Below, piece by piece: positions 1 to 64,000 of a DNA stretch of 64,000 bases. This DNA comes from an uncultured Veillonellaceae bacterium. GTDB taxonomy: Bacteria > Bacillota > Negativicutes > Selenomonadales > Selenomonadaceae. The stretch is taken from the NCBI GenBank assembly GCA_945949525.1, contig CAMFES010000001.1:35323-99322 (forward strand), read 5' to 3'. Positions within the stretch are counted from its first letter, which is position 1; each line of letters opens with the position of its first letter. Under the pieces are notes generated by a model. The model saw nothing but the letters and a program-made list of their open reading frames with translations, had not been told where the DNA came from and made no database searches. Made by a program: the position numbers and the translations under genes.

Positions 1-1
1 T

Positions 2-559
2 TTTGCCAAGTTTGCAAATCCTGTGAAAATCAAGGTTCGCTATGATGATAGTGAGCTGGGGCAGGGAATATATGAGTTCAGGCAGAAGTTTGGCAAGCTG
101 ACGGATAAGCTGGTCTGGGAGGAGGAGAAGGCCGAGGGGATTCCCGGCATGGAGCTTTTCCGGCATGATGGCAGTCCGACAGGTGTTACATATCATGCGG
201 TGCCTGGGGGCCATGAGCTTCAGTCCTTTGTGCTGGCGCTGTACAATACGGCAGGGCCGGGGCAGGAGGTGCCTGACGATGTAAGGTCAGGACTGGAAGC
301 AATAGATGGCAAGCACAATATTCAGGTTATGATGACGATGACCTGCAGTATGTGCCCGGAGGCTGTTACAGCAGCTCAGCGGCTGGCAATTCTTTCTGAC
401 AATATCACTGCGGAGATATTTGATGTGATACGTTTTCAGGATATTATAGACAGGTACAACATCAAGGCCGTTCCATGTATTGTCATAGATGATGAGCATG
501 TTACATTTGGCAAGAAGAATATCAGTGAAATGCTGGCTCTGGTGCAGAATGCAAAATAA
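2..559 (+). CDS. AhpF N-terminal-like tandem thioredoxin-fold protein (5' end outside window)
   Basis: The frame is open from base 2, so the gene begins before the window; a GTG at 23 is only an internal codon. The sequence matches the tandem thioredoxin-fold domain of AhpF/PDO-type disulfide reductases. It has a GGHELQSFVLAL segment, then a thioredoxin fold with a CSMC active site, a cis-proline-like AVPCIVIDD strand and a closing helix. In AhpF this domain relays electrons from a flavin domain to a peroxiredoxin. Here it may be the C-terminal part of a thioredoxin-reductase fusion. Family assignment is good; the full architecture cannot be seen. Confidence 0.75.
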   Translation, partial: FAKFANPVKIKVRYDDSELGQGIYEFRQKFGKLTDKLVWEEEKAEGIPGMELFRHDGSPTGVTYHAVPGGHELQSFVLALYNTAGPGQEVPDDVRSGLEAIDGKHNIQVMMTMTCSMCPEAVTAAQRLAILSDNITAEIFDVIRFQDIIDRYNIKAVPCIVIDDEHVTFGKKNISEMLALVQNAK

Positions 560-608
560 GGGAGCAGGCATTACGGTGATTCTTCGCCAGGTGTCATAAA
601 GCGGCTGA

Positions 609-668
609 GGTACCATCCGCCTTTGGGAGCTACAGGACGGGCAGTATGCTGCCTGGCCTGTGGGTACC
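609..668 (+). promoter_or_regulatory. Structured leader upstream of the ArsD-like gene
   Basis: Two GGTACC boxes (609-614 and 663-668) bracket a nested hairpin in which ACAGG pairs with CCTGT and GGCAG (640-644) pairs with CTGCC (649-653) around a TATG loop. It lies in a 180-base gap before the ArsD-like gene and has no obvious reading frame. It does not match any riboswitch consensus I know. It could be a leader structure or a processing hairpin. Confidence 0.25.
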
Positions 669-742
669 GGGAATCCTGTATTTTGTGCGGGAGTGTGCCG
701 AGAGGTAAATATTAAAATATTAAAAGAAAGAGGGAATTGATT

Positions 743-1075
743 ATGAAGAAGTTGCAGATTTTCGAGGGTGCTGTTTGTGCTAGTGATGGTATGTGCGGTC
801 TGAGCGTTGATCAGGAGCTGATGCGCATTGATACCGTGGTTAAGGTGCTGCAGAATAACGCGTACGATGTTGATAGATATATTATGCCGGATGACCGCAA
901 GGCATTCCTGGAGAACGAGGTTGCAGGCGAGTTCCTGCGCCAGAACGGCAATGAGGCCCTGCCTCTGATTCTGCTGGATGGCGAGAAGGTGCTGAATGGC
1001 AGATTCCCGACCAATGATGAGATTGCACAGTGGCTGGAGGTACCAAACCTGCCGAAGCTTCTGGAGAAGAAATAA
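743..1075 (+). CDS. ArsD-like protein
   Basis: A 110-residue thioredoxin-fold-like protein resembling ArsD, the arsenical metallochaperone and weak repressor. ArsD-like landmarks are the N-terminal IFEGAVC segment, a CG-x(4)-DQEL helix and LPLILLDGE. Cys12 and Cys18 are present, but the adjacent Cys13 of classical ArsD is Ala and there is no C-terminal Cys pair. Arsenic chaperoning is therefore doubtful, and a redox role beside the preceding AhpF-like gene is as likely. ATG 743 follows an AGAGGG ribosome-binding site. A terminator follows directly. Confidence 0.65.
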   Translation: MKKLQIFEGAVCASDGMCGLSVDQELMRIDTVVKVLQNNAYDVDRYIMPDDRKAFLENEVAGEFLRQNGNEALPLILLDGEKVLNGRFPTNDEIAQWLEVPNLPKLLEKK

Positions 1076-1091
1076 TCTATAGGGTATATGG

Positions 1092-1133
1092 CGGTCATGC
1101 AGGAGAAAAAGGCTCATGCATGGCCGTTTTCTT
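1092..1133 (+). terminator. Rho-independent terminator
   Basis: CGGTCATGCA (1092-1101) pairs with TGCATGGCCG (1117-1126) with one G-U pair, followed by TTTTCTT. It ends the ArsD-like transcript. Confidence 0.65.
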
Positions 1134-1209
1134 ATTATTGCAGATTTTACCCTTGATAATCACAAAAAATCATTGATATTAGAGCGGTTTTTGTATAAAA
1201 TTATATTTA

Positions 1210-2985
1210 GTGGTATTTGATTTTGATACATTGAATTCGTGGTGTATGTATATGGAGCAGGTAATGAAGAAAAGATGTCAGATTCCTCGTAACTCTGTAT
1301 TGAGGCGTATTCAGGGCTACTTCAGGATGCTGTGTGCTTCCTCTGATGATTATTTCTTTGCTACAGATATAGCTGAGAATATCGTTATGCTTTCGCCTAA
1401 TATGGTTACGGACTTCGGCATGCCGGCCGAGGTGTTTTTCAACATGGATGAAGAATGGCTGCCGAGAATCCATAGTGATGATTATGACGATTACATAAAA
1501 ACGCTGAAGAAGAACTTTACGCCCGAAGATAATATGCATGACGCTTTTTATCGTGTGCGGGATGCGAAGGACAATTATGTGTGGGTACATTGCAAGGGAC
1601 AGATGGCTTTTGGCAGGGATGGCCGGCCGGAGCTTTTTGCGGGCATCATTACGCCTATGGAGCAGAAGGCACAGGCTGATGCCAATACGGGGCTGTTGAC
1701 AAAATATCAGTTTGAAAAGGCGGTAAAGGCTGCCCTGGTTAGAGTTGATGGGGAATTCACTAACGGGGCCGTGCTGATTTTTGGTATAGACAATTTCAAG
1801 ATTATCAATGAATCTTTCAACAGGCGTTTTGGCGATATTTTGCTGAGGATAGCGGCAAAGAGCATCGCTGATGTTTTGCCGGAGGGTGTGATGCTCTACA
1901 AGCTGGATGGGGACGAGTTTGCTGTGATTGTTCCCGGTATGGATGAGGAGCTGGCTGTCTCTTTGTTTGAAGCGGTTCAGAGATCATTCTGCAGGCCCCA
2001 TGTTATTGAGGGGCGCAGCATGTTCTGCACGATTTCTGCCGGTACGGTTCTTTATCCTCAGGGCGGCAAGGATTACCTTGTGCTGCATAAGCATGCAGAG
2101 GCGGCTTTGGATCAGGCCAAGCGTGAGGGAAAGAACAAGAACATCATTTTTTCCAAGGAGCAGTACAATCGCTGGCTCAGGTCAATTACCATGCGTGATA
2201 TGCTGCAGGACAGCATAGAGAGGCAGTTTGAGGGCTTTTCGTTGTTCTATCAGCCCCAGGTGAATGCCAGAACCCAGCGGCTGATTGGCGCAGAAGCCTT
2301 GTTGCGTTGGAAAAGCCCCAAGGGGCGCATGGTGTCTCCGATGGAGTTTGTGCGTATTTTGGAAGAAACAAAGATGATTATTCCAGTGGGGCGCTGGATT
2401 TTTGATACGGCTGTAAGGCAGTGCAAGGCTTGGCAGGAAAAGTGGCCGGGGATGCGCATCAGCATCAACCTGTCCTATGAGCAGATAAAGGAAAGTGGCT
2501 TTAAGGAGTTTGCTCTGGAATGCCTGAAAAAGCATGATTTGCCTCCGTACCTGATTGTGCTGGAGCTGACGGAAACGGCGATTGTTTCTGACTGGAACAA
2601 TGTAAATACCCAGTTTCAGGAGTTCAGAAAGATGGGCATCAGCATTGCCATGGACGATTTTGGTACAGGGTATTCCTCTTTGGCGTATCTGAAGAATCTT
2701 GCCTGTGATATTGTGAAGATTGACAGGGCTTTTGTAACCCATATTACGGAGGAAGATAACGAATTCGATCGCCAGCTGGTGAAATCAACGATAGAGCTTT
2801 GTCACAGTGTGAGCATTGACTGTTGTATTGAAGGCGTGGAAACGATTAAGGAATACGAGCTTTTACGGGATTTCTGCCACGCGGACAGTATTCAGGGATA
2901 TTTTTTTGGGCGGCCTGAGTCACCGGAGGATTTTGAGCAAAAGTTTTTTGTAGAACCGGAAAATCCTTATCTGACCGGCTGCTGA
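1210..2985 (+). CDS. PAS-GGDEF-EAL c-di-GMP signalling protein
   Basis: About 590 residues. A PAS-like sensor domain (roughly residues 30-145, with the VWVHCKGQ core) is followed by a diguanylate cyclase domain (about 155-315) and an EAL phosphodiesterase domain (about 340-580). The cyclase signature reads DGDEF instead of GGDEF, so synthesis may be weak or the domain may only bind GTP. The EAL domain keeps EALLRW, the DDFGTGYSSL loop, KIDRAFV and EGVET, so it is probably a working c-di-GMP hydrolase. No transmembrane segment is visible, so it is likely cytosolic. The start is uncertain: GTG 1210, or an in-frame ATG about 12 codons later. Confidence 0.85.
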   Translation: MVFDFDTLNSWCMYMEQVMKKRCQIPRNSVLRRIQGYFRMLCASSDDYFFATDIAENIVMLSPNMVTDFGMPAEVFFNMDEEWLPRIHSDDYDDYIKTLKKNFTPEDNMHDAFYRVRDAKDNYVWVHCKGQMAFGRDGRPELFAGIITPMEQKAQADANTGLLTKYQFEKAVKAALVRVDGEFTNGAVLIFGIDNFKIINESFNRRFGDILLRIAAKSIADVLPEGVMLYKLDGDEFAVIVPGMDEELAVSLFEAVQRSFCRPHVIEGRSMFCTISAGTVLYPQGGKDYLVLHKHAEAALDQAKREGKNKNIIFSKEQYNRWLRSITMRDMLQDSIERQFEGFSLFYQPQVNARTQRLIGAEALLRWKSPKGRMVSPMEFVRILEETKMIIPVGRWIFDTAVRQCKAWQEKWPGMRISINLSYEQIKESGFKEFALECLKKHDLPPYLIVLELTETAIVSDWNNVNTQFQEFRKMGISIAMDDFGTGYSSLAYLKNLACDIVKIDRAFVTHITEEDNEFDRQLVKSTIELCHSVSIDCCIEGVETIKEYELLRDFCHADSIQGYFFGRPESPEDFEQKFFVEPENPYLTGC

Positions 2986-3007
2986 GGTAGTTTTGTAAAG
3001 GTGGATT

Positions 3008-3505
3008 ATGAGCAGAGATAGAGCGGAGATGCCTGAGATTACGCTTTTGGGCAATCAGAATACGAAATATAGCTTTGATTACAGGCCGGATGTGCTGGAG
3101 ACATTTGATAACAAGCATCCTGACAGGGATTACTGGGTGAAGTTCAACTGTCCGGAGTTTACCAGCCTTTGTCCGATTACCGGTCAGCCGGATTTTGCGA
3201 CGATTTACATTTCCTATGTGCCTGACATCAGGATGGTAGAAAGCAAGTCCTTGAAGCTGTATCTGTTCAGTTTTCGCAATCATGGGGATTTTCATGAGGA
3301 TGTGGTGAATATCATCATGAAGGATTTGGTAAGGCTGCTGGAGCCTCGTTATCTGGAGGTGTGGGGGAAGTTCCTGCCGCGAGGTGGTATTTCCATTGAC
3401 CCCTATACCAATTATGGCAAGCCGGATACCAAATTTGAGGAGCTGGCCTGGCAACGGTTCAGCCAGCATGATTTGGTCTTGCTGGAAAAGGTTGATAACA
3501 GGTGA
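3008..3505 (+). CDS. queF: NADPH-dependent 7-cyano-7-deazaguanine reductase QueF
   Basis: A 165-residue single-domain QueF, which reduces preQ0 to preQ1 in queuosine synthesis. Diagnostic segments are [18 protein letters not shown], containing the nucleophilic Cys and the downstream Asp; the QueF motif [20 protein letters not shown]; and [11 protein letters not shown] near the C-terminus. Length fits the short YkvM subfamily. ATG 3008 has a GGTGGAT-type ribosome-binding site and lies 22 bases after the GGDEF-EAL gene. No other queuosine gene is in the window. Confidence 0.95.
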
Positions 3506-3511
3506 TGTGCA

Positions 3512-3601
3512 GTGGTGCTTGAAGCGTGCAGATGGCGCGTACAGCCTGATGAGGATATGAGGATTGAAGATATCTGGGAAAGGCGTGGCATATACGCCTA
3601 G
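3512..3601 (+). CDS. Possible small protein between queF and the nitroreductase gene
   Basis: A 29-codon frame opening with GTG GTG and ending with TAG inside the ribosome-binding site of the next gene. The predicted peptide is charged (ending DIWERRGIYA) and fits neatly between its neighbours. It has no strong ribosome-binding site and I do not recognise it, so it may be chance. Confidence 0.2.
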   Translation: MVLEACRWRVQPDEDMRIEDIWERRGIYA

Positions 3602-3615
3602 GAGGAGTGAGCAGC

Positions 3616-4164
3616 ATGAATAATCTCATGCGTAAGATTCTGCTTAGACGCAGCATCTATAATTTTTCTGATACAACTTTAAGGGATGCGGATTTGCTTT
3701 CTATTTTGGAGGAGGGGCGTGCTTTATCCAACGTGGAAAAGAACGCATCCTGGCATTTTACGGCTGTGCAGAACAGCAATGTAATCAGGATGCTGCTGGA
3801 CAGCACCGGACAGCAGACCATGGGCAGGCTGGGAGTCGTAAATGGCAGGGATCTTTACAGCGGCAGTGATTTGCTGAAAAATATACCTACCCTGCTGGTG
3901 ATTTCCGGCAGTGGCGATGTAAAATACGCTGAGGATGCGGCCAACACATTGTTTGGCAGTATGATGCTGGCAGCGGAGAAATATAATGTCTGCTCCTGCT
4001 GGCTGTCTACCCGTTCCGAGCTGAGCGAGTCCGGCGTGGCGGAGATATGCCATCTGCTGCAGATACCTGATGATTATGTGCCTCTGTCCATAGGTGCATT
4101 TGGATACAAGATGGACGAGGTGAAGATTACGGCCCTGAGCAATCTGGTCAATATTATTAGATAA
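3616..4164 (+). CDS. Nitroreductase family protein
   Basis: A 182-residue flavin-dependent nitroreductase fold. The N-terminal LLRRSIYNF motif binds FMN phosphate in this family, and a GSMMLAAEKYNVCSCWL helix and a C-terminal LSIGAFGYK strand follow. Typical members reduce nitro, quinone or flavin substrates with NAD(P)H; the substrate here is unknown. ATG 3616 is chosen over GTG 3607 because the GGAGGAG site (3601-3607) sits 8 bases before it. It is the last gene before a terminator. Confidence 0.8.
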   Translation: MNNLMRKILLRRSIYNFSDTTLRDADLLSILEEGRALSNVEKNASWHFTAVQNSNVIRMLLDSTGQQTMGRLGVVNGRDLYSGSDLLKNIPTLLVISGSGDVKYAEDAANTLFGSMMLAAEKYNVCSCWLSTRSELSESGVAEICHLLQIPDDYVPLSIGAFGYKMDEVKITALSNLVNIIR

Positions 4165-4195
4165 TATTAATATCCCTGGCAGGCAGTGATGAAAA

Positions 4196-4225
4196 ACGGC
4201 GGTGTGATGCACCGCTGTTTTTTTT
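4196..4225 (+). terminator. Rho-independent terminator
   Basis: ACGGCGGTG and CACCGCTGT form a 9-bp stem around TGATG, followed by eight Ts. It separates the nitroreductase gene from the com genes. The remaining ~160 bases up to comEA carry no convincing gene. Confidence 0.85.
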
Positions 4226-4388
4226 GCCTAAAAAAATCAGCTTTTGATGCCTGCAAACCTGTGAATCGTAGAACTTTGGCGAAGGTTCGCTGTTTTTATA
4301 TTATATATAATATGGGGAATTTTTGGGCAGTTGAAAGAGCGGCCTGTCAATGCTATATTGTTATCAGATTGAGTAACGGGGTGATAGG

Positions 4389-5057
4389 ATGCCGATGTTT
4401 AAGCGGAGCATGGCCGTCCTGCTGCTGATTGCCGCTGTGGTGGCAGGCATGACGGTTTATGAGCTGTATGCAGATGAAGGGGCGCAGACCCTGCCAACGG
4501 GAGAAACAGGCCGGGAGGAAAGGCTGCTGGCGGGAGCGTCAGAGGGCGCCGGAAGCGATACAAGGCAGATTGCCGTATATGTAACAGGCGAGGTGCAGAA
4601 GCCCGGCGTGGTGTATGTGGCTTTTGACGGCAGGGTGGCAGATGCCGTCAACGCCTGTGGCGGGGTGCTGCCTACGGCTGATTTGAACAAGGTAAATATG
4701 GCGCAGCCGGTGAAGGACGGGCTGCATGTCAGAGTGCCGGAGAAGACGGAGGCAGGAACGGGTGCTGTAGCGGCCGGAGGGACAACGCCTCGCAAGGAAA
4801 ACGGGACGCCAGGTCAGGATGGCGGCAGGTCCGGCAAAGGGCAGTCAGCTTCTCCGGCATCAGGGGATACAGTAAATATCAATACGGCAGATGCTGCGGA
4901 GCTGACGAAGCTGAAGGGTATAGGCCCTGCCATGGCACAGCGGATTGTGGAGTATCGGGAGGAAAATGGTGCCTTCCAGTCCCTGGAGGAGCTGCAGAGG
5001 GTCAGGGGCATAGGCAAGGCCAAATTTGCCAAGCTGAAGGAACAGATTACTTTGTGA
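4389..5057 (+). CDS. comEA: Competence DNA receptor ComEA
   Basis: A 222-residue envelope-anchored DNA-binding protein. Residues about 3-22 form a signal-anchor helix. A SLBB domain follows (about 58-115, starting IAVYVTGEVQKPG), then a Gly/Ser-rich linker, then a C-terminal helix-hairpin-helix domain (about 155-222) with VNINTADAAEL, LKGIGPAMAQRI and VRGIGKAKF. ComEA binds incoming double-stranded DNA and passes it to ComEC. ATG 4389 follows GGGGTGATAGG. It sits one base upstream of comEC, the usual gene order. Confidence 0.93.
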   Translation: MPMFKRSMAVLLLIAAVVAGMTVYELYADEGAQTLPTGETGREERLLAGASEGAGSDTRQIAVYVTGEVQKPGVVYVAFDGRVADAVNACGGVLPTADLNKVNMAQPVKDGLHVRVPEKTEAGTGAVAAGGTTPRKENGTPGQDGGRSGKGQSASPASGDTVNINTADAAELTKLKGIGPAMAQRIVEYREENGAFQSLEELQRVRGIGKAKFAKLKEQITL

Positions 5058-5058
5058 G

Positions 5059-6834
5059 GTGGAAAGAGTGGGTCAGCATCCCAAGGAATTTCTGGTTTTT
5101 CTGCTGGCAGTGCTGTGCGCAGGGATTTTTCTGGGGCATTGCTGGCAGGGCGGAGCTGAGTACGCGCCATGTATCTGGGCGGGGGTCTGGGCGTGTCTGT
5201 GCCTGGCGGCACTGGCTGTTCGCCGCGGGCATGGGGTTAGCTGGCTGGCCGTGGGGGCATGTATTTTCTTGCTGGGGCTGGGCCGCTACTATGCTGTGGC
5301 TGTTCTAGCTGAGGACGATATTGGCAGGATGGCTGGACAGAGGGTGAAGCTGGAGGGGCGGCTCACCGGTGCGCCGGAGATAACTGTAGATGAGGCAGGC
5401 GGGCTGCATGTACGCTATGAGGTGGAGTGTGAAAAGCTGGCAGGCAGGGGCAGCATCAGGGGAAGGCTGATAGTTTACGGCAATGAAGGTTCCCTGCACA
5501 GCAGGGATATAATGGCGCAGGTACCCGTGAAAAGGCGGGACGGGGAGGAAAGGGCCGACTGGGAGATGGCTGACAGGGCTATTCTGGGGCGCTCCGGTGA
5601 CAGACTTTGTGTGTCGGGAACGGTGAAGGCACTGCGTGACTATGGCAATCCGGGCAGGACGAACAGGGAGATGTCACTGTTCGCCAGGGGAATCCACGGA
5701 CAGATGATGGCCGACAAGTACAGCCTGCAGCTGCTGCCGGAGGAGGGGGACTGGCTGGCGCGGCTGTCGGAGAGGATTCGCAGTGCCTACAGGGAGTACA
5801 TGGAGCGTGCCATGCCGAAGCAGGATGCGGCAGCTGTTTTTGCCATGCTGTTCGGCGGCTATCAGGGCATCAGGCCGGAGCTTTTGGAAGCCTTTACCAT
5901 AACGGGAATTGTGCATATTTTGTCGGTTTCCGGTTCCCATATTACATTGATGGCCGGGACGGCAGGCATCCTGGGACGGATGTTGCACCTTCCTGACAAA
6001 GTGACGGCGGGAATGGGCGTTGTGACCATTGTGTTTTACGGGGTGCTGGCAGGTGCCATACCGCCTGTTGTCAGGTCAGCCCTGATGGGGATTTTGACGC
6101 TGCTGGCCCTTACGCTGGGCAGGGAGAAGGATGCCCGCCACCTTTTGAGCATTGTGGCACTGGGGCTTTTGCTGTACTCGCCGCCGCTTCTGTATGATAT
6201 CAGCTTCCAGCTGTCCTTTGGTGCAACGGCAGGCCTTTTGTATATTGCCCCTGTACTAAGGGGCTGGCTGCGAAAAAGACTGCCGGTATTTGCAGCTGAC
6301 AGCCTGGCGGTGACTATGGGGGCACAGATGTCGGTATTGCCGCTTCTGGCCTGGTATTTTAATGCGGTTTCCATTAGCTCCCTGCTGGCAAACCTGATTA
6401 TTACGCCGGTGGTGGAGTGGATTATTGTCATCGGCCTGCTGGCAGGAATAGCGGGAAGCCTGCTGCCGCTGGCAGGACATCTGGTATTCATGGGGGCCGC
6501 CCTGCTTTTGGGGCTGGTGTATGAGCTGTCGCGGCTTACGGCATCCCTGCCCTTCAGCCAGGTATATGTACCGGCACCGGAGCTTTTTGGCTGTACAGTG
6601 TACTATGGGGGGCTGGGCTGGCTGATTGCACCGGCAGGAACAAGGGCAGCACTGGCAGAGAGGGTGAAGGGGAGCGCGCTTTTGACGAGATGTGCCCTTT
6701 TGACCGGATTTTTGGAAAGGCGCCGAGAGTTCCGGCCTGTCCTCACTGTGATGGTTGCGATACTGCTGCTGAGTGCCGGATATGGCAGCTTCTCCGCGGC
6801 TGACAGGCTGCAGGTGCATTTCATAGATACCTAG
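5059..6834 (+). CDS. comEC: ComEC/Rec2 N-terminal part, interrupted by the prophage
   Basis: 591 codons covering the N-terminal hydrophobic region, the DUF4131 OB-like domain (about 50-215) and the multi-helix competence channel domain (about 235-500), including ILSVSGSHITLMAG. ComEC is the inner-membrane channel that imports single-stranded DNA during transformation. The frame ends in VHFIDT-stop. The native motif is VHFID-VGQGDA, and the missing VGQGDA begins at 63038 beyond the prophage, so the metallo-beta-lactamase domain is separated from this part. The stop codon is supplied by phage DNA. Start is GTG 5059 or GTG 5068. Uptake activity is expected to be lost in the lysogen. Confidence 0.93.
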   Translation: MERVGQHPKEFLVFLLAVLCAGIFLGHCWQGGAEYAPCIWAGVWACLCLAALAVRRGHGVSWLAVGACIFLLGLGRYYAVAVLAEDDIGRMAGQRVKLEGRLTGAPEITVDEAGGLHVRYEVECEKLAGRGSIRGRLIVYGNEGSLHSRDIMAQVPVKRRDGEERADWEMADRAILGRSGDRLCVSGTVKALRDYGNPGRTNREMSLFARGIHGQMMADKYSLQLLPEEGDWLARLSERIRSAYREYMERAMPKQDAAAVFAMLFGGYQGIRPELLEAFTITGIVHILSVSGSHITLMAGTAGILGRMLHLPDKVTAGMGVVTIVFYGVLAGAIPPVVRSALMGILTLLALTLGREKDARHLLSIVALGLLLYSPPLLYDISFQLSFGATAGLLYIAPVLRGWLRKRLPVFAADSLAVTMGAQMSVLPLLAWYFNAVSISSLLANLIITPVVEWIIVIGLLAGIAGSLLPLAGHLVFMGAALLLGLVYELSRLTASLPFSQVYVPAPELFGCTVYYGGLGWLIAPAGTRAALAERVKGSALLTRCALLTGFLERRREFRPVLTVMVAILLLSAGYGSFSAADRLQVHFIDT

Positions 6835-6853
6835 ATGCCTTGGTTGATACAAT
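6824..6853. other. attL attachment site
   Basis: The TAGAT core (6824-6828) is shared with attR (63033-63037) and lies inside comEC. The phage arm carries TGATACAAT (6845-6853), the inverted copy of ATTGTATCA at attR. The boundary is fixed by the restored comEC frame: bases up to 6828 joined to 63038 give HFID-VGQGDA. Confidence 0.85.
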
Positions 6854-7128
6854 GAAAAGCCTTTGCTTCTAGGGTTTGTGAGATATTGCGTGTAACAATT
6901 CGGCTTAAAAAAATAAGCACATAGATAACCGATTATTGGGTTGAATACGGTTTGAACGATTAAATTTATGTGTCTGACAGCCTCCAGTCTGAAAGAGACT
7001 GGTGATAAAGAATAGTTAATTTATCCTTAATTATAGCCTGCAGCAATGCAGGATTTTTAGCGTATAACAGCGAATATAGCTATGGATTTTATAAGGTGCC
7101 GGAAAAGAGGGACCTCGGACTATGCAGT
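6854..7128. other. Gene-poor stretch after attL
   Basis: An AT-rich gap without a convincing gene. It holds a perfect hairpin, CCAGTCT (6984-6990) with AGACTGG (6996-7002), and a terminator-like CCTGCA-GCAA-TGCAGG followed by ATTTTT (7037-7058). The latter could stop transcription entering from comEC. Confidence 0.5.
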
Positions 7129-7296
7129 ATGAAAAGAAAAAGCCTATACCTGAGGGGGGATAGGTTCTTTGCTAATAGGATAAGGAAATATGTATTAAAC
7201 CCTGAGCAGGATAAAGAACTTGAACGGGAGATAAGAGCAGGAAAACATCCCGGACTGCAATGCCTGCTGTCGATTGATGAAATGGAAAACCATTAG
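7129..7296 (+). CDS. Small basic protein of unknown function
   Basis: A 55-residue frame from ATG 7129 (66 residues from GTG 7096). It is rich in Arg and Lys at the N-terminus (MKRKSLYLRGDRF) and acidic further on (EQDKELEREI). No domain is recognised and no strong ribosome-binding site is visible. It could be a small phage cargo protein or a non-coding frame. Confidence 0.35.
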   Translation: MKRKSLYLRGDRFFANRIRKYVLNPEQDKELEREIRAGKHPGLQCLLSIDEMENH

Positions 7297-7346
7297 GTAT
7301 TATAATAATAGATTGAGTTTGATGTGTATCAAAGGAGGATTTTGCA

Positions 7347-7793
7347 ATGCCGAGTTTGAAATGGTCCGAGCTGAATCACCTCCAACTGGGAAAATATGCT
7401 GAGTATTATGCTAAGATGGAGTTTACTTCGTACAAATATGAAGTATATACCTCTGAGGTTGACGACCATGGAGTAGATTTTGTTGCCAAAGCTCCAAATA
7501 GCACTGATTTTTATGAAATACAGGTTAAGAGTGTCAGGAAAACAAATTATGCGTTTGTGCCAAAGGACAAGATTGTTTTTGATGATAAGCATCTCGTATG
7601 CTTTTTGAAATTTACTGATGATAAGATGCCGGATGTATATATCATTCCTATAACTGCATGGGCGAAGCCAAATGCGGTGCTGGTAAGTCATGATTATGGA
7701 AAAGGAGAATGGGGTATAAATTATTCCAAAAAGAATAAGCACTTGTTAGAACCTTATAGGCTGGAAAACTTCTTTTCTGCTTTGATAAAATGA
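7347..7793 (+). CDS. PD-(D/E)xK-like nuclease-fold protein (DUF4365-like)
   Basis: 148 residues. The DDHGVDF segment supplies Asp44, followed by a beta-hairpin ending EIQVK (Glu57, Gln59, Lys61). This spacing fits the core of small PD-(D/E)xK domains in the ExQxK variant. ATG 7347 has a perfect AAAGGAGG site. A distant paralogue with the same DDHGVD...EVQIK layout sits between terL and the portal gene (38792-39256). The fold suggests nucleic-acid binding or cleavage, but no substrate can be named. Confidence 0.55.
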   Translation: MPSLKWSELNHLQLGKYAEYYAKMEFTSYKYEVYTSEVDDHGVDFVAKAPNSTDFYEIQVKSVRKTNYAFVPKDKIVFDDKHLVCFLKFTDDKMPDVYIIPITAWAKPNAVLVSHDYGKGEWGINYSKKNKHLLEPYRLENFFSALIK

Positions 7794-7843
7794 AACAGGA
7801 GTAATGGGAGTGATGTTTTTTTTTGAAAGGTGCAGGTTTTTGT

Positions 7844-8062
7844 ATGGGGGCGGCCATAGTGCTGAACGCCGCATATTTTTTTATGTACATCAGGGACATG
7901 CATTATCTGGGGACGGCGTTCCTGGTTGCAGCTGTATTCTTGCTGATGAAAGAAAACAAGGAGCAGCGTGAGTTCATTAGATACATCACGCAGGAGTATA
8001 AAAGACAGCGTAGGGACGATGAAAAAATAAATACACTTAGGGTACTGGTATTTTGTGTGTAA
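7844..8062 (+). CDS. Small membrane protein of unknown function
   Basis: About 72 residues from ATG 7844, or 79 from TTG 7823; neither start has a strong ribosome-binding site. Two hydrophobic segments (AAIVLNAAYFFMYI and GTAFLVAAVFLLM) are followed by a charged cytoplasmic tail (EYKRQRRDDEK). It is placed between the nuclease-like gene and the restriction gene, and I do not recognise it. Confidence 0.45.
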   Translation: MGAAIVLNAAYFFMYIRDMHYLGTAFLVAAVFLLMKENKEQREFIRYITQEYKRQRRDDEKINTLRVLVFCV

Positions 8063-8169
8063 GTCTGATATAATTATATTATTTGTACTTATGCCCAAAA
8101 CCGGCTCAGCCTTGATGCTGGAAGGGCTTTTCTTAGTTAGAAAGCGTACAGCAGAAAGGCGGAGTTACA

Positions 8170-8997
8170 ATGTCAAAAGCATCGGACGCATTTGAGAATG
8201 AGATAGTTAATATGGTTAATTTCCATCGTGGCGAAACACTCCCATCGGTATTGCCAAGATGGCTTATAAACGAAGGTGTAAGACCTGGAGCAAGAATCCT
8301 TTATGCTGAAGGAATAGGAAGTAAGGATAAGAATAATAAGACGGATGTGGTTGTTTACCTCGAAGATTCAGAACCGATAAAGATTTCTGCGAAACTGATG
8401 AATGCAGACTATTTCGGAAACTGGTATGGGCACAAACGTTTTTTGGCTGAATTTGGAGAAGCTGCTTTTTATCGTATGACAGTAGCATCGACTGCTTTTG
8501 CTAATAGTTGGGCGAGAACTGCTACAGCTCCCTATGTCGGCGTTAGCATTTGCTTTGGACGAAGAACCGGAAGGACCGGGCAGGATTTTACGGATATTTT
8601 TACAACTGAAGATATTCTTACGGTTGCCCGCGGATATGGCAATGGTATTTCTACGGCAAACTGTATGTATATTTCTGATTCTAGCGCGAGAGATATCCCA
8701 GGACTTATCAGAAATATTGAGGCCATCACGGTAGCCTCTGTTAATCAGGCAACAGAGAACTTTAAGGTAGCACATAGACCTATAAATCCGATGACAGAGG
8801 GTACTAACAGAGGGAAAAATGTTTATACTCGTTTTCAGCCGTACAGAAGGTTGTCGAGCAGAACAATCATTACTGATCCGCAGGAGTTATTCCGCTTAGG
8901 TGAGTTTGTAACTGTAGAACCTACGAGTTTGAACCATAATCACATTCTTGATGATTTAGAGGCAAATTATAATATCATCGTTCCTAGAAAGCGCTAA
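8170..8997 (+). CDS. Type II restriction endonuclease, HaeIII-like (candidate)
   Basis: 275 residues, 69 bases upstream of a HaeIII-type methyltransferase on the same strand. The likely catalytic core is Asp59 (KTDVVVY) with a following SAK strand (Ser73-Ala-Lys75), a D...SxK variant of PD-(D/E)xK. The gene order and the partner methyltransferase argue for cleavage of GGCC-type sites. ATG 8170 follows AAAGGCGGAG. The pair is AT-rich relative to its surroundings and lies in the cargo zone near attL, consistent with recent gain. Direct recognition of the family is moderate; much of the call rests on the neighbour. Confidence 0.7.
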   Translation: MSKASDAFENEIVNMVNFHRGETLPSVLPRWLINEGVRPGARILYAEGIGSKDKNNKTDVVVYLEDSEPIKISAKLMNADYFGNWYGHKRFLAEFGEAAFYRMTVASTAFANSWARTATAPYVGVSICFGRRTGRTGQDFTDIFTTEDILTVARGYGNGISTANCMYISDSSARDIPGLIRNIEAITVASVNQATENFKVAHRPINPMTEGTNRGKNVYTRFQPYRRLSSRTIITDPQELFRLGEFVTVEPTSLNHNHILDDLEANYNIIVPRKR

Positions 8998-9066
8998 TAT
9001 TTAAGTTGCTATATCAGGAAACTAGAGGTATACTCTGTCTACCTTCAAGACAAAGGAGAGAAAACA

Positions 9067-10071
9067 ATGAATGTAATTAGTTTGTTCAGCGGTTGCGGTG
9101 GACTTGATCTCGGTTTTGAAAGAGCCGGATTCGATATTCCGGTCGCAAACGAATTTGATAAGACAATCTGGGAAACCTTCAAAGCTAATCATCCTCGCAC
9201 CAATCTTATTGAGGGTGATGTCCGTCAGATTACTAAGGCAGATATGGAGCCGTTTATTTCGGGTGAGGTTGACGGTATTATTGGTGGACCTCCTTGTCAG
9301 TCATGGTCTGAAGCTGGATCGCTGAAGGGCATCGAAGATGCAAGAGGTCAGCTTTTCTTCGACTATATAAGAATTCTTACGGAATTCAAACCGAAGTTTT
9401 TCCTGGCAGAGAATGTTAGCGGTATGCTTGCCAATAGACATTCTGAGGCAGTACAGAACATTCTGCATCTTTTTGAGGAAGCTGGATATGATGTTTCTTT
9501 GACTTTGGTAAACGCTAAGGATTATGGTGTTGCCGAAGAGAGAAAAAGAGTGTTTTACATCGGCTTTAGAAAAGATCTGGGCATCAGCTTTGAATTCCCT
9601 CACGGCTCAACAGAAGATGACTCCAAGAAAATAACATTGAGGGATATTATTTGGGATCTTCAGGAAACAGCAGTACCTTCTGGTCCTAAGAATCATCACA
9701 ACCCTGAAGCAATTAACAACAACGAGTATTTCACGGGAGCATTTTCTCCGATATTTATGAGTCGAAATCGTGTTAAGAGTTGGGATGAGCAGGCTTTCAC
9801 CGTTCAGGCATCTGGTAGACAGTGCCAGCTTCATCCGCAGGCCCCGAAAATGGTCAAGCATGGTAAAAATGACTGTCGTTTTGTTGAAGGAAAAGAAGAT
9901 CTTTACAGACGAATGACCATCCGTGAAGTTGCGAGAGTGCAGGGATTCCCTGATGATTTCCAGTTTATTTATGAAGACACTAATAATGCCTATAAGATGA
10001 TTGGTAACGCTGTTCCGGTCAATCTTGCATACGAAATCGCAGTAGCAATAAAGAAAACCCTTGAGGCGTAA
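9067..10071 (+). CDS. C5-cytosine DNA methyltransferase, M.HaeIII-like (GGCC)
   Basis: 334 residues with all C5 methyltransferase motifs: [13 protein letters not shown] (motif I), [13 protein letters not shown] (motif IV with catalytic Cys), AENVSGM (VI), [10 protein letters not shown] (VIII) and [15 protein letters not shown] (X). The target-recognition region contains [20 protein letters not shown] and [11 protein letters not shown], close to M.HaeIII as I recall it, so GGCC is the predicted target. It protects prophage and host DNA from the upstream nuclease. ATG 9067 follows AAAGGAGAG. A bidirectional terminator follows. Confidence 0.9.
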
Positions 10072-10080
10072 GCGAAAATA

Positions 10081-10118
10081 AAAGGCCCCGGTCATTTAAA
10101 TTGACCAGGGCTTTTTTC
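10081..10118. terminator. Bidirectional terminator between the R-M genes and the leftward operon
   Basis: The GGTCA and TGACC arms are extended by GCCC and GGGC with one mismatch. They are flanked by AAA on the left and a six-T run on the right, so it can serve both converging transcripts. Confidence 0.8.
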
Positions 10119-10129
10119 ATTCTATGTTA

Positions 10130-10330
10130 TCAGAATTCATCGTTCTCGGAATCATCCAGAGAGAGGTTTTCTTTTAGTATTTCATATTTATGTTGTTTAC
10201 CTTTTGTGTTTTTACTCACGATTGAATGAAATCCGTTAAGGGATTTGTTCATTTGCTTAGCACAGCTTATGGATGAACCACTAGCTATAATTTCATCAGT
10301 TCGCTTAAGATATACTGTGTAGAAAATCAT
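10130..10330 (-). CDS. Small conserved phage protein of unknown function
   Basis: 66 residues, with a beta-rich start (MIFYTVYLKRTDEIIASG) and an acidic tail (DDSENDEF). The start at 10330 has a GGAGGTGG ribosome-binding site. Similar small proteins are familiar from clostridial prophages, but no function is known to me. It is the last gene of the leftward lysogeny transcript. Confidence 0.6.
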   Translation of the reverse strand: MIFYTVYLKRTDEIIASGSSISCAKQMNKSLNGFHSIVSKNTKGKQHKYEILKENLSLDDSENDEF

Positions 10331-10369
10331 GGAAAGACCACCTCCGGGAATGAGTGTTCAATAGAAGTA

Positions 10370-10882
10370 CTAATTCTGTATTTTTATCACTTCTATTTCA
10401 TTTCTTATTGCATATTCAATGGTGTTCTTGGTACCGCCGGATTCGCCGTTGAATACGGCTATTACCCGGTTGCTATGGTTGACCATCCATTCGTTTCTTA
10501 TCTGAAAGGACGCCATGCTGTAGCCCTTGGAGATGTATCTGACGAGGTCGGCATACTCAAGTATGAAGTTATACTGGTCTTGCCAAGACTTCGACCATCG
10601 ACTCTCAAAGCCTTTATATGGGACGGCTGCGATGAGATGGATGGCAGGATTGTTGGCTCGGAAACGGAGAACAATCTGTGCTGCCCAGATGTCAACACCA
10701 CGAGCCATGCCGGAGATGAAGGTGGTGTATCCATCAGCTATGGCCTGTCGTATGGCTTTTTCAAGTTCGGCTTTGATGAATGTTTCTGGCTGATGCAATT
10801 TCTCCGGTCGATGTCCAGTAAAGCAACAGCGGTGTAAGCGTAGTTCCTGTTCGGTTGGCATTCTTTTCACCTCTTGTCCCAT
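10370..10882 (-). CDS. SLOG-domain (YspA/DUF1273-like) protein
   Basis: 170 residues. The signature CCFTGHRPEKL near the N-terminus and the SGMARGVDIWAAQ loop form the Rossmann-like nucleotide site of the SLOG superfamily (relatives of DprA and lysine decarboxylase-like proteins). SLOG proteins are proposed to bind nucleotides or nucleotide-derived signals. It lies just downstream of a Nudix hydrolase gene in the prophage's lysogenic transcript, so it may be expressed in the lysogen. The ligand is unknown. Confidence 0.8.
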   Translation of the reverse strand: MGQEVKRMPTEQELRLHRCCFTGHRPEKLHQPETFIKAELEKAIRQAIADGYTTFISGMARGVDIWAAQIVLRFRANNPAIHLIAAVPYKGFESRWSKSWQDQYNFILEYADLVRYISKGYSMASFQIRNEWMVNHSNRVIAVFNGESGGTKNTIEYAIRNEIEVIKIQN

Positions 10883-10887
10883 TTGTT

Positions 10888-11289
10888 TTATCGCAGTAAT
10901 CCTTTTTCCTTCAGGTCTGCAAATATCAATTGATCCACCGGGGAGCTAGACATTGCATCTGATGAGGAAAGCCACACCATTTCCTCAATCTCGTTATCGG
11001 GCGAAGGGGTGCCGGAGAAGTCGGCTGTGTAGCAGGTCATCCTTACAATGACTCCTTCGGCATGGCCATGTGCCTGTGCCTCAAAAATTCCGTACAGCAG
11101 AGCAGTGTCGGGTTTTATATCGACAGACAGTTCCTCCTTGATTTCCCGCACAAGGGTCTGAATATCTGTTTCGTTCCCTTCGCGCTTTCCTCCGGGGATA
11201 TAATACTTATCTTTTCCCTTGGAACGGGTACTAAGAATGCACCCGTCCTTGAGATGAATCCAGGCAATCTTATCTATCAGCTTCGCCAT
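10888..11289 (-). CDS. Nudix hydrolase
   Basis: 133 residues with a Nudix box starting GGKREGNETD and ending REIKEEL. It fits G-x5-E-x7-RE-U-x-EE-x-G-U except that the last Gly is Ser. Nudix enzymes hydrolyse nucleoside diphosphates linked to another group; the substrate is not predictable here. The stop lies 5 bases before the start of the SLOG gene, so they are co-transcribed. The start overlaps the end of a decayed ImmA-like gene. Confidence 0.85.
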   Translation of the reverse strand: MAKLIDKIAWIHLKDGCILSTRSKGKDKYYIPGGKREGNETDIQTLVREIKEELSVDIKPDTALLYGIFEAQAHGHAEGVIVRMTCYTADFSGTPSPDNEIEEMVWLSSSDAMSSSPVDQLIFADLKEKGLLR

Positions 11290-11790
11290 TATAATTGCCC
11301 TCCCTTGATTTTTCTAAAGAAACGGCTGTCGTGCTGCATAGGGATATTAAAGTCGTATCCCAGCTTGTTCATTTCCTGCATCTTGATGAGCATGAGGTTC
11401 ACATCGGTTCCCATGATCTGAGACATGGTAAACACATCATGCCCCTCCCTGGCGAGAGAGTAGACTTCATCGTTGGGCAGGAGAATATGAAGCGAAAGCA
11501 TTCGCTTCATATTCAGTTGTGTCTTTCATTCTGAAAAGGCTGAATTCCTTTAACGGCTGTCCAGCTTTGGCAATGTCCCTGTGGCGCTGGTCATGCCCAA
11601 GTTCATGAGCAACAACCATCTCCTTTAACTGTCCGTCAATTCTGGGGTTCAGGAACATGAGACGGTGATTCCATCGGAAGGTGTACATTCCGAGTAAATC
11701 GTCAAAGGCTTCTTCATAATATATCCAGATGCCGAGTTCACGGGCGATCTGTTCCGCATTTCGGGTGCCACACTGCCGGACAAGGTTATC
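11289..11790 (-). pseudogene. Decayed ImmA/IrrE-type metallopeptidase gene
   Basis: Read leftward, one frame carries an ImmA-like N-terminal part (NLVRQCGTRNAEQIARELGI), then the zinc-binding VVAHELGHDQRH and EYEANAFA. At about 11490 the coding potential shifts frame into HILLPNDEVYSLA and MGTDVNLMLIKMQEMN, ending HDSRFFRK. A stop near 11783 removes a start codon. It appears to be a broken second copy of the prophage's ImmA class (the intact gene is 12759-13367). A sequencing indel is a possible alternative explanation. Confidence 0.7.
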
Positions 11791-12068
11791 AGCCTGGCGT
11801 TATGGAATTTCTGCTGCCGGTAATAAAACGGCTGTTGAAATGGTCGCTTTTCTGGGCAGATTTATAGAAGAAGTCCTTATTTGTATCATACTGCGCGCTG
11901 ATGAACCTCATCATCTTCTGGCTTCTAGCAAAAGCACAGGCAAGCAGGGCATCGATGCACAGGTTTCTGTCTGGATTATATTTTGGAAAAGCATCTAGGT
12001 TCAATGGTTATGGGCTCCTTTGTAAATATGTTATAGACCTATTAAATCTTAATTCCGTTCAAAAATCA

Positions 12069-12100
12069 ATGCCCCACTTGAGATTTGTCAAGTGGGGCAT
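12069..12100. terminator. Bidirectional terminator
   Basis: ATGCCCCACTTGA and TCAAGTGGGGCAT form a perfect 13-bp stem around a 6-base loop, with A/T runs on both sides. It ends the leftward transcript of the CI/ImmA genes, so the Nudix/SLOG genes to the left need read-through or a separate promoter. Confidence 0.88.
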
Positions 12101-12104
12101 CATT

Positions 12105-12314
12105 TTATCTTTTAGCCCGGTTGAATATTTCAGTCTGCATGTAAATGCTTTCTGCAGAAAGTGCCTCAATTATATTCTTGAATTTTGGCAAGAGAGTAAC
12201 CGGTATTTGTTTTTCAAAATCAGTTATCAGTTTATCATTGTGGTTTCTAATTATGTTGTATTCTTTGGTGGTGGCAATGTCTGCCAGTACTGTATCTGAA
12301 TAATCGTATTCCAT
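12105..12314 (-). CDS. Small phage protein of unknown function
   Basis: 69 residues, mostly helical, with a SESIYMQTEIF-like end. The start at 12314 has GGAGGAATG as ribosome-binding site. It belongs to the leftward lysogeny operon. Length and composition resemble DUF6664-like small phage proteins, but that is a loose resemblance. Confidence 0.55.
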   Translation of the reverse strand: MEYDYSDTVLADIATTKEYNIIRNHNDKLITDFEKQIPVTLLPKFKNIIEALSAESIYMQTEIFNRAKR

Positions 12315-12337
12315 ATTTTACATTCCTCCAACAAGTA

Positions 12338-12715
12338 TCAGGCGGTTAACATATAGTCTTTGCTGGAGAAGCGGGTGCTTGGATGATACACGCAGGCAAT
12401 CATACTCATAAGTGAAAGAGAAAGAAGATTCAGTGTATCATGGACATGTCTGTAGTGTCGTGCATAGTCGCTAAGTAGATTGATGACTATGTATTTCAGT
12501 GCCATCAAACTACGAAAGTAAAATGCGGTTGCAATTTTTAGTTTGGTGAGTGCGTTCTTAATTTGCTCTTTAGGGTTGCAAATTACATCATCAATAAATT
12601 TGCAAAGGGCGTCATATATTTCACTGAACACTCTGCGGACAACCATATTGATTAATCTGTTATCATCATCTCCTTTGGTAATACCTGAAAAAATAGAAAG
12701 GGTGTCATAGCTCAT
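12338..12715 (-). CDS. Hypothetical protein of the lysogeny operon
   Basis: 125 residues with several helical stretches and no recognised motif. The central part (AFYFRSLMALKYIVINLLSD) is moderately hydrophobic, followed by LLSLSLMSMIACV, so weak membrane association is possible. The start at 12715 is preceded by AAGGATGTGAG. It lies 23 bases from the next gene, consistent with co-transcription with the repressor and ImmA genes. Confidence 0.5.
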   Translation of the reverse strand: MSYDTLSIFSGITKGDDDNRLINMVVRRVFSEIYDALCKFIDDVICNPKEQIKNALTKLKIATAFYFRSLMALKYIVINLLSDYARHYRHVHDTLNLLSLSLMSMIACVYHPSTRFSSKDYMLTA

Positions 12716-12758
12716 ATTCTCACATCCTTATTGAGCAAAAGTGGGTTCGATAAACATA

Positions 12759-13367
12759 TTATACTACAGCATTTGATTTGAAACAAGTGTTTGTGATACA
12801 CGGATGTTTTTTTATCATATCAATTTCAAAATCCTGATAATCCTTGGGGCCTTGATACAGCCAACGCTCATAATAAATGTAAGCGTATGTAGCAGCTTGC
12901 TTTGATAGGTTAAAACAAATAGCTACATCATTGGAATCATGGCATTTTGCACCATGGATGATTGGTGGAGGAGCCATAAGGTATTTTGCAAAAAAATTGG
13001 CTTCTGCCTCATAATCTCCATTATCTGGTGCATCATGGTGCCCCAGATAAATATGACCGATTTCATGAGCTATGCTCCAGTCTATACGTTCAGATGTTGT
13101 GCAGTAATCATTATAGTAAATTATGTAGCGATTCATGCCAGTATCATCTTCTTCAATTGTAGAATAGGCATCATCGCTGATTGCGATTGCTGTGTTATAG
13201 CTAGTAGCATCAAGCTCAGAATAAGGAATGATTATGTAGTCTAGAAGCCTTGCAATTTCCATTGGATTTAAAGGATAACACATCCCAGGACATTCATCTA
13301 ATAGAGAACATACCTCTAGTTTGATTTCCTCATATCTGCGATAAGATAATTTTTTGCCTCGTGCCAT
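12759..13367 (-). CDS. ImmA/IrrE family metallopeptidase
   Basis: 202 residues. The zinc motif AHEIGHIYLGHH and the downstream Glu in DYEAEANFFAKYLMAPP are intact. Proteins of this class cleave partner CI-type repressors in ICEBs1 and related phages and so trigger induction. The gene lies 10 bases after the CI-like gene, the usual partner order. AAAGGAG precedes the start at 13367. Cleavage of this phage's repressor is inferred from that arrangement. Confidence 0.85.
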   Translation of the reverse strand: MARGKKLSYRRYEEIKLEVCSLLDECPGMCYPLNPMEIARLLDYIIIPYSELDATSYNTAIAISDDAYSTIEEDDTGMNRYIIYYNDYCTTSERIDWSIAHEIGHIYLGHHDAPDNGDYEAEANFFAKYLMAPPPIIHGAKCHDSNDVAICFNLSKQAATYAYIYYERWLYQGPKDYQDFEIDMIKKHPCITNTCFKSNAVV

Positions 13368-13377
13368 GGAACTCCTT

Positions 13378-13695
13378 TCAGGTCTGAACGAGAGCAGAAA
13401 TCAGGTCATTCTTTTGCTTCTGTGACCATTCTTTGCAGTTGCGAGCTATCATACGCTGAACCTTGTAATACTCCAATTCGGCATCTTCAGTAGTTTCCTG
13501 ACCAAGCAGATAGTCAGAAGTAGTATTCAGTGCCTTGGCTATATTAGCAATGATCGGGCCTTTAGGAATACGCTCTCCCTTTACATAGCGGGACATAGAA
13601 ACATCAGTGACATGTACCTTGCTGGCAAGCTCTCGCTGAGTCATACCATTTTGTAAAAGTAATTCAGAAATTCTCTCCCCTAAAGTTTTATTCAT
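13378..13695 (-). CDS. CI-like XRE-family repressor
   Basis: About 105 residues. An N-terminal Cro/C1-type helix-turn-helix (LLLQNGMTQRELASKVHVTD, then SMSRYVKGERIPKG) is followed by TTSDYLLGQE and a short helical C-terminus. There is no LexA-like peptidase domain, so control by ImmA or an antirepressor is expected. ATG 13695 is preferred over 13701 because AGAGGT is spaced 6 bases from it. It is the first gene of the leftward operon and faces a Cro-like gene across the operator region. Confidence 0.88.
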   Translation of the reverse strand: MNKTLGERISELLLQNGMTQRELASKVHVTDVSMSRYVKGERIPKGPIIANIAKALNTTSDYLLGQETTEDAELEYYKVQRMIARNCKEWSQKQKNDLISALVQT

Positions 13696-13875
13696 ATGCA
13701 TACCTCTTTCTAAGTCAGCTGATTTCCATATTAAAATATGGAGCTGACAGGGTGTTATGTATTAAATTAGTTATTTATTGATTAAAAATTAAAGACATTC
13801 ATTTTAGTCGTAGTAGCTTGATATGGATATCTTGCGGCTGCGATTTTTTGTTTAGAAAAAGGAAGGTATTTCTGA

Positions 13876-14016
13876 TTACCAATAATATAACATAAATTAC
13901 CATTTGTGTCAATAAATTAAACGAACGGAGCATAAAAAAGAAGATTATTCGTAGTTGAATTAACCAAAAGGTAAAAATACACTATTGACAAGTAACCATT
14001 TGTTTAATAAAATGGT
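13876..14016. promoter_or_regulatory. Divergent CI/Cro promoters and operators
   Basis: Leftward promoter: TTGACA (13907-13912 on the minus strand), 17 bases, TATATT (13884-13889). Rightward promoter: TTGACA (13985-13990), 17 bases, TAAAAT (14008-14013). Both spacers contain the same ACCATTT(G) box (TTACCATTTG at 13897, AACCATTTG at 13994). At the right promoter it forms an inverted repeat, ACCATTT (13995-14001) with AAATGGT (14010-14016). Further TTACC boxes lie at 13876, and TTAACC...GGTAA lies near 13960. The boxes are probably CI/Cro operators. Confidence 0.7.
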
Positions 14017-14045
14017 GTGTAGATATAATGAAAGGAGAATAGACT

Positions 14046-14267
14046 ATGAACGTCCGAAAGTTAAAAGCCAAGAGAATTGAGGCAGGATTGCTGCAAAAAG
14101 ACTTAGCAAAGGAGTTGGGGATTTCAACCAAGACTATGTGCGTAAAGGAGTGCAATCCTACGAATCGTTTTACTATTGACGAAATAATCGTACTGTCCAG
14201 AGTGCTCCATTTAAGCATTGATGATGTTAACAATATTTTTTTTGATCATAAGTTACCAAATGTATAA
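14046..14267 (+). CDS. Cro-like XRE-family regulator
   Basis: 73 residues, almost entirely one helix-turn-helix domain: LKAKRIEAGLLQKDLAKELGI then ISTKTM and FTIDEIIVLSRVL. It is transcribed rightward from the promoter opposite cI, the position of Cro in lambda-like switches. AAAGGAG precedes ATG 14046. A terminator follows at 14323, so the downstream early genes need read-through or another promoter. Confidence 0.8.
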   Translation: MNVRKLKAKRIEAGLLQKDLAKELGISTKTMCVKECNPTNRFTIDEIIVLSRVLHLSIDDVNNIFFDHKLPNV

Positions 14268-14322
14268 AAGATAACGCTAATAATTACCTTTGGTGATGGT
14301 TGTGTCAATTGAAATAGTATCT

Positions 14323-14347
14323 AAAGGGGTTCTAAGTACCCCTTTTT
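14323..14347 (+). terminator. Terminator after the Cro-like gene
   Basis: AAAGGGGT and ACCCCTTT form a stem around TCTAAGT, followed by a T run. It would separate cro from the early operon. Confidence 0.75.
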
Positions 14348-14378
14348 ACTGCTTATAGATAGATGCTGCAATCAAGGG

Positions 14379-14607
14379 CCAAGTCAATTGGCTCCTGACT
14401 GGAGCACCTAGCTCTAAAAATAAATTTCGTTGTCTAAGTGTACATAGGACGGCGGAGTCACATAGCGGTTTCCCATTATGCCAAAAGGCTAGGTGGGAAA
14501 TGCTACAGGCTTCCCGTTATTTCCTATGTGCATTTTTAGTTAGGAAGCCTTTAGCTGCTACCGGCTATGTCCTCTCGTCCGTCCTGTGCTCTGGACGGAA
14601 AGAGAGG
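14379..14607 (+). ncRNA. Structured leader RNA upstream of the sigma-like gene (candidate)
   Basis: About 230 bases without a gene but with dense pairing potential. GCCAA pairs with TTGGC near 14382. ACATAGGA (14442-14449) pairs with TCCTATGT (14522-14529) and encloses a small GAC/GTC hairpin and a longer arm. That arm pairs TAGC and TTTCCC (14463-14474) with GGGAAA and GCTA (14495-14505). The last hairpin pairs CCTCTC (14571-14576) and CCGTCC (14579-14584) with GGACGG (14593-14598) and GAGAGG (14602-14607). The GAGAGG strand is the ribosome-binding site of the next gene, so translation of that gene may be controlled. No known RNA family is recognised. Confidence 0.5.
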
Positions 14608-14614
14608 AAAAGCT

Positions 14615-15100
14615 ATGACAAAGTACATCTACATTAATGCGGCAAAGGAAAAGTTCTATGTGACCGAAGAGGAGTATAAGGCATTTTACAGAGAGGTAGA
14701 TGCCAAACGTAAGCGTGAGCAGTATCATCACCGCTGCGTATGCCCAAAGGAATTCATCTGGAAATGTGATGGCGACTGTGACATCTGTGAATTTCACCGC
14801 AGCGGGGATATGTACTCCCTGGACTATAAGAATGATGATGGTGAGGGCCTCATGGATAAGATGGCTGAAGACAAGGTAATGGAAGACCTTATAGCTGATT
14901 CTATGCTCTTAGAATCTTTAATACAGAAGCTATGTGAGCTAGACCCTGATGGAGCAAAGATAATTGAGATTTGGAAGGAAAATCCCAAGGCATCAGACCG
15001 TGAAATTGCCCGTCAGCTTGGGCGCAAGCAGCGGACTTTTTCTAATCATATGAAAAAGATACGAGAAATTTTAAAATCTGTTGCTCAAACCGAAGATTAA
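14615..15100 (+). CDS. Sigma-70 region 4-like phage regulator
   Basis: 161 residues from ATG 14615. The N-terminal half has a Cys cluster (CVCPKEFIWKCDGDCDIC) that may bind zinc. The C-terminal half resembles sigma region 4: ASDREIARQLGRKQRTFSNHMKKI is a helix-turn-helix. Such proteins head the early operon in many clostridial phages and are thought to be transcription regulators. The ribosome-binding site is sequestered in the hairpin described upstream. Confidence 0.7.
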   Translation: MTKYIYINAAKEKFYVTEEEYKAFYREVDAKRKREQYHHRCVCPKEFIWKCDGDCDICEFHRSGDMYSLDYKNDDGEGLMDKMAEDKVMEDLIADSMLLESLIQKLCELDPDGAKIIEIWKENPKASDREIARQLGRKQRTFSNHMKKIREILKSVAQTED

Positions 15101-15139
15101 TCTCCAGTGGTATGTGTAAGGCAAATGAGCCTGCAGATT
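15099..15139 (+). repeat. CTCCAGTGGTATGT element, copy 2 of 3
   Basis: It contains ATCTCCAGTGGTATGT (15100-15115), identical to the loop motif of the 19387-19558 leader. AATCT (15099-15103) and AGATT (15135-15139) can close a stem, with an inner AGGC-AAATGA-GCCT hairpin. It lies directly upstream of a small gene. Confidence 0.5.
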
Positions 15140-15152
15140 GGAGGTGGTTAAT

Positions 15153-15305
15153 ATGAGTGCGAAGGAGTTAGCTGACCTGCTAGATGAAATCAGTGAGGTG
15201 AGCAGAAGAATGTCACATAATCTGAAGAAGATAAGTGCCAGAAAGGAGAAAAAGAAAAATGTCGGATATTATGTCAAAGCTCAGAGATGCTGCGCGTCTC
15301 ATTAA
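15153..15305 (+). CDS. Small early protein of unknown function
   Basis: A 50-residue frame from ATG 15153 with a strong GGAGGTGG site. The peptide is helical and very basic in its second half (KKISARKEKKKN). Its 3' end overlaps the start of the next gene by 47 bases in another frame, so the true coding end is somewhat uncertain. Not recognised. Confidence 0.45.
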   Translation: MSAKELADLLDEISEVSRRMSHNLKKISARKEKKKNVGYYVKAQRCCASH

Positions 15306-15534
15306 TGAAGTAGTGGACGAGTTGGCCGCTCAGCAGGAAGAAACACCTTCTGTTGATAAGCCACAAATCAGTTTCACTGATGTCCGGGCGGTATTAGCTC
15401 AGAAGGCAGCAGCCGGCTTTAAGGCGGAGGTAAAGTCTCTGCTTGGTAAGTTCAATGCCGAGAAGCTCTCAGATATCCGCCCAGAGGATTATGAAGAGCT
15501 GATGAAGGAAGCGGAGGGGATTGGCAATGCCTAG
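15259..15534 (+). CDS. Conserved early phage protein (often labelled Rrp5-like)
   Basis: 91 residues from ATG 15259. An N-terminal helix (LRDAARLINEVVDELAAQQ) is followed by a compact domain, ISFTDVRAVLAQKAAAGF...EVKSLLGKF. The second part is shared with many phage proteins placed immediately before DUF2800 genes. The function is unknown and the yeast-derived Rrp5 name is uninformative. The stop overlaps the start of the next gene, indicating translational coupling. Confidence 0.7.
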   Translation: MSDIMSKLRDAARLINEVVDELAAQQEETPSVDKPQISFTDVRAVLAQKAAAGFKAEVKSLLGKFNAEKLSDIRPEDYEELMKEAEGIGNA

Positions 15535-16648
15535 TGTACACGCGTTATTATCCGCTTCATCAGCGTCAAGGTGGATTCACTGTACTCCATCCGCCCGGCT
15601 TGGCGAAAACTATGATGACCAGCCTAGTGAATATGCAGCTGAAGGTACTGAAGCCCATGCTTTAGGAGAGTATAAGGTTCTTAAGTCTCTGAAGCGTAAG
15701 GCAACTAATCCAACTAAAAAGCTGAAGTATTTCTCTGAAGAGATGGATGTCTGCACCGATGGCTATCGCGATATAGTCATGGAGCTGGTCATGGAAGCCA
15801 AGGAGTTCTGCAATGACCCGCAGGTGCTGATTGAGCAGCGGGTTAATTTCTCCAGATGGGTTCCAGAAGGCTTCGGCACAGCAGATGCCCTTATCGTAGC
15901 AGATGGCATCCTTACTATATGCGATTACAAGCATGGGAAAGGCGTAGCAGTGGACGCAACGGATAATGCTCAGCTCAAATGCTATGCCTTGGGTGCCCTT
16001 GATATGTTTGATGGCATTTATGACATCAGTACGGTACGGATGATTATCTATCAGCCACGAAGGGAAAATATTAGCGAGTTCCAGATGTCAAAGGATGACC
16101 TCTATAAATGGGCGGAGGAAGAACTGAAGCCTAAGGCAGAGCTTGCCTACAAGGGCGAGGGGGAATTCTCCTGCGGTGCATGGTGCAGGTTCTGCAGGGC
16201 AAAGCATGAGTGCCGTGCTAGAGCAGAAGCCAATCTTACCCTAACTAAGCTAGATTTCCAGCTGCCGCCGACACTGACTGATGCAGAGGTTGCATATGTC
16301 CTAGATAAGGCAGACGAGCTGGTGGCATGGGTCAGTGACATCAAGGAGTATGCCTTAAAGGCAGCTCTTGCAGGCAAGTCATTTCAGGGATGGAAGCTGG
16401 TGGAAGGTAGGTCAAACCGCAAGATTTCAGATGAAGCCGCGGTCATTGAAGCTGTGTCCAAGGAAGGCAAGGATCCGTTTGAGAAGAAGCTCCTGGGGGT
16501 AACCGCTCTGGAGAAGCTTCTCGGCAAATCCAGATTCAATGAAATTCTAGGTCAATATGTTGTAAAACCTCAGGGCAAACCAACATTGGTTCCTGAGAGT
16601 GATAAAAGAGAGCCAATTGGCAGTGATTTTAAGGAGGAAAAATTATGA
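15527..16648 (+). CDS. DUF2800 family PD-(D/E)xK (Cas4/RecB-like) nuclease
   Basis: 373 residues from ATG 15527 (ribosome-binding site GGAGGGG; TTG 15521 is the alternative). The nuclease core has HALGEYKV, then GTADALIVADGILTICDYKHGKG, giving the Asp...D-x-K triad. A Cys-rich patch, CGAWCRFCRAKHECRAR, resembles the Fe-S-binding cysteines of Cas4/AddB-type nucleases. DUF2800 proteins are paired with DUF2815 and a family A polymerase in phage replication modules, as here. A role in end processing for recombination is inferred. Confidence 0.85.
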   Translation: MPSVHALLSASSASRWIHCTPSARLGENYDDQPSEYAAEGTEAHALGEYKVLKSLKRKATNPTKKLKYFSEEMDVCTDGYRDIVMELVMEAKEFCNDPQVLIEQRVNFSRWVPEGFGTADALIVADGILTICDYKHGKGVAVDATDNAQLKCYALGALDMFDGIYDISTVRMIIYQPRRENISEFQMSKDDLYKWAEEELKPKAELAYKGEGEFSCGAWCRFCRAKHECRARAEANLTLTKLDFQLPPTLTDAEVAYVLDKADELVAWVSDIKEYALKAALAGKSFQGWKLVEGRSNRKISDEAAVIEAVSKEGKDPFEKKLLGVTALEKLLGKSRFNEILGQYVVKPQGKPTLVPESDKREPIGSDFKEEKL

Positions 16649-17199
16649 ACAATCCTATGAAAGTAATTACCGGTGTTAATACTCGTTGGTCCTATGCGAA
16701 TGTTTGGGAGCCTAAGTCTATTCAGGGCAGCGCTCCTAAGTGTTCTGTCAGTCTCATTATCCCAAAGGACGATGTGGAGACTGTAAATAAGATTGAAGCA
16801 GCTATCAAGGCGGCTTATACCGAGGGGGCAAGCAAGCTGAAGGGCAATGGCAAGTCTGTACCAGCGCTTTCTGCAATTAAGACTCCGCTTCGTGATGGTG
16901 ATACCGAGCGTCCGGATGATGAGGCTTATGCTAACAGCTACTTCGTTAATGCCAACAGCCCTAATCCGCCAGGCATCGTAGATGCAGATTGCCAGCCTAT
17001 CATTGAGCGCAGCGAGGTTTATAGCGGTGTTTACGGCCGTGCCAGCATCAGCTTTTATGCCTATAACAAGAATGGCAACCGCGGAATTGCCTGTGGCCTT
17101 AATAACCTGCAGAAGATTCGTGATGGTGAGCCGCTGGGCGGTCGCAGCTCTGCAGCTGATGACTTCGGTAGCCTGCCTAATGATGATTTTCTGAACTGA
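16645..17199 (+). CDS. DUF2815 family single-strand DNA-binding-like protein
   Basis: 184 residues overlapping the DUF2800 stop by 4 bases (ATGA). It begins with an OB-fold-like segment (VITGVNTRWSYANVWEPKS, then CSVSLIIPKDD). It ends with an acidic tail (SLPNDDFLN) like that of SSB proteins, which recruits partner enzymes. DUF2815 is considered a phage ssDNA-binding or annealing factor. It acts next to the DUF2800 nuclease and the polymerase. Confidence 0.85.
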   Translation: MNNPMKVITGVNTRWSYANVWEPKSIQGSAPKCSVSLIIPKDDVETVNKIEAAIKAAYTEGASKLKGNGKSVPALSAIKTPLRDGDTERPDDEAYANSYFVNANSPNPPGIVDADCQPIIERSEVYSGVYGRASISFYAYNKNGNRGIACGLNNLQKIRDGEPLGGRSSAADDFGSLPNDDFLN

Positions 17200-17210
17200 G
17201 GTGACAAGAT

Positions 17211-17360
17211 ATGGAATTCAAGGATTTTGCAACAATGTTTAACTTTATGGTGATGTACTATCTACTGCTGGTAGCTGTCAGCTTTTTGGGAATGGAGACA
17301 TACCCTTGGCTGAAAAAGAAATACATCAGCTGGCGTGAGAAGAAATCTGTAAAGGACTAA
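17211..17360 (+). CDS. Small single-span membrane protein
   Basis: 49 residues from ATG 17211. One hydrophobic helix (MVMYYLLLVAVSFLGM) is followed by a basic tail (KKKYISWREKKSVKD), which predicts an N-out topology. The weak site GAGGTGACAAG precedes it. It lies between DUF2815 and polA. Its function is unknown. Confidence 0.5.
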   Translation: MEFKDFATMFNFMVMYYLLLVAVSFLGMETYPWLKKKYISWREKKSVKD

Positions 17361-17421
17361 GATAGTGAGCGGGCGGCAGGGGGAAACCTTTGCCGCTTTG
17401 CTCTTATATGGAGGGCTAGAG

Positions 17422-19377
17422 ATGAAAAGTGTCTCAATCGATATTGAGTCGTTTTCCGATGTTGATTTGAATAAATGCGGTGTCTACAAATACTGCGAAT
17501 CAGATAATTTTGAAATTCTGCTATTTGCCTACTCGGTAGATAACACTGATGTCTGTGTCATAGATATCGCCCAAGGTGAGAAAATCCCAGATGATGTACT
17601 AAAGGCGTTAGCAGACACATTTGTTACGAAGTGGGCATTTAACAGCCAGTTTGAGCGGGTGGCACTGTCGGCATACCTTCATAAGCATTACCCGGGTATG
17701 CTGAAAGACAGCTTTCTAAATCCCCACAATTGGAAGTGCTCCATGACATGGTGTGCTTATATGGGACTTCCTATGTCTTTGGCAGGTGCTGGTGCGGTAC
17801 TTGGCTTGGAGCAGCAGAAGTTGACGGAAGGCAAGGAACTTATTCGTTATTTCTGTGTACCATGCAAGCCGACTAAAACCAACGGTGGCAGGGAAAGAAA
17901 CCGCCCGGAGCATGATACTGAGAAGTGGACTGCCTTCAAAAAATATAACAAGCGTGATGTAGAGGTGGAGATGGCGATACAGAAAAAACTCACCAATTTT
18001 CCTGTGCCGGACGCTGTGTGGGAAGAGTTCTGGCTAGATCAGGATATTAACGACCGCGGCATTGAGGTAGATATGACACTTGCCAGCAATGCCATAGAGC
18101 TGGACAAGCTATCAAGAGAAACTCTTATGGATGAGATTAAGACTGTTACAGGTCTGGATAACCCCAATAGTGTATTGCAGCTGAAGGAATGGTTACAGTC
18201 ACAGGGAGTGGAATCTGAGAGCCTTGATAAGAAGGCTATTGCTGCCATGCTTCCGGCAGCACCACCTCTGGTACAGAAGGTTCTTAGGATAAGGCAGAAG
18301 CTGGCAAAGTCATCTGTAAAGAAGTATCAGGCAATGGAGAATGCTGTGTGTAAAGACAGCAGGGCAAGAGGTATGTTCAGATTCTATGGGGCATCGAGAA
18401 CAGGGCGGTTCTCAGGAAAATTGGTGCAGCTTCAAAATCTCCCGCAGAACCACATTGCTGATTTGGCTGAGGCGAGGGCTTTGGTGAAATCGGGAATGTT
18501 TGATGTGATGGGGATGCTCTATGATGACATCCCCGACACCTTATCTCAGCTTATCCGCACAGCCTTTGTGCCAAGGTCTGGGTATAAGTTTGTGGTGGCA
18601 GACTTCAGTGCAATTGAGGCCCGTGTGCTTGCTTACCTTGCAGGGGAGCAGTGGGTGCTGGATACCTTTGCAAGAGGAGAGGATATCTACTGTGCTACAG
18701 CAAGCAGAATGTTTCATTGTAATGTTGTGAAGAATGGCGAGAATGGAGAGCTTCGCCAGAAGGGGAAGCAGGCTACTTTATCCTGTGGTTATGGTGGCGG
18801 GGTCGGTGCTCTTGTTGCCATGGGAGCCTTGGAATCTGGTATGACAGAGGATGAGCTGCAGCCACTAGTGGATGCCTGGCGAAAAGCTAACCCACACATC
18901 GTGAATTTCTGGTGGGAAGTAGACAGGGCGGCCAAAGAGGCCGTTGTTGATAGAACAGTCACATCCGCCCAAGGAATACGGTTTATCTGCCAAAGCGGTA
19001 TGCTCTTCATTGAACTTCCAAGCGGCAGAAGGCTCTCCTATGTTAAGCCCAAGATGGGAGAGAACCGTTTCGGGACCGAGGCTGTTACCTATGAAGGGAC
19101 AAATGGGACTACCAAGAAGTGGGATCGCCTAGAGACCTTCGGTGGCAAGCTGGTGGAAAACATTACTCAGGCGGTAGCAAGGGATATTCTGATGTTTGCT
19201 ATCGGAACACTTAAGGATTACAGGATTGTAGCCCATGTGCATGATGAAGTTATTATCGAATGCCCAGAGGATGTGGGCGTAGATACAATCTGCCAGCTTA
19301 TGGCAAAGACACCTTCCTGGGCGGAAGGCCTGCAGCTTAAGGCTGAAGGATACGAAGGAAAATTTTATAAAAAATAA
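17422..19377 (+). CDS. Family A DNA polymerase (phage PolI-like)
   Basis: 651 residues from ATG 17422 with GGAGGGCTAGAG upstream. The N-terminal half is a 3'-5' exonuclease (SIDIESFSDVDL motif I, KWAFNSQFERVAL motif II, YNKRDVEVEMAI motif III). The C-terminal half is the polymerase, with RFYGASRTGRFSGKLVQLQN, motif A VVADFSAIEARVLAYLAGE, the O-helix region RQKGKQATLSCGYGGG and motif C IVAHVHDEVIIE. All catalytic acids appear intact. It is the replicative polymerase of the phage. Confidence 0.95.
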   Translation: MKSVSIDIESFSDVDLNKCGVYKYCESDNFEILLFAYSVDNTDVCVIDIAQGEKIPDDVLKALADTFVTKWAFNSQFERVALSAYLHKHYPGMLKDSFLNPHNWKCSMTWCAYMGLPMSLAGAGAVLGLEQQKLTEGKELIRYFCVPCKPTKTNGGRERNRPEHDTEKWTAFKKYNKRDVEVEMAIQKKLTNFPVPDAVWEEFWLDQDINDRGIEVDMTLASNAIELDKLSRETLMDEIKTVTGLDNPNSVLQLKEWLQSQGVESESLDKKAIAAMLPAAPPLVQKVLRIRQKLAKSSVKKYQAMENAVCKDSRARGMFRFYGASRTGRFSGKLVQLQNLPQNHIADLAEARALVKSGMFDVMGMLYDDIPDTLSQLIRTAFVPRSGYKFVVADFSAIEARVLAYLAGEQWVLDTFARGEDIYCATASRMFHCNVVKNGENGELRQKGKQATLSCGYGGGVGALVAMGALESGMTEDELQPLVDAWRKANPHIVNFWWEVDRAAKEAVVDRTVTSAQGIRFICQSGMLFIELPSGRRLSYVKPKMGENRFGTEAVTYEGTNGTTKKWDRLETFGGKLVENITQAVARDILMFAIGTLKDYRIVAHVHDEVIIECPEDVGVDTICQLMAKTPSWAEGLQLKAEGYEGKFYKK

Positions 19378-19386
19378 TGCTCAAAC

Positions 19387-19558
19387 TCGGCATTTATCTC
19401 CAGTGGTATGTAGGAAGATAAATGCCGATGGCGCTTATCTTCAAAAATTTTGATAAGTGCCAGTTCTAAAAATCGGGCTGTCTGTCCTTGAACTAATGAA
19501 GGATAAGACGCTCCGTGTAAGGCGCTTATCTTATCAAATTCAGGATAGGCGCTTTTTT
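19387..19558 (+). promoter_or_regulatory. Attenuator-like structured leader upstream of rha (element copy 1)
   Basis: A 13-bp perfect stem (19387-19399 with 19416-19428) carries the loop CCAGTGGTATGTAGGA. Then GGCGCTTATC (19430-19439) pairs with GATAAGTGCC (19452-19461), followed by CAGTTCTAAAAATCG. Downstream, GATAAGACGC (19502-19511) can pair with GGCGCTTATC (19521-19530). The same strand can instead pair with GATAGGCGC (19544-19552), which is followed by six Ts, a terminator. Mutually exclusive antiterminator and terminator pairings are the hallmark of attenuators and riboswitches. No known class is recognised. Confidence 0.6.
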
Positions 19559-19581
19559 AGTGCCGGAAAGCGAGGTTTTTT

Positions 19582-20271
19582 ATGAAACCATTAGTGCCAA
19601 TGGACGATTATGGCATATTCGCAGACAGCCATGATATCGCCCGAGTTGACAGCCTATATGTGGCAAGAGCATTTGAGAAGCAGCATAAGAATGTACTGCG
19701 AGACATTGCAAGAATCACTGACCCAAAATCTGGACTCAGTGAAGAATTTAACCGGCTCAATTTTGAGCTGGTTAATTACAAGGATGCCAAAGGCGAAAAA
19801 CGGCCTTGTTACTACCTTACCCGTGATGGATTTACCATGCTGACAATGGGATACACCGGTAAGAAGGCAATGAAGTTCAAGGAAAAGTACATCAGACGCT
19901 TCAACGAGATGGAAGAGCAGATCAAGAGTCTGGTCAAAGCACGTCAGCAGTTTCCAAAGCTCACTAGGATGGTCAAGTCCATACATGACAATCCGAAGCC
20001 GTACCACTATTCCAATGAGTGTGATCTCTTGAACCGTTTAGTGCTGGGGATGAGTGCCAAGCAGTTCAGGGAGAGGCATGGAATCGCAAAGGGCGAGTCT
20101 ATCAGACCATACCTTACAGCTGCACAGATTGCAGCTCTTGATTATCTGCAGGATGTGGATGTTGGTCTTCTGGTTGGTGTACCAGACTTCAATCAGCGCA
20201 AGATGTTGCTGCAGTGGAGTCTGATGAATTACAGAGGCGAGTGCGAGAAACTGTGCAATCCAAGTAACTGA
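19582..20271 (+). CDS. Rha family phage regulator
   Basis: 229 residues. The N-terminal pRha domain (about 18-105) has the typical RVDSLYVARAFEKQHKNVLRDI and YYLTRDGFTMLTMGYTG segments. The rest is a helical domain with YHYSNECDLLNRLVLGMSAKQF. Rha proteins are phage regulators that interfere with lysogenic growth in some hosts. The gene lies immediately behind the attenuator-like leader, so its expression may be set by that structure. Confidence 0.85.
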   Translation: MKPLVPMDDYGIFADSHDIARVDSLYVARAFEKQHKNVLRDIARITDPKSGLSEEFNRLNFELVNYKDAKGEKRPCYYLTRDGFTMLTMGYTGKKAMKFKEKYIRRFNEMEEQIKSLVKARQQFPKLTRMVKSIHDNPKPYHYSNECDLLNRLVLGMSAKQFRERHGIAKGESIRPYLTAAQIAALDYLQDVDVGLLVGVPDFNQRKMLLQWSLMNYRGECEKLCNPSN

Positions 20272-20345
20272 GTCCAATTTTGGGCTGAGTAAATTACGGG
20301 GGTGGCTGGACTGGTCACCCCTATGAATCCAAGGAGGAATTAACC

Positions 20346-20561
20346 ATGTTTTACATTAAGGAACGCATCAATGATGCAATGGAAGTAACTGTTGAGATTA
20401 ACGATGAGAATGTTTTCTGCACCTGCCCTGAGTGCGGTGATGAGGTGCAGGTTGACCTTGAAGCCCTAAGTAAGGATGAGCCGTTGGACCTTTTCGGTAT
20501 GGCGGTGTGCTGCGCTGAGTGCTCAAGGAAGATGCTCAGAAAGGGTGAGCGGTTTGAATAA
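20346..20561 (+). CDS. Small zinc-ribbon-like protein
   Basis: 71 residues from ATG 20346 (AAGGAGG site). A CTCPECG pair and a CCAEC pair about 40 residues apart form a probable zinc ribbon, and the linker is acidic (LEALSKDEPLD). It is common as a small protein in phage replication regions and of unknown role. The end overlaps the next gene. Confidence 0.6.
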   Translation: MFYIKERINDAMEVTVEINDENVFCTCPECGDEVQVDLEALSKDEPLDLFGMAVCCAECSRKMLRKGERFE

Positions 20562-20886
20562 GGCGTATATCAGCAGCCCTCTTCGCGGCAATGAAGAGGA
20601 GAACATGTTCAGGGCAAGATGGTACTCAAGGTTTGCAGCAGATGAGGGCGTAATTCCGGTTACGCCCCATATCTACTTTACACAGTTCCTGCGTGACCAT
20701 ATCCCGGAAGAGAGGGAGCTGGCAATGAGGATGAATAAGGTGCTGCTTCTGGAGTGCTCCGAAGTTTGGGTGTTTCAGGGCTATGGTATTTCTTCTGGAA
20801 TGCAGCAGGAAATTGAATGGGCGAAAGAAGCAGGTATTAAAATCAGGTATTTTGATGAGAGGATGGTGGAAGTATGCGGGGACTAG
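20554..20886 (+). CDS. DUF4406/nucleoside 2-deoxyribosyltransferase-like protein
   Basis: About 110 residues from TTG 20554 (GTG 20545 is also possible). The sequence opens AYISSPLRGNEEEN and continues with a helix-strand pattern ending EVWVFQGYGISSGMQQEIEWAKEAGI. These are the nucleotide-pocket loops of the DUF4406 / 2-deoxyribosyltransferase fold. Whether it acts on phage or host nucleotides is unknown. It overlaps both neighbours, so it is part of the replication operon. Confidence 0.75.
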   Translation: MNKAYISSPLRGNEEENMFRARWYSRFAADEGVIPVTPHIYFTQFLRDHIPEERELAMRMNKVLLLECSEVWVFQGYGISSGMQQEIEWAKEAGIKIRYFDERMVEVCGD

Positions 20887-23294
20887 GAATCTCCTATGGG
20901 AAAAATAGGCATGCTAAGACCTGGTCAAATAAGACCATAAGCTTTGATGATCTCTGCCACAGGCTGGAAAAAACAGTAAGGACTTCTGAAACTGCGGCAG
21001 AGTACCAGAATATGAATAAGGACGATAGGGACAATGTAAAAGACCATGGCGGGTTTGTGGGCGGTGTCCTTGAAAACGGCAGAAGAAAGCTTGAAGCGGT
21101 AAAGCTAAGGTCCATGCTGACACTTGATGCTGATTCCGCCCCAGCAGACTTTATTGAAGAGTATTGCAGGAAAGCAAAATATGCATCCTGCATTTATACA
21201 ACCCATAGCCATACACCTGAAAACGCGAGGGTCAGGATTATTGTTCCTTTATGCAGGGATGTAACGGCAGATGAATATGCAGCTCTTAGCAGGCTTTATG
21301 CCAAGGAATGGAATATCGACTATTTTGATTCATGCTCTTACAAGGCAAATCAGCTGATGTACTGGCCTACCACGCCATCTGATGGGGAGTATATTTTCAG
21401 ACGGATAGAAGGTGAATGGCTTAATCCCGATTTGTTTAGGGACAATGTGCCAAAACGCAGACAGCAGGATCCTCTGGAAAAGAAAGGCATAGTCGGTGCA
21501 TTCTGCAAGGTACATTCAGTAGCTGATGTGATGGAAAATATTCTGCCTGATGTATACAGACCATCTTCAAATGTGAGCGGGCGATATGACTACATCAAAG
21601 GCGAGTCTACTGCAGGAGTTGTTGTCTATGATGGCAAGTTTGTATACAGCCACCATGCAACAGATCCTGCCGGAAGAAAGCTTCTTAATGCCTTTGACCT
21701 TGTAAGAATCCACAGATTTGGTAATGGGGATAGTTCATATAAGGAAATGTGCGATTATGCTGTCCGAGATGAGGCTGTAAAGAAGATACTGGAATCCGAC
21801 AAGCTGGAGGATGCTATAAGGGAATTTGAACTCTCATGGGATGAGCCGATTCCCATTTCAAGGGAGACACTACCGGATTTTCCTATCAACGCATTGCCAA
21901 AGGCTCTCAGGGAGTATGCACTAGCAGTATCTGAGTCTACCCAGACCTCCGTAGATATGGCAGCAGTTGGAACACTTACGGTTGTATCAGCTTGTATGCG
22001 TAACCTCTACAAGGTTGAGGGAAGCCCTGAATGGCATGAGCCTACCAACATATACAGCGTTATTATCGCAGACCCGTCAGAGCGTAAATCAGCAAATATC
22101 GTATTGGCCAAAAAGCCTATTGATGAATTCGTGAAGGAGTATAACGCAGCGCATAAGGTGGAGTTTGAAATGTCAAAAGCCACTAAGCAGCGTCTTGAAA
22201 ATAAGAAGAATAGCCTGCTGAGCACATCAAAGAAAAAAGGGGCGGATGATTTCAATGACGAGCTTCGGGGTGTGGTAGAGCAGCTGGTAAATTTTGAGGA
22301 GAAAAAGCCATTGAAGGTGTATGTGGATGATACGACCCCGGAAAAACTGGTTGAGACACTGGCAGGCAACAATAATGCAATCTCCATAATTTCCTCTGAG
22401 GGCGGTATCTTTGATGTCCTATCTGGAGCATATTCCAGCAAGGTAAATATCGATGTGTTCCTGAAAGCATATTCTGGGGAGAACATTTCTGTTGACCGCA
22501 TTATGCGCACATCACTGTCCGTAGAAGATGCCTGCCTTACGATTCTTCTTTCCGTACAGCCTGTAGTGATAGGTGACCTCATGAAGAACAAGCGCTTCAG
22601 GCACAGGGGACTTACTGCAAGATTCCTTTATACCCATCCAAGGACTCTGGTAGGTGAGCGAAAGCTGAATACAAGGCCAATGGCTCCTGCGGTGTACGAG
22701 GCTTACAAAAAGGTTGTCTACAATATCCTGAAGGAAGAACGCGGGGCAAAGCCTGAAATCATCAGGCTTACTGATGGTGCCAGAAAATGCCTTGCTGAAT
22801 ATTATGACTGGGCGGAACAGATGATGTCCGGGGAGTTTTCGTTCTATGGGGATTGGATGGGCAAGCTTGTAGGCAATACGCTGCGTATTGCCGGCATCAT
22901 GGCCAGGGCATCTGTCCATAAAACGGATGCGTTCCTGGAAATAGAAAAACCTATCTTCATCACAGAAGAGGTCATGTCAAACGCTGTCCTCATTGGTAAA
23001 TACTTCATGGCACACTCCATCAGTGCATATTCCAAAATGGGAGTGTATTCTCATTCCCTGGTTCTTATCAAGGCATTGAAGAAGATGCAGGAGAAGAATG
23101 AAGGGGTTATCTGCAGGCGGGAACTTATGCGTATCTGCAGGTGGATCCCATCAGCTGATGAAGCACAGACGATTCTGGCATCTCTAGAGGATTATGGTTA
23201 TCTGCGGCTCATCGCTGTTGATGATTCGGATAAAATTCGTGGCGGCAGACCTAGAAATCCTGTGTATGCCGTCCATCCTATGGCATTTTCATAG
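20874..23294 (+). CDS. Primase plus DUF3987 ATPase (phage replication protein)
   Basis: 806 residues. The N-terminal third resembles an archaeo-eukaryotic-type primase, with MLTLDADSAPADF and YTTHSHTPENARVRIIVPL. From about residue 340 it matches the DUF3987/YfjI-type helicase-like domain. Its P-loop-like sequence, ADPSERKSA, is the degenerate form common in that family. VVIGDLMKNKRFRHRGLTARFLY follows. The C-terminus resembles a winged helix. Together with the polymerase it should start phage DNA synthesis, and the likely origin lies immediately downstream. Confidence 0.85.
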   Translation: MRGLGISYGKNRHAKTWSNKTISFDDLCHRLEKTVRTSETAAEYQNMNKDDRDNVKDHGGFVGGVLENGRRKLEAVKLRSMLTLDADSAPADFIEEYCRKAKYASCIYTTHSHTPENARVRIIVPLCRDVTADEYAALSRLYAKEWNIDYFDSCSYKANQLMYWPTTPSDGEYIFRRIEGEWLNPDLFRDNVPKRRQQDPLEKKGIVGAFCKVHSVADVMENILPDVYRPSSNVSGRYDYIKGESTAGVVVYDGKFVYSHHATDPAGRKLLNAFDLVRIHRFGNGDSSYKEMCDYAVRDEAVKKILESDKLEDAIREFELSWDEPIPISRETLPDFPINALPKALREYALAVSESTQTSVDMAAVGTLTVVSACMRNLYKVEGSPEWHEPTNIYSVIIADPSERKSANIVLAKKPIDEFVKEYNAAHKVEFEMSKATKQRLENKKNSLLSTSKKKGADDFNDELRGVVEQLVNFEEKKPLKVYVDDTTPEKLVETLAGNNNAISIISSEGGIFDVLSGAYSSKVNIDVFLKAYSGENISVDRIMRTSLSVEDACLTILLSVQPVVIGDLMKNKRFRHRGLTARFLYTHPRTLVGERKLNTRPMAPAVYEAYKKVVYNILKEERGAKPEIIRLTDGARKCLAEYYDWAEQMMSGEFSFYGDWMGKLVGNTLRIAGIMARASVHKTDAFLEIEKPIFITEEVMSNAVLIGKYFMAHSISAYSKMGVYSHSLVLIKALKKMQEKNEGVICRRELMRICRWIPSADEAQTILASLEDYGYLRLIAVDDSDKIRGGRPRNPVYAVHPMAFS

Positions 23295-23575
23295 TATTGT
23301 CCCATTATCCCATGTGTTTTTAGAAATAAGCGATACTGTTCTCTTACTGTTATTATGGGGATATTTGTGGCGTAGAGACAAGGCAGATATGTTTTGTCCC
23401 AATATTCCGCAGTTTCTTATATATATCTATATAAAAATATGAACAATAATAATAATTTCTAAAAAGACATATCTATATAAAGCGACAGTGGGACAAAAAT
23501 AAACAGCCTCCGTAAATACTGGGCTGAATGAGTTCAATACCTAAAAATGGGCTGTGGGGCATAGGGACAAATGAA
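23295..23575. other. Candidate phage replication origin
   Basis: An AT-rich, gene-free stretch directly after the primase gene. It has four copies of a GGGACAA box: TTGTCCCA (23297-23304), TTTTGTCCCA (23392-23401), TGGGACAAAA (23489-23498) and GGGACAA (23564-23570). The second and third form a 10-bp inverted repeat. Between them a 13-base direct repeat, ATATCTATATAAA, occurs at 23423 and 23469. Iterated boxes flanking an AT-rich core fit an origin; promoter or regulator binding is an alternative. Confidence 0.5.
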
Positions 23576-23587
23576 AGAAGGAGTATT

Positions 23588-24106
23588 ATGGACGGACATA
23601 TTTCAAAATGCATGAAGAGACTTAAGGAATGGAATGCCCCTCTGACTGGCTGGAGATGTGACAAGGTAGTTGATGTCAGGGAGGACCAGGAAGATATACC
23701 TCTAGATATGAGAAGCCGACTTAGCAAGTGTGAGCTATGTGATTGCGATAAGGTCAGATACGAGCACTGGATGGTCAATGATCTGTATTTTGAGCCTGTT
23801 ATTGTCGGCTGCATATGTGCAGGAATCATGGAAGGGGATATCATGGCGGCGAAGGAACGTGAGAGAGTAATCCGTAACCGCCAGAAGAGAAGAAGGAATT
23901 TTGTCAAAAGGCGCTGGGTAGTGAATAAACAGGGCGTTTTCACCAGGTCATATAGGCACAAGAGGATTTTTATCAGAAAAATCAATGGCTTTTACGACAT
24001 TAGATGCGGTTCAAAATGGTGCAACAGATATAAGGGCAAGCTGATAACAGATATGCTGTCAGCTTCCTATGCTGCATTTGAGCTTGCAGACCCAAGGAGG
24101 AGATAA
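23588..24106 (+). CDS. Hypothetical Cys- and Arg-rich phage protein
   Basis: 172 residues from ATG 23588 (AGAAGGAG site). An N-terminal half with CELCDCDKVRYEHWM and CGCICAG-like cysteines suggests a metal site. The central RERVIRNRQKRRRNFVKRRW stretch is strongly basic and could bind nucleic acid. It lies between the origin and a VRR-NUC gene. No family recognised. Confidence 0.6.
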   Translation: MDGHISKCMKRLKEWNAPLTGWRCDKVVDVREDQEDIPLDMRSRLSKCELCDCDKVRYEHWMVNDLYFEPVIVGCICAGIMEGDIMAAKERERVIRNRQKRRRNFVKRRWVVNKQGVFTRSYRHKRIFIRKINGFYDIRCGSKWCNRYKGKLITDMLSASYAAFELADPRRR

Positions 24107-24108
24107 AT

Positions 24109-24390
24109 ATGCTTGAAAAACAGATTGAGCGAAAGCTCTGTGATGAAGTAGATAAATTAGGCGGGATGTGCTTAAAACAGAATGGCATTGCTGGTATTCC
24201 AGACAGACTGGTACTCCTGCCAAATGGCAGGTGTGCCTTTGTGGAACTTAAGGCTCCAGGAGAAAAGCCACGGAAGCTGCAGGTGATTCGGATGAAGCAG
24301 CTGCAGAAGATGGGCTTCAGGTGCTTTGTGATTGATGACCAGACACAGATAGGGAAATTACTTAGCAAGCTGGAAGGAGGAGAATCCTAA
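24109..24390 (+). CDS. VRR-NUC domain nuclease
   Basis: 93 residues, nearly the minimal VRR-NUC fold of the PD-(D/E)xK superfamily. It has GGMCLKQNGIAGIPDRLVLLP followed by CAFVELKAPGEKP, giving Asp, Glu-x-Lys, and then QLQKMGFRCFVID. Standalone phage members cut branched DNA structures and act with the adjacent SNF2 helicase. It starts 2 bases after its neighbour and overlaps the next gene's start. Confidence 0.9.
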   Translation: MLEKQIERKLCDEVDKLGGMCLKQNGIAGIPDRLVLLPNGRCAFVELKAPGEKPRKLQVIRMKQLQKMGFRCFVIDDQTQIGKLLSKLEGGES

Positions 24391-25070
24391 TGAATGATTT
24401 ACATGTTTTAGAACATAACAATATTCGGGTAATGACTACGGAACAATTGGCGGAGGCATATGGTTGCGTAGCTCAGCAGATAAAACAGAATTTTAATAAT
24501 AATAAGAATCGGTTTGTGGAAGGGAAGCACTATTATCGTTTGGAAGGCACAGACCTTAAGGACTTCAAGAGGTATGTCGAAAATATAGACTTACCTATAA
24601 GCAAGTTTTCTCCAACGATTTATCTTTGGACGAAGCAAGGAGCGGCACGCCATAGCAAGATGCTGGGGACAGACAGAGCATGGGATGTTTTTGATGAGTT
24701 GGAAGAACATTACTTCAATCCTACAAAGAGCCTGACTCCGGAGGAATTTCTGCTTTATAGTGCCAAGCAGATAGTAGAGCAGGCAAAAGCCATCAAGGCT
24801 GCCAATGCCCGTATTGATAAGGTGGATGAAAGGCTGCTTGAAGTGGAATCAAAGCAGATGACGATTGACCGCTGCCATTATACCATCATTGGTTATGCCA
24901 ACCTTATGGGTATTCGGGGTGTGGATAGAAGAGCTGCAGCAACACTTGGCCGTAAGGCATCTGGGATGTCTAGAAAGCAGGGGTACCACATTGGTAAGGA
25001 GTACGATGCCAAGTATGGAGTGGTGAACACCTACCATGCGGATATTTTGCAGGAAGTTTTTAGGAGGTGA
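24390..25070 (+). CDS. ORF6N-domain antirepressor-like protein
   Basis: 226 residues. The N-terminal ORF6N domain (about 5-95) contains VMTTEQLAEAYGCVAQQIKQNF and IYLWTKQGAARHSKML. After a coiled linker, a C-terminal domain (about 150-226) reads YANLMGIRGVDRRAAATLGRKASG, similar to phage antirepressor KilA-C-type ends. These proteins typically counter CI-type repressors or regulate early genes. It is the second such regulator besides Rha in this prophage. Confidence 0.8.
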   Translation: MNDLHVLEHNNIRVMTTEQLAEAYGCVAQQIKQNFNNNKNRFVEGKHYYRLEGTDLKDFKRYVENIDLPISKFSPTIYLWTKQGAARHSKMLGTDRAWDVFDELEEHYFNPTKSLTPEEFLLYSAKQIVEQAKAIKAANARIDKVDERLLEVESKQMTIDRCHYTIIGYANLMGIRGVDRRAAATLGRKASGMSRKQGYHIGKEYDAKYGVVNTYHADILQEVFRR

Positions 25071-25076
25071 TGCCCA

Positions 25077-26414
25077 ATGAAGTTCATACCACATGATTAT
25101 CAGAAATGTGCTGTGGCTTTTATCGAAAAGAACGAGATTGCCTGTCTGCTATTAGATATGGGCTTAGGCAAAACAGTGATTACCCTTACGGCTTTGAAAC
25201 ATCTTCTGGATAATGGAGTAGTGAGGCGGATATTAATCGTTGGGCCATTAAGAGTCGCAAGAGATACATGGCCTGCCGAAATAAAAAAGTGGGATCATCT
25301 GAAAGGTCTTAAATATTCTGTGGCTGTTGGCAGCACAGCAAAAAGGATTGAAGCCATAAATGACAAGACCGCCCAGATTGTTATTATTAACCGCGAGAAT
25401 GTGGACTGGCTTATTAAGCACAACAGCTTTGACTATGACATGGTGGTGATTGATGAGCTGAGCAGCTTCAAGAGCCATAAGAGCAAGCGATTCAAGGCAC
25501 TTATGAGCAAGCGGCCATTTGTTAAAAGGATTGTAGGCCTAACCGGTACTCCTAGTTCCAATGGTCTGATGGACCTCTGGGCGGAGTTCAAGGTGCTGGA
25601 TATGGGTAAAAGGCTTGGGCGGTTCATCGGAAACTACCGGGAGTGGTACTTCCGCCCGGATAAGATGAATGGACCTATCGTATATTCCTATAAGCCTATG
25701 CCATTTGCTGAGAAGGAAATCTATGAAAAGATATCTGACATTACAATATCCATGTCAGCCCTTGACCATCTGAAAATGCCAGAGCTGATAATAAACGAGG
25801 TGGAGGTAGAAATGAATCCCCACGAGCGCAGGAAGTACAATGATTTAAAAGATGAGCTGGTTCTTGAAATTCCAGACGGAGTCATCACCGCAGCCAATGC
25901 TGCAAGCCTTACCAATAAGCTGTGTCAGATGGCCAATGGCAGGATCTACGATGAGGATAAGAACATCATCCACATCCATGACCGAAAGCTTGATGCCCTT
26001 GAGGATATTATAGAATCCGCCAATGGGCAGCCTGTGCTGATAGCATACTGGTTCAAGCATGACCTTGAAGCTATCAGTAGCAGGTTCAAGGTCAGAGAGA
26101 TTAAGACATCAGCTGATATTGCTGACTGGAATGATAAGAAAATCCCTGTGGCTGTTATCCATCCAGCGTCAGCTGGTCATGGCCTTAATCTTCAGTCGGG
26201 CGGTAACATCCTTGTCTGGTATGGTCTTACCTGGTCGTTGGAGCTGTATCAGCAGACCAATGCAAGGCTTTGGCGTCAGGGTCAGACCTCTGGCACAGTG
26301 GTTATCCAGCATATTGTCTGCAAGGACACGGTTGACGGTAACATTCTGAAGGCTTTGAAGGCCAAAGACACAACTCAGGCAGCACTAATTGAAGCGGTAA
26401 AGGCGGTGGTCTGA
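25077..26414 (+). CDS. SNF2-like DEAD-box helicase
   Basis: 445 residues. Superfamily 2 motifs are in order: LLLDMGLGKTVITLTAL (Walker A), VIDELSSFKS (DEAH-like box, DELS), VGLTGTPSSNGLMDLW (motif III), then VAVIHPASAGHGLNLQSG and NARLWRQGQ (motifs V and VI). It is a double-strand DNA translocase frequently encoded next to VRR-NUC in phages, possibly in replication fork processing. ATG 25077 follows GGAGGTGAT. Confidence 0.92.
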   Translation: MKFIPHDYQKCAVAFIEKNEIACLLLDMGLGKTVITLTALKHLLDNGVVRRILIVGPLRVARDTWPAEIKKWDHLKGLKYSVAVGSTAKRIEAINDKTAQIVIINRENVDWLIKHNSFDYDMVVIDELSSFKSHKSKRFKALMSKRPFVKRIVGLTGTPSSNGLMDLWAEFKVLDMGKRLGRFIGNYREWYFRPDKMNGPIVYSYKPMPFAEKEIYEKISDITISMSALDHLKMPELIINEVEVEMNPHERRKYNDLKDELVLEIPDGVITAANAASLTNKLCQMANGRIYDEDKNIIHIHDRKLDALEDIIESANGQPVLIAYWFKHDLEAISSRFKVREIKTSADIADWNDKKIPVAVIHPASAGHGLNLQSGGNILVWYGLTWSLELYQQTNARLWRQGQTSGTVVIQHIVCKDTVDGNILKALKAKDTTQAALIEAVKAVV

Positions 26415-26620
26415 TGGAGTATGAGATGTGCGAGCAGGGAATAGAGAATCTAGTAACAGGCATTGTGACACAGGCAGCAAAGGATTATCGCAAGGTCAGG
26501 CACTTGGAGAATTCCTACGAAAAGCGTGAGCTGGAGGAGTTCTTCTTATCAACATGGTTTCATCAGCTGACAGGACTTGATGGACAGATGGTGCTGGATA
26601 AATTAAAGGCAGGTGATTGA
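26414..26620 (+). CDS. Small conserved phage protein of unknown function
   Basis: 68 residues overlapping the helicase stop by one base. It is helical, with a C-terminal FFLSTWFHQLTGLDGQMVLDKL segment typical of small proteins placed between SNF2 and DUF1492-like genes. No function known. Confidence 0.65.
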   Translation: MEYEMCEQGIENLVTGIVTQAAKDYRKVRHLENSYEKRELEEFFLSTWFHQLTGLDGQMVLDKLKAGD

Positions 26621-26623
26621 TAC

Positions 26624-27043
26624 ATGAACGCAAAGGAATATCTTGAGCAGGCACACTCCATGGACCTGCAGATAAAAAGCAAGATAGCACAGCTTAAAAG
26701 TATTCAGTCTTTATCCCAAAAGGTAACACAGGTGCTGACGGATATGCCAAAAGCACAAATGCTGTCTTCTTCTCTTGAAGATACTGTATGTAAGGCTGTA
26801 GATCTTGAACATGAAATAAAGGAGGCTGTATCATGCCTTGGTGCTATAAGACATGATATTGAGGATAAGGTAGCATTGGTTAAACCGACAGAGGTAAGGT
26901 CAGTGTTGGAGCTTAGGTATCTAGCATTTATGGACTGGGACGAGGTAGCAGCAAGCATGAATTACACTAGACGCTGGGTGCTGAAACTTCATTCCAGGGG
27001 ATTGGAGCAGGTGGATGAACTATTAAAAAGAGGAGGAACTTAA
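26624..27043 (+). CDS. DUF1492/ArpU-like late transcription regulator
   Basis: 139 residues. A long N-terminal helical region is followed by a sigma region 4-like helix-turn-helix: VRSVLELRYLAFMDWDEVAASMNY then TRRWVLKLHSRGLEQ. Proteins of this type close the early region and are thought to switch on late genes (as ArpU does). A candidate late promoter and an immediate terminator lie just downstream, which fits. Confidence 0.8.
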   Translation: MNAKEYLEQAHSMDLQIKSKIAQLKSIQSLSQKVTQVLTDMPKAQMLSSSLEDTVCKAVDLEHEIKEAVSCLGAIRHDIEDKVALVKPTEVRSVLELRYLAFMDWDEVAASMNYTRRWVLKLHSRGLEQVDELLKRGGT

Positions 27044-27045
27044 AT

Positions 27046-27105
27046 ATGAGTTACAAAGAAGCATTGAGAGATATGATTCCAGTGACTAAGACCCAAGAGT
27101 ATTGA
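27046..27105 (+). CDS. Possible very small protein
   Basis: A 19-codon frame from ATG 27046 preceded by AGGAGGAAC. The ribosome-binding site is good, but the length is too short to judge. It could be a leader peptide or a truncated gene end. Confidence 0.2.
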   Translation: MSYKEALRDMIPVTKTQEY

Positions 27106-27144
27106 TGAAGTTCTAAAAAAAAGAAAGTGTTCACATTAATTCAC

Positions 27145-27221
27145 TTACAAGACTTGATTATAAGTGGTATTATATACCTAGCGAACAAAGGCCACCGCGG
27201 AGAAATCTACGGTGGCTTTTC
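27145..27221 (+). promoter_or_regulatory. Candidate late promoter followed at once by a terminator
   Basis: TTACAA (27145-27150), 17 bases, TATTAT (27168-27173). The -35 region overlaps CACTTA (27142-27147), whose inverted copy TAAGTG lies at 27161-27166. About 15 bases after the -10 box a strong hairpin, GCCACCG (27191-27197) with CGGTGGC (27210-27216) plus TTTT, would stop transcripts. The layout resembles a late promoter controlled by antitermination. Confidence 0.5.
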
Positions 27222-27237
27222 TATTGGAGTGATTAAC

Positions 27238-27609
27238 ATGCCAAGAAAACCGATGAAGCCTTGCAAGCATCCTGGATGCCCAAAGCTGACAGATGGGAAT
27301 TTCTGCAGGGAGCACGAACTCCAGCACATGAGAGAGTACGAGAAGTATGAACGTAAGCCCGCGGAAAGGCAGCGGTACAATTATCAGTGGCGTAAGCTGC
27401 GGAAGGCTTATGTGAAGGACCATCCGGTATGTGAGCTGTGTCTCTTGGAGCACAGGGCAACTCCTGTTGAAGAGGTGCACCATATCTATCCGCTAGATCA
27501 TGGCGGTACCAACACACCGCTTAATCTTCTTAGCCTCTGCAAGTCCTGCCACAGCAGGATAACAGCAGCCATGGGAGACAGATGGAACAAGCGAGAATAT
27601 AAATACTGA
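27238..27609 (+). CDS. HNH endonuclease of the packaging module
   Basis: 123 residues from ATG 27238. Paired cysteines (CKHPGCPKL, later CELCLLEH and CKSCHSRI) bind zinc, and EEVHHIYPLDHGGTNTPLNLLSLC is the HNH active site. HNH proteins adjacent to TerS in HK97/P27-type phages are required for cos cleavage with the terminase. ATG 27238 lies just after a terminator hairpin. Confidence 0.9.
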   Translation: MPRKPMKPCKHPGCPKLTDGNFCREHELQHMREYEKYERKPAERQRYNYQWRKLRKAYVKDHPVCELCLLEHRATPVEEVHHIYPLDHGGTNTPLNLLSLCKSCHSRITAAMGDRWNKREYKY

Positions 27610-27660
27610 CCCCCAGGGGGAGGTCAAATCTCTAAAAATGAACAAATGTGCACCGGGGGC
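27608..27660. other. Candidate cos region
   Basis: Between the HNH gene and terS lies an 18-base near-palindrome, GACCCCCAGGGGGAGGTC (27608-27625). It is followed by AAATCTCTAAAAATG and CACCGGGGGC (27651-27660). I recall similar G/C-run sequences at this position in related phages. Position between HNH and TerS is the usual place for cos. Cohesive ends themselves cannot be read from a prophage. Confidence 0.45.
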
Positions 27661-27717
27661 ATCCCTTCGTGCAGAAAAAGTGCGATTTCAGAAGGGCAAA
27701 AGGAAGGAGGGTTCGGT

Positions 27718-28287
27718 TTGCCAACAAAATCTAATAATACGGGAGGGCGTGGCGGTGCCAGACCAGGTGCCGGGAGAAAGAAAAAATCCCTGGCAGACAA
27801 AGTGGCAGCAGGCAATCCTGGTGGCAGACCGTTAGTTGTGCTCGATATTCCGGATATGCCTGAACCTGTGGAACTTGAAGGTGCTGACATGCCTGAGCCT
27901 CGTGAGTTCATGACCGCCCAGCAGCGTGACGGCAGTGAACTTCAGGCTAAAGAAATATATACAGAAACATGGAACTGGCTGAAGAGGATAGGAATGCATA
28001 CCAAGGTCAGCAAGCAGATGCTTGAGAGGTATGCCATGTGTTCCGCCCGGTGGATTCAATGCGAGGAGCTTACCTCAAAGATGGGTATGCTCAGCAAGCA
28101 TCCAACATCCGGCAAGCCTATCACCAGCCCGTTCATCAATATAGGAATAAACTACATGAACCAGGCCAACAGGCTATGGGCGGAGATATTCCAGATAGTA
28201 AAAGAGAATTGCATAACCGGCTATGAGGGAGACACACCGTCAGATGACTTGATGGAAAGACTGCTGAGAGCCAGGGAACGGAGGTAA
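27718..28287 (+). CDS. terS: Terminase small subunit (P27 family)
   Basis: 189 residues from TTG 27718, chosen because GGAAGGAGG ends 7-8 bases upstream; the longer frame from 27646 lacks a site. The Gly/Arg-rich N-terminus (GGRGGARPGAGRKKKS) is a DNA-binding tail seen in this family. The body has EIYTETWNWLKRIGMHTKVS and a helical C-terminus. It recognises phage DNA and recruits TerL. TerL is encoded 7.8 kb away, separated by cargo. Confidence 0.85.
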   Translation: MPTKSNNTGGRGGARPGAGRKKKSLADKVAAGNPGGRPLVVLDIPDMPEPVELEGADMPEPREFMTAQQRDGSELQAKEIYTETWNWLKRIGMHTKVSKQMLERYAMCSARWIQCEELTSKMGMLSKHPTSGKPITSPFINIGINYMNQANRLWAEIFQIVKENCITGYEGDTPSDDLMERLLRARERR

Positions 28288-28290
28288 TTT

Positions 28291-29583
28291 ATGAACGAAC
28301 TCAAATATGAGCTGGTTGATGTCGATAGGCTGATACCATATATCAATAATGCAAGAACACATTCTGCTGACCAGGTATCGAAGCTGGCTAGTGCAATAAA
28401 GGAATTTGGCTTTATCAATCCTGTGATTACTGATGGGGAGAATGGCATCCTCGCGGGGCATGGACGCATCATGGCTGCAAAGCAGCTGGGGATTCAGCAG
28501 GTGCCATGTATATCGGCAGCTTATCTTACCGAAGCGCAGAAAAAAGCCTATATTCTGGCAGACAACAGATTGTCCCTTGATGCAGGTTGGGATAATGAAC
28601 TCTTAAAAATAGAGATAGAATCCTTGCAGACTGATGGCTTTGACATCGGCCTTACTGGATTTGACGAAAAAGAGCTGGCAGACCTCTTTGCTACAGACAA
28701 CGAAGCTGAAGAGGATGATTTCGATGTCAATGCGGCTTTAGATGCGGCAGCCTTTGTTGAGAAAGGTGATTTGTGGCTTTTGGGTGAGCATAGGCTTCTT
28801 TGCGGTGACTCTACTAATCCAGAAGATGTAGCTACACTTATGAATGGGCAGAAAGCCAATGTTTGTATTACCGACCCACCTTATAACTGTGCTTATAAAG
28901 GTGGGACAGGAATGACCATCATGAACGATAAGTGGTCAGACAGCGAAGCTTTTTATCATTTTCTGCATGATGCTTTTACAAATGCTTACAACAACCTAGT
29001 GGACGGGGGCGCGTTCTATGCTTTCCATTCCGATGCTGAGAAGTGTAACTTCTATAATGCAGCAGTAAACGCTGGACTGCATTATTCAACTACCTGTGTA
29101 TGGGTTAAAAATGCTTTAGTTATCGGAAGGATGGACTATCAGATGCGCCATGAGCCGGTGTTATATTGTTTCAAGGATACAGCCAAGCATAAATTCTATG
29201 GTGACCGTAAGCAGACAACGGTGTGGGAGTTTGATAAACCGACCAAATCTAAGCTTCATCCAACTCAGAAGCCACTGCCACTAATCGCATATCCGATGCA
29301 GAATTCATGCCAGGAAAACGGTATAGTTCTAGACCTGTTCGGTGGCAGTGGCTCAACATTGATGGCATCCGCCCAGCTGAATAGAATATCGTACCTTATG
29401 GAACTTGATCCCAAATATGCATCCGCTATAGTCAGACGCTTTGCAGCAAGCTATGGTACGGATGCTATTTTTGTGGTCAGAAATGGAGAGAAGCTGTCAT
29501 GTTTGGATGTATATGTTCCAAGTGATGATGAACTCGATTTTAAGGAAACATCCGTAAATGACAAGCAGAAAGGAAGGAAATGA
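28291..29583 (+). CDS. ParB-domain plus N6/N4 DNA methyltransferase
   Basis: 430 residues. The N-terminal ParB/Srx-like domain (about 5-100) has INNARTHSADQVSKLASAI and GHGRIMAAKQLG. The C-terminal adenine/cytosine-N4 methyltransferase domain (about 160-400) has catalytic TDPPYNCAYKG and the SAM-binding VLDLFGGSGSTLMA. The motif order, DPPY before the FxGxG motif, is beta class. Such fusions are common phage enzymes thought to shield DNA from restriction. It starts 3 bases after terS. Confidence 0.92.
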   Translation: MNELKYELVDVDRLIPYINNARTHSADQVSKLASAIKEFGFINPVITDGENGILAGHGRIMAAKQLGIQQVPCISAAYLTEAQKKAYILADNRLSLDAGWDNELLKIEIESLQTDGFDIGLTGFDEKELADLFATDNEAEEDDFDVNAALDAAAFVEKGDLWLLGEHRLLCGDSTNPEDVATLMNGQKANVCITDPPYNCAYKGGTGMTIMNDKWSDSEAFYHFLHDAFTNAYNNLVDGGAFYAFHSDAEKCNFYNAAVNAGLHYSTTCVWVKNALVIGRMDYQMRHEPVLYCFKDTAKHKFYGDRKQTTVWEFDKPTKSKLHPTQKPLPLIAYPMQNSCQENGIVLDLFGGSGSTLMASAQLNRISYLMELDPKYASAIVRRFAASYGTDAIFVVRNGEKLSCLDVYVPSDDELDFKETSVNDKQKGRK

Positions 29584-30233
29584 TGGGAAGTAATGTAACA
29601 TATTCATTTTCTGCAGATGGCAACATATGTTATGGAAGATTGGCTAATGGGAAACAATTCATTATAGATAGTGATATGTACCCGCTTATAGAAAATATAA
29701 AGTTTTACTTGGTATATGGTGACAGAGTGGATAGAGTACCGTATATATCAGATGCTAAAGGGAATTTGCTTCATACGTACATTATGCCAAAAATAAAAGG
29801 AATGGAAATCGACCATGTAAATATGGATACAATGGATAACAGAAAATCAAATTTAAGAATATGCACACATCAGCAAAACCAAATGAATCAGGATTTGCAG
29901 AAGAATAATACATCTGGAGTGACAGGTGTAAGCTATTATAAGCCAAGAGGAAAATATAGAGCCAGAATAAAAATAGGGCAACATGATATACATTTAGGGT
30001 ACTACAAGACATTTCAAGAAGCTGTGCAGGCTAGAAATGTTGGGATGGAGTGTATGTTTGGTGAGTATGGTAGATATAATGCTGTGCCCAAAGCACCGAA
30101 TTGGATAAAAGACCAGGTAAAGAAAAAATGCCTACGCTTTGCAGAATTGTCAGTCTGCAGAGCTTTTTTATTGTCTGAAAGTAGCATATGGACTGGAGAT
30201 GAAGCGAAACATGAAATTAGGAAGCCTGTTTGA
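29580..30233 (+). CDS. HNH-AP2 homing endonuclease
   Basis: 217 residues overlapping the previous stop by 4 bases (ATGA). An HNH core, EIDHVNMDTMDNRKSNLRIC, is followed by an AP2 DNA-binding domain, SGVTGVSYYKPRGKYRARI and HLGYYKTFQEA. This pairing is typical of free-standing phage homing endonucleases. Its 3' end overlaps the start of the C5 methyltransferase gene by 23 bases, which suggests that it inserted immediately upstream of that gene. Confidence 0.85.
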   Translation: MMGSNVTYSFSADGNICYGRLANGKQFIIDSDMYPLIENIKFYLVYGDRVDRVPYISDAKGNLLHTYIMPKIKGMEIDHVNMDTMDNRKSNLRICTHQQNQMNQDLQKNNTSGVTGVSYYKPRGKYRARIKIGQHDIHLGYYKTFQEAVQARNVGMECMFGEYGRYNAVPKAPNWIKDQVKKKCLRFAELSVCRAFLLSESSIWTGDEAKHEIRKPV

Positions 30234-32361
30234 TGGTTCGGGCGGATTCCCACTGGGGGCAAAGCTTGCTGGTATTGAACCGAAGTGGGCATCCGAAATT
30301 GAGCCTTTTCCGCTTCTGGTAACCAGCAGGCGGTTTCCGGATATGAAGCATCTGGGAAATATACAGAATATCAATGGAGCAGAGATTGAACCAGTTGATG
30401 TGATAACAGGCGGTTCACCCTGCCAGGACCTTTCACTGGCCGGCAAGAGAGCTGGTCTTATTGAAGGCTCAAGGTCAAATCTGTTCTTTGAGTATATGCG
30501 TATCGTAAGAGAAATGAGGGAAGCAACTGATGGAAGATACCCGAGATTCATCGTCTGGGAAAATGTCTTCGGAGCGTTCTCCAGCAACAAGGGAGAGGAC
30601 TTCAAGGCAGTCCTTGACGCAATCATTAAAATCAAAAATCCAGAGGCTGCCGAGGTGCCTATGCCTAAGGATGGGAAGTGGCCCTATGCCGACATACTTA
30701 TGGGAGACGGATGGAGCATTGCGTACAGAACTCTTGACGCACAGTATTGGGGAGTCCCCCAGCGCCGCCGTAGAATCTACCTTGTCGCAGATTTTAGAGG
30801 TCGATGTGCAGGAAAAATATTATTTGAGTCAGAGAGCCTGTCAGGGAATACTCAGAAGGGCTGCTGCAAGAGGCAAGGAACTGCCGATGGTTCTGAAGAA
30901 AGCCCTGGAGCGGCAGGCTGTGGCACATTCGATTTAAGGTTTACTTCAGACGGGACAAAAAATGCCCGCGGACATTGCTACGGCACAGATATTTCAAGGG
31001 CACTTGATACAGGAGGTCAGAATCCTGACAGCAATCATGGCGGTGTTGTGTGCCTGAAGGCGCAGGGGATAGATGGCTACAACCATGAACTGACAGGGGA
31101 TAAGGCTGCTTCATTAGGGCAGAACTGCGGGATGTCGACCGGGAGGAACGGCGTGATGTGCTTGAATGACCAGGGCGGTCAGCGCATGGATGTGTCCGAA
31201 GATATGACTGGCACACTCAGAGCTCAGGCAAACCATCCGCCCCTGGTATTTGAAAATCATGGGCAGGACAACAGATTCAAAGGTCCAATCAATGTGGCGC
31301 AGACAGTCATGTCTACATACGGCACCGGAGGCAATAATCAGCCTTTTGTTGTTGAGACACCAAAGACATTGAAAATCCGCAGCGGATGTGAGGGCGGTGG
31401 CAAGGGAGCGCTGATTCAAGATGATAAATCCGCTACCCTTGGCTGCAGCAATGACCAGACTGTGTTTGTACCAAAAGCCTATGGTATCAGTTCCTTTGAC
31501 AGCAACGCCATGAAATCAGCTAACCCTAAAGCTGGTATCTATGAAGCGGATACCGCCCGGACACTGGATTTGAATGGCGGCAACCCTGGATGCAATCAGG
31601 GCGGTATTGCTGTAGTGGAGGGGAATGGAAGCAGGCCATCACACCTTGGGGATGGATTCCGTGAAGATGGTTCAATGTACACGCTCAATACCGTTGACCG
31701 CCATGCAGTGGCATATGGTCTTGACAGGGCATCATACAACCAGGGCAGAAATGCAAAGTTTGACTTCTCGGTTGAAAAAGAGCTTGAGCCGCCTATTCTG
31801 GCAAAAGGTCCAGGAGCGGTAGCGGTTGGCAGTTTTTACCCTCAGATGAAGGCTGAAAGTCAGTGCTACCGTGAAGATGGCAAGAGCAACACATTAGTGA
31901 ACGGGACTAATCCGGGGCATCAGAATGCTGTTACCTATGCCGTAACAGCAGGCTGCTTTACCCATGTTGAAAAGGAAAAATCTCCGACACTCGCCGCAAG
32001 GGATTATAAAGATCCGAATGTTGTAAATGACCGCCCAGAAGATAACGCTGAATACATCGTCCGCCGTCTGACACCGAAGGAGTGTGCAAGGCTGCAGGGA
32101 TTTCCTGACTGGTGGTGCGATGGTCTGGCTATAGAGAATCCAACCGATGAAGAGACAGCAAAGTGGATAGATATTTTTTCTGTCTACAATAAAGCTATGG
32201 GCAAGGAAGTAAAATCAAAGACTCCTAATCAGATCAGGAAATGGCTGAAGAACCCGTATAGCGATGCAGCTGAATATAAGCTGTGGGGAAATGGTGTGGC
32301 TTTGCCATGCGTACAGCTGGTCATGAACGGCATTACGTATTACGGCCGGAATTTACTTTAG
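30211..32361 (+). CDS. Large C5-cytosine methyltransferase with repeated target-recognition units
   Basis: 716 residues from ATG 30211 (GGAG at 30195). The catalytic part is standard: LGSLFDGSGGFPLGAKLAG (motif I), GGSPCQDLSLAG (IV), VWENVFGAF (VI), QYWGVPQRRRRIYLVADF (VIII), then RRLTPKECARLQGFPDWW (IX) and KLWGNGVALP (X). Between VIII and IX lies about 400 residues instead of the usual 50-150. That stretch contains about nine repeats built around a xTL dipeptide and an NxxxVV segment (for example ARTLDLNGGNPGCNQGGIAVV, SATLGCSNDQTVFV, SPTLAARDYKDPNVV). This looks like a multispecific enzyme with tandem recognition units. The exact targets are unknown. Confidence 0.9.
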   Translation: MKLGSLFDGSGGFPLGAKLAGIEPKWASEIEPFPLLVTSRRFPDMKHLGNIQNINGAEIEPVDVITGGSPCQDLSLAGKRAGLIEGSRSNLFFEYMRIVREMREATDGRYPRFIVWENVFGAFSSNKGEDFKAVLDAIIKIKNPEAAEVPMPKDGKWPYADILMGDGWSIAYRTLDAQYWGVPQRRRRIYLVADFRGRCAGKILFESESLSGNTQKGCCKRQGTADGSEESPGAAGCGTFDLRFTSDGTKNARGHCYGTDISRALDTGGQNPDSNHGGVVCLKAQGIDGYNHELTGDKAASLGQNCGMSTGRNGVMCLNDQGGQRMDVSEDMTGTLRAQANHPPLVFENHGQDNRFKGPINVAQTVMSTYGTGGNNQPFVVETPKTLKIRSGCEGGGKGALIQDDKSATLGCSNDQTVFVPKAYGISSFDSNAMKSANPKAGIYEADTARTLDLNGGNPGCNQGGIAVVEGNGSRPSHLGDGFREDGSMYTLNTVDRHAVAYGLDRASYNQGRNAKFDFSVEKELEPPILAKGPGAVAVGSFYPQMKAESQCYREDGKSNTLVNGTNPGHQNAVTYAVTAGCFTHVEKEKSPTLAARDYKDPNVVNDRPEDNAEYIVRRLTPKECARLQGFPDWWCDGLAIENPTDEETAKWIDIFSVYNKAMGKEVKSKTPNQIRKWLKNPYSDAAEYKLWGNGVALPCVQLVMNGITYYGRNLL

Positions 32362-32420
32362 TATGGTGTGGTTGGAAACTGCAGAAGTTAAAGTATACTT
32401 TATATTTTCCCTGAAAAAGA

Positions 32421-32448
32421 AAAAAGGCCCCCGAAGGGGCCCGCCTTT
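32421..32448. terminator. Bidirectional terminator
   Basis: GGCCCC and GGGGCC form a stem around CGAA (32426-32441) with A-rich sequence on the left and CCTTT on the right. It separates the methyltransferase gene from the converging gene at 32460-32885. Confidence 0.75.
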
Positions 32449-32459
32449 ATGGCTTTGGG

Positions 32460-32885
32460 TTAGTCAATGCTGAAAATGTAGGCTGGCTTTTGGTCATAGC
32501 CTTCGCTGAAAGTTTTCTTTGAGGTGTTTATCATTGTCATGCCCTTAAGGGTGCAGCCGTTTTGGATGAATACCCATGCAATCTCGTTGGCGCTGCTCCA
32601 GGTTGAGCTGTAGGTGAATTCCTTAATCTTGCAATCCCTGAAGTCTTTTATAAGAAGGTCTGCATCATTGCTCCAAAGTCCATCTCCGTTAAGGTCAATC
32701 AGGTTATTCTCCTTTTCGCGGCTGGCTTCGTAAAGCCAGAAGATGCGGCTGAAGGCCTGTCCCTGGGATTCAAGTTCTTTTTCAAACTTTTTGTAATCCG
32801 CCCGGATGGCGTTCTTCTGTTCCTCAGTGGTGGCTGCATCAAAGGCGTTATGTAGTTCCTTCAAGGTGTTGTAATGTTTTTCCAT
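32460..32885 (-). CDS. Phage cargo protein of unknown function
   Basis: 141 residues read leftward in a rightward region, so it is a separate transcription unit. The N-terminal half is a charged helix (YNTLKELHNAFDAATTEEQK). The second half (FTYSSTWSSANEIAWVFIQNGC) looks like a compact alpha/beta domain. It has its own promoter of the repeated type (TTGACT-17-GATATA) and a terminator, the layout of a cargo gene. I do not recognise the family. Confidence 0.65.
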   Translation of the reverse strand: MEKHYNTLKELHNAFDAATTEEQKNAIRADYKKFEKELESQGQAFSRIFWLYEASREKENNLIDLNGDGLWSNDADLLIKDFRDCKIKEFTYSSTWSSANEIAWVFIQNGCTLKGMTMINTSKKTFSEGYDQKPAYIFSID

Positions 32886-32932
32886 TTTTGTTTTCCTCCT
32901 CGTTTTGGGGTGTTCCCCTTTGGTTGTGTATA

Positions 32933-32961
32933 TATATCACTCTAAACGCCATGAAAGTCAA
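32933..32961 (-). promoter_or_regulatory. Repeated promoter, copy 1 (leftward)
   Basis: On the minus strand: TTGACT, 17 bases ending GTTTAGAGT, then GATATA. It drives the 32460-32885 gene. The TTTAGAGTGATATA block is shared with three other copies. Confidence 0.7.
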
Positions 32962-33006
32962 CGATTATGTAGAAAATAAATAAATTATATTTATCGAAAA
33001 TATAGC

Positions 33007-33035
33007 TTGCTATTTATGTGATTTAGAGCGAATAT
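33007..33035 (+). promoter_or_regulatory. Repeated promoter, copy 2
   Basis: TTGCTA (33007-33012), 17 bases ending ATTTAGAGC, GAATAT (33030-33035). It precedes the 33078 gene and diverges from copy 1 by under 50 bases. Confidence 0.7.
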
Positions 33036-33077
33036 GCACATACCGAAAGGAAAACAACATATCAGGAGGATGAAAAA

Positions 33078-33806
33078 ATGGAACTGAATTTTAATGTAAC
33101 AGGAGCAAGACGCAAGGAGCTGGTCGATGAGATTGCAGCCATTGATGGAAGCCCAAAGGAGTACCTTGGTGTTCCAAGTTGCGCCTACAGGGTGGGGGAT
33201 TTCCACATCAGCAAGGGAGGCACAGTTACAGCAGATGATAGGAAGCTGATGGATATTCTTGAGACCTTGAAGCTGGCAGGATTTGAGCCGGTTAATATGC
33301 CCACTGTTTCCGCCCAGGAGGCCGACAGTGCAGAGGCAAATGAAGAGCCAAAGGATGAGCCAAGCGCAGAGGAAGAAGCCCCACAGGGCGAAGCTACTGC
33401 CCTTACAATCGAGATGCCACTGGATGGCTTTGATGAGATCTCACTTGGGAATCTGAGTAACCTGATTAAGGCAAAGGGCAGCCTTATCAAAAAAGCCATT
33501 GGTGTTGATGACCTTCCTATCAAAATTGGCGAGCACACGATGAAATTCCCTTGGTTCACTGAAATGCCTGAGCCGGATGAGGTTAATGCCTTCAGCATGC
33601 TGATTTCCAAGCTTTGTGAGCATGCCAAAAATCAGAAGCGCATTAATTCCAAGGAAAAGGAAGTTGAAAATGAGAAGTACGCATTCAGATGCTTCCTTTT
33701 GAGACTCGGCTTTATTGGAACAGAATACAAGCTGCAGAGGAAAATCCTTCTGAAAAGACTGGAAGGGTCAAGCGCCTTCAAGGCAGGAAGGCCGTCAGCA
33801 GAATAA
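33078..33806 (+). CDS. Amidoligase-cluster companion protein ('virulence protein' type)
   Basis: 242 residues. The N-terminal domain (about 1-80, MELNFNVTGARRKELVDEIAAI) is followed by a very acidic linker (EANEEPKDEPSAEEE). A middle domain ends in IGEHTMKFPWFTEMP. The last 45 residues (ENEKYAFRCFLLRLGFIG then LLKRLEGSSAF) are closely matched by the C-terminus of the amidoligase at 34510-35400. The family is often named virulence protein without evidence. The shared module and co-location suggest a partner or substrate of the amidoligase. Confidence 0.7.
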   Translation: MELNFNVTGARRKELVDEIAAIDGSPKEYLGVPSCAYRVGDFHISKGGTVTADDRKLMDILETLKLAGFEPVNMPTVSAQEADSAEANEEPKDEPSAEEEAPQGEATALTIEMPLDGFDEISLGNLSNLIKAKGSLIKKAIGVDDLPIKIGEHTMKFPWFTEMPEPDEVNAFSMLISKLCEHAKNQKRINSKEKEVENEKYAFRCFLLRLGFIGTEYKLQRKILLKRLEGSSAFKAGRPSAE

Positions 33807-33863
33807 GGCTTCAAAAGGGTACCGCCCAGGACGGTGCCCTTTTTGTATACTTACAAAAAAGAC

Positions 33864-33892
33864 TTGCTATTATGTGGCTTTAGAGTGATATA
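33864..33892 (+). promoter_or_regulatory. Repeated promoter, copy 3
   Basis: TTGCTA (33864-33869), 17 bases ending TTTAGAGT, GATATA (33887-33892). It precedes the DUF4314-like gene. Confidence 0.7.
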
Positions 33893-33930
33893 TGTACATG
33901 CCAAAAGGCAATACATAAAAACGGGAGGAT

Positions 33931-34164
33931 ATGAAAATGAGATTTCCAAACAAGGAATTAATCGAAAGCCTGCGCAAGCAGTACCCAGAAGGGGCTAGGG
34001 TGGTACTCGACCACATGGATGATGTGCAGGCTCCGCCAATCGGTTCAAAGGGCACGGTGCGTGGAGTAGATGCTATCGGCAGCATCATGGTGGATTGGGA
34101 CGAGGGCGGAAGCCTGAGCGTGGTCTACGGAGAGGACCGCTGCCATGTTGTGAAGGAGGGCTGA
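33931..34164 (+). CDS. DUF4314-like small protein
   Basis: 77 residues. The sequence YPEGARVVLDHMDDVQAPPIGSKGTV, followed by VDAIGSIMVDWDEGG, matches the small beta-barrel proteins called DUF4314. They are found with amidoligase genes in clostridial phages. GGGAGGATATG precedes the start. The function is unknown; binding of a protein or nucleic-acid partner is plausible for an SH3-like barrel. Confidence 0.75.
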   Translation: MKMRFPNKELIESLRKQYPEGARVVLDHMDDVQAPPIGSKGTVRGVDAIGSIMVDWDEGGSLSVVYGEDRCHVVKEG

Positions 34165-34166
34165 GC

Positions 34167-34340
34167 ATGACGGAAGAGATTAAAAATCAGATTTTAGCGG
34201 TTCGCCAGACCGGGGCAACCAACATGTTTGATATCATCCGGGTCATGGAAATAGCCAGAGAGCTGGATTTTGATGAGCTTGTTGACTACCTTCCTGACAA
34301 CAAAGCAGAGTATGTGAACTTCATCCTTTACGGCAAATAA
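34167..34340 (+). CDS. DUF5049-like small protein
   Basis: 57 residues from ATG 34167, 2 bases after the DUF4314-like gene, with AAGGAGGG upstream. The pattern EEIKNQILAVRQTGATNMFD and ELVDYLPDNKAEYVNFI is shared by phage DUF5049 proteins next to DUF4314 genes. It is acidic and helical. Role unknown; part of the amidoligase cluster by position. Confidence 0.7.
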   Translation: MTEEIKNQILAVRQTGATNMFDIIRVMEIARELDFDELVDYLPDNKAEYVNFILYGK

Positions 34341-34433
34341 GCTGGGCTGGGGCGGAGGGAAAATGTCTGAACCCCCAGTATTTTCAAGGCTTTATGTATC
34401 CTAAAATACATTGAAATACTTTCTGTAAATAAC

Positions 34434-34462
34434 TTGCTATTAGTACAGATGTACGGTAATAT
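34434..34462 (+). promoter_or_regulatory. Repeated promoter, copy 4 (diverged)
   Basis: TTGCTA (34434-34439), 17 bases, TAATAT (34457-34462). The spacer has GTACAGATGTAC instead of the TTTAGAGT block. It precedes the amidoligase gene. Confidence 0.6.
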
Positions 34463-34509
34463 ACACACAACAAAAGACAAGCAAGGCAAAACAGAAAGGA
34501 TGACAAAAA

Positions 34510-35400
34510 ATGACAAACATGAGAGAACAGACCTTCGGAGTAGAGATTGAGATGACAGGGATTACGAGAAGCAGGGCAGCAAAGACCATCGCCGCCTACT
34601 TCGGAACCGAGGAAGAACACTACGGCGGCAGCTACGATGCCTACCAGGCAAAAGACCAGCAGGGAAGAACCTGGAAGGCCATGAGCGACTCAAGCATCAG
34701 AGCACAGAGGAAGGACGGCTCAAGCGCGACCAGCCTTTACAGAACCGAGGTGGTAACCCCAATCCTTAGATACAGCGACATCGAGGACCTGCAGGAAATC
34801 CTCAGAAAGCTCAGAAAAGCAGGAGCGGTTGTAAACGAAAGCACAGGAATTCACATCCACATCGGAGCAGAGAATTTCACCCCCGCCACCCTTTGCAACC
34901 TCCTCAAAAACATCAGAAGCAAGGAGGACATCCTTTACAGGGCCTTGAGAGTAGGGGCAGGCAGAGCAAGGTACTGCAGAAAGACCAATCAGAAGCTCAT
35001 TGAGATGATTGAAAGCCACCGCCCAGCAACAAGGCAGAAGCTTGCAGACCTCTGGTACGCAGAAGCTCCTTACGGAAGGAACGACCATTACAACAGCAGC
35101 AGATACCACGGACTTAACCTCCACGCCTACTTCACCAAGGGAACGGTTGAGTTCAGGCTTTTCAACAGCACCCTCCACGCAGGGGAACTTAAGGCCTACA
35201 TACAGTTCTGCATGGCGGTTACCGCAAAGGCGGTAAATACCAGGAAGGCAAGCTCAAAGCCAAGCAGCAGCGACAACGAAAAATACACCTTCAGATGCTG
35301 GCTTCTCCGCCTTGGCCTTAACGGAGACGAATTCAAGACCTGCAGGTTTCACCTTTTAAAGCACCTTGAAGGCAACAGCGCCTGGAGGCACCTTTCCTAG
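34510..35400 (+). CDS. Amidoligase family enzyme (glutamine synthetase-like fold)
   Basis: 296 residues. FGVEIEMTGITRSRAAKTIA opens the COOH-NH2 ligase domain. Later landmarks are RTEVVTPIL, STGIHIHIGAENFTP with the metal-binding histidines, and GTVEFRLFNSTLHAGELKAY near the end of the catalytic part. This family joins carboxyl and amino groups using ATP and is predicted (Iyer and colleagues, 2009) to make peptide tags or small peptides. The last 45 residues duplicate the C-terminal module of the 33078 gene product. A gamma-glutamylcyclotransferase gene follows, the classical partner. Substrate unknown. Confidence 0.85.
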   Translation: MTNMREQTFGVEIEMTGITRSRAAKTIAAYFGTEEEHYGGSYDAYQAKDQQGRTWKAMSDSSIRAQRKDGSSATSLYRTEVVTPILRYSDIEDLQEILRKLRKAGAVVNESTGIHIHIGAENFTPATLCNLLKNIRSKEDILYRALRVGAGRARYCRKTNQKLIEMIESHRPATRQKLADLWYAEAPYGRNDHYNSSRYHGLNLHAYFTKGTVEFRLFNSTLHAGELKAYIQFCMAVTAKAVNTRKASSKPSSSDNEKYTFRCWLLRLGLNGDEFKTCRFHLLKHLEGNSAWRHLS

Positions 35401-35481
35401 AGGGAATTAACCCACCGCCCCGCAAGGGGCCTTTAGGTGGTAGGAAACGAATTAATTTCTTCTAGGAAGGGAGTCTTCAGA

Positions 35482-35937
35482 ATGAAAAAAACAATTTACT
35501 TAGCCTATGGAAGCAACATGAGCCTCCAGCAGATGTACCACCGCTGCCCTGATGCTGAGCCGATTGGCAAGGGAATCCTCAAGGGATGGCGGCTGATGTT
35601 CAAGGGTTCGCAGAGCGGAAATTATGCCACCATCGAAAAGGAAGCGGGGTGTAAGGTTCCCGTGGTGGTGTGGGCCATCAGCCCGGCAGACGAAAAGAAT
35701 CTTGACCGCTACGAAGGCTGGCCATCCTTTTATGTAAAGGAAGATATCGAATTCGACTACATCGGAGACCGTCCAGGCAGACGGGCAAAGGGAGCCGGCA
35801 TGGCCTACATCATGCCACCTGAGAATTCGAAGCTGGGGCTTCCGACCAGGCAGTACTTTGATGGGATTTTGGAAGGCTACGAAAGATTCGGGCTGGATAC
35901 GAAAATCCTCTATGAAGCCCTTAAGTACAGCGAGTAA
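35482..35937 (+). CDS. Gamma-glutamylcyclotransferase (AIG2/GGCT-like)
   Basis: 151 residues from ATG 35482 (AGGAAGGGAG site). The N-terminal YLAYGSNMSLQQM is the substrate-binding YGSN loop, and VWAISPADEKNLDRYEGWP carries the catalytic Glu region of the fold. GGCT enzymes release a gamma-glutamyl group as 5-oxoproline. With the upstream amidoligase this suggests making and trimming of a gamma-glutamyl-type amide bond. A folded CCACC...GGTGG element lies between the two genes, and a terminator follows. Confidence 0.88.
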   Translation: MKKTIYLAYGSNMSLQQMYHRCPDAEPIGKGILKGWRLMFKGSQSGNYATIEKEAGCKVPVVVWAISPADEKNLDRYEGWPSFYVKEDIEFDYIGDRPGRRAKGAGMAYIMPPENSKLGLPTRQYFDGILEGYERFGLDTKILYEALKYSE

Positions 35938-35947
35938 AAGTTTCAGG

Positions 35948-35972
35948 AAAGGCTCTCTTCGGAGGGCCTTTT
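35948..35972 (+). terminator. Terminator of the amidoligase cluster
   Basis: AAAGGCTCTC and GAGGGCCTTT form a stem with a TTCG loop, followed by a short T run. Confidence 0.8.
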
Positions 35973-36087
35973 GGTCGTACTGAAATCTAGTGCCTTGGTA
36001 TCAAGTATTCTTTATATCAAAGTAATGAATTACAGAGCACAGTATCCACTGTGTGTTAGTCTTGAAAGTTTTATCATACTAAAGTGT

Positions 36088-36112
36088 CCGCTCCAACAAG
36101 GGGCGGTTTTTT
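36088..36112 (+). terminator. Terminator directly before terL
   Basis: CCGCTCC and GGGGCGG pair around AACAA, followed by six Ts, 18 bases before the terL start. Late transcription must read through it, or start after it. The 36.0-36.09 kb gap otherwise holds only AT-rich sequence. Confidence 0.75.
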
Positions 36113-36129
36113 GATGGGAGGAATCAGGT

Positions 36130-38733
36130 GTGGCAAAGTACAAGCCTACAAAATTTAAGCTGAAAACATCATATTATGATCAGGAGAAGGCTGACTTTGC
36201 TGTTGGTTTCATCGAGTGCCTGTGCCATACCAAGGGCAGATGGGCAGGAAAGCCCTTCAAGCTGCTACCATGGCAAGAACAGATAGTAAGGGATATATTC
36301 GGCACTGTAAAGGCTGATGGGACAAGGCAGTTCACTACAGCCTATATTGAAATACCAAAGAAGAATGGAAAGCAATTAGCGTTAGATACTCCAATTCCGA
36401 CAACAAAAGGTTGGTCAACCATGGGAGAACTCAAGGTCGGTGATATGGTTTTTGACGAAGAGGGGAATCCATGTCATGTAGTAGCAAAAAGTATGATTGA
36501 CGATACAGAGCAAGCATATAAATTAACATTTAGGGACGGCAGTTCGATAATTGCCGGTGAACGGCATCTTTGGGATTCGGAGTACATATATGGTAAAAAC
36601 AAATATGTACAATGGACTACCGGAGAAATTTTCAGAAGGACTATGGCGTACAGAAAACATTCTGACGATGGTCGTTCTATTATTAGAATACCAGTAACAA
36701 AGCCTTTAAAAAATGATTATACAGTATTGCCAGTGGATGCTTATTTATATGGATATTGGTTGGGCAATGGCGCAGCTAATAAGCCATGTATAACAGTAAG
36801 GGACAGTGATGTAAGTGAACTGCTTTCATATATTCCTTATGATGTACACAATAAGTATCCTCAAAAATGTGGTGGGAGTTACATAGTTTACTATTATGAA
36901 CTAAAGCCAATCCTGGTAAAATCATTCAGGGATAAGGTGATACGGCCTGAGTACCTCAGGGCATCTGAACAGCAGCGTTGGGAATTATTGCAGGGATTGA
37001 TGGATTCAGATGGTTGTATTGCAACTAGAAAAGCACAGAGTATTTATGTAAGTACAATTAAACAATTAGCAGAATCAGTAAGGGAACTTTTGTGGAGTCT
37101 TGGAATAAAAAATTCAATGACAACTGCCGCTTCAACAAGACATGGAAAGCCAACAGGAGAAACATTGTATCAGATAAGGTTTACCACCTTTGATGACCAA
37201 CCAACTTCAAAACTTAATAGAAAAATCTCCAGAAAGCGGGAGCGTGTAAAGCAAACACGCTCCTGTTTTCATTATCTGGAAGATATTGAGGCATTGGATT
37301 ACCCCGTACAAATGCAGTGTATTCAGGTGGATAGTCCAAGTCATTGCTATCTAGCAGGGCCAAGTATGGTGCCTACACATAACAGTGAACTTGCAGCTGC
37401 CGTTGCACTGTATCTTTTGTTTGCCGATGGTGAGGCGGCCCCGGAGGTTTACGGAGCTGCAGCTGACCGCCAGCAGGCAGCCATTGTGTTTGATGTGGCC
37501 AATCAGATGGTGAAGCTGACCCCGGCATTGGCGAAACGGTCAAAGAGCCTTGGAGCAAATAAACGGATTGTGTCCCATTTGAATAATGGCTTTTACCAGG
37601 TGCTTTCGGCAGAGGTTGGAACCAAGCATGGCCTGAATGTTTCAGGACTGGTACTGGATGAGGTACATACCCAGCCAAACAGAAAGCTCTATGATGTTCT
37701 TACCAAGGGTTCCGGTGATGCAAGAGAACAGCCTCTGTACTTTCTCATAACCACAGCCGGGAACGACACCAACTCCATTTGTTATGAGCTTCACCAAAAG
37801 GCATTGGATATCATTGAGGGGCGGAAGTTTGACCCCACATTTTATCCCGTTATCTATGGAGCACCTGATGATGCAGATTGGACAGACCCTGAGGTATGGA
37901 AAAAAGCTAATCCTTCCCTTGGTGAAACAATCACCATAGATAAAGTGGAGGCTGCATGTGAATCAGCCAAGCAGAACCCCGCAGAGGAGAACTCCTTCCG
38001 GCAGCTTCGCCTAAACCAGTGGGTAAAGCAGGCTGTCAGATGGATGCCGATGGATAAATGGGATGCCTGCGATTTTGTTGTAAATGAGGATGAACTGGCA
38101 GGCCGGGTATGCTATGGCGGTCTTGACCTTTCCAGTACCACAGATATTACAGCTTTTGTGCTGGTGTTCCCGCCTCTGGATGAAGAGGATAAATACCACA
38201 TCCTGCCATACTTCTGGATTCCAGAGGATAATGTCGACCTTCGGGTAAGGCGCGACCATGTTCCTTATGATCTCTGGGAGCGGCAGGGAACCTTGCTGAC
38301 CACAGAAGGGAATGTGGTTCATTACGGCTACATCGAGAAATTTATCGAAAGGCTCAATGAACGCTTCAATATCCGTGAAATTGCCTATGACCGTTGGGGA
38401 GCTGTACAGATGGTGCAGAATCTTGAAGGCATGGGATTTACGGTAGTTCCCTTTGGACAGGGCTTTAAGGATATGAACCCGCCTACCAAGGAGCTTATGA
38501 AGCTGACATTGGAGAAAAGAATAGCTCATGGGGGCCACCCGGTGCTTAGATGGATGATGGATAATATCTTCATAAAAACTGATCCGGCGGGGAATATAAA
38601 GCCGGACAAAGAAAAATCCACAGAGAAGATTGACGGTGTGGTAGCAACTATAATGGCTCTTGACCGTGCAATCCGCTGCGGATTGGATAATGGTGAAAGT
38701 GTGTACGATGAACGAGGTATATTGCTGATTTAA
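36130..38733 (+). CDS. terL: Terminase large subunit interrupted by an intein
   Basis: 867 codons from GTG 36130. The exteins form a normal TerL of about 530 residues: an ATPase domain with IPKKNGK|SELAAAVALYLL (Walker A), LVLDEVHTQPN (Walker B) and LITTAGNDTN, then a nuclease domain starting GGLDLSSTTDITAF and ending DGVVATIMALDRAI. TerL pumps DNA into the prohead and cuts it. A 337-residue intein is inserted between Lys81 and the Ser of GKS, so the ATPase is inactive until splicing. Confidence 0.94.
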   Translation: MAKYKPTKFKLKTSYYDQEKADFAVGFIECLCHTKGRWAGKPFKLLPWQEQIVRDIFGTVKADGTRQFTTAYIEIPKKNGKQLALDTPIPTTKGWSTMGELKVGDMVFDEEGNPCHVVAKSMIDDTEQAYKLTFRDGSSIIAGERHLWDSEYIYGKNKYVQWTTGEIFRRTMAYRKHSDDGRSIIRIPVTKPLKNDYTVLPVDAYLYGYWLGNGAANKPCITVRDSDVSELLSYIPYDVHNKYPQKCGGSYIVYYYELKPILVKSFRDKVIRPEYLRASEQQRWELLQGLMDSDGCIATRKAQSIYVSTIKQLAESVRELLWSLGIKNSMTTAASTRHGKPTGETLYQIRFTTFDDQPTSKLNRKISRKRERVKQTRSCFHYLEDIEALDYPVQMQCIQVDSPSHCYLAGPSMVPTHNSELAAAVALYLLFADGEAAPEVYGAAADRQQAAIVFDVANQMVKLTPALAKRSKSLGANKRIVSHLNNGFYQVLSAEVGTKHGLNVSGLVLDEVHTQPNRKLYDVLTKGSGDAREQPLYFLITTAGNDTNSICYELHQKALDIIEGRKFDPTFYPVIYGAPDDADWTDPEVWKKANPSLGETITIDKVEAACESAKQNPAEENSFRQLRLNQWVKQAVRWMPMDKWDACDFVVNEDELAGRVCYGGLDLSSTTDITAFVLVFPPLDEEDKYHILPYFWIPEDNVDLRVRRDHVPYDLWERQGTLLTTEGNVVHYGYIEKFIERLNERFNIREIAYDRWGAVQMVQNLEGMGFTVVPFGQGFKDMNPPTKELMKLTLEKRIAHGGHPVLRWMMDNIFIKTDPAGNIKPDKEKSTEKIDGVVATIMALDRAIRCGLDNGESVYDERGILLI
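36373..37383 (+). other. Intein in TerL, class 3-type, with LAGLIDADG domain
   Basis: Residues 82-418 of the precursor. The first residue is Gln, not Cys or Ser. Block A reads DTPIPTTKGW. Block B has GERHLW, with His146 and Trp148. Block F has MQCIQV, with Cys397. Block G ends VPTHN|S, with Thr416. A non-nucleophilic first residue plus Trp, Cys and Thr at these positions is the class 3 intein signature. The homing domain has LYGYWLGNG (206-214) and LLQGLMDSDG (286-295). In the first motif the usual GDG is GNG, so cutting may be impaired. Confidence 0.85.
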
Positions 38734-38762
38734 TAGCAAACATTTCATGATAGTGATATAAT
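38734..38762 (+). promoter_or_regulatory. Promoter of the cargo gene between terL and portal
   Basis: A perfect TATAAT (38757-38762) with a weak -35 (TAGCAA, 38734-38739) at 17-base spacing. The cargo gene behind it has its own terminator. Confidence 0.5.
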
Positions 38763-38791
38763 TAAAAAAAACTTGATTTGAGGTACAGAAT

Positions 38792-39256
38792 ATGGCAAAG
38801 AGTTTCAGGGATTCGGCAAGCTTTGGAAAACGCATGGAATATAGGCTGATTGGCGATATGCTGATGGAAGGACTGGATTGTTATGTTCCATTGGTAGATG
38901 ATCATGGTGTGGACTTAGTAATAAAAAAGCAGGACGGCACCTTTATTGAAGTTCAGATTAAAGCAAGAGGCACAGATATAAAAGCTGGTGATGCTGCTTT
39001 ATTCTCAGCAATTTCACATGAATTAACAGCAAATTTCTATTTTGTTTTTCACTCTGAGCGCATGGGTAAAACATGGATTATGTCCTCAGAAGAATTCATA
39101 CAGAATTGCAGCCTGAATAAAAATGGAAAAAATGCAGGCAAACGATCTATATGGCTCAACGGCTATAGAATGAATAAAGAGAAAGGCTGTAAAGAAGAAT
39201 ACTGCCTGCCTAGATATGAGCAGTTTCTTGTAACAGATTTTTCGAGATTTAAATAA
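38792..39256 (+). CDS. PD-(D/E)xK-like cargo (moron) protein
   Basis: 154 residues. DDHGVDLVIKKQDGTFIEVQIKAR gives Asp41 and Glu53-x-Gln55-x-Lys57, the same core as the 7347-7793 protein. Promoter, gene and terminator are inserted as a unit between terL and the portal gene, the hallmark of a moron. ATG 38792 follows TTGAGGTACAG. A nuclease or DNA-binding role in the lysogen, for example defence, is inference. Confidence 0.55.
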   Translation: MAKSFRDSASFGKRMEYRLIGDMLMEGLDCYVPLVDDHGVDLVIKKQDGTFIEVQIKARGTDIKAGDAALFSAISHELTANFYFVFHSERMGKTWIMSSEEFIQNCSLNKNGKNAGKRSIWLNGYRMNKEKGCKEEYCLPRYEQFLVTDFSRFK

Positions 39257-39261
39257 TAATC

Positions 39262-39290
39262 AAGCGTCAGTCTTATGGCTGGCGCTTTTA
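39262..39290 (+). terminator. Terminator after the cargo gene
   Basis: AAGCGTCAG and CTGGCGCTT form a 9-bp stem with one G-U pair, followed by TT. It isolates the cargo gene from portal expression. Confidence 0.75.
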
Positions 39291-39315
39291 TATTTCAAAA
39301 AGGAGGCATCAGCCT

Positions 39316-40572
39316 ATGAATTTATTTTCTAAACTCTTTCGCTCAAGGGACAAGCCGATAAACTTTATATCCAGCCACTGGCCGTTCCTATGGGGGCAGA
39401 CCACATCCGGACGGTCAGTCAATGACAGGACCGCTATGCAGGTTACAGCTGTCTATGCCTGTGTTCGCATCTTGGCTGAAGCTATTGCAGGTCTGCCGCT
39501 TAATGTGTATCAGTACCGACCGGATGGCAGCAAGGAAAAGCTGTACAATCATCCGCTTTATCATCTGCTGCATGACGAGCCGAATCCTGAAATGACCAGC
39601 TTCATCTTCAGGGAAACCATGATGAGCCACCTGCTTCTTCATGGAAATGCCTATGCCCAGATTATAAGAAACGGGCGGGGTGAGGTTGTGGCTTTGTATC
39701 CTCTGCTTCCAGACAAAATGGATGTAAGCAGGGATAAGGGCGGAAAACTCTACTACACCTATACCAGAAATGCTGATGAACCGAACGGCAGAGAGCGTTT
39801 TGAGCAGGTGGTCCTTAGAAAAGAAGATGTGCTTCATATTCCAGGCCTTGGCTTTGATGGACTTATAGGTTACAGCCCTATTGCTATGGCGAAAAATGCT
39901 ATAGGCATTGCCATTGCTACTGAGGAGTATGGTGCCACATTCTTTGCAAATGGGGCAACGCCGGGCGGAATTCTTGAGCACCCAGGTATCGTAAAAGATC
40001 CTGAGCGCTTAAGGCAGAGCTGGCAGTCTCAGTTCACCGGAAAGAACAGCCACAGTGTTGCTGTTTTAGAAGAAGGCATGACATTCAAGCAGATGGCCAT
40101 ACCGCCCAATGAAGCACAGTTTTTAGAGACTAGAAAATTTCAGATTAACGAGATAGCTCGAATTTTCAGAGTACCTCCACACATGGTGGGTGACCTTGAA
40201 AAGTCGAGCTTTTCTAATATTGAGCAGCAGTCTCTGGATTTTGTGATGTACACTCTTAATCCTTGGATTGTGCGATGGGAACAGGCCATGCAGCAGGCAA
40301 TTCTTTTGCCGGCAGAAAAAGGCAGGCTGTCCTTTAGGTTCAATGTGGATGGACTTCTAAGGGGAGATTACCAGAGCCGCATGAATGGTTATGCGGTAGC
40401 AAGGCAGAATGGCTGGATGTCTGCCAACGATATCCGGGAGCTGGAGAATATGAATCCAATCCCTGATGAGGAAGGCGGTAATCTGTACCTTATCAATGGT
40501 AATTTAACAAAGCTTAAAGACGCAGGTCTGTTTGCGCAGCCTGCAGGAAGGAATGATTTAGATGAGTCGTAA
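39316..40572 (+). CDS. Portal protein (HK97 family)
   Basis: 418 residues. Typical HK97-type portal segments are present: MQVTAVYACVRILAEAIAGLPLNVY, HGNAYAQIIRNGRGEV, and FQINEIARIFRVPPHMVGDL in the stem/wing region. The dodecameric portal forms the DNA channel and head vertex. ATG 39316 has AAAAAGGAGGC upstream. It overlaps the protease gene by 11 bases. Confidence 0.93.
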   Translation: MNLFSKLFRSRDKPINFISSHWPFLWGQTTSGRSVNDRTAMQVTAVYACVRILAEAIAGLPLNVYQYRPDGSKEKLYNHPLYHLLHDEPNPEMTSFIFRETMMSHLLLHGNAYAQIIRNGRGEVVALYPLLPDKMDVSRDKGGKLYYTYTRNADEPNGRERFEQVVLRKEDVLHIPGLGFDGLIGYSPIAMAKNAIGIAIATEEYGATFFANGATPGGILEHPGIVKDPERLRQSWQSQFTGKNSHSVAVLEEGMTFKQMAIPPNEAQFLETRKFQINEIARIFRVPPHMVGDLEKSSFSNIEQQSLDFVMYTLNPWIVRWEQAMQQAILLPAEKGRLSFRFNVDGLLRGDYQSRMNGYAVARQNGWMSANDIRELENMNPIPDEEGGNLYLINGNLTKLKDAGLFAQPAGRNDLDES

Positions 40573-41260
40573 ATTTTGGAACTGGGTAAGAAATGATAAC
40601 GATGAAAGAATACTTATGCTCAACGGTGAAATCTCTAATGAGACTTGGTTCGGTGATGAAATCACGCCTAAAGAGTTTCGTGGTGAGCTTAACAGCGGAC
40701 AAGGTAAGGTCACTGTTTGGATTAATTCTCCTGGTGGAGATTGCTTTGCTGCTGCACAGATTTACAACATGCTCATGGAATATAGCGGACCTGTTGATGT
40801 ACACATCGACGGTATTGCTGCTTCAGCTGCTTCTGTTATAGCAATGGCTGGAAACCATGTGGCAATTTCCCCTGTGGGAATGATGATGATTCATAACCCT
40901 GCAACTGTCTCCATTGGGGACGAAAGGGAAATGAAGAAGGCCATGGAGATGTTGTCTGAGGTCAAGGAAAGCATCATCAATGCCTATGAGCTAAAGACTG
41001 GCCTTCCACGTAAGCAGCTGTCCAATATGATGAATGCTGAGTCCTGGATGAATGCCAAGAAGGCTCTGGAACTTGGCTTTGCAGACAGTATTCTCTATGA
41101 CGGTGATGATGAGGGTGATGAGCCGGAGGGGATGATTTTTTCTCGTGCAGCTGTCACTAATTCACTGCTCAATAAGTTAAAGGCGCAGGTGCCAAAGCCG
41201 GATAACCGTGTTGATGCATCTGTACTTAATAAGCGTTTGGATTTGATTGGAGGAATGTAA
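40562..41260 (+). CDS. ClpP-like head maturation protease
   Basis: 232 residues of the ClpP/crotonase fold. VTVWINSPGGDCFAAAQIYNML is followed by DGIAASAASVIAMAG with the catalytic Ser, and MMMIHNPATVS with the catalytic His. This protease class removes the capsid delta domain during prohead maturation. It lies between portal and capsid, as in HK97-like phages. Confidence 0.93.
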   Translation: MSRKFWNWVRNDNDERILMLNGEISNETWFGDEITPKEFRGELNSGQGKVTVWINSPGGDCFAAAQIYNMLMEYSGPVDVHIDGIAASAASVIAMAGNHVAISPVGMMMIHNPATVSIGDEREMKKAMEMLSEVKESIINAYELKTGLPRKQLSNMMNAESWMNAKKALELGFADSILYDGDDEGDEPEGMIFSRAAVTNSLLNKLKAQVPKPDNRVDASVLNKRLDLIGGM

Positions 41261-41261
41261 A

Positions 41262-42458
41262 ATGGATAAGATTTTAGAAATGTGTGATAAGCGCGCAAAG
41301 CTGTGGAATGATGCAAAGGCTTTCCTGGATTCCCATACTGATGGTGATGGCAAGCTCTCCGCTGAAGATGCTGCCGCCTATGAAAAGATGGAAGCCGATG
41401 TAGTTGAAATGAAGAAAGCTATTGACCGCCTTGAGCGTCAGGCTGCCATTGACCGTGAGCTGGATAAGCCTACTTCCAAGCCTATTGTTAATGAGCCACA
41501 GAAGGCAAAGCCTATGGGCGGTTTCCGTGCTACCGATGAATACAAGCAGGATATGCTGACTGCTATGCGTACCCGCTTCCGTGATATCAGCAATGTGCTG
41601 CAGGAGGGTAATGATCAGCAGGGCGGTTATCTGGTGCCGGTAGAGTATGATAAGCGCCTCGTTGATGTGCTGAACGAGGAAAATATCATGCGCAGCCTTG
41701 CTACCAAGATTACTACTTCTGGTGAGCACAAGATTAACATTGCAGCTACCAAGCCAGCTGCAGCATGGATTGAGGAGGGCGGTGCACTGTCCTTTGGTGA
41801 TGCTACCTTCGACCAGATTATGATGGATGCATATAAGCTTCATGTGGCTATTAAGGTTACTGAGGAGCTTCTCTATGATGCTGCCTTCAATCTTGAGGGC
41901 TATATCATTGACAACTTCGGCAAGGCACTGGCCAATGCTGAAGAAGATGCCTTCCTGAATGGTGATGGCAAGGGTAAGCCTATGGGTATCTTTGACACCA
42001 AGCAAGGCGGTCAGTATGGCACTACCACTTCTGCAGCATCTATCGGTGCAGACGATATCATCAATCTCGTCTACAATCTGAAGCGCCCATATCGCAAGAA
42101 TGCGGCTTTCATCACCAATGACAAGACTCTGGCAGCTCTTCGTAAGCTGAAGGACAACAATGGTGTATACCTCTGGCAGCCAGCTCTCACTGCAGGTGAG
42201 CCTGACCGTCTCTTTGGCTATGCAATCCATACTTCCCAGTTTGCACCTGAAGCCACAGCAGGCAAGGCGGCTATGGCCTTTGGTGATTTCTCCTACTATA
42301 ACATCGGTGACCGTGGTTCTCGTTCCATGCAGGAACTGAAGGAACTCTTTGCTGGCAACGGCATGGTAGGTTATGTGATGAAGGAGCGTGTGGATGGCCG
42401 CCTTATCCTTCCAGAGGCTGTTCAGATTCTGAAGATGAAGGGCACTGCTTCTTCCTAA
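41262..42458 (+). CDS. Major capsid protein (HK97 gp5-like)
   Basis: 398 residues from ATG 41262 (GGAGGAATG). The N-terminal ~100 residues are a charged coiled coil (the delta/scaffold domain, ending around PKAKPMGGFR). The HK97 fold then starts at GNDQQGGYLVPVEYDKRLVD. IEEGGALSFGDATFDQIMMDAYKLHVAIKV is the central region. Cleavage after the delta domain by the upstream protease is expected. Codon use is strongly biased to a few codons, as in highly expressed genes. Confidence 0.95.
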   Translation: MDKILEMCDKRAKLWNDAKAFLDSHTDGDGKLSAEDAAAYEKMEADVVEMKKAIDRLERQAAIDRELDKPTSKPIVNEPQKAKPMGGFRATDEYKQDMLTAMRTRFRDISNVLQEGNDQQGGYLVPVEYDKRLVDVLNEENIMRSLATKITTSGEHKINIAATKPAAAWIEEGGALSFGDATFDQIMMDAYKLHVAIKVTEELLYDAAFNLEGYIIDNFGKALANAEEDAFLNGDGKGKPMGIFDTKQGGQYGTTTSAASIGADDIINLVYNLKRPYRKNAAFITNDKTLAALRKLKDNNGVYLWQPALTAGEPDRLFGYAIHTSQFAPEATAGKAAMAFGDFSYYNIGDRGSRSMQELKELFAGNGMVGYVMKERVDGRLILPEAVQILKMKGTASS

Positions 42459-42471
42459 TGGGGTGAGGTAA

Positions 42472-42747
42472 ATGCTTGTCACTTTAGAAGAAGCAAAGGA
42501 ATATTTGAGGATTGATGGAGAATACGATGATGGGCTGATTGATGGCCTTATTGCCACAGCTCAGAGTTTGTGCCTTACAATCCTTCGTAAAGAGGAGCAG
42601 GATTTGGCTGGGGACGAACCCCAGCTGAAGACTGCAGTTTTTTATGCTGTGGCATATCTCTATGAGCATCGCGAGGAAGCCGACCACAAGGGTCTGGCAT
42701 TGACCCTTCGTGCACTTCTGGCTGGGCTTCGGAGGGAGGAATTCTAA
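42472..42747 (+). CDS. Head-tail connector (gp6-like)
   Basis: 91 residues, helical, beginning MLVTLEEAKEYLRIDGEYDDGLIDGLI. That is the standard opening of HK97 gp6/YqbG-type adaptor proteins that ring the portal. It overlaps the next gene by one base. Confidence 0.85.
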   Translation: MLVTLEEAKEYLRIDGEYDDGLIDGLIATAQSLCLTILRKEEQDLAGDEPQLKTAVFYAVAYLYEHREEADHKGLALTLRALLAGLRREEF

Positions 42748-43061
42748 TGAAAATAGCAAGGCTACGTCATCGTGTGACGCTTTTAAAGCCAATAAGGGCA
42801 CCGGATGAATATGGCGGTGCAAGGGTTGAATATGAGAAAGTTGCTGTGAGCTGGGCGGATTTTCTTCGTCCAAACTTCGGTCACCAGAATCTGCAAGGTT
42901 CATCTGATGTGCTTGTTATTTCTCAGGGTATAAGGCTTCGTAAAACTACAGTGGAGCGTGGCTGGAGAGTGCAGCAAGGAGAAAGAATCTTTGATGTGCT
43001 GGATGTAGATGAGTCTGTTCCTGGAGAAGTTATTCTTACAACGCAGGAGGTTGAACGCTGA
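42747..43061 (+). CDS. Head-tail joining protein (head closure)
   Basis: 104 residues with a beta-rich fold. The opening LRHRVTLLKPIRAPDEYGGARVEYE and the end VPGEVILTTQEVER match the SPP1 gp16/HK97 gp7-type stopper family, which closes the head after packaging. Confidence 0.85.
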   Translation: MKIARLRHRVTLLKPIRAPDEYGGARVEYEKVAVSWADFLRPNFGHQNLQGSSDVLVISQGIRLRKTTVERGWRVQQGERIFDVLDVDESVPGEVILTTQEVER

Positions 43062-43504
43062 TGGCTAGAAAGTTTTGGGTCAATACTAACCGAAATGCTA
43101 CTGTAACTAAAGCTATCAAGGACATAGATAAGTATTCTGTTTCTGCTCAGGAAAGAATAAAATCTGCTATCATAGCATCTACAGCAGATGTGCATAATGG
43201 TGCAAAATCAAGAGTGCCTGTTAAAACAGGAGCACTGAAGAAATCTATAGATTCTGATATATCCAAGGATGGGCTTTCAGGCTATGTGTTTTCTAAATCT
43301 CCTGTAGCTCACCTTATAGAATTTGGCGTATCTGCCTCTTATGTTGAACCACAGAAAGCCAAGGCACTGAAGATTGGAGAAGGCTTTGCTGCTCATGCAC
43401 TTATCCCGGAGCGTAAGGCAAAGCCCTTCATGCGCCCTGCGGCTGACAGCGAAAAGCAGAATCTTGAAAGAAGGATAAAGGAGGCAATTGATGGCAAGGC
43501 TTAA
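43061..43504 (+). CDS. Neck/tail protein (HK97 gp10-like)
   Basis: 147 residues. The central AKSRVPVKTGALKKSIDSDI and APVAHLIEFG-like segment (SPVAHLIEFGV), with KPFMRPAADSEKQ at the end, identify the HK97 gp10 family involved in head-tail joining. Confidence 0.88.
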   Translation: MARKFWVNTNRNATVTKAIKDIDKYSVSAQERIKSAIIASTADVHNGAKSRVPVKTGALKKSIDSDISKDGLSGYVFSKSPVAHLIEFGVSASYVEPQKAKALKIGEGFAAHALIPERKAKPFMRPAADSEKQNLERRIKEAIDGKA

Positions 43505-43901
43505 GACAAGGGTTCCCATACTTGCTGTCCAGAAGGGATTAGTATCACTTCTTAAGGCTGGGCAGTCCACTAAAATTTATGACGATGTTGTTCCTAAAGC
43601 TAAACTCCCGTATATAAGCATAGGGGCAATAAATGTAAAACCTAATGGAAGCAAGGACAGTGCAATCTATGATGTATCTGTCCAGCTTCATCTCTGGTCA
43701 GACTACCAGGGAAAATTTGAGATCAATTCCATGATGAACGATGTGGCCACGGTGCTGTCCTATGCACCTATAGACACATCAGCGGATGGCTTCAGTATTA
43801 TTTCTCAAGAAACAGATTTCTTTGAGGTCTTTTCCGAAGAAGTCCATGGCTATCATGGAGTAATAACTGTAGTTATAACAATACAGGATATGGAGGTATA
43901 G
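43491..43901 (+). CDS. Tail completion protein (DUF3168, gp17-like)
   Basis: 136 residues from ATG 43491, preferred over TTG 43488 because AAGGAGG is 7 bases upstream. The segment PYISIGAINVKPNGSKDSAIYDV and a beta-strand end are typical of DUF3168. Such proteins cap the tail tube at the head-proximal end. Confidence 0.83.
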   Translation: MARLKTRVPILAVQKGLVSLLKAGQSTKIYDDVVPKAKLPYISIGAINVKPNGSKDSAIYDVSVQLHLWSDYQGKFEINSMMNDVATVLSYAPIDTSADGFSIISQETDFFEVFSEEVHGYHGVITVVITIQDMEV

Positions 43902-43905
43902 AAAA

Positions 43906-44409
43906 ATGGCTACTACATTGGATAATATTAACCTGCCATCCAACCCTGACCTTGGGGCGGCAGAGGTAGGCAAGGATTTTCTGCTTTTCGTTAATACCGG
44001 CACAGTCAGCACTCCCGAATGGCAGATGATTGGCGGTCAGCGTAATTCTGGCCTTACCCGTCAGGCTGAAACCATTGATGTATCGCATAAGACATCCGGC
44101 GGATGGTCTGCAACAAAGGCAGGACTTAGAAGCTGGAGCATTGACCTTTCTGGCCTTGTGCTGTTGCAGGATATTGGTGTTCATGCACTGGCTAAGGCTT
44201 TTGAGGAAGGCAAGGATGTGTTCCTGAAGCTCAAGTATCCGGATGATTCCTATCGTACAGGCTGGGCATCTGTAACCGAGTTTTCTTTGGACATTCCGCA
44301 TGATGGGGCGGCTACCATTTCTGGTACTCTTTCCGGTAATGGTATTCTTTCTGGTCTTACCAAGGATAGTGCTCCATCCACTACATCTGCAGGAGGTACT
44401 AAGGCATGA
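43906..44409 (+). CDS. Major tail protein (tail tube)
   Basis: 167 residues. WQMIGGQRNSGLTRQAETIDVSHKTS and GWSATKAGLRSWSIDLSG are diagnostic of the TP901-1/phi13 family of tail tube subunits. It ends in a low-complexity Ser/Thr/Gly tail. The next gene starts within its stop codon. Confidence 0.92.
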   Translation: MATTLDNINLPSNPDLGAAEVGKDFLLFVNTGTVSTPEWQMIGGQRNSGLTRQAETIDVSHKTSGGWSATKAGLRSWSIDLSGLVLLQDIGVHALAKAFEEGKDVFLKLKYPDDSYRTGWASVTEFSLDIPHDGAATISGTLSGNGILSGLTKDSAPSTTSAGGTKA

Positions 44410-44741
44410 AGAAATCAGTAGAATTTAAGCTTTGCGGCAAGGAAGCAAAGCTGGAGTTTAACATCATGAGGCTCGCCAAGTTTGAAAAAGCACTTGGACA
44501 GAGCCTTTTTTACATTATGAGCACCAATGGTATCCTGCGTTCTATGGATATCAATTTTACCATTGCGGGCCTTGCTTATGGCCTTGAGAAGGAGCTGACT
44601 ATTGAGGAAGCAGCAGATACCATCCAGAAGCACTGCGATGAGGGCGGCATTCTCGATGATATCAATGACGCAATCTATCGGGGGATTATTGCTTCTGGCC
44701 TTTTTATCAAGGCCGCAGCAAAGGAAGCGGCAGAAGAGTAA
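44406..44741 (+). CDS. Tail assembly chaperone, first part (gpG-like)
   Basis: 111 residues, GTA gp11-type, with KLEFNIMRLAKFEKALGQSL and a helical end rich in Ala/Lys (KAAAKEAAEE). The position between the tail tube and tape measure genes is that of lambda gpG. A -1 shift near the end would join it to the following frame. Confidence 0.75.
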   Translation: MKKSVEFKLCGKEAKLEFNIMRLAKFEKALGQSLFYIMSTNGILRSMDINFTIAGLAYGLEKELTIEEAADTIQKHCDEGGILDDINDAIYRGIIASGLFIKAAAKEAAEE

Positions 44742-44788
44742 AGAGCTTTGAAGAGTGGGCGGATGAGGCAGAGAAGCTGGCATATAGT

Positions 44789-45049
44789 ATGCTCTGCTTG
44801 AAACCGCGGGAATTTGAGGAGCTTCAGCCGGGAGAGTTCTATAAGCTGTCAGAAGGATATGAAATAAGGCATGACGCGGAAGTGACCGCCCATGCCTATT
44901 TTGTATCTAATCTTATGAACCTCTTTGGTAAATCCTTGAAGCAGAATATGTCCGTGGATAGACTGGCTAAACCGTTAAGGTTGAGGGAAACAGACTCATC
45001 ATCTCGTGATGAGGACGAGCAATATTTAAGAGAAAAATTCGGGCTGTAA
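44789..45049 (+). CDS. Tail assembly chaperone, second part (gpT-like)
   Basis: 86 residues from ATG 44789. The frame has no stop upstream back into the 3' end of the preceding gene, and that upstream reading (KSFEEWADEAEKLAY) looks protein-like. It therefore probably continues the chaperone by a programmed -1 shift, as in lambda G-GT. CTTTTTA at about 44699 is a candidate slip site. No convincing ribosome-binding site precedes 44789. Confidence 0.65.
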   Translation: MLCLKPREFEELQPGEFYKLSEGYEIRHDAEVTAHAYFVSNLMNLFGKSLKQNMSVDRLAKPLRLRETDSSSRDEDEQYLREKFGL

Positions 45050-45061
45050 GGAGGGAGCAGA

Positions 45062-48000
45062 ATGTCAGTAATATCAAGCCTGATGGTAAAAATAGGAGCG
45101 GATTCATCTGGACTTAAGAAGGAATTATCTAATGCCCAGGCTGCCATTAACAGCTCCTTTGATACAGCTGCTGTAAATAAATTCAGTTCCCATGTGGAGC
45201 AGAGTGCAAAGCAGGTAGAAGGGCTTATCGGTAAGGTAAAGACATTTGCTGCTGTGGCTGCTGCAGGTTTTGGGCTTTCAAGCTTCATAAAAGGCACAGC
45301 AGAAGCCGGGGATAACCTTTACAGGCTGTCTCAGAGGATACACATTACAGCTGCTGAAGCCGGAATGCTCTCTAAGATCATGAGCCTTACGGGCGGTGAT
45401 GTGGGAAGCCTTTCTACAGCTATGATGCGTCTGGATAAATCCTTTACGGCATCCAGCGAGGATGGAGAAAAGACCAGGCAGATTTTAAGTGCTGTTGGTG
45501 TGTCATTAACAGATACAACTGGGCGGTTATTGCCTATAAATGAGCAGCTTAAATCTTTAGCCGAGGGCTATAAAAAGGCAACGGCCGCAGGCTATGGGCA
45601 GGAATTTGTCATGAACACATTAGGTGTTCGTGGCATGGCCCTTGTGTCTACTTTGGAGCAGTACAATGAAGCTGCAGAAGCTGCGGGCAAGGTGAAAAGC
45701 GTAGGGATGAACCCGAAGGAAATGCATGAGCTTAACATGCAGCTTAAGATTATGCAGATGGAGGCCTCCCAGATTTCTACTGCCATGGTTCTAGGCTTTG
45801 GGCCAATCCTGCAGGAGTTCCTTCCAGGCATTATGACTGGCCTTCAGCAGACTGCTTTGTTCCTGAAGGCGAATAAGACTGAGATTGCAGGAGTCACCAA
45901 GGCTGCTGTTGAGTTCTATGCAGTAATGAAGGGCATCAGCATATTGGGAAAAGCTGCTGCTTCCATGCAGGCATTCTGGGCATCCATAAGGGTATCCGCA
46001 ACTCAGACCACAGCTGTGGAGACAGCTGCCAGCAATGAGCTAACCGCAAAACAGATAGCCAATATCAATAAGGTGGTGGCTAGGTCTGAGGCAGCATATC
46101 TAAAAATGCAGAATGATGCCATCAAGGCCGCCCAGAAGGAGGGCCTGGCATCTGATGAAGCAAGGATGGTACTGGAAAAGAACCTTCTTCGTATTCAGAC
46201 TGAGTCGGAAGCTGCCTCTGCTCGGATCAGGCTTGCCTTTGAAAAACACTTCAGAGGTATAAATGTGGCAGCAGCTGAGATGGCAGCTGGGGTCAATACT
46301 TCTCTTGCAGCTACTGCCAAGGGAACAGCAACGGCAACAGCAGGTGAAGCTGTGCTTACCAAGGCTATTATGGCTGAAGGGGCTGCAGCCACAACTGCAG
46401 GAGCAGCCAATGTTGCGGCTAAGACCACAGCTACAAGGGCTACTGCGACACAGACCACAGCTACCACGGCTCTTGCAGCAGCCCATGTGGCAGAAGGAAA
46501 TGCAGCGGCTGCGGCTGGTGCAAAATCCATAACCTTTTCGGCCACAGCCCTTCGAGGGGTAAAGGCTCTGCAGGCGGGTGTGCTTGCACTAACTGGCGGA
46601 TGGATTGGCTTAGCAGCTGCCATTGCCTATGCAGGATATTGCCTTTACGAGTACAATTCGGAAAAGCTGCATCAGGAAAAAGAGCATACCTACAATGTGG
46701 ATGGTTTTGATTATGAAGAAAAGAATGGCTATTTCTATACAAAAGACAGGATAAATCCTGATTGGCAGCCTGACCTATCAAATGAATACAGTTACCTTGA
46801 TGAGAACCGCATTATTAAGGGCGGTGAGCTGGTAACAGATGAAGCCCTTAATGAAAAGCTCCAGTCTGCATGGTGGGAGCGCCACAAGGATGATGAGGAC
46901 TACAAGGCACAGCTTGAAAAGGAAGCGGCTGAGAAAAGATTAGCTGAGTCTGATGCCAAGCTTGCGGAACTCATGCAGAACCTTAATGCAGGAGATGTAA
47001 GCAGTTCAGAAAAAGCATCTAGCGCAGTAAAAGATGTATCTTACAAAGTTGATGTGCCTATTGGTGAGGATGTCGTAACTTCTGCCATGAATCATCTGGG
47101 GGAGTCTTGGGGCGAAAATACCTGCTCAATATTTGCATCTTCAATGCTTGAGGAAGCGGGTATCTATGGCTTGTCAGATCCTAATGGAGATAATATGGCT
47201 CAAAAGGCAGGTGCTGCCTACCATGACAAGAACGATGGGTACCAGCCGAAAGCCGGAGATATTATCGAGTGGAGAGGTCATGTAGGTATCTATGATGGTG
47301 CTGGCGGTTATATTGCCAGCAATACTAAAACCGGTATCCACCATGGTTCCATGGAAGAAGCAGAGGATTGGTTTGGTCCGGTAGAGGGGTATATAAGCAC
47401 AGCTGAGTATACCGGCAATCAGACTGTGACCAAGACCATGGGTGAGGATGCTAAAAAGGTGGAGGATGCTGTTCAGAAGCTCAATAAGGCAAAAGAGGAT
47501 GCAGCAAGGCTTTTTGCTTCCATGGAAAATGAGATAGGCAGGGAGACTAAATCTGATTATGCTTACCAGATGGATCAGTTGGATAACAACATTCGTAAAA
47601 AACAGCTGGAGATAAATGAAATCAAGGCTGCAGGGGCTGATGTGACCCTTCTTGAAAGTGAGCTGTCAGATTATAAATCTGTGCTGGAAGCAAAGATTGT
47701 TAAAAGCTGGAAGGAAGCTAATGAAGATATTATCTCTGACACAGCTAAGACTATAGCAGAGGTTGAAAGCGATTATCGTACTCTGGCTGAAGAGGAATAC
47801 CGCATCACAATGCAGAGGCTTCAGAGAGAACGTGAAGATAAGGAAAAGGAAGTCCTTAGAAATAGGGAAGATGCCGAGTCAATGCTGAATATTGATCGCT
47901 GGTATGCTGCTGAAGCTGCAAAGGCTATGGATGACAAAAACAAGGCCATACGGGACAGTTTAAAAAAGACACTCGAGGATTTGAGAACTCTTGGTGATAT

Positions 48001-48778
48001 GGCAAAAATCAAGGTTGCCCTGCAGTCTGATGATGCCAGGAACATGATGGTGCTTCAGGGACAGCAGGCTATAGCTGACCAGTATATTGCTATCTGGAAG
48101 GAAGCCCATAAAACCAATGAGGAAATGGTTGCAGACCTGGCATCAAGCGTTAATTCCAATCTTGCATCAACGCTGAAGAATTTTATTCAGGGGTCTGCTA
48201 CAGCCATGGATGTGGTTCATGACCTTGGCAATACAATCCTCAGTACCATTGCTGAAATCGTGGCAAAGAAGGCTGCGGCACAGATGGTAACTTCCATTTT
48301 TGGTATCAGTTTCAGTTATGGCGGTGAACTTCCGGGCTTTGCTTCGGGCGGTGCTCTGGCAGGCGGCCTGATTGAGGGTGCTGGTACAGGAACATCGGAC
48401 AGCATTCTGGCATACCTTGAGAGCACAGGGCATTTCGTAAGGCTGTCTGATGGTGAGTTTGTCATGACGGCTGAAGCCACAAGGAAGAACCGCCCGATGC
48501 TTGAAGCTATGAATAAGGGCGCATTCAGGAATGGTGGTGCAATATATGCTCCATCTATTCCGGGTGGTTTCAGCTATACCTCTGCAGGAAATTCTGCTTC
48601 ACAGCAGAAAGCGGGCATTATCGTCAATATCACTAATAACACCGACAGTCAGGTAACAGCAACTGAGGGCGGTTTTGACCAACAGGCCCAGAGGTTCATC
48701 CTGGATGTGGTTATTGACGGAGCACAAAGGAATGTAAACGGATTCGGTTCTAATCTCAGAACCATGATGGGGAGTTAG
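45062..48778 (+). CDS. Tail tape measure protein with embedded NlpC/P60-like domain
   Basis: 1238 residues. Long Ala-rich helical regions with two or three hydrophobic stretches (about 60-80, 510-530) are typical. Residues about 662-781 form a cysteine peptidase-like domain: NTCSIFASSM with Cys near 687, and WRGHVGIYDG with His near 739. It could cut cell wall peptides during DNA entry. The C-terminus has Gly-rich GGELPGFASGGALAGG repeats usual in tape measure proteins. Tail length should scale with the helical part. Confidence 0.93.
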   Translation: MSVISSLMVKIGADSSGLKKELSNAQAAINSSFDTAAVNKFSSHVEQSAKQVEGLIGKVKTFAAVAAAGFGLSSFIKGTAEAGDNLYRLSQRIHITAAEAGMLSKIMSLTGGDVGSLSTAMMRLDKSFTASSEDGEKTRQILSAVGVSLTDTTGRLLPINEQLKSLAEGYKKATAAGYGQEFVMNTLGVRGMALVSTLEQYNEAAEAAGKVKSVGMNPKEMHELNMQLKIMQMEASQISTAMVLGFGPILQEFLPGIMTGLQQTALFLKANKTEIAGVTKAAVEFYAVMKGISILGKAAASMQAFWASIRVSATQTTAVETAASNELTAKQIANINKVVARSEAAYLKMQNDAIKAAQKEGLASDEARMVLEKNLLRIQTESEAASARIRLAFEKHFRGINVAAAEMAAGVNTSLAATAKGTATATAGEAVLTKAIMAEGAAATTAGAANVAAKTTATRATATQTTATTALAAAHVAEGNAAAAAGAKSITFSATALRGVKALQAGVLALTGGWIGLAAAIAYAGYCLYEYNSEKLHQEKEHTYNVDGFDYEEKNGYFYTKDRINPDWQPDLSNEYSYLDENRIIKGGELVTDEALNEKLQSAWWERHKDDEDYKAQLEKEAAEKRLAESDAKLAELMQNLNAGDVSSSEKASSAVKDVSYKVDVPIGEDVVTSAMNHLGESWGENTCSIFASSMLEEAGIYGLSDPNGDNMAQKAGAAYHDKNDGYQPKAGDIIEWRGHVGIYDGAGGYIASNTKTGIHHGSMEEAEDWFGPVEGYISTAEYTGNQTVTKTMGEDAKKVEDAVQKLNKAKEDAARLFASMENEIGRETKSDYAYQMDQLDNNIRKKQLEINEIKAAGADVTLLESELSDYKSVLEAKIVKSWKEANEDIISDTAKTIAEVESDYRTLAEEEYRITMQRLQREREDKEKEVLRNREDAESMLNIDRWYAAEAAKAMDDKNKAIRDSLKKTLEDLRTLGDMAKIKVALQSDDARNMMVLQGQQAIADQYIAIWKEAHKTNEEMVADLASSVNSNLASTLKNFIQGSATAMDVVHDLGNTILSTIAEIVAKKAAAQMVTSIFGISFSYGGELPGFASGGALAGGLIEGAGTGTSDSILAYLESTGHFVRLSDGEFVMTAEATRKNRPMLEAMNKGAFRNGGAIYAPSIPGGFSYTSAGNSASQQKAGIIVNITNNTDSQVTATEGGFDQQAQRFILDVVIDGAQRNVNGFGSNLRTMMGS

Positions 48779-48780
48779 CT

Positions 48781-49140
48781 ATGTTAAGTTTTCCGGATAT
48801 AGAACCAAATATCTCAGCAGCTGATTCCTGCGGGGACAGCTACAAGATGTCTATAAAGGACAGCACTGTTTCAACAACCACAGACGCCAATTATAAGCAG
48901 ACAAGGCCACGCACTACTAGGATGGTAGCTGTGTGGTCTTTTTCGTGGGTTGCGCTGTCTGACGATGATTTTTCAAGGATTACGGATTTCTTCAGGAAGG
49001 TAGGCACCTTTCAGAAGTTTGAATTCAGGAACCCTGCCAATAATAAGGTTATGGTGGTGCGCTTCTCAGAAGCGCTGACTAATTGGCAGTATGTCCATCC
49101 TTACGGATGGCAGGGCAGCCTGAAGTTTGAGGAGGTGTAG
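48781..49140 (+). CDS. Minor tail protein, lambda M-like
   Basis: 119 residues of beta-rich sequence (RMVAVWSFSWVALSDDDFSRITDFFRK). It starts 2 bases after the tape measure gene and precedes L-, K- and J-like genes. Position and size fit the tail-tip protein M class; sequence recognition is weaker. Confidence 0.7.
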   Translation: MLSFPDIEPNISAADSCGDSYKMSIKDSTVSTTTDANYKQTRPRTTRMVAVWSFSWVALSDDDFSRITDFFRKVGTFQKFEFRNPANNKVMVVRFSEALTNWQYVHPYGWQGSLKFEEV

Positions 49141-49143
49141 CTT

Positions 49144-49728
49144 ATGCAGGTCTGGTCACAGGCAGCAACGCTGGCAAAGAACAGCCTTGCATCAGATACA
49201 CCTTTCCTGCTGCTGGTTGAGGTTATTTCAAAGGAATTGGCAGAACCTATATGCCTTGTCAGGAATACTGAGAATATTGTATGGCGGGATAAGGTCTGGA
49301 CAGCCTTTCCTGTGGAAATTGAATCCACCTCAGAGGATGGGAAGACAATCCCGTCCATCAATATCCGTATCAGCAACTGTGGCGGCATGATAGGAAGCTA
49401 TATCCAGCAGTATAACGGCCTTGTGGACTCCGAGGTAAGGATTTATGTGGTGCTGGCTAGTAACCTTGCTGTGCCAGATGCCGAGTTTGAGCTTGCCTTC
49501 ATGATTACGGAGGCAAAGTACACAGAGCAGTGGATTACCTTTATCTTAGGGGCAAGCCCGGAAATGGTTAATCGTTTTCCAAGGTTCAGGTACAACAAGA
49601 ATTTCTGCCCCTTTGCATGCGGGGATATCCGCTGCGGATATACCGGCAAGGAAAGGTGCATAAACACACTTGAAACCTGCCTGATACCTAAGAGATTTGG
49701 CGGAGAGCCAGGGATGGTGAGTGCGTGA
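49144..49728 (+). CDS. Minor tail protein, lambda L-like (DUF1833-type)
   Basis: 194 residues. The N-terminal part is beta-rich. The C-terminal part has Cys residues in NFCPFACGDIRCGYTG followed by RCINTLETC. Lambda gpL carries a C-terminal iron-sulfur cluster bound by cysteines, and this spacing is compatible. It belongs to the tail tip complex that joins the tube to the J-like fibre. Confidence 0.8.
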   Translation: MQVWSQAATLAKNSLASDTPFLLLVEVISKELAEPICLVRNTENIVWRDKVWTAFPVEIESTSEDGKTIPSINIRISNCGGMIGSYIQQYNGLVDSEVRIYVVLASNLAVPDAEFELAFMITEAKYTEQWITFILGASPEMVNRFPRFRYNKNFCPFACGDIRCGYTGKERCINTLETCLIPKRFGGEPGMVSA

Positions 49729-50102
49729 TGTATGAGGATTTGATAGGAGTGCCCTTCATGGATGGTGGAAGGGACAAAAATGGTATGGACTGCTGGGGGC
49801 TTGTAAGGGAATGCTTCAAAAGGCAGGGCATTGCTGTGAAGGATTATGGAATCTCAGCAGCAGAGGAACTGAAAATATCAGAGCAGATGAAAAAGGAGCG
49901 CCCTTATTGGGAAAAGCTGGATGAGCCAAGGGATGGCTGTTTAGTGCTTATAAGGACGGAGCCTAAGCTATGGGCAAACCATGTAGGTATCTACATTGGA
50001 AATGGCAGGTTTATTCATGCATACCTTATGGCAGGGGTCTGCGTATCAACAATTAAGAGGTGGAAAAGCCACATCGTTGGCTATTATTATCCAAGGAAGT
50101 GA
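49725..50102 (+). CDS. NlpC/P60 tail peptidase, lambda K-like
   Basis: 125 residues. KNGMDCWGLVRECFKRQGI holds the nucleophilic Cys, and WANHVGIYIGNGRFIHA the catalytic His. The NlpC/P60 fold cleaves peptidoglycan peptides. It overlaps the previous gene by 4 bases (ATGA). Confidence 0.9.
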   Translation: MMYEDLIGVPFMDGGRDKNGMDCWGLVRECFKRQGIAVKDYGISAAEELKISEQMKKERPYWEKLDEPRDGCLVLIRTEPKLWANHVGIYIGNGRFIHAYLMAGVCVSTIKRWKSHIVGYYYPRK

Positions 50103-50106
50103 TTAG

Positions 50107-53100
50107 ATGGTAAGGCTGATTGTTATTGAAAATCCCTTTGAGCCGAGGGTACATAAGCTGGAGAAGTTGGTTTGTACCAATATGCCGGTAACGAATTACA
50201 CCGCCCTTCAGGGCAGGGATGTGTTCATTAACGGACGGCCTGCCACAGAGCTTTCTATTCCGGCTGATGGGGATGATATTATCTCCATGCCCCATATTGA
50301 AGGTGGCGGTATAGGCAAGGTTTTAGGCTTTGTGGCTATGGTAGCTTTAACAGTCATTACTAGTGGCATTGCAGCAAATGGTGTGACAGGCTTTCTGGGG
50401 TTAACCATAAAAGGCGGTACTCTTGCCAGCTGTCTGGCTGCAGGTGCAGTTATGTATCTGGGTGGGCGTGTCATTAATAGCGTATTTCCGCAGCAGGCAG
50501 CTACCATGGACAACAGAAGCTTTATGGATAATCAGAAAAGCCAGACCTATGGATGGGATTTGCCTACAGTCTGTACTCAGGAAGGCGGCATTATCGGGGA
50601 AACCTATGGAACCGTCATTCCCCAGCCACAGCTTTTGGAGGAGCACGTTGAAACCATAGGTGGTAAGCAGTATTTGAATCTCCTGTACTGTGGCGGGTAT
50701 GGTGAGGTGGATTGCATTACCGACCTTCGGATTGACTCTACGCCCATAGACTGTTTTTCAAATGTACAGATTGAAAAGCGTCTCGGTACCAATGACCAGG
50801 AGCCTATCAGATTCTTTGATAACACACCAACAGACCAGGGTGTGGGTCTGCTTCTTGACTTGAACAAGCCTCTCATTCGTACCACAGATTCAACGAAGGC
50901 ATCTGCTCTTGAGGTGACTTTGGAGTGGTCAAATGGCCTTTATCATCTCAACAACGATGGCGGCTATGAGTCAGCAAGCATTGTCTGCAGGATAGATTAT
51001 AGGAAAACAGGCACTACAGAGTGGATTTATCATAACAGCTATACAGTATCTAATTCCTCGGCAGATGGATTTAGAAAATCCTTCAAGTGGGCTGTGGGAG
51101 AGGCGGCCCAGTATGATGTGAAGCTGGTGCTGACCTCAAAGCCATCCGGTTCCAGATATATGACCTATACCAGCTGGTCACTTCTTACATCCTATAATTC
51201 CGGGCGGTATGCTAGGCCAAATAAGGTCCTTGTGGCTCTAAGGATACTGGCTACAAATCAGCTCTCTGGCGGTGTTCCTAATCTCACATGGAAGCAGACC
51301 AGAAGTAAGGTTTATGTCTATAATCCAAAGATTCAGCGTTATGAGATAAAGGCGGCTACCAATCCTATTTGGGCGGCCTATGATATTCTCCATGGCTGCA
51401 GGTACATCAAGAACATCAATACCGGGCGGTATGAGTATGTGGTTGATGGCTGTGCCCATGAGCATTTAGATCCTTATTTTGATGAGTGGGAAAGTGCTGC
51501 TGCCTATGCTGATGAAGAGATAACAAATCATGATGGTGAAAAGGAAAAGCGCTTTGAGTTTGATGCTTTCTATGACACTTCACAGCGTAGGTATGAGGCA
51601 GCGGTAAAAGCTGCAGCTGTTGGTCATAGCAACATCATTATCCATGGCTGCAATTATGGTATTACTGTAGACAGGCCTGGAATGATAACCCAAATCTTTA
51701 GTGAAGGCAGGACTACACAAGGCTCTGTACATGGCTCATTTTTGAGCCGAGAGGAAAGAGCGCGTTCCATCGAGATAACCTATAACGATGAGCAGAATGA
51801 CTACAAGAATACGCAGTTTACCTTGCGCAGTGAATCCTATGCCCGTGATGATCAGCAGGACAACACCGCCCAGCTCACTCTTTTTGGAGTAAGGCGGAGA
51901 AGTCAGGCATACCGGGAAGCTGTTATGGCATTGGCCACAGCCGAAAGGCAGCTCCAGACCATAGAGCTTTCAACGGATATAAACGGAATCACAGCAGAAT
52001 ATGGTGATATTGTGGGCTATGCTCATAGTATCAGCAGGATTGGCATTGCGTCTGGCAGGCTGATCAGCGGAAACAGGAATATCATAAAGCTGGATAAGGC
52101 TGTGAATATGGAGCAGGGAAAATCCTATGAGGTCTATATTCAGACCCAGATGGATAAGCTGCTGCACCGCTTCGTGAAAACAGAGGCGGGGACTTCAGAT
52201 AGCCTTACCCTTATGGAGCCGATAGAAGGAAAACTCACAGAAGCGGATTGCTACACCTTTGGTGAAGCTGAACGGGCGGTAAAGCCATTCAGGATTGTTG
52301 GTGCTGAGCGTGATGGGGATTTGCTCGTCAAGCTGAAACTCATTGAATATGATGAAGCAGTCTATGCTACAGAACTGGATTACTCCAAGTATCCAAGGAT
52401 TGACTACACTTTTTCTGAAAGCTTTTCAACGGAGAATGTGACAGCGGCTGAGGAAACCATTGTGGAAAAGGATGGTACTGTGGTGTCCTTTATCAATATC
52501 TCTTGGGAAAGCCCGGATGGGTATTCCTCATCTGCGGATGGCTACAGTGTCCTTATTACCAATATGGATACCGAAGAAACAGAGGAATTTTCTACTACCG
52601 CACTTAGCTATAGATATAAAGGTGCAAAGGCAGGAACTACATACAAGATTCAGATTAAGCTCTGCATCAATGGCAATAGGGTAAATGGTGGCAGTACCTC
52701 TATTACCATTGTGGGAAAGGACACACCGCCAGAGAATGTATCCTATATGTCCCTAGTGCAGGCAGATGAAAATATAACGGCCGTAATTACTCCGGTAAAG
52801 GATACAGACCTTAGTCACTATGAACTCAGAATGGGGGTTAGCTGGGAGAATTCCTTCAAGATTGCGGATTTCACTAGTACATCTCTTACCTTTAGAGCAA
52901 GTTCAAACGGTACTTGTACTTATTTGGTAAAAGCTGTTGATACCTCTGGCAATAAGTCTGAAAAGGAATGCCGACAGATTATAAATATCTCTGCCCTTGC
53001 TGCTGAAAACATCATCTTCAAAAAGACTTATGGGGTGGATGATTTTGCACAGAGTATAAATCTATACCGCCACAGGGATTCACTTTGGATGCTGGATAAC

Positions 53101-53799
53101 AGGCAGATTAAGGACTATGAGTATTTCCGTGAAATCTTTGATAAGCTGACCTACATCGATGGTGAGGTATATCTGCCTCTTATTGATTTAGGAGAAAACA
53201 TCATTGACAGCGATTGTTATTACATCGACAGCCATGGCATCATCCATCAGCAGGAAGAAAAGCGGATAAGGGATTATGCCTTTTTTAGAGAAATCTTTGA
53301 GGGCGGTCATGAGCTTACAGCACCTGTTTCCCTTGCCAGCACCTTTCTAGGGATTTCTGTTGAGGGAGATAGCAGCAGTGATGTGGTGAAAGAGATAACC
53401 TACAGGACAAGCATTGACGGGTACACCTTCAGCCACTGGATACCAGCCGATCAGGCAGTGTTCCGTGGTCGGTTTGTGCAGATTAGGATTAGCCTTAAAA
53501 GCATTTCTGGGCATACCCAAGGACAGCTGAAAAGAGTCACAGTCAGCATTGATGTGCCGGATACTGAGGTGAACCTGGAAAATGTTCTCCTTCAGGCAGG
53601 GGACAATTATGTGGCTTTTAACCACAGGTTCATAGCGGTGCCAAGCTCTGTGGCAGTCTTTACATCAGATATGGATGGCAAGGCTGTAACATGGCAGGTC
53701 ACTGACTATGACGAAAGGGGCTGCCATATAACGCTCTTTGATGAGAAGGGCGAGCCTTGCGAGGGCAAGATTGTAAGAGCCATTATTCGTGGCTACTAA
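50107..53799 (+). CDS. Tail tip attachment protein, lambda J-like
   Basis: 1230 residues. A short hydrophobic region (about 75-115) near the N-terminus resembles the I-type region fused to J in some phages. The central region has NPIWAAYDILHGCRY and EITYNDEQNDYKN, characteristic of the J/TipJ core. Fibronectin III-like domains follow (about 780-980, with SWESPDGYSSSADGYSV). The C-terminus is likely the receptor-proximal part. It determines adsorption together with the next gene. Confidence 0.9.
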   Translation: MVRLIVIENPFEPRVHKLEKLVCTNMPVTNYTALQGRDVFINGRPATELSIPADGDDIISMPHIEGGGIGKVLGFVAMVALTVITSGIAANGVTGFLGLTIKGGTLASCLAAGAVMYLGGRVINSVFPQQAATMDNRSFMDNQKSQTYGWDLPTVCTQEGGIIGETYGTVIPQPQLLEEHVETIGGKQYLNLLYCGGYGEVDCITDLRIDSTPIDCFSNVQIEKRLGTNDQEPIRFFDNTPTDQGVGLLLDLNKPLIRTTDSTKASALEVTLEWSNGLYHLNNDGGYESASIVCRIDYRKTGTTEWIYHNSYTVSNSSADGFRKSFKWAVGEAAQYDVKLVLTSKPSGSRYMTYTSWSLLTSYNSGRYARPNKVLVALRILATNQLSGGVPNLTWKQTRSKVYVYNPKIQRYEIKAATNPIWAAYDILHGCRYIKNINTGRYEYVVDGCAHEHLDPYFDEWESAAAYADEEITNHDGEKEKRFEFDAFYDTSQRRYEAAVKAAAVGHSNIIIHGCNYGITVDRPGMITQIFSEGRTTQGSVHGSFLSREERARSIEITYNDEQNDYKNTQFTLRSESYARDDQQDNTAQLTLFGVRRRSQAYREAVMALATAERQLQTIELSTDINGITAEYGDIVGYAHSISRIGIASGRLISGNRNIIKLDKAVNMEQGKSYEVYIQTQMDKLLHRFVKTEAGTSDSLTLMEPIEGKLTEADCYTFGEAERAVKPFRIVGAERDGDLLVKLKLIEYDEAVYATELDYSKYPRIDYTFSESFSTENVTAAEETIVEKDGTVVSFINISWESPDGYSSSADGYSVLITNMDTEETEEFSTTALSYRYKGAKAGTTYKIQIKLCINGNRVNGGSTSITIVGKDTPPENVSYMSLVQADENITAVITPVKDTDLSHYELRMGVSWENSFKIADFTSTSLTFRASSNGTCTYLVKAVDTSGNKSEKECRQIINISALAAENIIFKKTYGVDDFAQSINLYRHRDSLWMLDNRQIKDYEYFREIFDKLTYIDGEVYLPLIDLGENIIDSDCYYIDSHGIIHQQEEKRIRDYAFFREIFEGGHELTAPVSLASTFLGISVEGDSSSDVVKEITYRTSIDGYTFSHWIPADQAVFRGRFVQIRISLKSISGHTQGQLKRVTVSIDVPDTEVNLENVLLQAGDNYVAFNHRFIAVPSSVAVFTSDMDGKAVTWQVTDYDERGCHITLFDEKGEPCEGKIVRAIIRGY

Positions 53800-53811
53800 G
53801 GAGGGATATAA

Positions 53812-56169
53812 ATGATAAAGTTTTATGACAGTATGGGAGCAGCCCAGGGAATATCAGTGCTTTCAGACCTTGTGGATGCCTGTGACTTCTGGCAGAGTGA
53901 GCAGGCGGTAAATGTCGGTGATATAGCTAGAAGTTCTACGGACAGCCTTATATATGCTGAATGTATTCTGGGCGGTATTACTGGCATGGTTGAGCCTGCC
54001 TGGGGGAATGAGGAAGGTGTAAGTGTTATTGATGGCAGTGCAAAATGGCTGGTGCATGACCTTCGAAACGCAAAAACAGCCAATGAAGCTGAAAAGCTTA
54101 CCAATGCCAGAAAGATAAATGGCATCGAGTTTGATGGTTCCAAGGATATTGTACTTCCATCCGATACTGTGGATGATTCAACCTATATCGCAAAAGGCAT
54201 CAAGGTAGCAGGCTTTGACAGCCATGAGGTGTACATCTCTAGCGGCATTGCTAAGATTAATGGCAGCACAGTTAATTTCAACGGTGGCTCATTGAAGCTG
54301 GGGCAGAGGGAAACCGCTCTTATGCACCTTGACAGCGAAGGGAAGTTAGGAAAGGTAATAGCCAAATACCCGACAGACTGGATTGATGACCACACGCTAG
54401 GATTTTGGATTTTCAATAAGACTATTGCAGGTGAGAATGTTCCTAATATAGCTGTTGGGAAGTCTGCCATAGCACAGGAGAACGATTTTATCCCTTATGG
54501 CGGTATTGCTTCCGTTGATGGCTGGGCGGATTATGCTCTCCAGACAGATGGCCTTACTGGATACTTTGAGCTTGCCAATAATCTGGGATTCATGACAGGC
54601 AATGTGCCATTTGAGTACGATATCCTGATTACACCGGATAAGATTGACGGCTCTGCGGATTATATCTTCAATTACGCAGGAAATGTGACTACTATCTACA
54701 TTAACAGTAATGGCCTTTTGTATTGCGGCGGTCAGAACACAGGCTATGTCTGTGAGACAGGAAAGACCTTTTTCTTGAGCTTTGTCTACGATAGCAGGAT
54801 TGCCCATGTGTATATTGATGGAAAGCAGGTATTCCAAGTTACGGTTAACTGGAATCTTACCCTTAATAGCAGCCAGAATACCCGCATTGGCTGTGCTTAT
54901 GATAAGTCGGATATGCTTCCTGCAACATTCCACTATCTGGAGATTAGGAATGCTATAAGAAGCCCGGAGGAAATTGCAAAGATTTCCAATGAGCTGTTGC
55001 TGCCATGCTTTTATTACAAGGGAGCATCATGTTACCCATCTATGCCAGAAGGTAAGACAGGTTATGCTGAATGGCGATTTGATGATGAAACTCCAGATAT
55101 GGCAAAGGACAGCAACGAAATATATAGTGCTGTTCTTGGGAGTACCGTAGTTCCTGTAAAGGAGGACAGCAGCCTTGGGCTTGGCAAGGCACTCCGTTTT
55201 CCAGGAGATAATAACTGCTATCTTAATGTAGGAAGTATGACAATACCACAGGAGTTCACTCTTGTGGCTGTAGTTAATCCATTTCAGCTGGCAAGCTATG
55301 GCAGATTTTTTGCAAATACCTATAATACTTCCCAGACATTTATTGTTTCTACCTGCTGCGATGGCGGCGGTGGTCAGTTCGGCTTCTATACTGGAAACCA
55401 GAATGGCGGAGCATGGATCAACTCTGGCCTTGTAGCACAGGTAGGTCAGGAAAACTTTATGGCTCTTAGGGTTACCAGCAAGAATTATTATTTCAGAGTT
55501 AATCGCGACTGTATTATTAAACCCAATAATCATTGGAAGAAAAGCATTACTACAGAATGCTCCATTGGTTCTGGATATGGCACAGGTTATCCGCTGAAGG
55601 GGGCAATATCTTATATGCTCTTTGTACCAAAGGCTCTGAGTGATTCTGAGATTCAGATGATTTATGACAGCCTTATGGTAAGGGGCAGAAAGAATATCCT
55701 TGATGATTCCGTACCTTCCAATGCTGCTGCCATAGGCTTTATCCGGGCGGATACTAAATCTGTATTTGAATATAATGATACAGATTATAAGTATGGCAGG
55801 CGGGAAGGAGCGGTCGGCGGCAACAGGAAAGTCTTTCTTGGCTTCAAGTATTTCTCTGGGTCAGGGCCTATCTCATGGGATAATCCTTTTGGGACGCAGA
55901 AAGTAAAAAGATACTTCACATGGGCATCTGATTCCAAGGGGACTAATGAGATTGAAGCCATGAAGATGGTATATGTATATAACTCAGGATGGGGCGGTAT
56001 ATGGCCATTCTCTGATAGTGCCACAGGCAATGATGATATGAAGATTACCGCTTATATCAGTACAGCTTACGGTGGTGTGACTATGTACAACAGTGCATGG
56101 AAGTCATCCGGTTATATTGGCTGCTATGTTGAGGTGCTTGAAGATTATAAGGGGGTTGATGGCAGATGA
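53812..56169 (+). CDS. Tail fibre protein with LamG/concanavalin-like domains
   Basis: 785 residues. An N-terminal attachment region with a NARKINGIEFDGSKDI repeat motif (typical of tail fibres) leads into two laminin G/lectin-like domains (about 240-400 and 450-620). These have FEYDILITP...FHYLEIRNA and FTLVAVVNPF...ISYMLFVPKALS. Such jelly-roll domains bind surface carbohydrates. It is probably a second receptor-binding protein besides the J-like protein. Confidence 0.82.
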   Translation: MIKFYDSMGAAQGISVLSDLVDACDFWQSEQAVNVGDIARSSTDSLIYAECILGGITGMVEPAWGNEEGVSVIDGSAKWLVHDLRNAKTANEAEKLTNARKINGIEFDGSKDIVLPSDTVDDSTYIAKGIKVAGFDSHEVYISSGIAKINGSTVNFNGGSLKLGQRETALMHLDSEGKLGKVIAKYPTDWIDDHTLGFWIFNKTIAGENVPNIAVGKSAIAQENDFIPYGGIASVDGWADYALQTDGLTGYFELANNLGFMTGNVPFEYDILITPDKIDGSADYIFNYAGNVTTIYINSNGLLYCGGQNTGYVCETGKTFFLSFVYDSRIAHVYIDGKQVFQVTVNWNLTLNSSQNTRIGCAYDKSDMLPATFHYLEIRNAIRSPEEIAKISNELLLPCFYYKGASCYPSMPEGKTGYAEWRFDDETPDMAKDSNEIYSAVLGSTVVPVKEDSSLGLGKALRFPGDNNCYLNVGSMTIPQEFTLVAVVNPFQLASYGRFFANTYNTSQTFIVSTCCDGGGGQFGFYTGNQNGGAWINSGLVAQVGQENFMALRVTSKNYYFRVNRDCIIKPNNHWKKSITTECSIGSGYGTGYPLKGAISYMLFVPKALSDSEIQMIYDSLMVRGRKNILDDSVPSNAAAIGFIRADTKSVFEYNDTDYKYGRREGAVGGNRKVFLGFKYFSGSGPISWDNPFGTQKVKRYFTWASDSKGTNEIEAMKMVYVYNSGWGGIWPFSDSATGNDDMKITAYISTAYGGVTMYNSAWKSSGYIGCYVEVLEDYKGVDGR

Positions 56170-56402
56170 TGTATTACAACAGAAAAACTCAGGAACTGAG
56201 CAGCACTCCACCATGGGGCGCTGCTTTTTTATTGCCACAGGTGAAGAAGGCAAGATATCCGGACTGGGAGGAAGTATCGGATGACTATCTTCCAGAGCAT
56301 AAAGAATGTTATGAGTTGGAGGAGGCTGATGTTAATCCTACAGAGATTCAGCTGGCAGAGGCACTTATTGAGATTTATGACATTTTGGAGGGAAAAGCAT
56401 GA
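56166..56402 (+). CDS. Small tail-associated protein
   Basis: 78 residues overlapping the fibre gene's stop. The sequence contains PPWGAAFLLPQVKKARYPDW and an acidic, helical end. Placement suggests a fibre assembly or attachment factor. Family not recognised. Confidence 0.55.
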   Translation: MMYYNRKTQELSSTPPWGAAFLLPQVKKARYPDWEEVSDDYLPEHKECYELEEADVNPTEIQLAEALIEIYDILEGKA

Positions 56403-56551
56403 AGATTTATAAGCACAAGGCAAAGGCTTATGCCGTACTGGTAAAAGCTGGTAAGTATATCCTCTCAGAAGATGAGAGGGAAAATAAAAAGCAGGAGCTT
56501 GTGCCTGCTGAGTATGTGGAAGCTGTGGCCATGGAGCTGATTGAGGAGTGA
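56399..56551 (+). CDS. Small phage protein (XkdX-like position)
   Basis: 50 residues from ATG 56399, overlapping the previous stop. KIYKHKAKAYAVLVKAG and a C-terminal EYVEAVAMELIEE helix. Small proteins of this kind lie between fibre and holin genes in many Bacillota phages. Function unknown. Confidence 0.6.
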   Translation: MKIYKHKAKAYAVLVKAGKYILSEDERENKKQELVPAEYVEAVAMELIEE

Positions 56552-56555
56552 TGGT

Positions 56556-57041
56556 ATGACTACGGAACAGATTCTGATTATGCTTGCAACCGCCGCCCTG
56601 AGTTTTTTCTCTGGCAGGGCACAGAGCATGGCAAATAAGCATGATGCCGCAGTGGAAGCAAAGGAGAAGCTATTTCAGGATATGCTGGAGAACCAGAAAA
56701 AGTTCATTGCCTGGCAGGAAGAAATGAACAAGCAGAATGCTGAAATGCGGCAGGAACTTAAGGAGCTTAGGGTAAGCGTGAATCGCATTGCAAGCGGCGG
56801 CCTTGTTCTCCTTCGTGACCGTATTATCCAGTCCTGCAGGGCATTTATTGAACGCGGCAAGATTACCATCACCGCCCGGAACAACATCCGTGATATGTAT
56901 AAATGCTACCATGATGAGTTTAATGGCAACGGAGATGGTGAATACTACTACAATGAGATGATGGGGCTTCCTATAGACCAGGATGTTCCTATTGTCTCTC
57001 ATTTTCCGCTTGGGGGAGAAGTCTATGATAGAAAGAATTAA
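56556..57041 (+). CDS. Holin-region membrane protein
   Basis: 161 residues from ATG 56556. One N-terminal hydrophobic segment (ILIMLATAALSFFSG) is followed by a long coiled coil and a helical C-terminal domain with DMYKCYHDEFNGNGDGEYY. It lies just before the short holin-like gene and the endolysin, so a lysis role is inferred. Confidence 0.6.
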   Translation: MTTEQILIMLATAALSFFSGRAQSMANKHDAAVEAKEKLFQDMLENQKKFIAWQEEMNKQNAEMRQELKELRVSVNRIASGGLVLLRDRIIQSCRAFIERGKITITARNNIRDMYKCYHDEFNGNGDGEYYYNEMMGLPIDQDVPIVSHFPLGGEVYDRKN

Positions 57042-57204
57042 TGTGCCTGATGTGATTGTGGTGGTAGCATTGTCTGCTGCCTTAATCATCAGTATATATG
57101 GAGGCCTTAACGAACTTAGCATGAGTATTGCTAGTGGTCTCTTAGGTTATATTGGCGGTGCTGGAAAGCACAGCTTTGAAAAGAAGGGAGAGAAGTATTT
57201 ATGA
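57025..57204 (+). CDS. Holin-like small membrane protein
   Basis: 59 residues from ATG 57025, overlapping the previous gene. One or two hydrophobic segments (VIVVVALSAALIISIYGGL and SIASGLLGYIGGAG) are followed by a charged tail (EKKGEKYL). Size, topology and position before the amidase fit a holin. Confidence 0.65.
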   Translation: MIERINVPDVIVVVALSAALIISIYGGLNELSMSIASGLLGYIGGAGKHSFEKKGEKYL

Positions 57205-57737
57205 TGGTATTTATTAACGCGGGACACGCACCAAACGGTCATCCAGATCCTGGAGCCTGCAGCAGAAGCACAGGCCTTAGGGAGTGTGATGTGGCATTGA
57301 AGGTAGGGGAGCTTGTTGCAAAGTACCTTAATGCTGTGGGGATTGAAACAATGGTTCATCAGAATGACAGCCTGTCTGCGGTCTGCTCCAGGGCGAATTC
57401 CTTGGAGGCAGACCTTTTCATTTCCATCCACTGCAACAGCGTAGAGTCACCTTATGCAGAGGGCACAGAAACCTGGTATTGCAATGGTTCTAGCGCTGGA
57501 AGGATGCTTGCTGAATGTATTCAGGACCAGATTGTGAATTCACTTAATACAGTAGATAGGGGAATCAAGGTAGCAGTGCCTGGGCGGAATGGTCTTTATG
57601 TCCTCACCAATACGGATATGCCGGCGGTCCTTGTAGAGCTTGCCTTTATCTCCAATGAGGATGATGAGAAGCTCCTGAGAAATAATCAGGATGATTTTGC
57701 AAGGGCAATCGCAAGAGGTGTAACAGATTATTTATAA
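57201..57737 (+). CDS. N-acetylmuramoyl-L-alanine amidase (endolysin)
   Basis: 178 residues, a complete Amidase_3 domain. Zinc ligands are in FINAGHAP, GLRECD and FISIHCNS, and the catalytic Glu is in VLVELAFIS. The enzyme cleaves the bond between muramic acid and the stem peptide at lysis. There is no signal peptide, so release needs the upstream holin candidates. No separate cell wall-binding domain is present. Confidence 0.93.
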   Translation: MMVFINAGHAPNGHPDPGACSRSTGLRECDVALKVGELVAKYLNAVGIETMVHQNDSLSAVCSRANSLEADLFISIHCNSVESPYAEGTETWYCNGSSAGRMLAECIQDQIVNSLNTVDRGIKVAVPGRNGLYVLTNTDMPAVLVELAFISNEDDEKLLRNNQDDFARAIARGVTDYL

Positions 57738-57747
57738 GGAGGGAACT

Positions 57748-58110
57748 ATGAATGCTAAAAAGATATTGGTGGCTTCTCTGCTTGGCTTTGCTGTCGGTGC
57801 CGCAATTGTCCTTTGCTTCAGAGGCTGTGGAGCCGATGTACATGGTGACGGAGAGCGATCTGACGAGGTTAGAACAGAACTTGACGGAGCTGTCCGAAAT
57901 CAACAGCAGTCAATCAGTGACCTTAGAGAAGCAGAAGGAACAGCTGATGGAATCGGACAGACAGTTACAGCAGGCCGAGGAGAAGTACAGTCTGCTATCC
58001 AGTCAAATGAAAAACTTGGAGAAGGAAATGCTAGAGCAGCAGAACTCATTGGAGAATGCCAGGATATACTTCGAGGAATTCGCCAGAGAGGAACAATTGA
58101 AGAGAGATAA
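57748..58110 (+). CDS. Spanin-like membrane protein A (overlapping frame)
   Basis: 120 residues from ATG 57748, only 4 bases after the GGAGGG site. An N-terminal hydrophobic helix (ILVASLLGFAVGAAIVLCF) with a GCGAD end is followed by a polar, helical, probably extracytoplasmic domain. It overlaps the 57752-58180 frame almost entirely. Nested lysis genes of this kind recall lambda Rz/Rz1. FRGC is a poor lipobox, so lipidation is doubtful. Confidence 0.55.
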   Translation: MNAKKILVASLLGFAVGAAIVLCFRGCGADVHGDGERSDEVRTELDGAVRNQQQSISDLREAEGTADGIGQTVTAGRGEVQSAIQSNEKLGEGNARAAELIGECQDILRGIRQRGTIEER

Positions 58111-58180
58111 GCTGAAGCGTGAGAAAACGGTAGCATGGATTATAGCCGGTGTGCTTCTGTGTGCATGTATAGCTAAATGA
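57752..58180 (+). CDS. Spanin-like membrane protein B (overlapping frame)
   Basis: 142 residues from ATG 57752, 8 bases after the GGAGGG site, the better spacing. An N-terminal signal peptide (YWWLLCLALLSVPQLSFA) is followed by a long coiled coil (LEKQKEQLMESDRQLQQAEEKY and on) and a C-terminal transmembrane helix (VAWIIAGVLLCACIA). It lies in the +1 frame relative to 57748-58110. The topology would allow spanning of the periplasm. Confidence 0.65.
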   Translation: MLKRYWWLLCLALLSVPQLSFASEAVEPMYMVTESDLTRLEQNLTELSEINSSQSVTLEKQKEQLMESDRQLQQAEEKYSLLSSQMKNLEKEMLEQQNSLENARIYFEEFAREEQLKRDKLKREKTVAWIIAGVLLCACIAK

Positions 58181-58182
58181 CT

Positions 58183-58232
58183 AATAGGCCTGCTTGGGGA
58201 ATTATTGAATCGCCCAAGCAGGCCTATTTTTA
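58183..58232 (+). terminator. Late operon terminator
   Basis: AATAGGCCTGCTTGGG (58183-58198) and its perfect complement at 58213-58228 form a 16-bp stem, followed by TTTT. This is the strongest terminator in the window and marks the end of the late operon. Confidence 0.92.
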
Positions 58233-58330
58233 TTGGTTTATTATACTAAAGTAAATGTACACAGATACAGTTATATCAAGGGTTAACAGGATTATAGCCA
58301 AAAAGTCACATTATAATATTAGTTTTTTCC

Positions 58331-58389
58331 GTGCAAATAACTAATATATGTGATTTTTATTTGCACTTATAAAATTGCACTTATATACT
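58331..58389 (+). promoter_or_regulatory. Promoter and operator-like repeat of the RAM-domain gene
   Basis: TTGCAC (58361-58366), 17 bases, TATACT (58384-58389). The -35 box is the right arm of a 9-bp inverted repeat, GTGCAAATA (58331-58339) with TATTTGCAC (58358-58366), and a further TTGCAC lies at 58375. A regulator binding the repeat would block the promoter. Confidence 0.65.
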
Positions 58390-58432
58390 TTGCTATAGAC
58401 GTCTAATTTTAATATTAAAGGGGACTTTTTTT

Positions 58433-58684
58433 ATGATTAAATCCTATTTGAATATTTCGTTGGGAGTATCTGCTCATGACAGATTTGAGCAGTTTGTAGT
58501 GGTTGATAGCCGGGTCACATTTTGTGATGCTGTGACAGGTGATTGGAATTATCTGCTACAGGCGGAACTTGAAGATGTTGCTGCACTTGATGGTTTCATT
58601 AAAGAACTCAAGACCAATTATCCTGTTATCAAGATTGCAGCATCTGCAGTGCTCCATAACTGTGTCAATGAGAAAATAGCCTAA
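58433..58684 (+). CDS. Standalone Lrp/AsnC-type RAM (ACT-like) domain protein
   Basis: 83 residues without a helix-turn-helix. The order FEQFVVVDSRVTFCDAVTGDWNYLLQ, VAALDGFIKEL and a closing ASAVLHNCVNEK strand matches the C-terminal ligand-binding and dimerisation domain of Lrp/AsnC regulators. Standalone RAM proteins bind amino acids or assemble with full-length Lrp proteins. It has its own promoter in a prophage and may modulate host Lrp proteins; that is inference. Confidence 0.65.
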   Translation: MIKSYLNISLGVSAHDRFEQFVVVDSRVTFCDAVTGDWNYLLQAELEDVAALDGFIKELKTNYPVIKIAASAVLHNCVNEKIA

Positions 58685-58878
58685 AAACAGGACACCTAAA
58701 TTTGCATAAGAATTCTTGAGTGCTATAATTAAATTATCACCTGATTCGAATGTGCCAATAGCCATGTCTGGAGCCTGGGTATACCGTCATGGTTAATCGG
58801 CATCACTGCCAGGAGTGATGAGCAGCAGTGTTGGCTTTGCTGCTGATGGGTGATTATTTGTTAAGGAGTGTGGTATAT

Positions 58879-59085
58879 ATGAGTCCTGAATTAGCACAGA
58901 TGATAAGCCGTCTGGTTGATGATAATACTGCAGAAGCAAAGGATGTTACTAAGTTCTCGCAGGCATTGGAAGAACACTTGGCTGATGACCCCGCAGGAAG
59001 GGGAATATTAGCAAGTTATGAATTGGCTGTTGAACGGTTGCTGATGGCTGAGAGAATAAGGTTCTACGAACATGGAAAAAAATAA
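58879..59085 (+). CDS. Small helical protein of unknown function
   Basis: 68 residues from ATG 58879 with AAGGAGTG upstream. Helical and acidic (DDNTAEAKDVTKFSQALEEHL), not recognised. The 190 bases before it contain two hairpins (CATCACT/AGTGATG near 58805 and CAGCAG/CTGCTG near 58830). A terminator follows. Confidence 0.5.
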   Translation: MSPELAQMISRLVDDNTAEAKDVTKFSQALEEHLADDPAGRGILASYELAVERLLMAERIRFYEHGKK

Positions 59086-59093
59086 AATGCGAG

Positions 59094-59125
59094 CCGAGTT
59101 GAAAAACTCGGTTTATTTTTTTGCT
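59094..59125 (+). terminator. Terminator
   Basis: CCGAGTT and AACTCGG (59094-59111) with a GAAA tetraloop, followed by TTTATTTTTTT. Confidence 0.9.
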
Positions 59126-59141
59126 CAAATATAATATTAAC

Positions 59142-59193
59142 CTCCAGTGATACAAAGAGACAGTTCTAAAAATCGTTAATGCTGTCCTTGTAT
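59142..59193 (+). repeat. CTCCAGTG-TTCTAAAAATCG element, copy 3 of 3
   Basis: CTCCAGTGATA, CAGTTCTAAAAATCG and CTGTCCTTG appear in the same order as in the 19387-19558 leader. ATACAA (59150-59155) pairs with TTGTAT (59188-59193), and GACAG (59159-59163) with CTGTC (59182-59186), leaving TTCTAAAAATCG in the loop. It lies directly upstream of a regulator gene. Confidence 0.5.
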
Positions 59194-59210
59194 TTTTAGA
59201 GGTGATAAAA

Positions 59211-59609
59211 ATGACGGAGTTTGAGAAACGTAGGATTGATGAATATCGCAGGCAGGGGCTTGGGTATATAAAGATCTCCCAGGAACTGAATATACCTGTG
59301 GGTACTATCAAAAGCTATTGCAGGAGAAATAAGGCAAGCAGTCCACAGATTGATGACAAGCATTACTGCAGATACTGTGGCAAGGCGGTGGAACAGACTA
59401 CGGGGCGGAAGGAGAAGAAGTTCTGTTCAGATGCCTGCCGTATGAAATGGTGGAATTCAAACAGAGATAAGGTTGACCATAGAGCACTTCGAAAGCGTAA
59501 CTGCCTTTTCTGTGGATCTGAATTTACAGCTTACAGCACATCAGCCAAGAAGTATTGTAGCCACAGCTGCTATATCGCTTTCAGGTTTGGGGGTGGCAGC
59601 CGTGAATAA
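59211..59609 (+). CDS. HTH and zinc-ribbon regulator next to the recombinases
   Basis: 132 residues from ATG 59211 (AGAGGTGA site). The N-terminal sigma-like helix-turn-helix reads EYRRQGLGYIKISQELN then IPVGTIKSYCRR. Two zinc clusters follow (HYCRYCGKAVEQ...CSDACR and NCLFCGSEF...CSHSC). Similar genes stand next to tandem serine recombinases in clostridial mobile elements. A role in controlling excision is inferred. Confidence 0.7.
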   Translation: MTEFEKRRIDEYRRQGLGYIKISQELNIPVGTIKSYCRRNKASSPQIDDKHYCRYCGKAVEQTTGRKEKKFCSDACRMKWWNSNRDKVDHRALRKRNCLFCGSEFTAYSTSAKKYCSHSCYIAFRFGGGSRE

Positions 59610-59757
59610 TTTCATTAGCTATGAGCTCATTATGGGACTGATGCGTTCTCTATATAGGAAAGGAACTATCAGCAAAAGGGAGTATGAAAAAGCTCAAAAG
59701 ATTATGCTAAAAAAGTACCGCCCAGCGGCTGGAAAAACATATTCGGACTTGCAATAA
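59602..59757 (+). CDS. Small SHOCT-like protein
   Basis: 51 residues from GTG 59602, overlapping the previous gene by 8 bases. MGLMRSLYRKGTISKREYEKAQKIMLKKY has the short-helix pair of SHOCT-type C-terminal domains. Commonly encoded beside phage serine recombinases. It is a reasonable candidate for a recombination directionality or accessory factor, without proof. Confidence 0.6.
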   Translation: MNNFISYELIMGLMRSLYRKGTISKREYEKAQKIMLKKYRPAAGKTYSDLQ

Positions 59758-59777
59758 TAGCGGTTTAGAGTGATATA
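59749..59777 (+). promoter_or_regulatory. Repeated promoter, copy 5 (recombinase operon)
   Basis: TTGCAA (59749-59754), 17 bases ending GGTTTAGAGT, GATATA (59772-59777). The same composite block is found at 32.9-33.9 kb, so integration genes may be co-regulated with the amidoligase island. Confidence 0.65.
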
Positions 59778-59799
59778 TAGTGAGGGAAGGAGGCTTGTT

Positions 59800-61350
59800 A
59801 TGAAGATTACTAGAATGCTGCCTAAAGCATTGCCTGAATTGTTTGTTCTGAAGAAAGTTGCCGCATATGCAAGGGTATCTGTGGAAACCGAGAGGATGCA
59901 CCATTCCCTTTCGGAACAGGTCAGTTATTTCAGTGAGCTGATACAGTCAAATCCTGCATGGGAATATGTCGGTGTGTATTGTGATGAAGGTATCAGCGGT
60001 ACAAAAACAGACTCCCGTAAAGAGTTCCAGCGCATGATAGCTGACGCGGAAGCTGGAAAGATAGACATCATCCTTACAAAATCTATATCACGTTTTGCAA
60101 GAAACACGGTTGACCTTCTAAAGACAGTAAGATACCTCAGGAGCATAAATGTAGAAGTGAGATTTGAACGCGAAAACATCAATACACTTTCTACAGAGGG
60201 TGAGTTCTGGATTACAGTACTTGCAGCTTTTGCGGAAGCAGAAAGCGATACAACCAGTACAAATATTAAATGGGCTTTAAGAAAGAGATTTTCACAAGGA
60301 ATCCCAAGTGGAGCAGGAATTTATGGATATAGGCGTGAAGGGAGCGATTATAAGGTTGTTCCAGAAGAAGCTGCTATTGTTAAGCTGATATTTGAGAACT
60401 ACCTTAATGGCATATCTGCAGAACGCACGGCCGCACAGCTGAATGAGCAAGGGGTACGCTCTTATACAGGTGGTGATTTCAGCCCATGCTCCATAAGGGA
60501 TATGCTGTCAAACATTACCTACACGGGAGATTTGCTTTTGCAGAAAGAGTATGTTACCGATGACCTGCTCCGAAAGAAGGTCAAGAATAATGGCGAAGTA
60601 CCAAGATTCTATGTGAAGAATAACCACGAGCCTATTATCGACCGCGCAACTTTCGATAAGGTGCAAGAACGTATAGTGCAGAGGCGTGAAGAGCTGGTAT
60701 TCAGAAAGCCGGATATTCCTATTTATCCATTTACACAGAAAATGGTTTGTGGAATATGCGGAAGTACATATTGGAGAAGTGTTCGCCCTAGAACAAGGGC
60801 TGTTACATGGATTTGCAGGAAAAGGAGTAAGAATGCTGATGACTGTAGGGGAAGAATTATACCTGAATATGACCTCAGACGGGTAGTAGGTGAGATTTTT
60901 GGTGAGTGGACGGAAGATGATGTCAGAGAGCAGATTGACCAGATTACAGTAATTGGCGAAGATAAACTTAGCTTTAAAATGGCAGATGGAAGGGTTATAG
61001 AGAAAACATGGAAGCCTATGAGCCGCCATAAGAAATGGACTCCAGAGCGCACGAAAAACAATTCAAGAAAAAGAGGTTTTTCTATATTCAGCGGAATGGT
61101 TATCTGCGGAAAATGTGGAGGAACATATCATAACCGCAAGAAGCGAGCTGTAAATTATTGGCGTTGCTGTAATGCGCGTTATGGTTGTTCTGGAAAGAAT
61201 GTCTATACGGATTTTCTGAATGCAATCACAGAAGGATACTTAGAGGAATTGGATTTGACTGATATCTCAAGGATACTGAAATATGATGATTGCCTAATAT
61301 TTGAATACAATGATGGCAGAAGGGAGAAGGTTACATGGAAAGAGTTGTAA
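59800..61350 (+). CDS. Large serine recombinase 1
   Basis: 516 residues from ATG 59800 (GGAAGGAGG). The resolvase domain has AAYARVSVET with nucleophile Ser27, GVYCDEGISGT and KSISRFARNTVDLL. The recombinase domain (PYGYRR-like GIYGYRREG) follows. Two zinc-ribbon modules are visible, KMVCGICGSTYW and GMVICGKCGGTYHN, whereas one is usual. It probably acts at the comEC att sites alone or with the second recombinase. Confidence 0.93.
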   Translation: MKITRMLPKALPELFVLKKVAAYARVSVETERMHHSLSEQVSYFSELIQSNPAWEYVGVYCDEGISGTKTDSRKEFQRMIADAEAGKIDIILTKSISRFARNTVDLLKTVRYLRSINVEVRFERENINTLSTEGEFWITVLAAFAEAESDTTSTNIKWALRKRFSQGIPSGAGIYGYRREGSDYKVVPEEAAIVKLIFENYLNGISAERTAAQLNEQGVRSYTGGDFSPCSIRDMLSNITYTGDLLLQKEYVTDDLLRKKVKNNGEVPRFYVKNNHEPIIDRATFDKVQERIVQRREELVFRKPDIPIYPFTQKMVCGICGSTYWRSVRPRTRAVTWICRKRSKNADDCRGRIIPEYDLRRVVGEIFGEWTEDDVREQIDQITVIGEDKLSFKMADGRVIEKTWKPMSRHKKWTPERTKNNSRKRGFSIFSGMVICGKCGGTYHNRKKRAVNYWRCCNARYGCSGKNVYTDFLNAITEGYLEELDLTDISRILKYDDCLIFEYNDGRREKVTWKEL

Positions 61351-62894
61351 CAGCCTTACCTGTTATAAAAAGGCAGGAAAGTGTAAAGCAGAGGAAAAAT
61401 CGCAAAGTAGCAGCCTATGCCAGAGTATCCACTGATGCAGAAGAACAGCTTACAAGCTACAATGCACAGGTGAAGTATTATTCTGAACATATTAAGCATA
61501 GAGACGATTGGGAGTTTGCAGGAATCTATACCGATGAGGGAATATCCGGTACCAGTACAAAACATCGCGATGGCTTCAATCAGATGGTGAAGGACGCGCT
61601 GGACGGAAAGATTGATCTTATCATTACAAAGTCAGTCAGTCGTTTTGCAAGAAATACTGTGGATACTCTGGTGACAGTCAGAAAACTTAAGGAGCATGGC
61701 GTTGAGGTGTATTTTGAAAAGGAGAATATCTACACCATGGACAGCAAAGGGGAACTGCTCATCACCATAATGTCCTCGCTTGCGCAGGAGGAGTCACGCA
61801 GCATTTCAGAAAATGTCAAATGGGGTCATAGGAAACGCTTCAGGGACGGCAAGGCCAGTGTTGGCTTTGGCCGTTTTCTTGGCTATGACAGGGGAGAGGA
61901 TGGCTCCTTTAAGGTAAACCATAAGGAAGCAGAAATTGTAAGGCTCATCTATAAGATGTTCCTTTTAGGTATGGGCTATAAAAGTATTGCCACAGAGCTT
62001 ATGGAGAGAGGAATCAAGAGCCCAGGCGGCAAAGATAAATGGCATATAAATACCATTAGAAGCATCTTGACCAATGAGAAGTACAAGGGTGACGCCCTCT
62101 TGCAAAAGTCTTATACAGCTGATTTTTTGACCAAGAAGATAGTCAAGAATAAGGGGGAGGTTGAGCAGTTTTATGTTGAAAATAGCCATGAAGCTATAAT
62201 AGATAGAGAGATGTTTGATATGGTGCAGGCGGAGATTGAACGGCGCTCTGGTGCCAAGAGCAGGTACAGCAGCTCAAACATTATTGCTGGCAGGCTGAAA
62301 TGCAGCGACTGCGGTTCCTGGTTCGGGGCAAAGGTTTGGCATTCCAATGACCGGTATCGCAGGGTGATATTCAGGTGTAATCATAAATTTGAAGGGGGTC
62401 GGATTTGCAGTACTCCTCATGTAACCGAGGAGCAGGTGAAGGAGAGCTTCATAGAATTTGTGAACAGGCTACTATTTAATAGGAAAGAAGTTGTTGAAGG
62501 TTTACGGCAGATAAAGATGGCGCTCTTTTGTACAGAAGGGCTGCAGGACAAGCTAAAAGATGCCGAGGAATACATGGCAGAGCTTGCTGAGGCTGCCGCT
62601 AGATACATAAAGGTTAATGCCAGTGAGCGCATTGACCAGTCAATCTACAAAGCAAGGTATGAAGCACTCAGCAAGGAATACCAGCAAGCCAAGACGGAAA
62701 AGGAAGGATATGAAAAACAGCTTGAGAATAACAGCCAAAAGGCAGCTGTTCTGGATGATGTGATAGCAAGCCTTGATAAGCTGGATGAAATTGAGGAGTT
62801 TGATGAAAAGCTATGGGTGGCGCTGATAGAATTTGCCACTGTGGGCAAAGACGGAAACATCACCTTCACCTTGCGGGGAGGTATAGAGGCGTAA
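61335..62894 (+). CDS. Large serine recombinase 2
   Basis: 519 residues, overlapping the first recombinase gene by 16 bases. It has AAYARVSTDAEEQ with nucleophile Ser32, GIYTDEGISGTST, KSVSRFARNTVDTL and one zinc ribbon (LKCSDCGSWFG...CNHKF). A long C-terminal coiled coil follows, of the kind that governs synapsis and directionality in large serine integrases. It is the gene nearest attR. Confidence 0.93.
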   Translation: MERVVTALPVIKRQESVKQRKNRKVAAYARVSTDAEEQLTSYNAQVKYYSEHIKHRDDWEFAGIYTDEGISGTSTKHRDGFNQMVKDALDGKIDLIITKSVSRFARNTVDTLVTVRKLKEHGVEVYFEKENIYTMDSKGELLITIMSSLAQEESRSISENVKWGHRKRFRDGKASVGFGRFLGYDRGEDGSFKVNHKEAEIVRLIYKMFLLGMGYKSIATELMERGIKSPGGKDKWHINTIRSILTNEKYKGDALLQKSYTADFLTKKIVKNKGEVEQFYVENSHEAIIDREMFDMVQAEIERRSGAKSRYSSSNIIAGRLKCSDCGSWFGAKVWHSNDRYRRVIFRCNHKFEGGRICSTPHVTEEQVKESFIEFVNRLLFNRKEVVEGLRQIKMALFCTEGLQDKLKDAEEYMAELAEAAARYIKVNASERIDQSIYKARYEALSKEYQQAKTEKEGYEKQLENNSQKAAVLDDVIASLDKLDEIEEFDEKLWVALIEFATVGKDGNITFTLRGGIEA

Positions 62895-62900
62895 GAAGCG

Positions 62901-62935
62901 AAAGAACCCTAGATATTGCCTAGGGTTCTTTTTTT
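62901..62935 (+). terminator. Terminator after the recombinases
   Basis: AAAGAACCCTAG and CTAGGGTTCTTT form a perfect 12-bp stem, with five more Ts. It stops transcription before attR. Confidence 0.92.
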
Positions 62936-63009
62936 GTTGTCTGAAACCTTGATTTTACGGGCTTTGTAGGGGTATTCATCGTTCATTGGGTTTACCTCTA
63001 AAATGTTCA

Positions 63010-63037
63010 ATTGTATCATTTTAGTATCTAGCTAGAT
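63010..63037. other. attR attachment site
   Basis: The TAGAT core (63033-63037) immediately precedes the resumed comEC codon GTG. The phage arm carries ATTGTATCA (63010-63018), the inverted copy of TGATACAAT at attL. Confidence 0.85.
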
Positions 63038-63814
63038 GTGGGGCAGGGGGATGCGGCTCTGGTGATTACGCCTCACGGCCATGCCTTTATGGTGGATGCA
63101 GGCGGCGTCCGGGAGGGGGGCTATGATATCGGCAGGATGGTGGATGTGCCTTATCTGCTGCATTACGGCGTCAGACAGCTGGATTATATATTTTTGACAC
63201 ATGCCCACGATGACCATGCGGCAGGCGTCCGTGGTATTCTGGGCAGGATACCTGTCAGGGCGGTGATGATTGGCCATGAGGGAGCCGGTGAGTACCTGAA
63301 GGCCTTTGGACGGGGGGAGGCCGGCAGGACGGAAAAGCTGCTGGCGCCTCTGAAGGAAAATACCTATATGGAGCTGGACGGTGTAAGGATAGAGGTGTTG
63401 TATTCCCCTGAGCGCAGGGAGGTAATGCAGGGAAGCGTGGAGGCCACAGGCAATGAATATTCAAATCTCATCAGGGTGAGCTATGGAGATGCCAGCTTTT
63501 TGTTTACAGGGGATTTGGTTGCGGCTCAGGAGGCAGAGCTTTTGCGGCGGGGAACGCCGCTTCGGAGTACGGTGCTGAAGGTGGGGCATCATGGCAGCCG
63601 CACATCCAGCTCGGAAGGCTTTTTGCAGGCGGTAAAGCCGGGATGGGCGGTAATTTCTTGCGGGTATGGCAACAGCTTCGGGCATCCCCACAAGGAAATT
63701 GTTCAGCGGATTGCGGATGTGACCGGGGCGGAAATTTTGCGGACGGACGAGAAGGGGGCAGTTGTGTTCAGGACGGATGGCAAAAGCATGTCAGTGGAAT
63801 GCTACAGGGACTGA
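63038..63814 (+). CDS. comEC: ComEC C-terminal part (metallo-beta-lactamase domain), separated by the prophage
   Basis: 258 codons continuing comEC from the VGQGDA motif. Metallo-beta-lactamase motifs are intact: THAHDDHAAG, LFTGDL and VGHHGSRTSSSE. In ComEC this domain is thought to degrade the non-imported strand. There is no ribosome-binding site before the GTG, and a phage-derived stop lies just upstream in frame, so it is probably not translated in the lysogen. No decay is visible, which argues for recent insertion or regular excision. Confidence 0.92.
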   Translation: MGQGDAALVITPHGHAFMVDAGGVREGGYDIGRMVDVPYLLHYGVRQLDYIFLTHAHDDHAAGVRGILGRIPVRAVMIGHEGAGEYLKAFGRGEAGRTEKLLAPLKENTYMELDGVRIEVLYSPERREVMQGSVEATGNEYSNLIRVSYGDASFLFTGDLVAAQEAELLRRGTPLRSTVLKVGHHGSRTSSSEGFLQAVKPGWAVISCGYGNSFGHPHKEIVQRIADVTGAEILRTDEKGAVVFRTDGKSMSVECYRD

Positions 63815-64000
63815 TGATAGGGGAGGTAATATTGATAATGATTGAGGGGTTATTACATAAAAGTAGATGAGTTTGTACGGGCAATAGTGTGTGGTGTAAC
63901 TGCTTATAAGACTGAATAAGGAAATGACAGACTGTTTGGAATTTTTGGTTGATTGTATAATGAACTTGAACAGTTAATCAAAAAAATAAAAATCCATAGC

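Follow-up and report, generated by a model that had tools for sequence, protein, structure and literature searches.

Genes and Hairpins at the polA-rha Boundary

The window, a 64,000-nucleotide stretch of DNA to which all coordinates refer, carries a prophage in which a polA-type DNA polymerase gene is separated from rha by an intergenic region at 19378-19581. The features used in the analysis are as follows.

14567-15100 (likely start 14618), + strand: sigma-region-4-like gene, the proposed reader of the elements (PHROG, TIGR02937, Pfam, PDB profile, AF2)
15081-15122, + strand: site 1, type A element; block 1 TTGCTCAA, spacer of 12 nt, block 2 TCTCCAGTGG
17365-19377, + strand: polA-type DNA polymerase (Pfam DNA_pol_A, 4.9e-27; PHROG 17, 4e-138), the end of the upstream operon
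19377-19418, + strand: site 2, type A element; block 1 ATGCTCAA (19377-19384), spacer (19385-19396), block 2 TCTCCAGTGG (19397-19406); putative promoter
19388-19427, + strand: hairpin H1, CGGCATTTATCT-N16-AGATAAATGCCG, -17.9 kcal/mol, with element A nested inside; no T-run in the window
19429-19462, + strand: hairpin H2, GGCGCTTATC ... GATAAGTGCC, 11-bp stem, -15.4 kcal/mol
19463-19503, + strand: site 2, type B element; block 1 GTTCTAAA (19463-19470), spacer (19471-19482), block 2 TGTCCTT (19483-19489); putative promoter of a second subtype
19500-19532, + strand: antiterminator-type hairpin, sharing GGCGCTTATC with H3
19519-19558, + strand: hairpin H3 (19519-19555) and six Ts (19553-19558), -16.4 kcal/mol, intrinsic-terminator-like, between element B and rha
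19582-20271, + strand: rha (Pfam Phage_pRha, 2.9e-36)
59121-59162, + strand: site 3, type A element, directly behind a terminator U-run
59163-59202, + strand: site 3, type B element, preceding an HTH/zinc-finger gene (59211-59609) and serine recombinases

The intergenic leader is strongly structured, folding to -76.2 kcal/mol versus -49.2 kcal/mol for shuffled sequences (z = -6.6). No sigma-70-like promoters were found in 18500-20700. Rfam searches of the whole window returned no match at gathering score, and the 19387-19558 stretch gave chance-level matches only, at E up to 10. A 40-codon frame with a GTG start (19458-19581) covers both element B and H3, and its end overlaps rha at an ATGA; it probably arises by chance, and ATGA-type overlaps of this sort also occur in L007, L148, and L157.

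In 10 of 10 phages, H1 is kept behind polA, where the hairpin is made up of the type-A spacer, block 2, and the bases after it. The stem sequences differ among these phages, and the folds beat block-2-preserving shuffles with z values of -2.2 to -6.9. At site 1, a fold clearly better than shuffles was obtained in one of eight phages. A T-run lies 3' of H1 in G012, L040, and L198. Because a transcript begun at element A would not contain the 5' arm of H1, this hairpin could act only on polA read-through. In L107-L110, the HTH/zinc-finger gene has its Shine-Dalgarno sequence inside a perfect hairpin behind polA, AAACACCTCCTGCCGTGGCTAGTAAGCAGGAGGTGTTT.

H2 corresponds to the terminator that lies ahead of element B in relatives, but it has no T-run and looks like a terminator relic. 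The T-run-bearing copy in the window is H3, which follows element B, whereas in G012, G015, L039, and L040 a terminator with a T-run precedes it. In these four, H3 with its T-run is absent behind element B, and it was seen in no relative read. The best reading of H3 is thus a terminator that was duplicated or displaced, so far seen in this genome only.

Terminator and Antiterminator Pairing ahead of rha

A preliminary description had interpreted 19387-19558, bounds that miss the start of element A at 19377, as the leader of the Rha regulator with the architecture of an attenuator or riboswitch. Its structural observations are reproduced here. GGCGCTTATC has exact + strand occurrences at 19430 and 19521, the upstream 13-bp stem with a 16-base loop is H1, and the GGCGCTTATC strand can pair either with 19500-19513 through 19521-19532 or, as 19519-19532, with 19542-19555 followed by six Ts. 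The rha leader thus contains both an intrinsic terminator (H3 and T6) and a mutually exclusive antiterminator. The antiterminator pairing of 19500-19513 (GGATAAGACGC) with 19521-19532 yields -13.2 kcal/mol, a value that 9 of 1000 sequences with a shuffled upstream part also attained, and the terminator pairing yields -16.4 kcal/mol. For a leader starting near 19495, the terminator state is at -18.8 kcal/mol and the antiterminator state, which forms first, at -14.6 kcal/mol. This modeled folding of a B-started leader would fit attenuation and also simple partial termination.

These structures could constitute an rha attenuator in which transcripts from A or B choose between H3 and the antiterminator through a ligand, a protein, or a translating ribosome. 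The exclusive hairpins of similar energy, the early formation of the antiterminator, the six Ts, the rarity of such pairing among shuffles, and the strong structure of the leader agree with such a device. However, H3 with its T-run is confined to this genome, and in relatives the interval from B to the next gene lacks a terminator. Some alternative pairing is also automatic, given that H2 and H3 share sequence, and Rfam offers no match. We regard an rha attenuator as the explanation of the region as unlikely.

A riboswitch is not supported, as there is neither an Rfam match nor conservation of the switch. No conserved, covarying sensor or switch was found in the homologues read, in which H3 is missing behind B. 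What survives of the proposed architecture is the terminator/antiterminator pair between B and rha. The locus resembles attenuators and riboswitches in having a terminator with a competing upstream hairpin, and differs from them in having no conserved aptamer and no Rfam family, with the switch absent in relatives. The region does adjoin rha, yet G012, L039, and L040 carry this A-hairpin-B array behind polA with a gene other than rha next; the elements and hairpins are therefore not rha-specific.

A Two-Block Element at Three Fixed Positions

The segment 19377-19503 consists of two tandem copies of a two-block element. DNA searches of the window and its relatives define type A as NTGCTCAA-N12-NCTCCAGTGR and type B as GTNCTNAA-N12-TGTCC. 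The window has three copies of type A (15081, 19377, and 59121; chance, 0.03) and, at up to two mismatches, two of type B (19463 and 59163; chance, 0.14). Site 1 overlaps the 3' end of the sigma-like gene and precedes the replication operon. The protein encoded at 59211-59609, behind site 3, belongs to PHROG 2308 (function unknown) and opens the recombinase operon in most phages read. Hybrid elements in L128, L130, L191, and L224 combine an A-like block 1 with a B-like block 2, or carry TGTCCAGTGG, and link the two types.

Phages of the Ca. Heliusvirales type from Negativicutes and Clostridia carry the element. In an annotated phage collection, carriers of the sigma-like gene were labeled Ca. 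Heliusvirales wherever the taxonomy line was read. As judged by eye, the element adjoins the 3' end of the sigma-region-4-like gene at 29 of 31 genome loci and in 7 of 9 phage records. It lies behind polA at 20 of the 32 polA ends read and is absent within 137 nt at the other 12, so that site 2 is not universal. The third location is ahead of the operon encoding the HTH/zinc-finger protein and serine recombinase. In each of three complete phage records, the type-A pattern matches exactly three times; the matches are confined to the + strand and occupy these three locations, and a reversed control pattern has none. Streptococcus phage Javan105 (L243) probably carries one more version of the system, with two sites: a weak relative of the sigma-like protein (E 2e-5) is followed by a terminator and TTTGCCTGTGATGTG, and nearly the same stretch recurs behind polA (regions 4195-4300 and 8788-8900).

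The layout is that expected of promoters, with two blocks at fixed spacing at operon starts: the 12-nt spacer is invariant at 38 of 38 sites from 19 phages, and there are three sites per phage. A T-rich run lies within 20 nt upstream of the element at 13 of 18 copies of site 1, 10 of 18 of site 2, and 13 of 14 of site 3, versus 266 of 3000 random positions (9%). Host-type sigma-70 promoters are not in excess over chance near the elements.

Several other identities were rejected. A sigma-28-like promoter does not account for A, as its blocks fail to match and differ among phages. An attP site does not account for B at site 3, the element being present at sites 1 and 2 too. The copies keep fixed positions, which argues against a REP-like repeat or mobile insertion.

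A Phage Protein with a Sigma-4-Type Domain

The gene overlapped by site 1 encodes a member of PHROG 13787 (unknown function), a family matched by 24 of 24 members of the sigma-like set. TIGR02937 (sigma70-ECF) is matched by 16 of the 24, with a best value of 6e-12, and Pfam Sigma70_r4_2 by six; no member matches a region-2 family. The family profile finds region 4 of FliA in the PDB at 1.2e-5. An AlphaFold (AF2) model built with 24 sequences has a mean pLDDT of 83 and a confident C-terminal HTH (pLDDT about 92-95), with an N-terminus that forms a beta-hairpin and a long helix and has no sigma-2 fold. Most Foldseek matches are to sigma factors or further proteins of HTH type, and they are weak (E 0.04 or above). 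Family scans, the PDB profile search, and the model hence all place sigma region 4 in the phage protein, whereas neither the scans of the 24 members nor the AF2 model contains region 2. Because region 2 is lacking as a family or a fold and the Foldseek matches are weak, the protein is named sigma-like rather than an ECF sigma factor. In the window genome, no sigma subtype cognate to type B was recognized.

Block 1 Changes with the Recognition Helix

Copies of the element were compared within the 19 phages having both site 1 and site 2; where a phage carries tandem A and B, the copy of the same type was used for the Mantel and permutation tests. Within phages, block 1 is 97% identical (61% when permuted), block 2 is 92% identical (60%), and the spacer is 40% identical (31%). 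This within-phage match of the blocks was reached by none of 20,000 permutations, and between phages the copies differ. The spacers have diverged and the blocks have changed jointly; the sites are therefore old enough for spacer drift. In a partial Mantel test corrected for polA distance, pairs of phages with more divergent HTH parts tend to have more divergent copies of block 1 (r = 0.38, P = 2e-4). A weaker correlation with the HTH is seen for the spacer as well (r 0.29), and shared ancestry is therefore not fully removed.

A closely related pair provides a natural helix swap. L197 (NatCom_11393) and L226 (NatCom_21982) have polA genes that are 93% identical, and their sigma-like proteins agree at 132 of 138 positions and then at only 18 of 36 over the last 37 columns, which contain the recognition helix. 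Block 1 is TCGGCCAA in L197 and CTGTTCAA in L226 at sites 1, 2, and 3 alike; that is, it changed in step with the helix at all three sites. Block 2, CCTCCAGTGGGTAGT, is unchanged. At site 2, the two differ at 9 of 160 bases, all of them toward the 5' end, within or next to block 1. The change at site 1 could have arrived with the gene in one exchange, but sites 2 and 3 are kilobases away, and the same exchange cannot explain the changes there. Comparative evidence of this kind indicates that the sequence of block 1 depends on the recognition helix. The phages supply naturally evolved, mutually distinct pairs of putative regulators and promoters, with a natural helix swap among them.

This dependence bears on two explanations at the RNA and peptide level. 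The element could act in RNA, through put- or nut-like antitermination or through Shine-Dalgarno sequestration by TCC ... GGA hairpins, as the conservation of H1 at site 2 and the frequent presence, about 11 nt downstream, of an RRGG able to pair with block 2 would allow. Most site-3 copies and many site-1 copies, however, immediately follow a terminator, a position unsuited to antitermination; 7 of 8 site-1 copies fold no better than shuffles; and the sequence tracks a DNA-binding helix. An RNA-level role is very unlikely. Conserved leader peptides, in MLKxxxxLQ and VLKxxxSVLL frames, are less credible still and close to negligible. The blocks can be read as short frames separated by 12 nt, or four codons, and the frame reaches the ATGA overlap in rha copies, but in-frame spacer stops in L111, L141, and L145 contradict this reading, most A copies have no preceding ribosome-binding site, and block 1 changes with the HTH.

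Proposed Mode of Action

A conserved two-block element that tracks a DNA-binding helix and occupies three places per phage points to a promoter, not a riboswitch. The elements are conserved, fixed in spacing and position, and covary with the protein. From these sequence patterns, we infer that they are the cognate promoters of the phage sigma-like factor and that this factor binds RNA polymerase. The polA-rha gap is probably an operon boundary composed of the promoter-like elements A and B and terminator-type hairpins, with the elements most likely read by the sigma-like protein. Most of the rha leader would then be accounted for by operon-boundary parts.

In the proposed mechanism, the C-terminal sigma-4-type helix would read block 1, on the -35-like side, whereas block 2, 12 nt on, would be recognized by the remainder of the protein or by its complex with RNA polymerase. 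One protein would thereby start the replication operon at site 1, the post-polA operon at site 2, and the recombinase operon at site 3. Behind polA, terminator-type hairpins would end or insulate the polA transcript, and the tandem elements would start the next transcription unit, with predicted start sites at about 19407-19413 (A) and 19493-19499 (B). In this phage, H3 would lower rha expression unless the antiterminator hairpin, which forms first, allows polymerase through, and the two may possibly form a small local on/off switch of rha.

The absence of region 2 also suits a different role, in which the element is the site of an activator, a Q-like antiterminator, or a repressor, with the sigma-4-like protein working alongside host sigma. 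The clear tracking of the HTH by block 1 would be expected for such a site as well. Opposed to it are the lack of host sigma-70-like promoters near the elements beyond chance, the two blocks at a -35/-10-like distance, and their non-palindromic form with constant spacing, which is unlike a repressor site. We consider this role unlikely. The difficulty for the promoter reading is that neither models nor scans contain sigma region 2, which leaves no account of how the protein would bind core polymerase or, having just a sigma-4-type domain, open the -10 DNA of its promoters.

A more general proposal is offered tentatively, at a little under even confidence: that throughout an order of abundant temperate gut phages, a phage-encoded sigma-like protein without a recognizable region 2 starts exactly three operons, that its code drifts through joint change of the helix and all three promoters, and that the middle promoter is nested in the terminator-type hairpin of the preceding operon. 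The assignment proposes a testable function for PHROG 13787 and points to where it would act in common phages of the human and rumen gut.

Relation to Known Systems

The promoter of E. coli sigma-E, an ECF (group IV) factor, is GGAACTT-N15-GTCTAA. Element B, written as GTACTT-N15-GTCCTA, is similar in block order and spacing, whereas the blocks of type A (GCTCAA/CTCCAGTGG) are unlike ECF sites. At the protein level, the likeness to ECF factors is the TIGR02937 similarity, but no sigma2 domain was detected.

Phage-encoded sigma factors are already known, and the system described here would add a new variant to this class. Xpf of Bacillus subtilis PBSX is a phage sigma-like positive control factor listed as a sigma2 plus sigma4 protein of group IV (PMC10141391). 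Both are prophage-encoded sigma-like regulators of phage operons; Xpf is listed with sigma2 and sigma4, whereas only a sigma4-type C-terminus was found here. In contrast to Xpf, the reader/target pair here is conserved, with a changing recognition code and three fixed places. SigO-RsoA, a split sigma of B. subtilis (PMC10141391), shows that sigma2 and sigma4 functions can be divided between two proteins, although no candidate partner is at hand here.

The nine genes shared by Candidatus Heliusviridae include polA, DUF2800, DUF2815, VRR-NUC, and SNF2 helicase (PMC9226167, Nat Commun 2022). The window prophage has DUF2800, DUF2815/Enc34 ssDNA-binding, polA, and VRR-NUC genes, with VRR_NUC just below the cutoff. 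By term search, the main text of that paper mentions no promoter or sigma factor, "sigma" appearing only as a reagent supplier, and a literature search whose coverage mostly excluded subscription journals yielded no description of the element or the sigma-like protein.

The open reading frame lists further indicate that a comEC-like gene is apparently split by the prophage: its N-terminal part (5059-6834) finishes with ...VHFIDT at 6834, and its metallo-beta-lactamase part (63038-63814) begins with MGQGDAALV at 63038.
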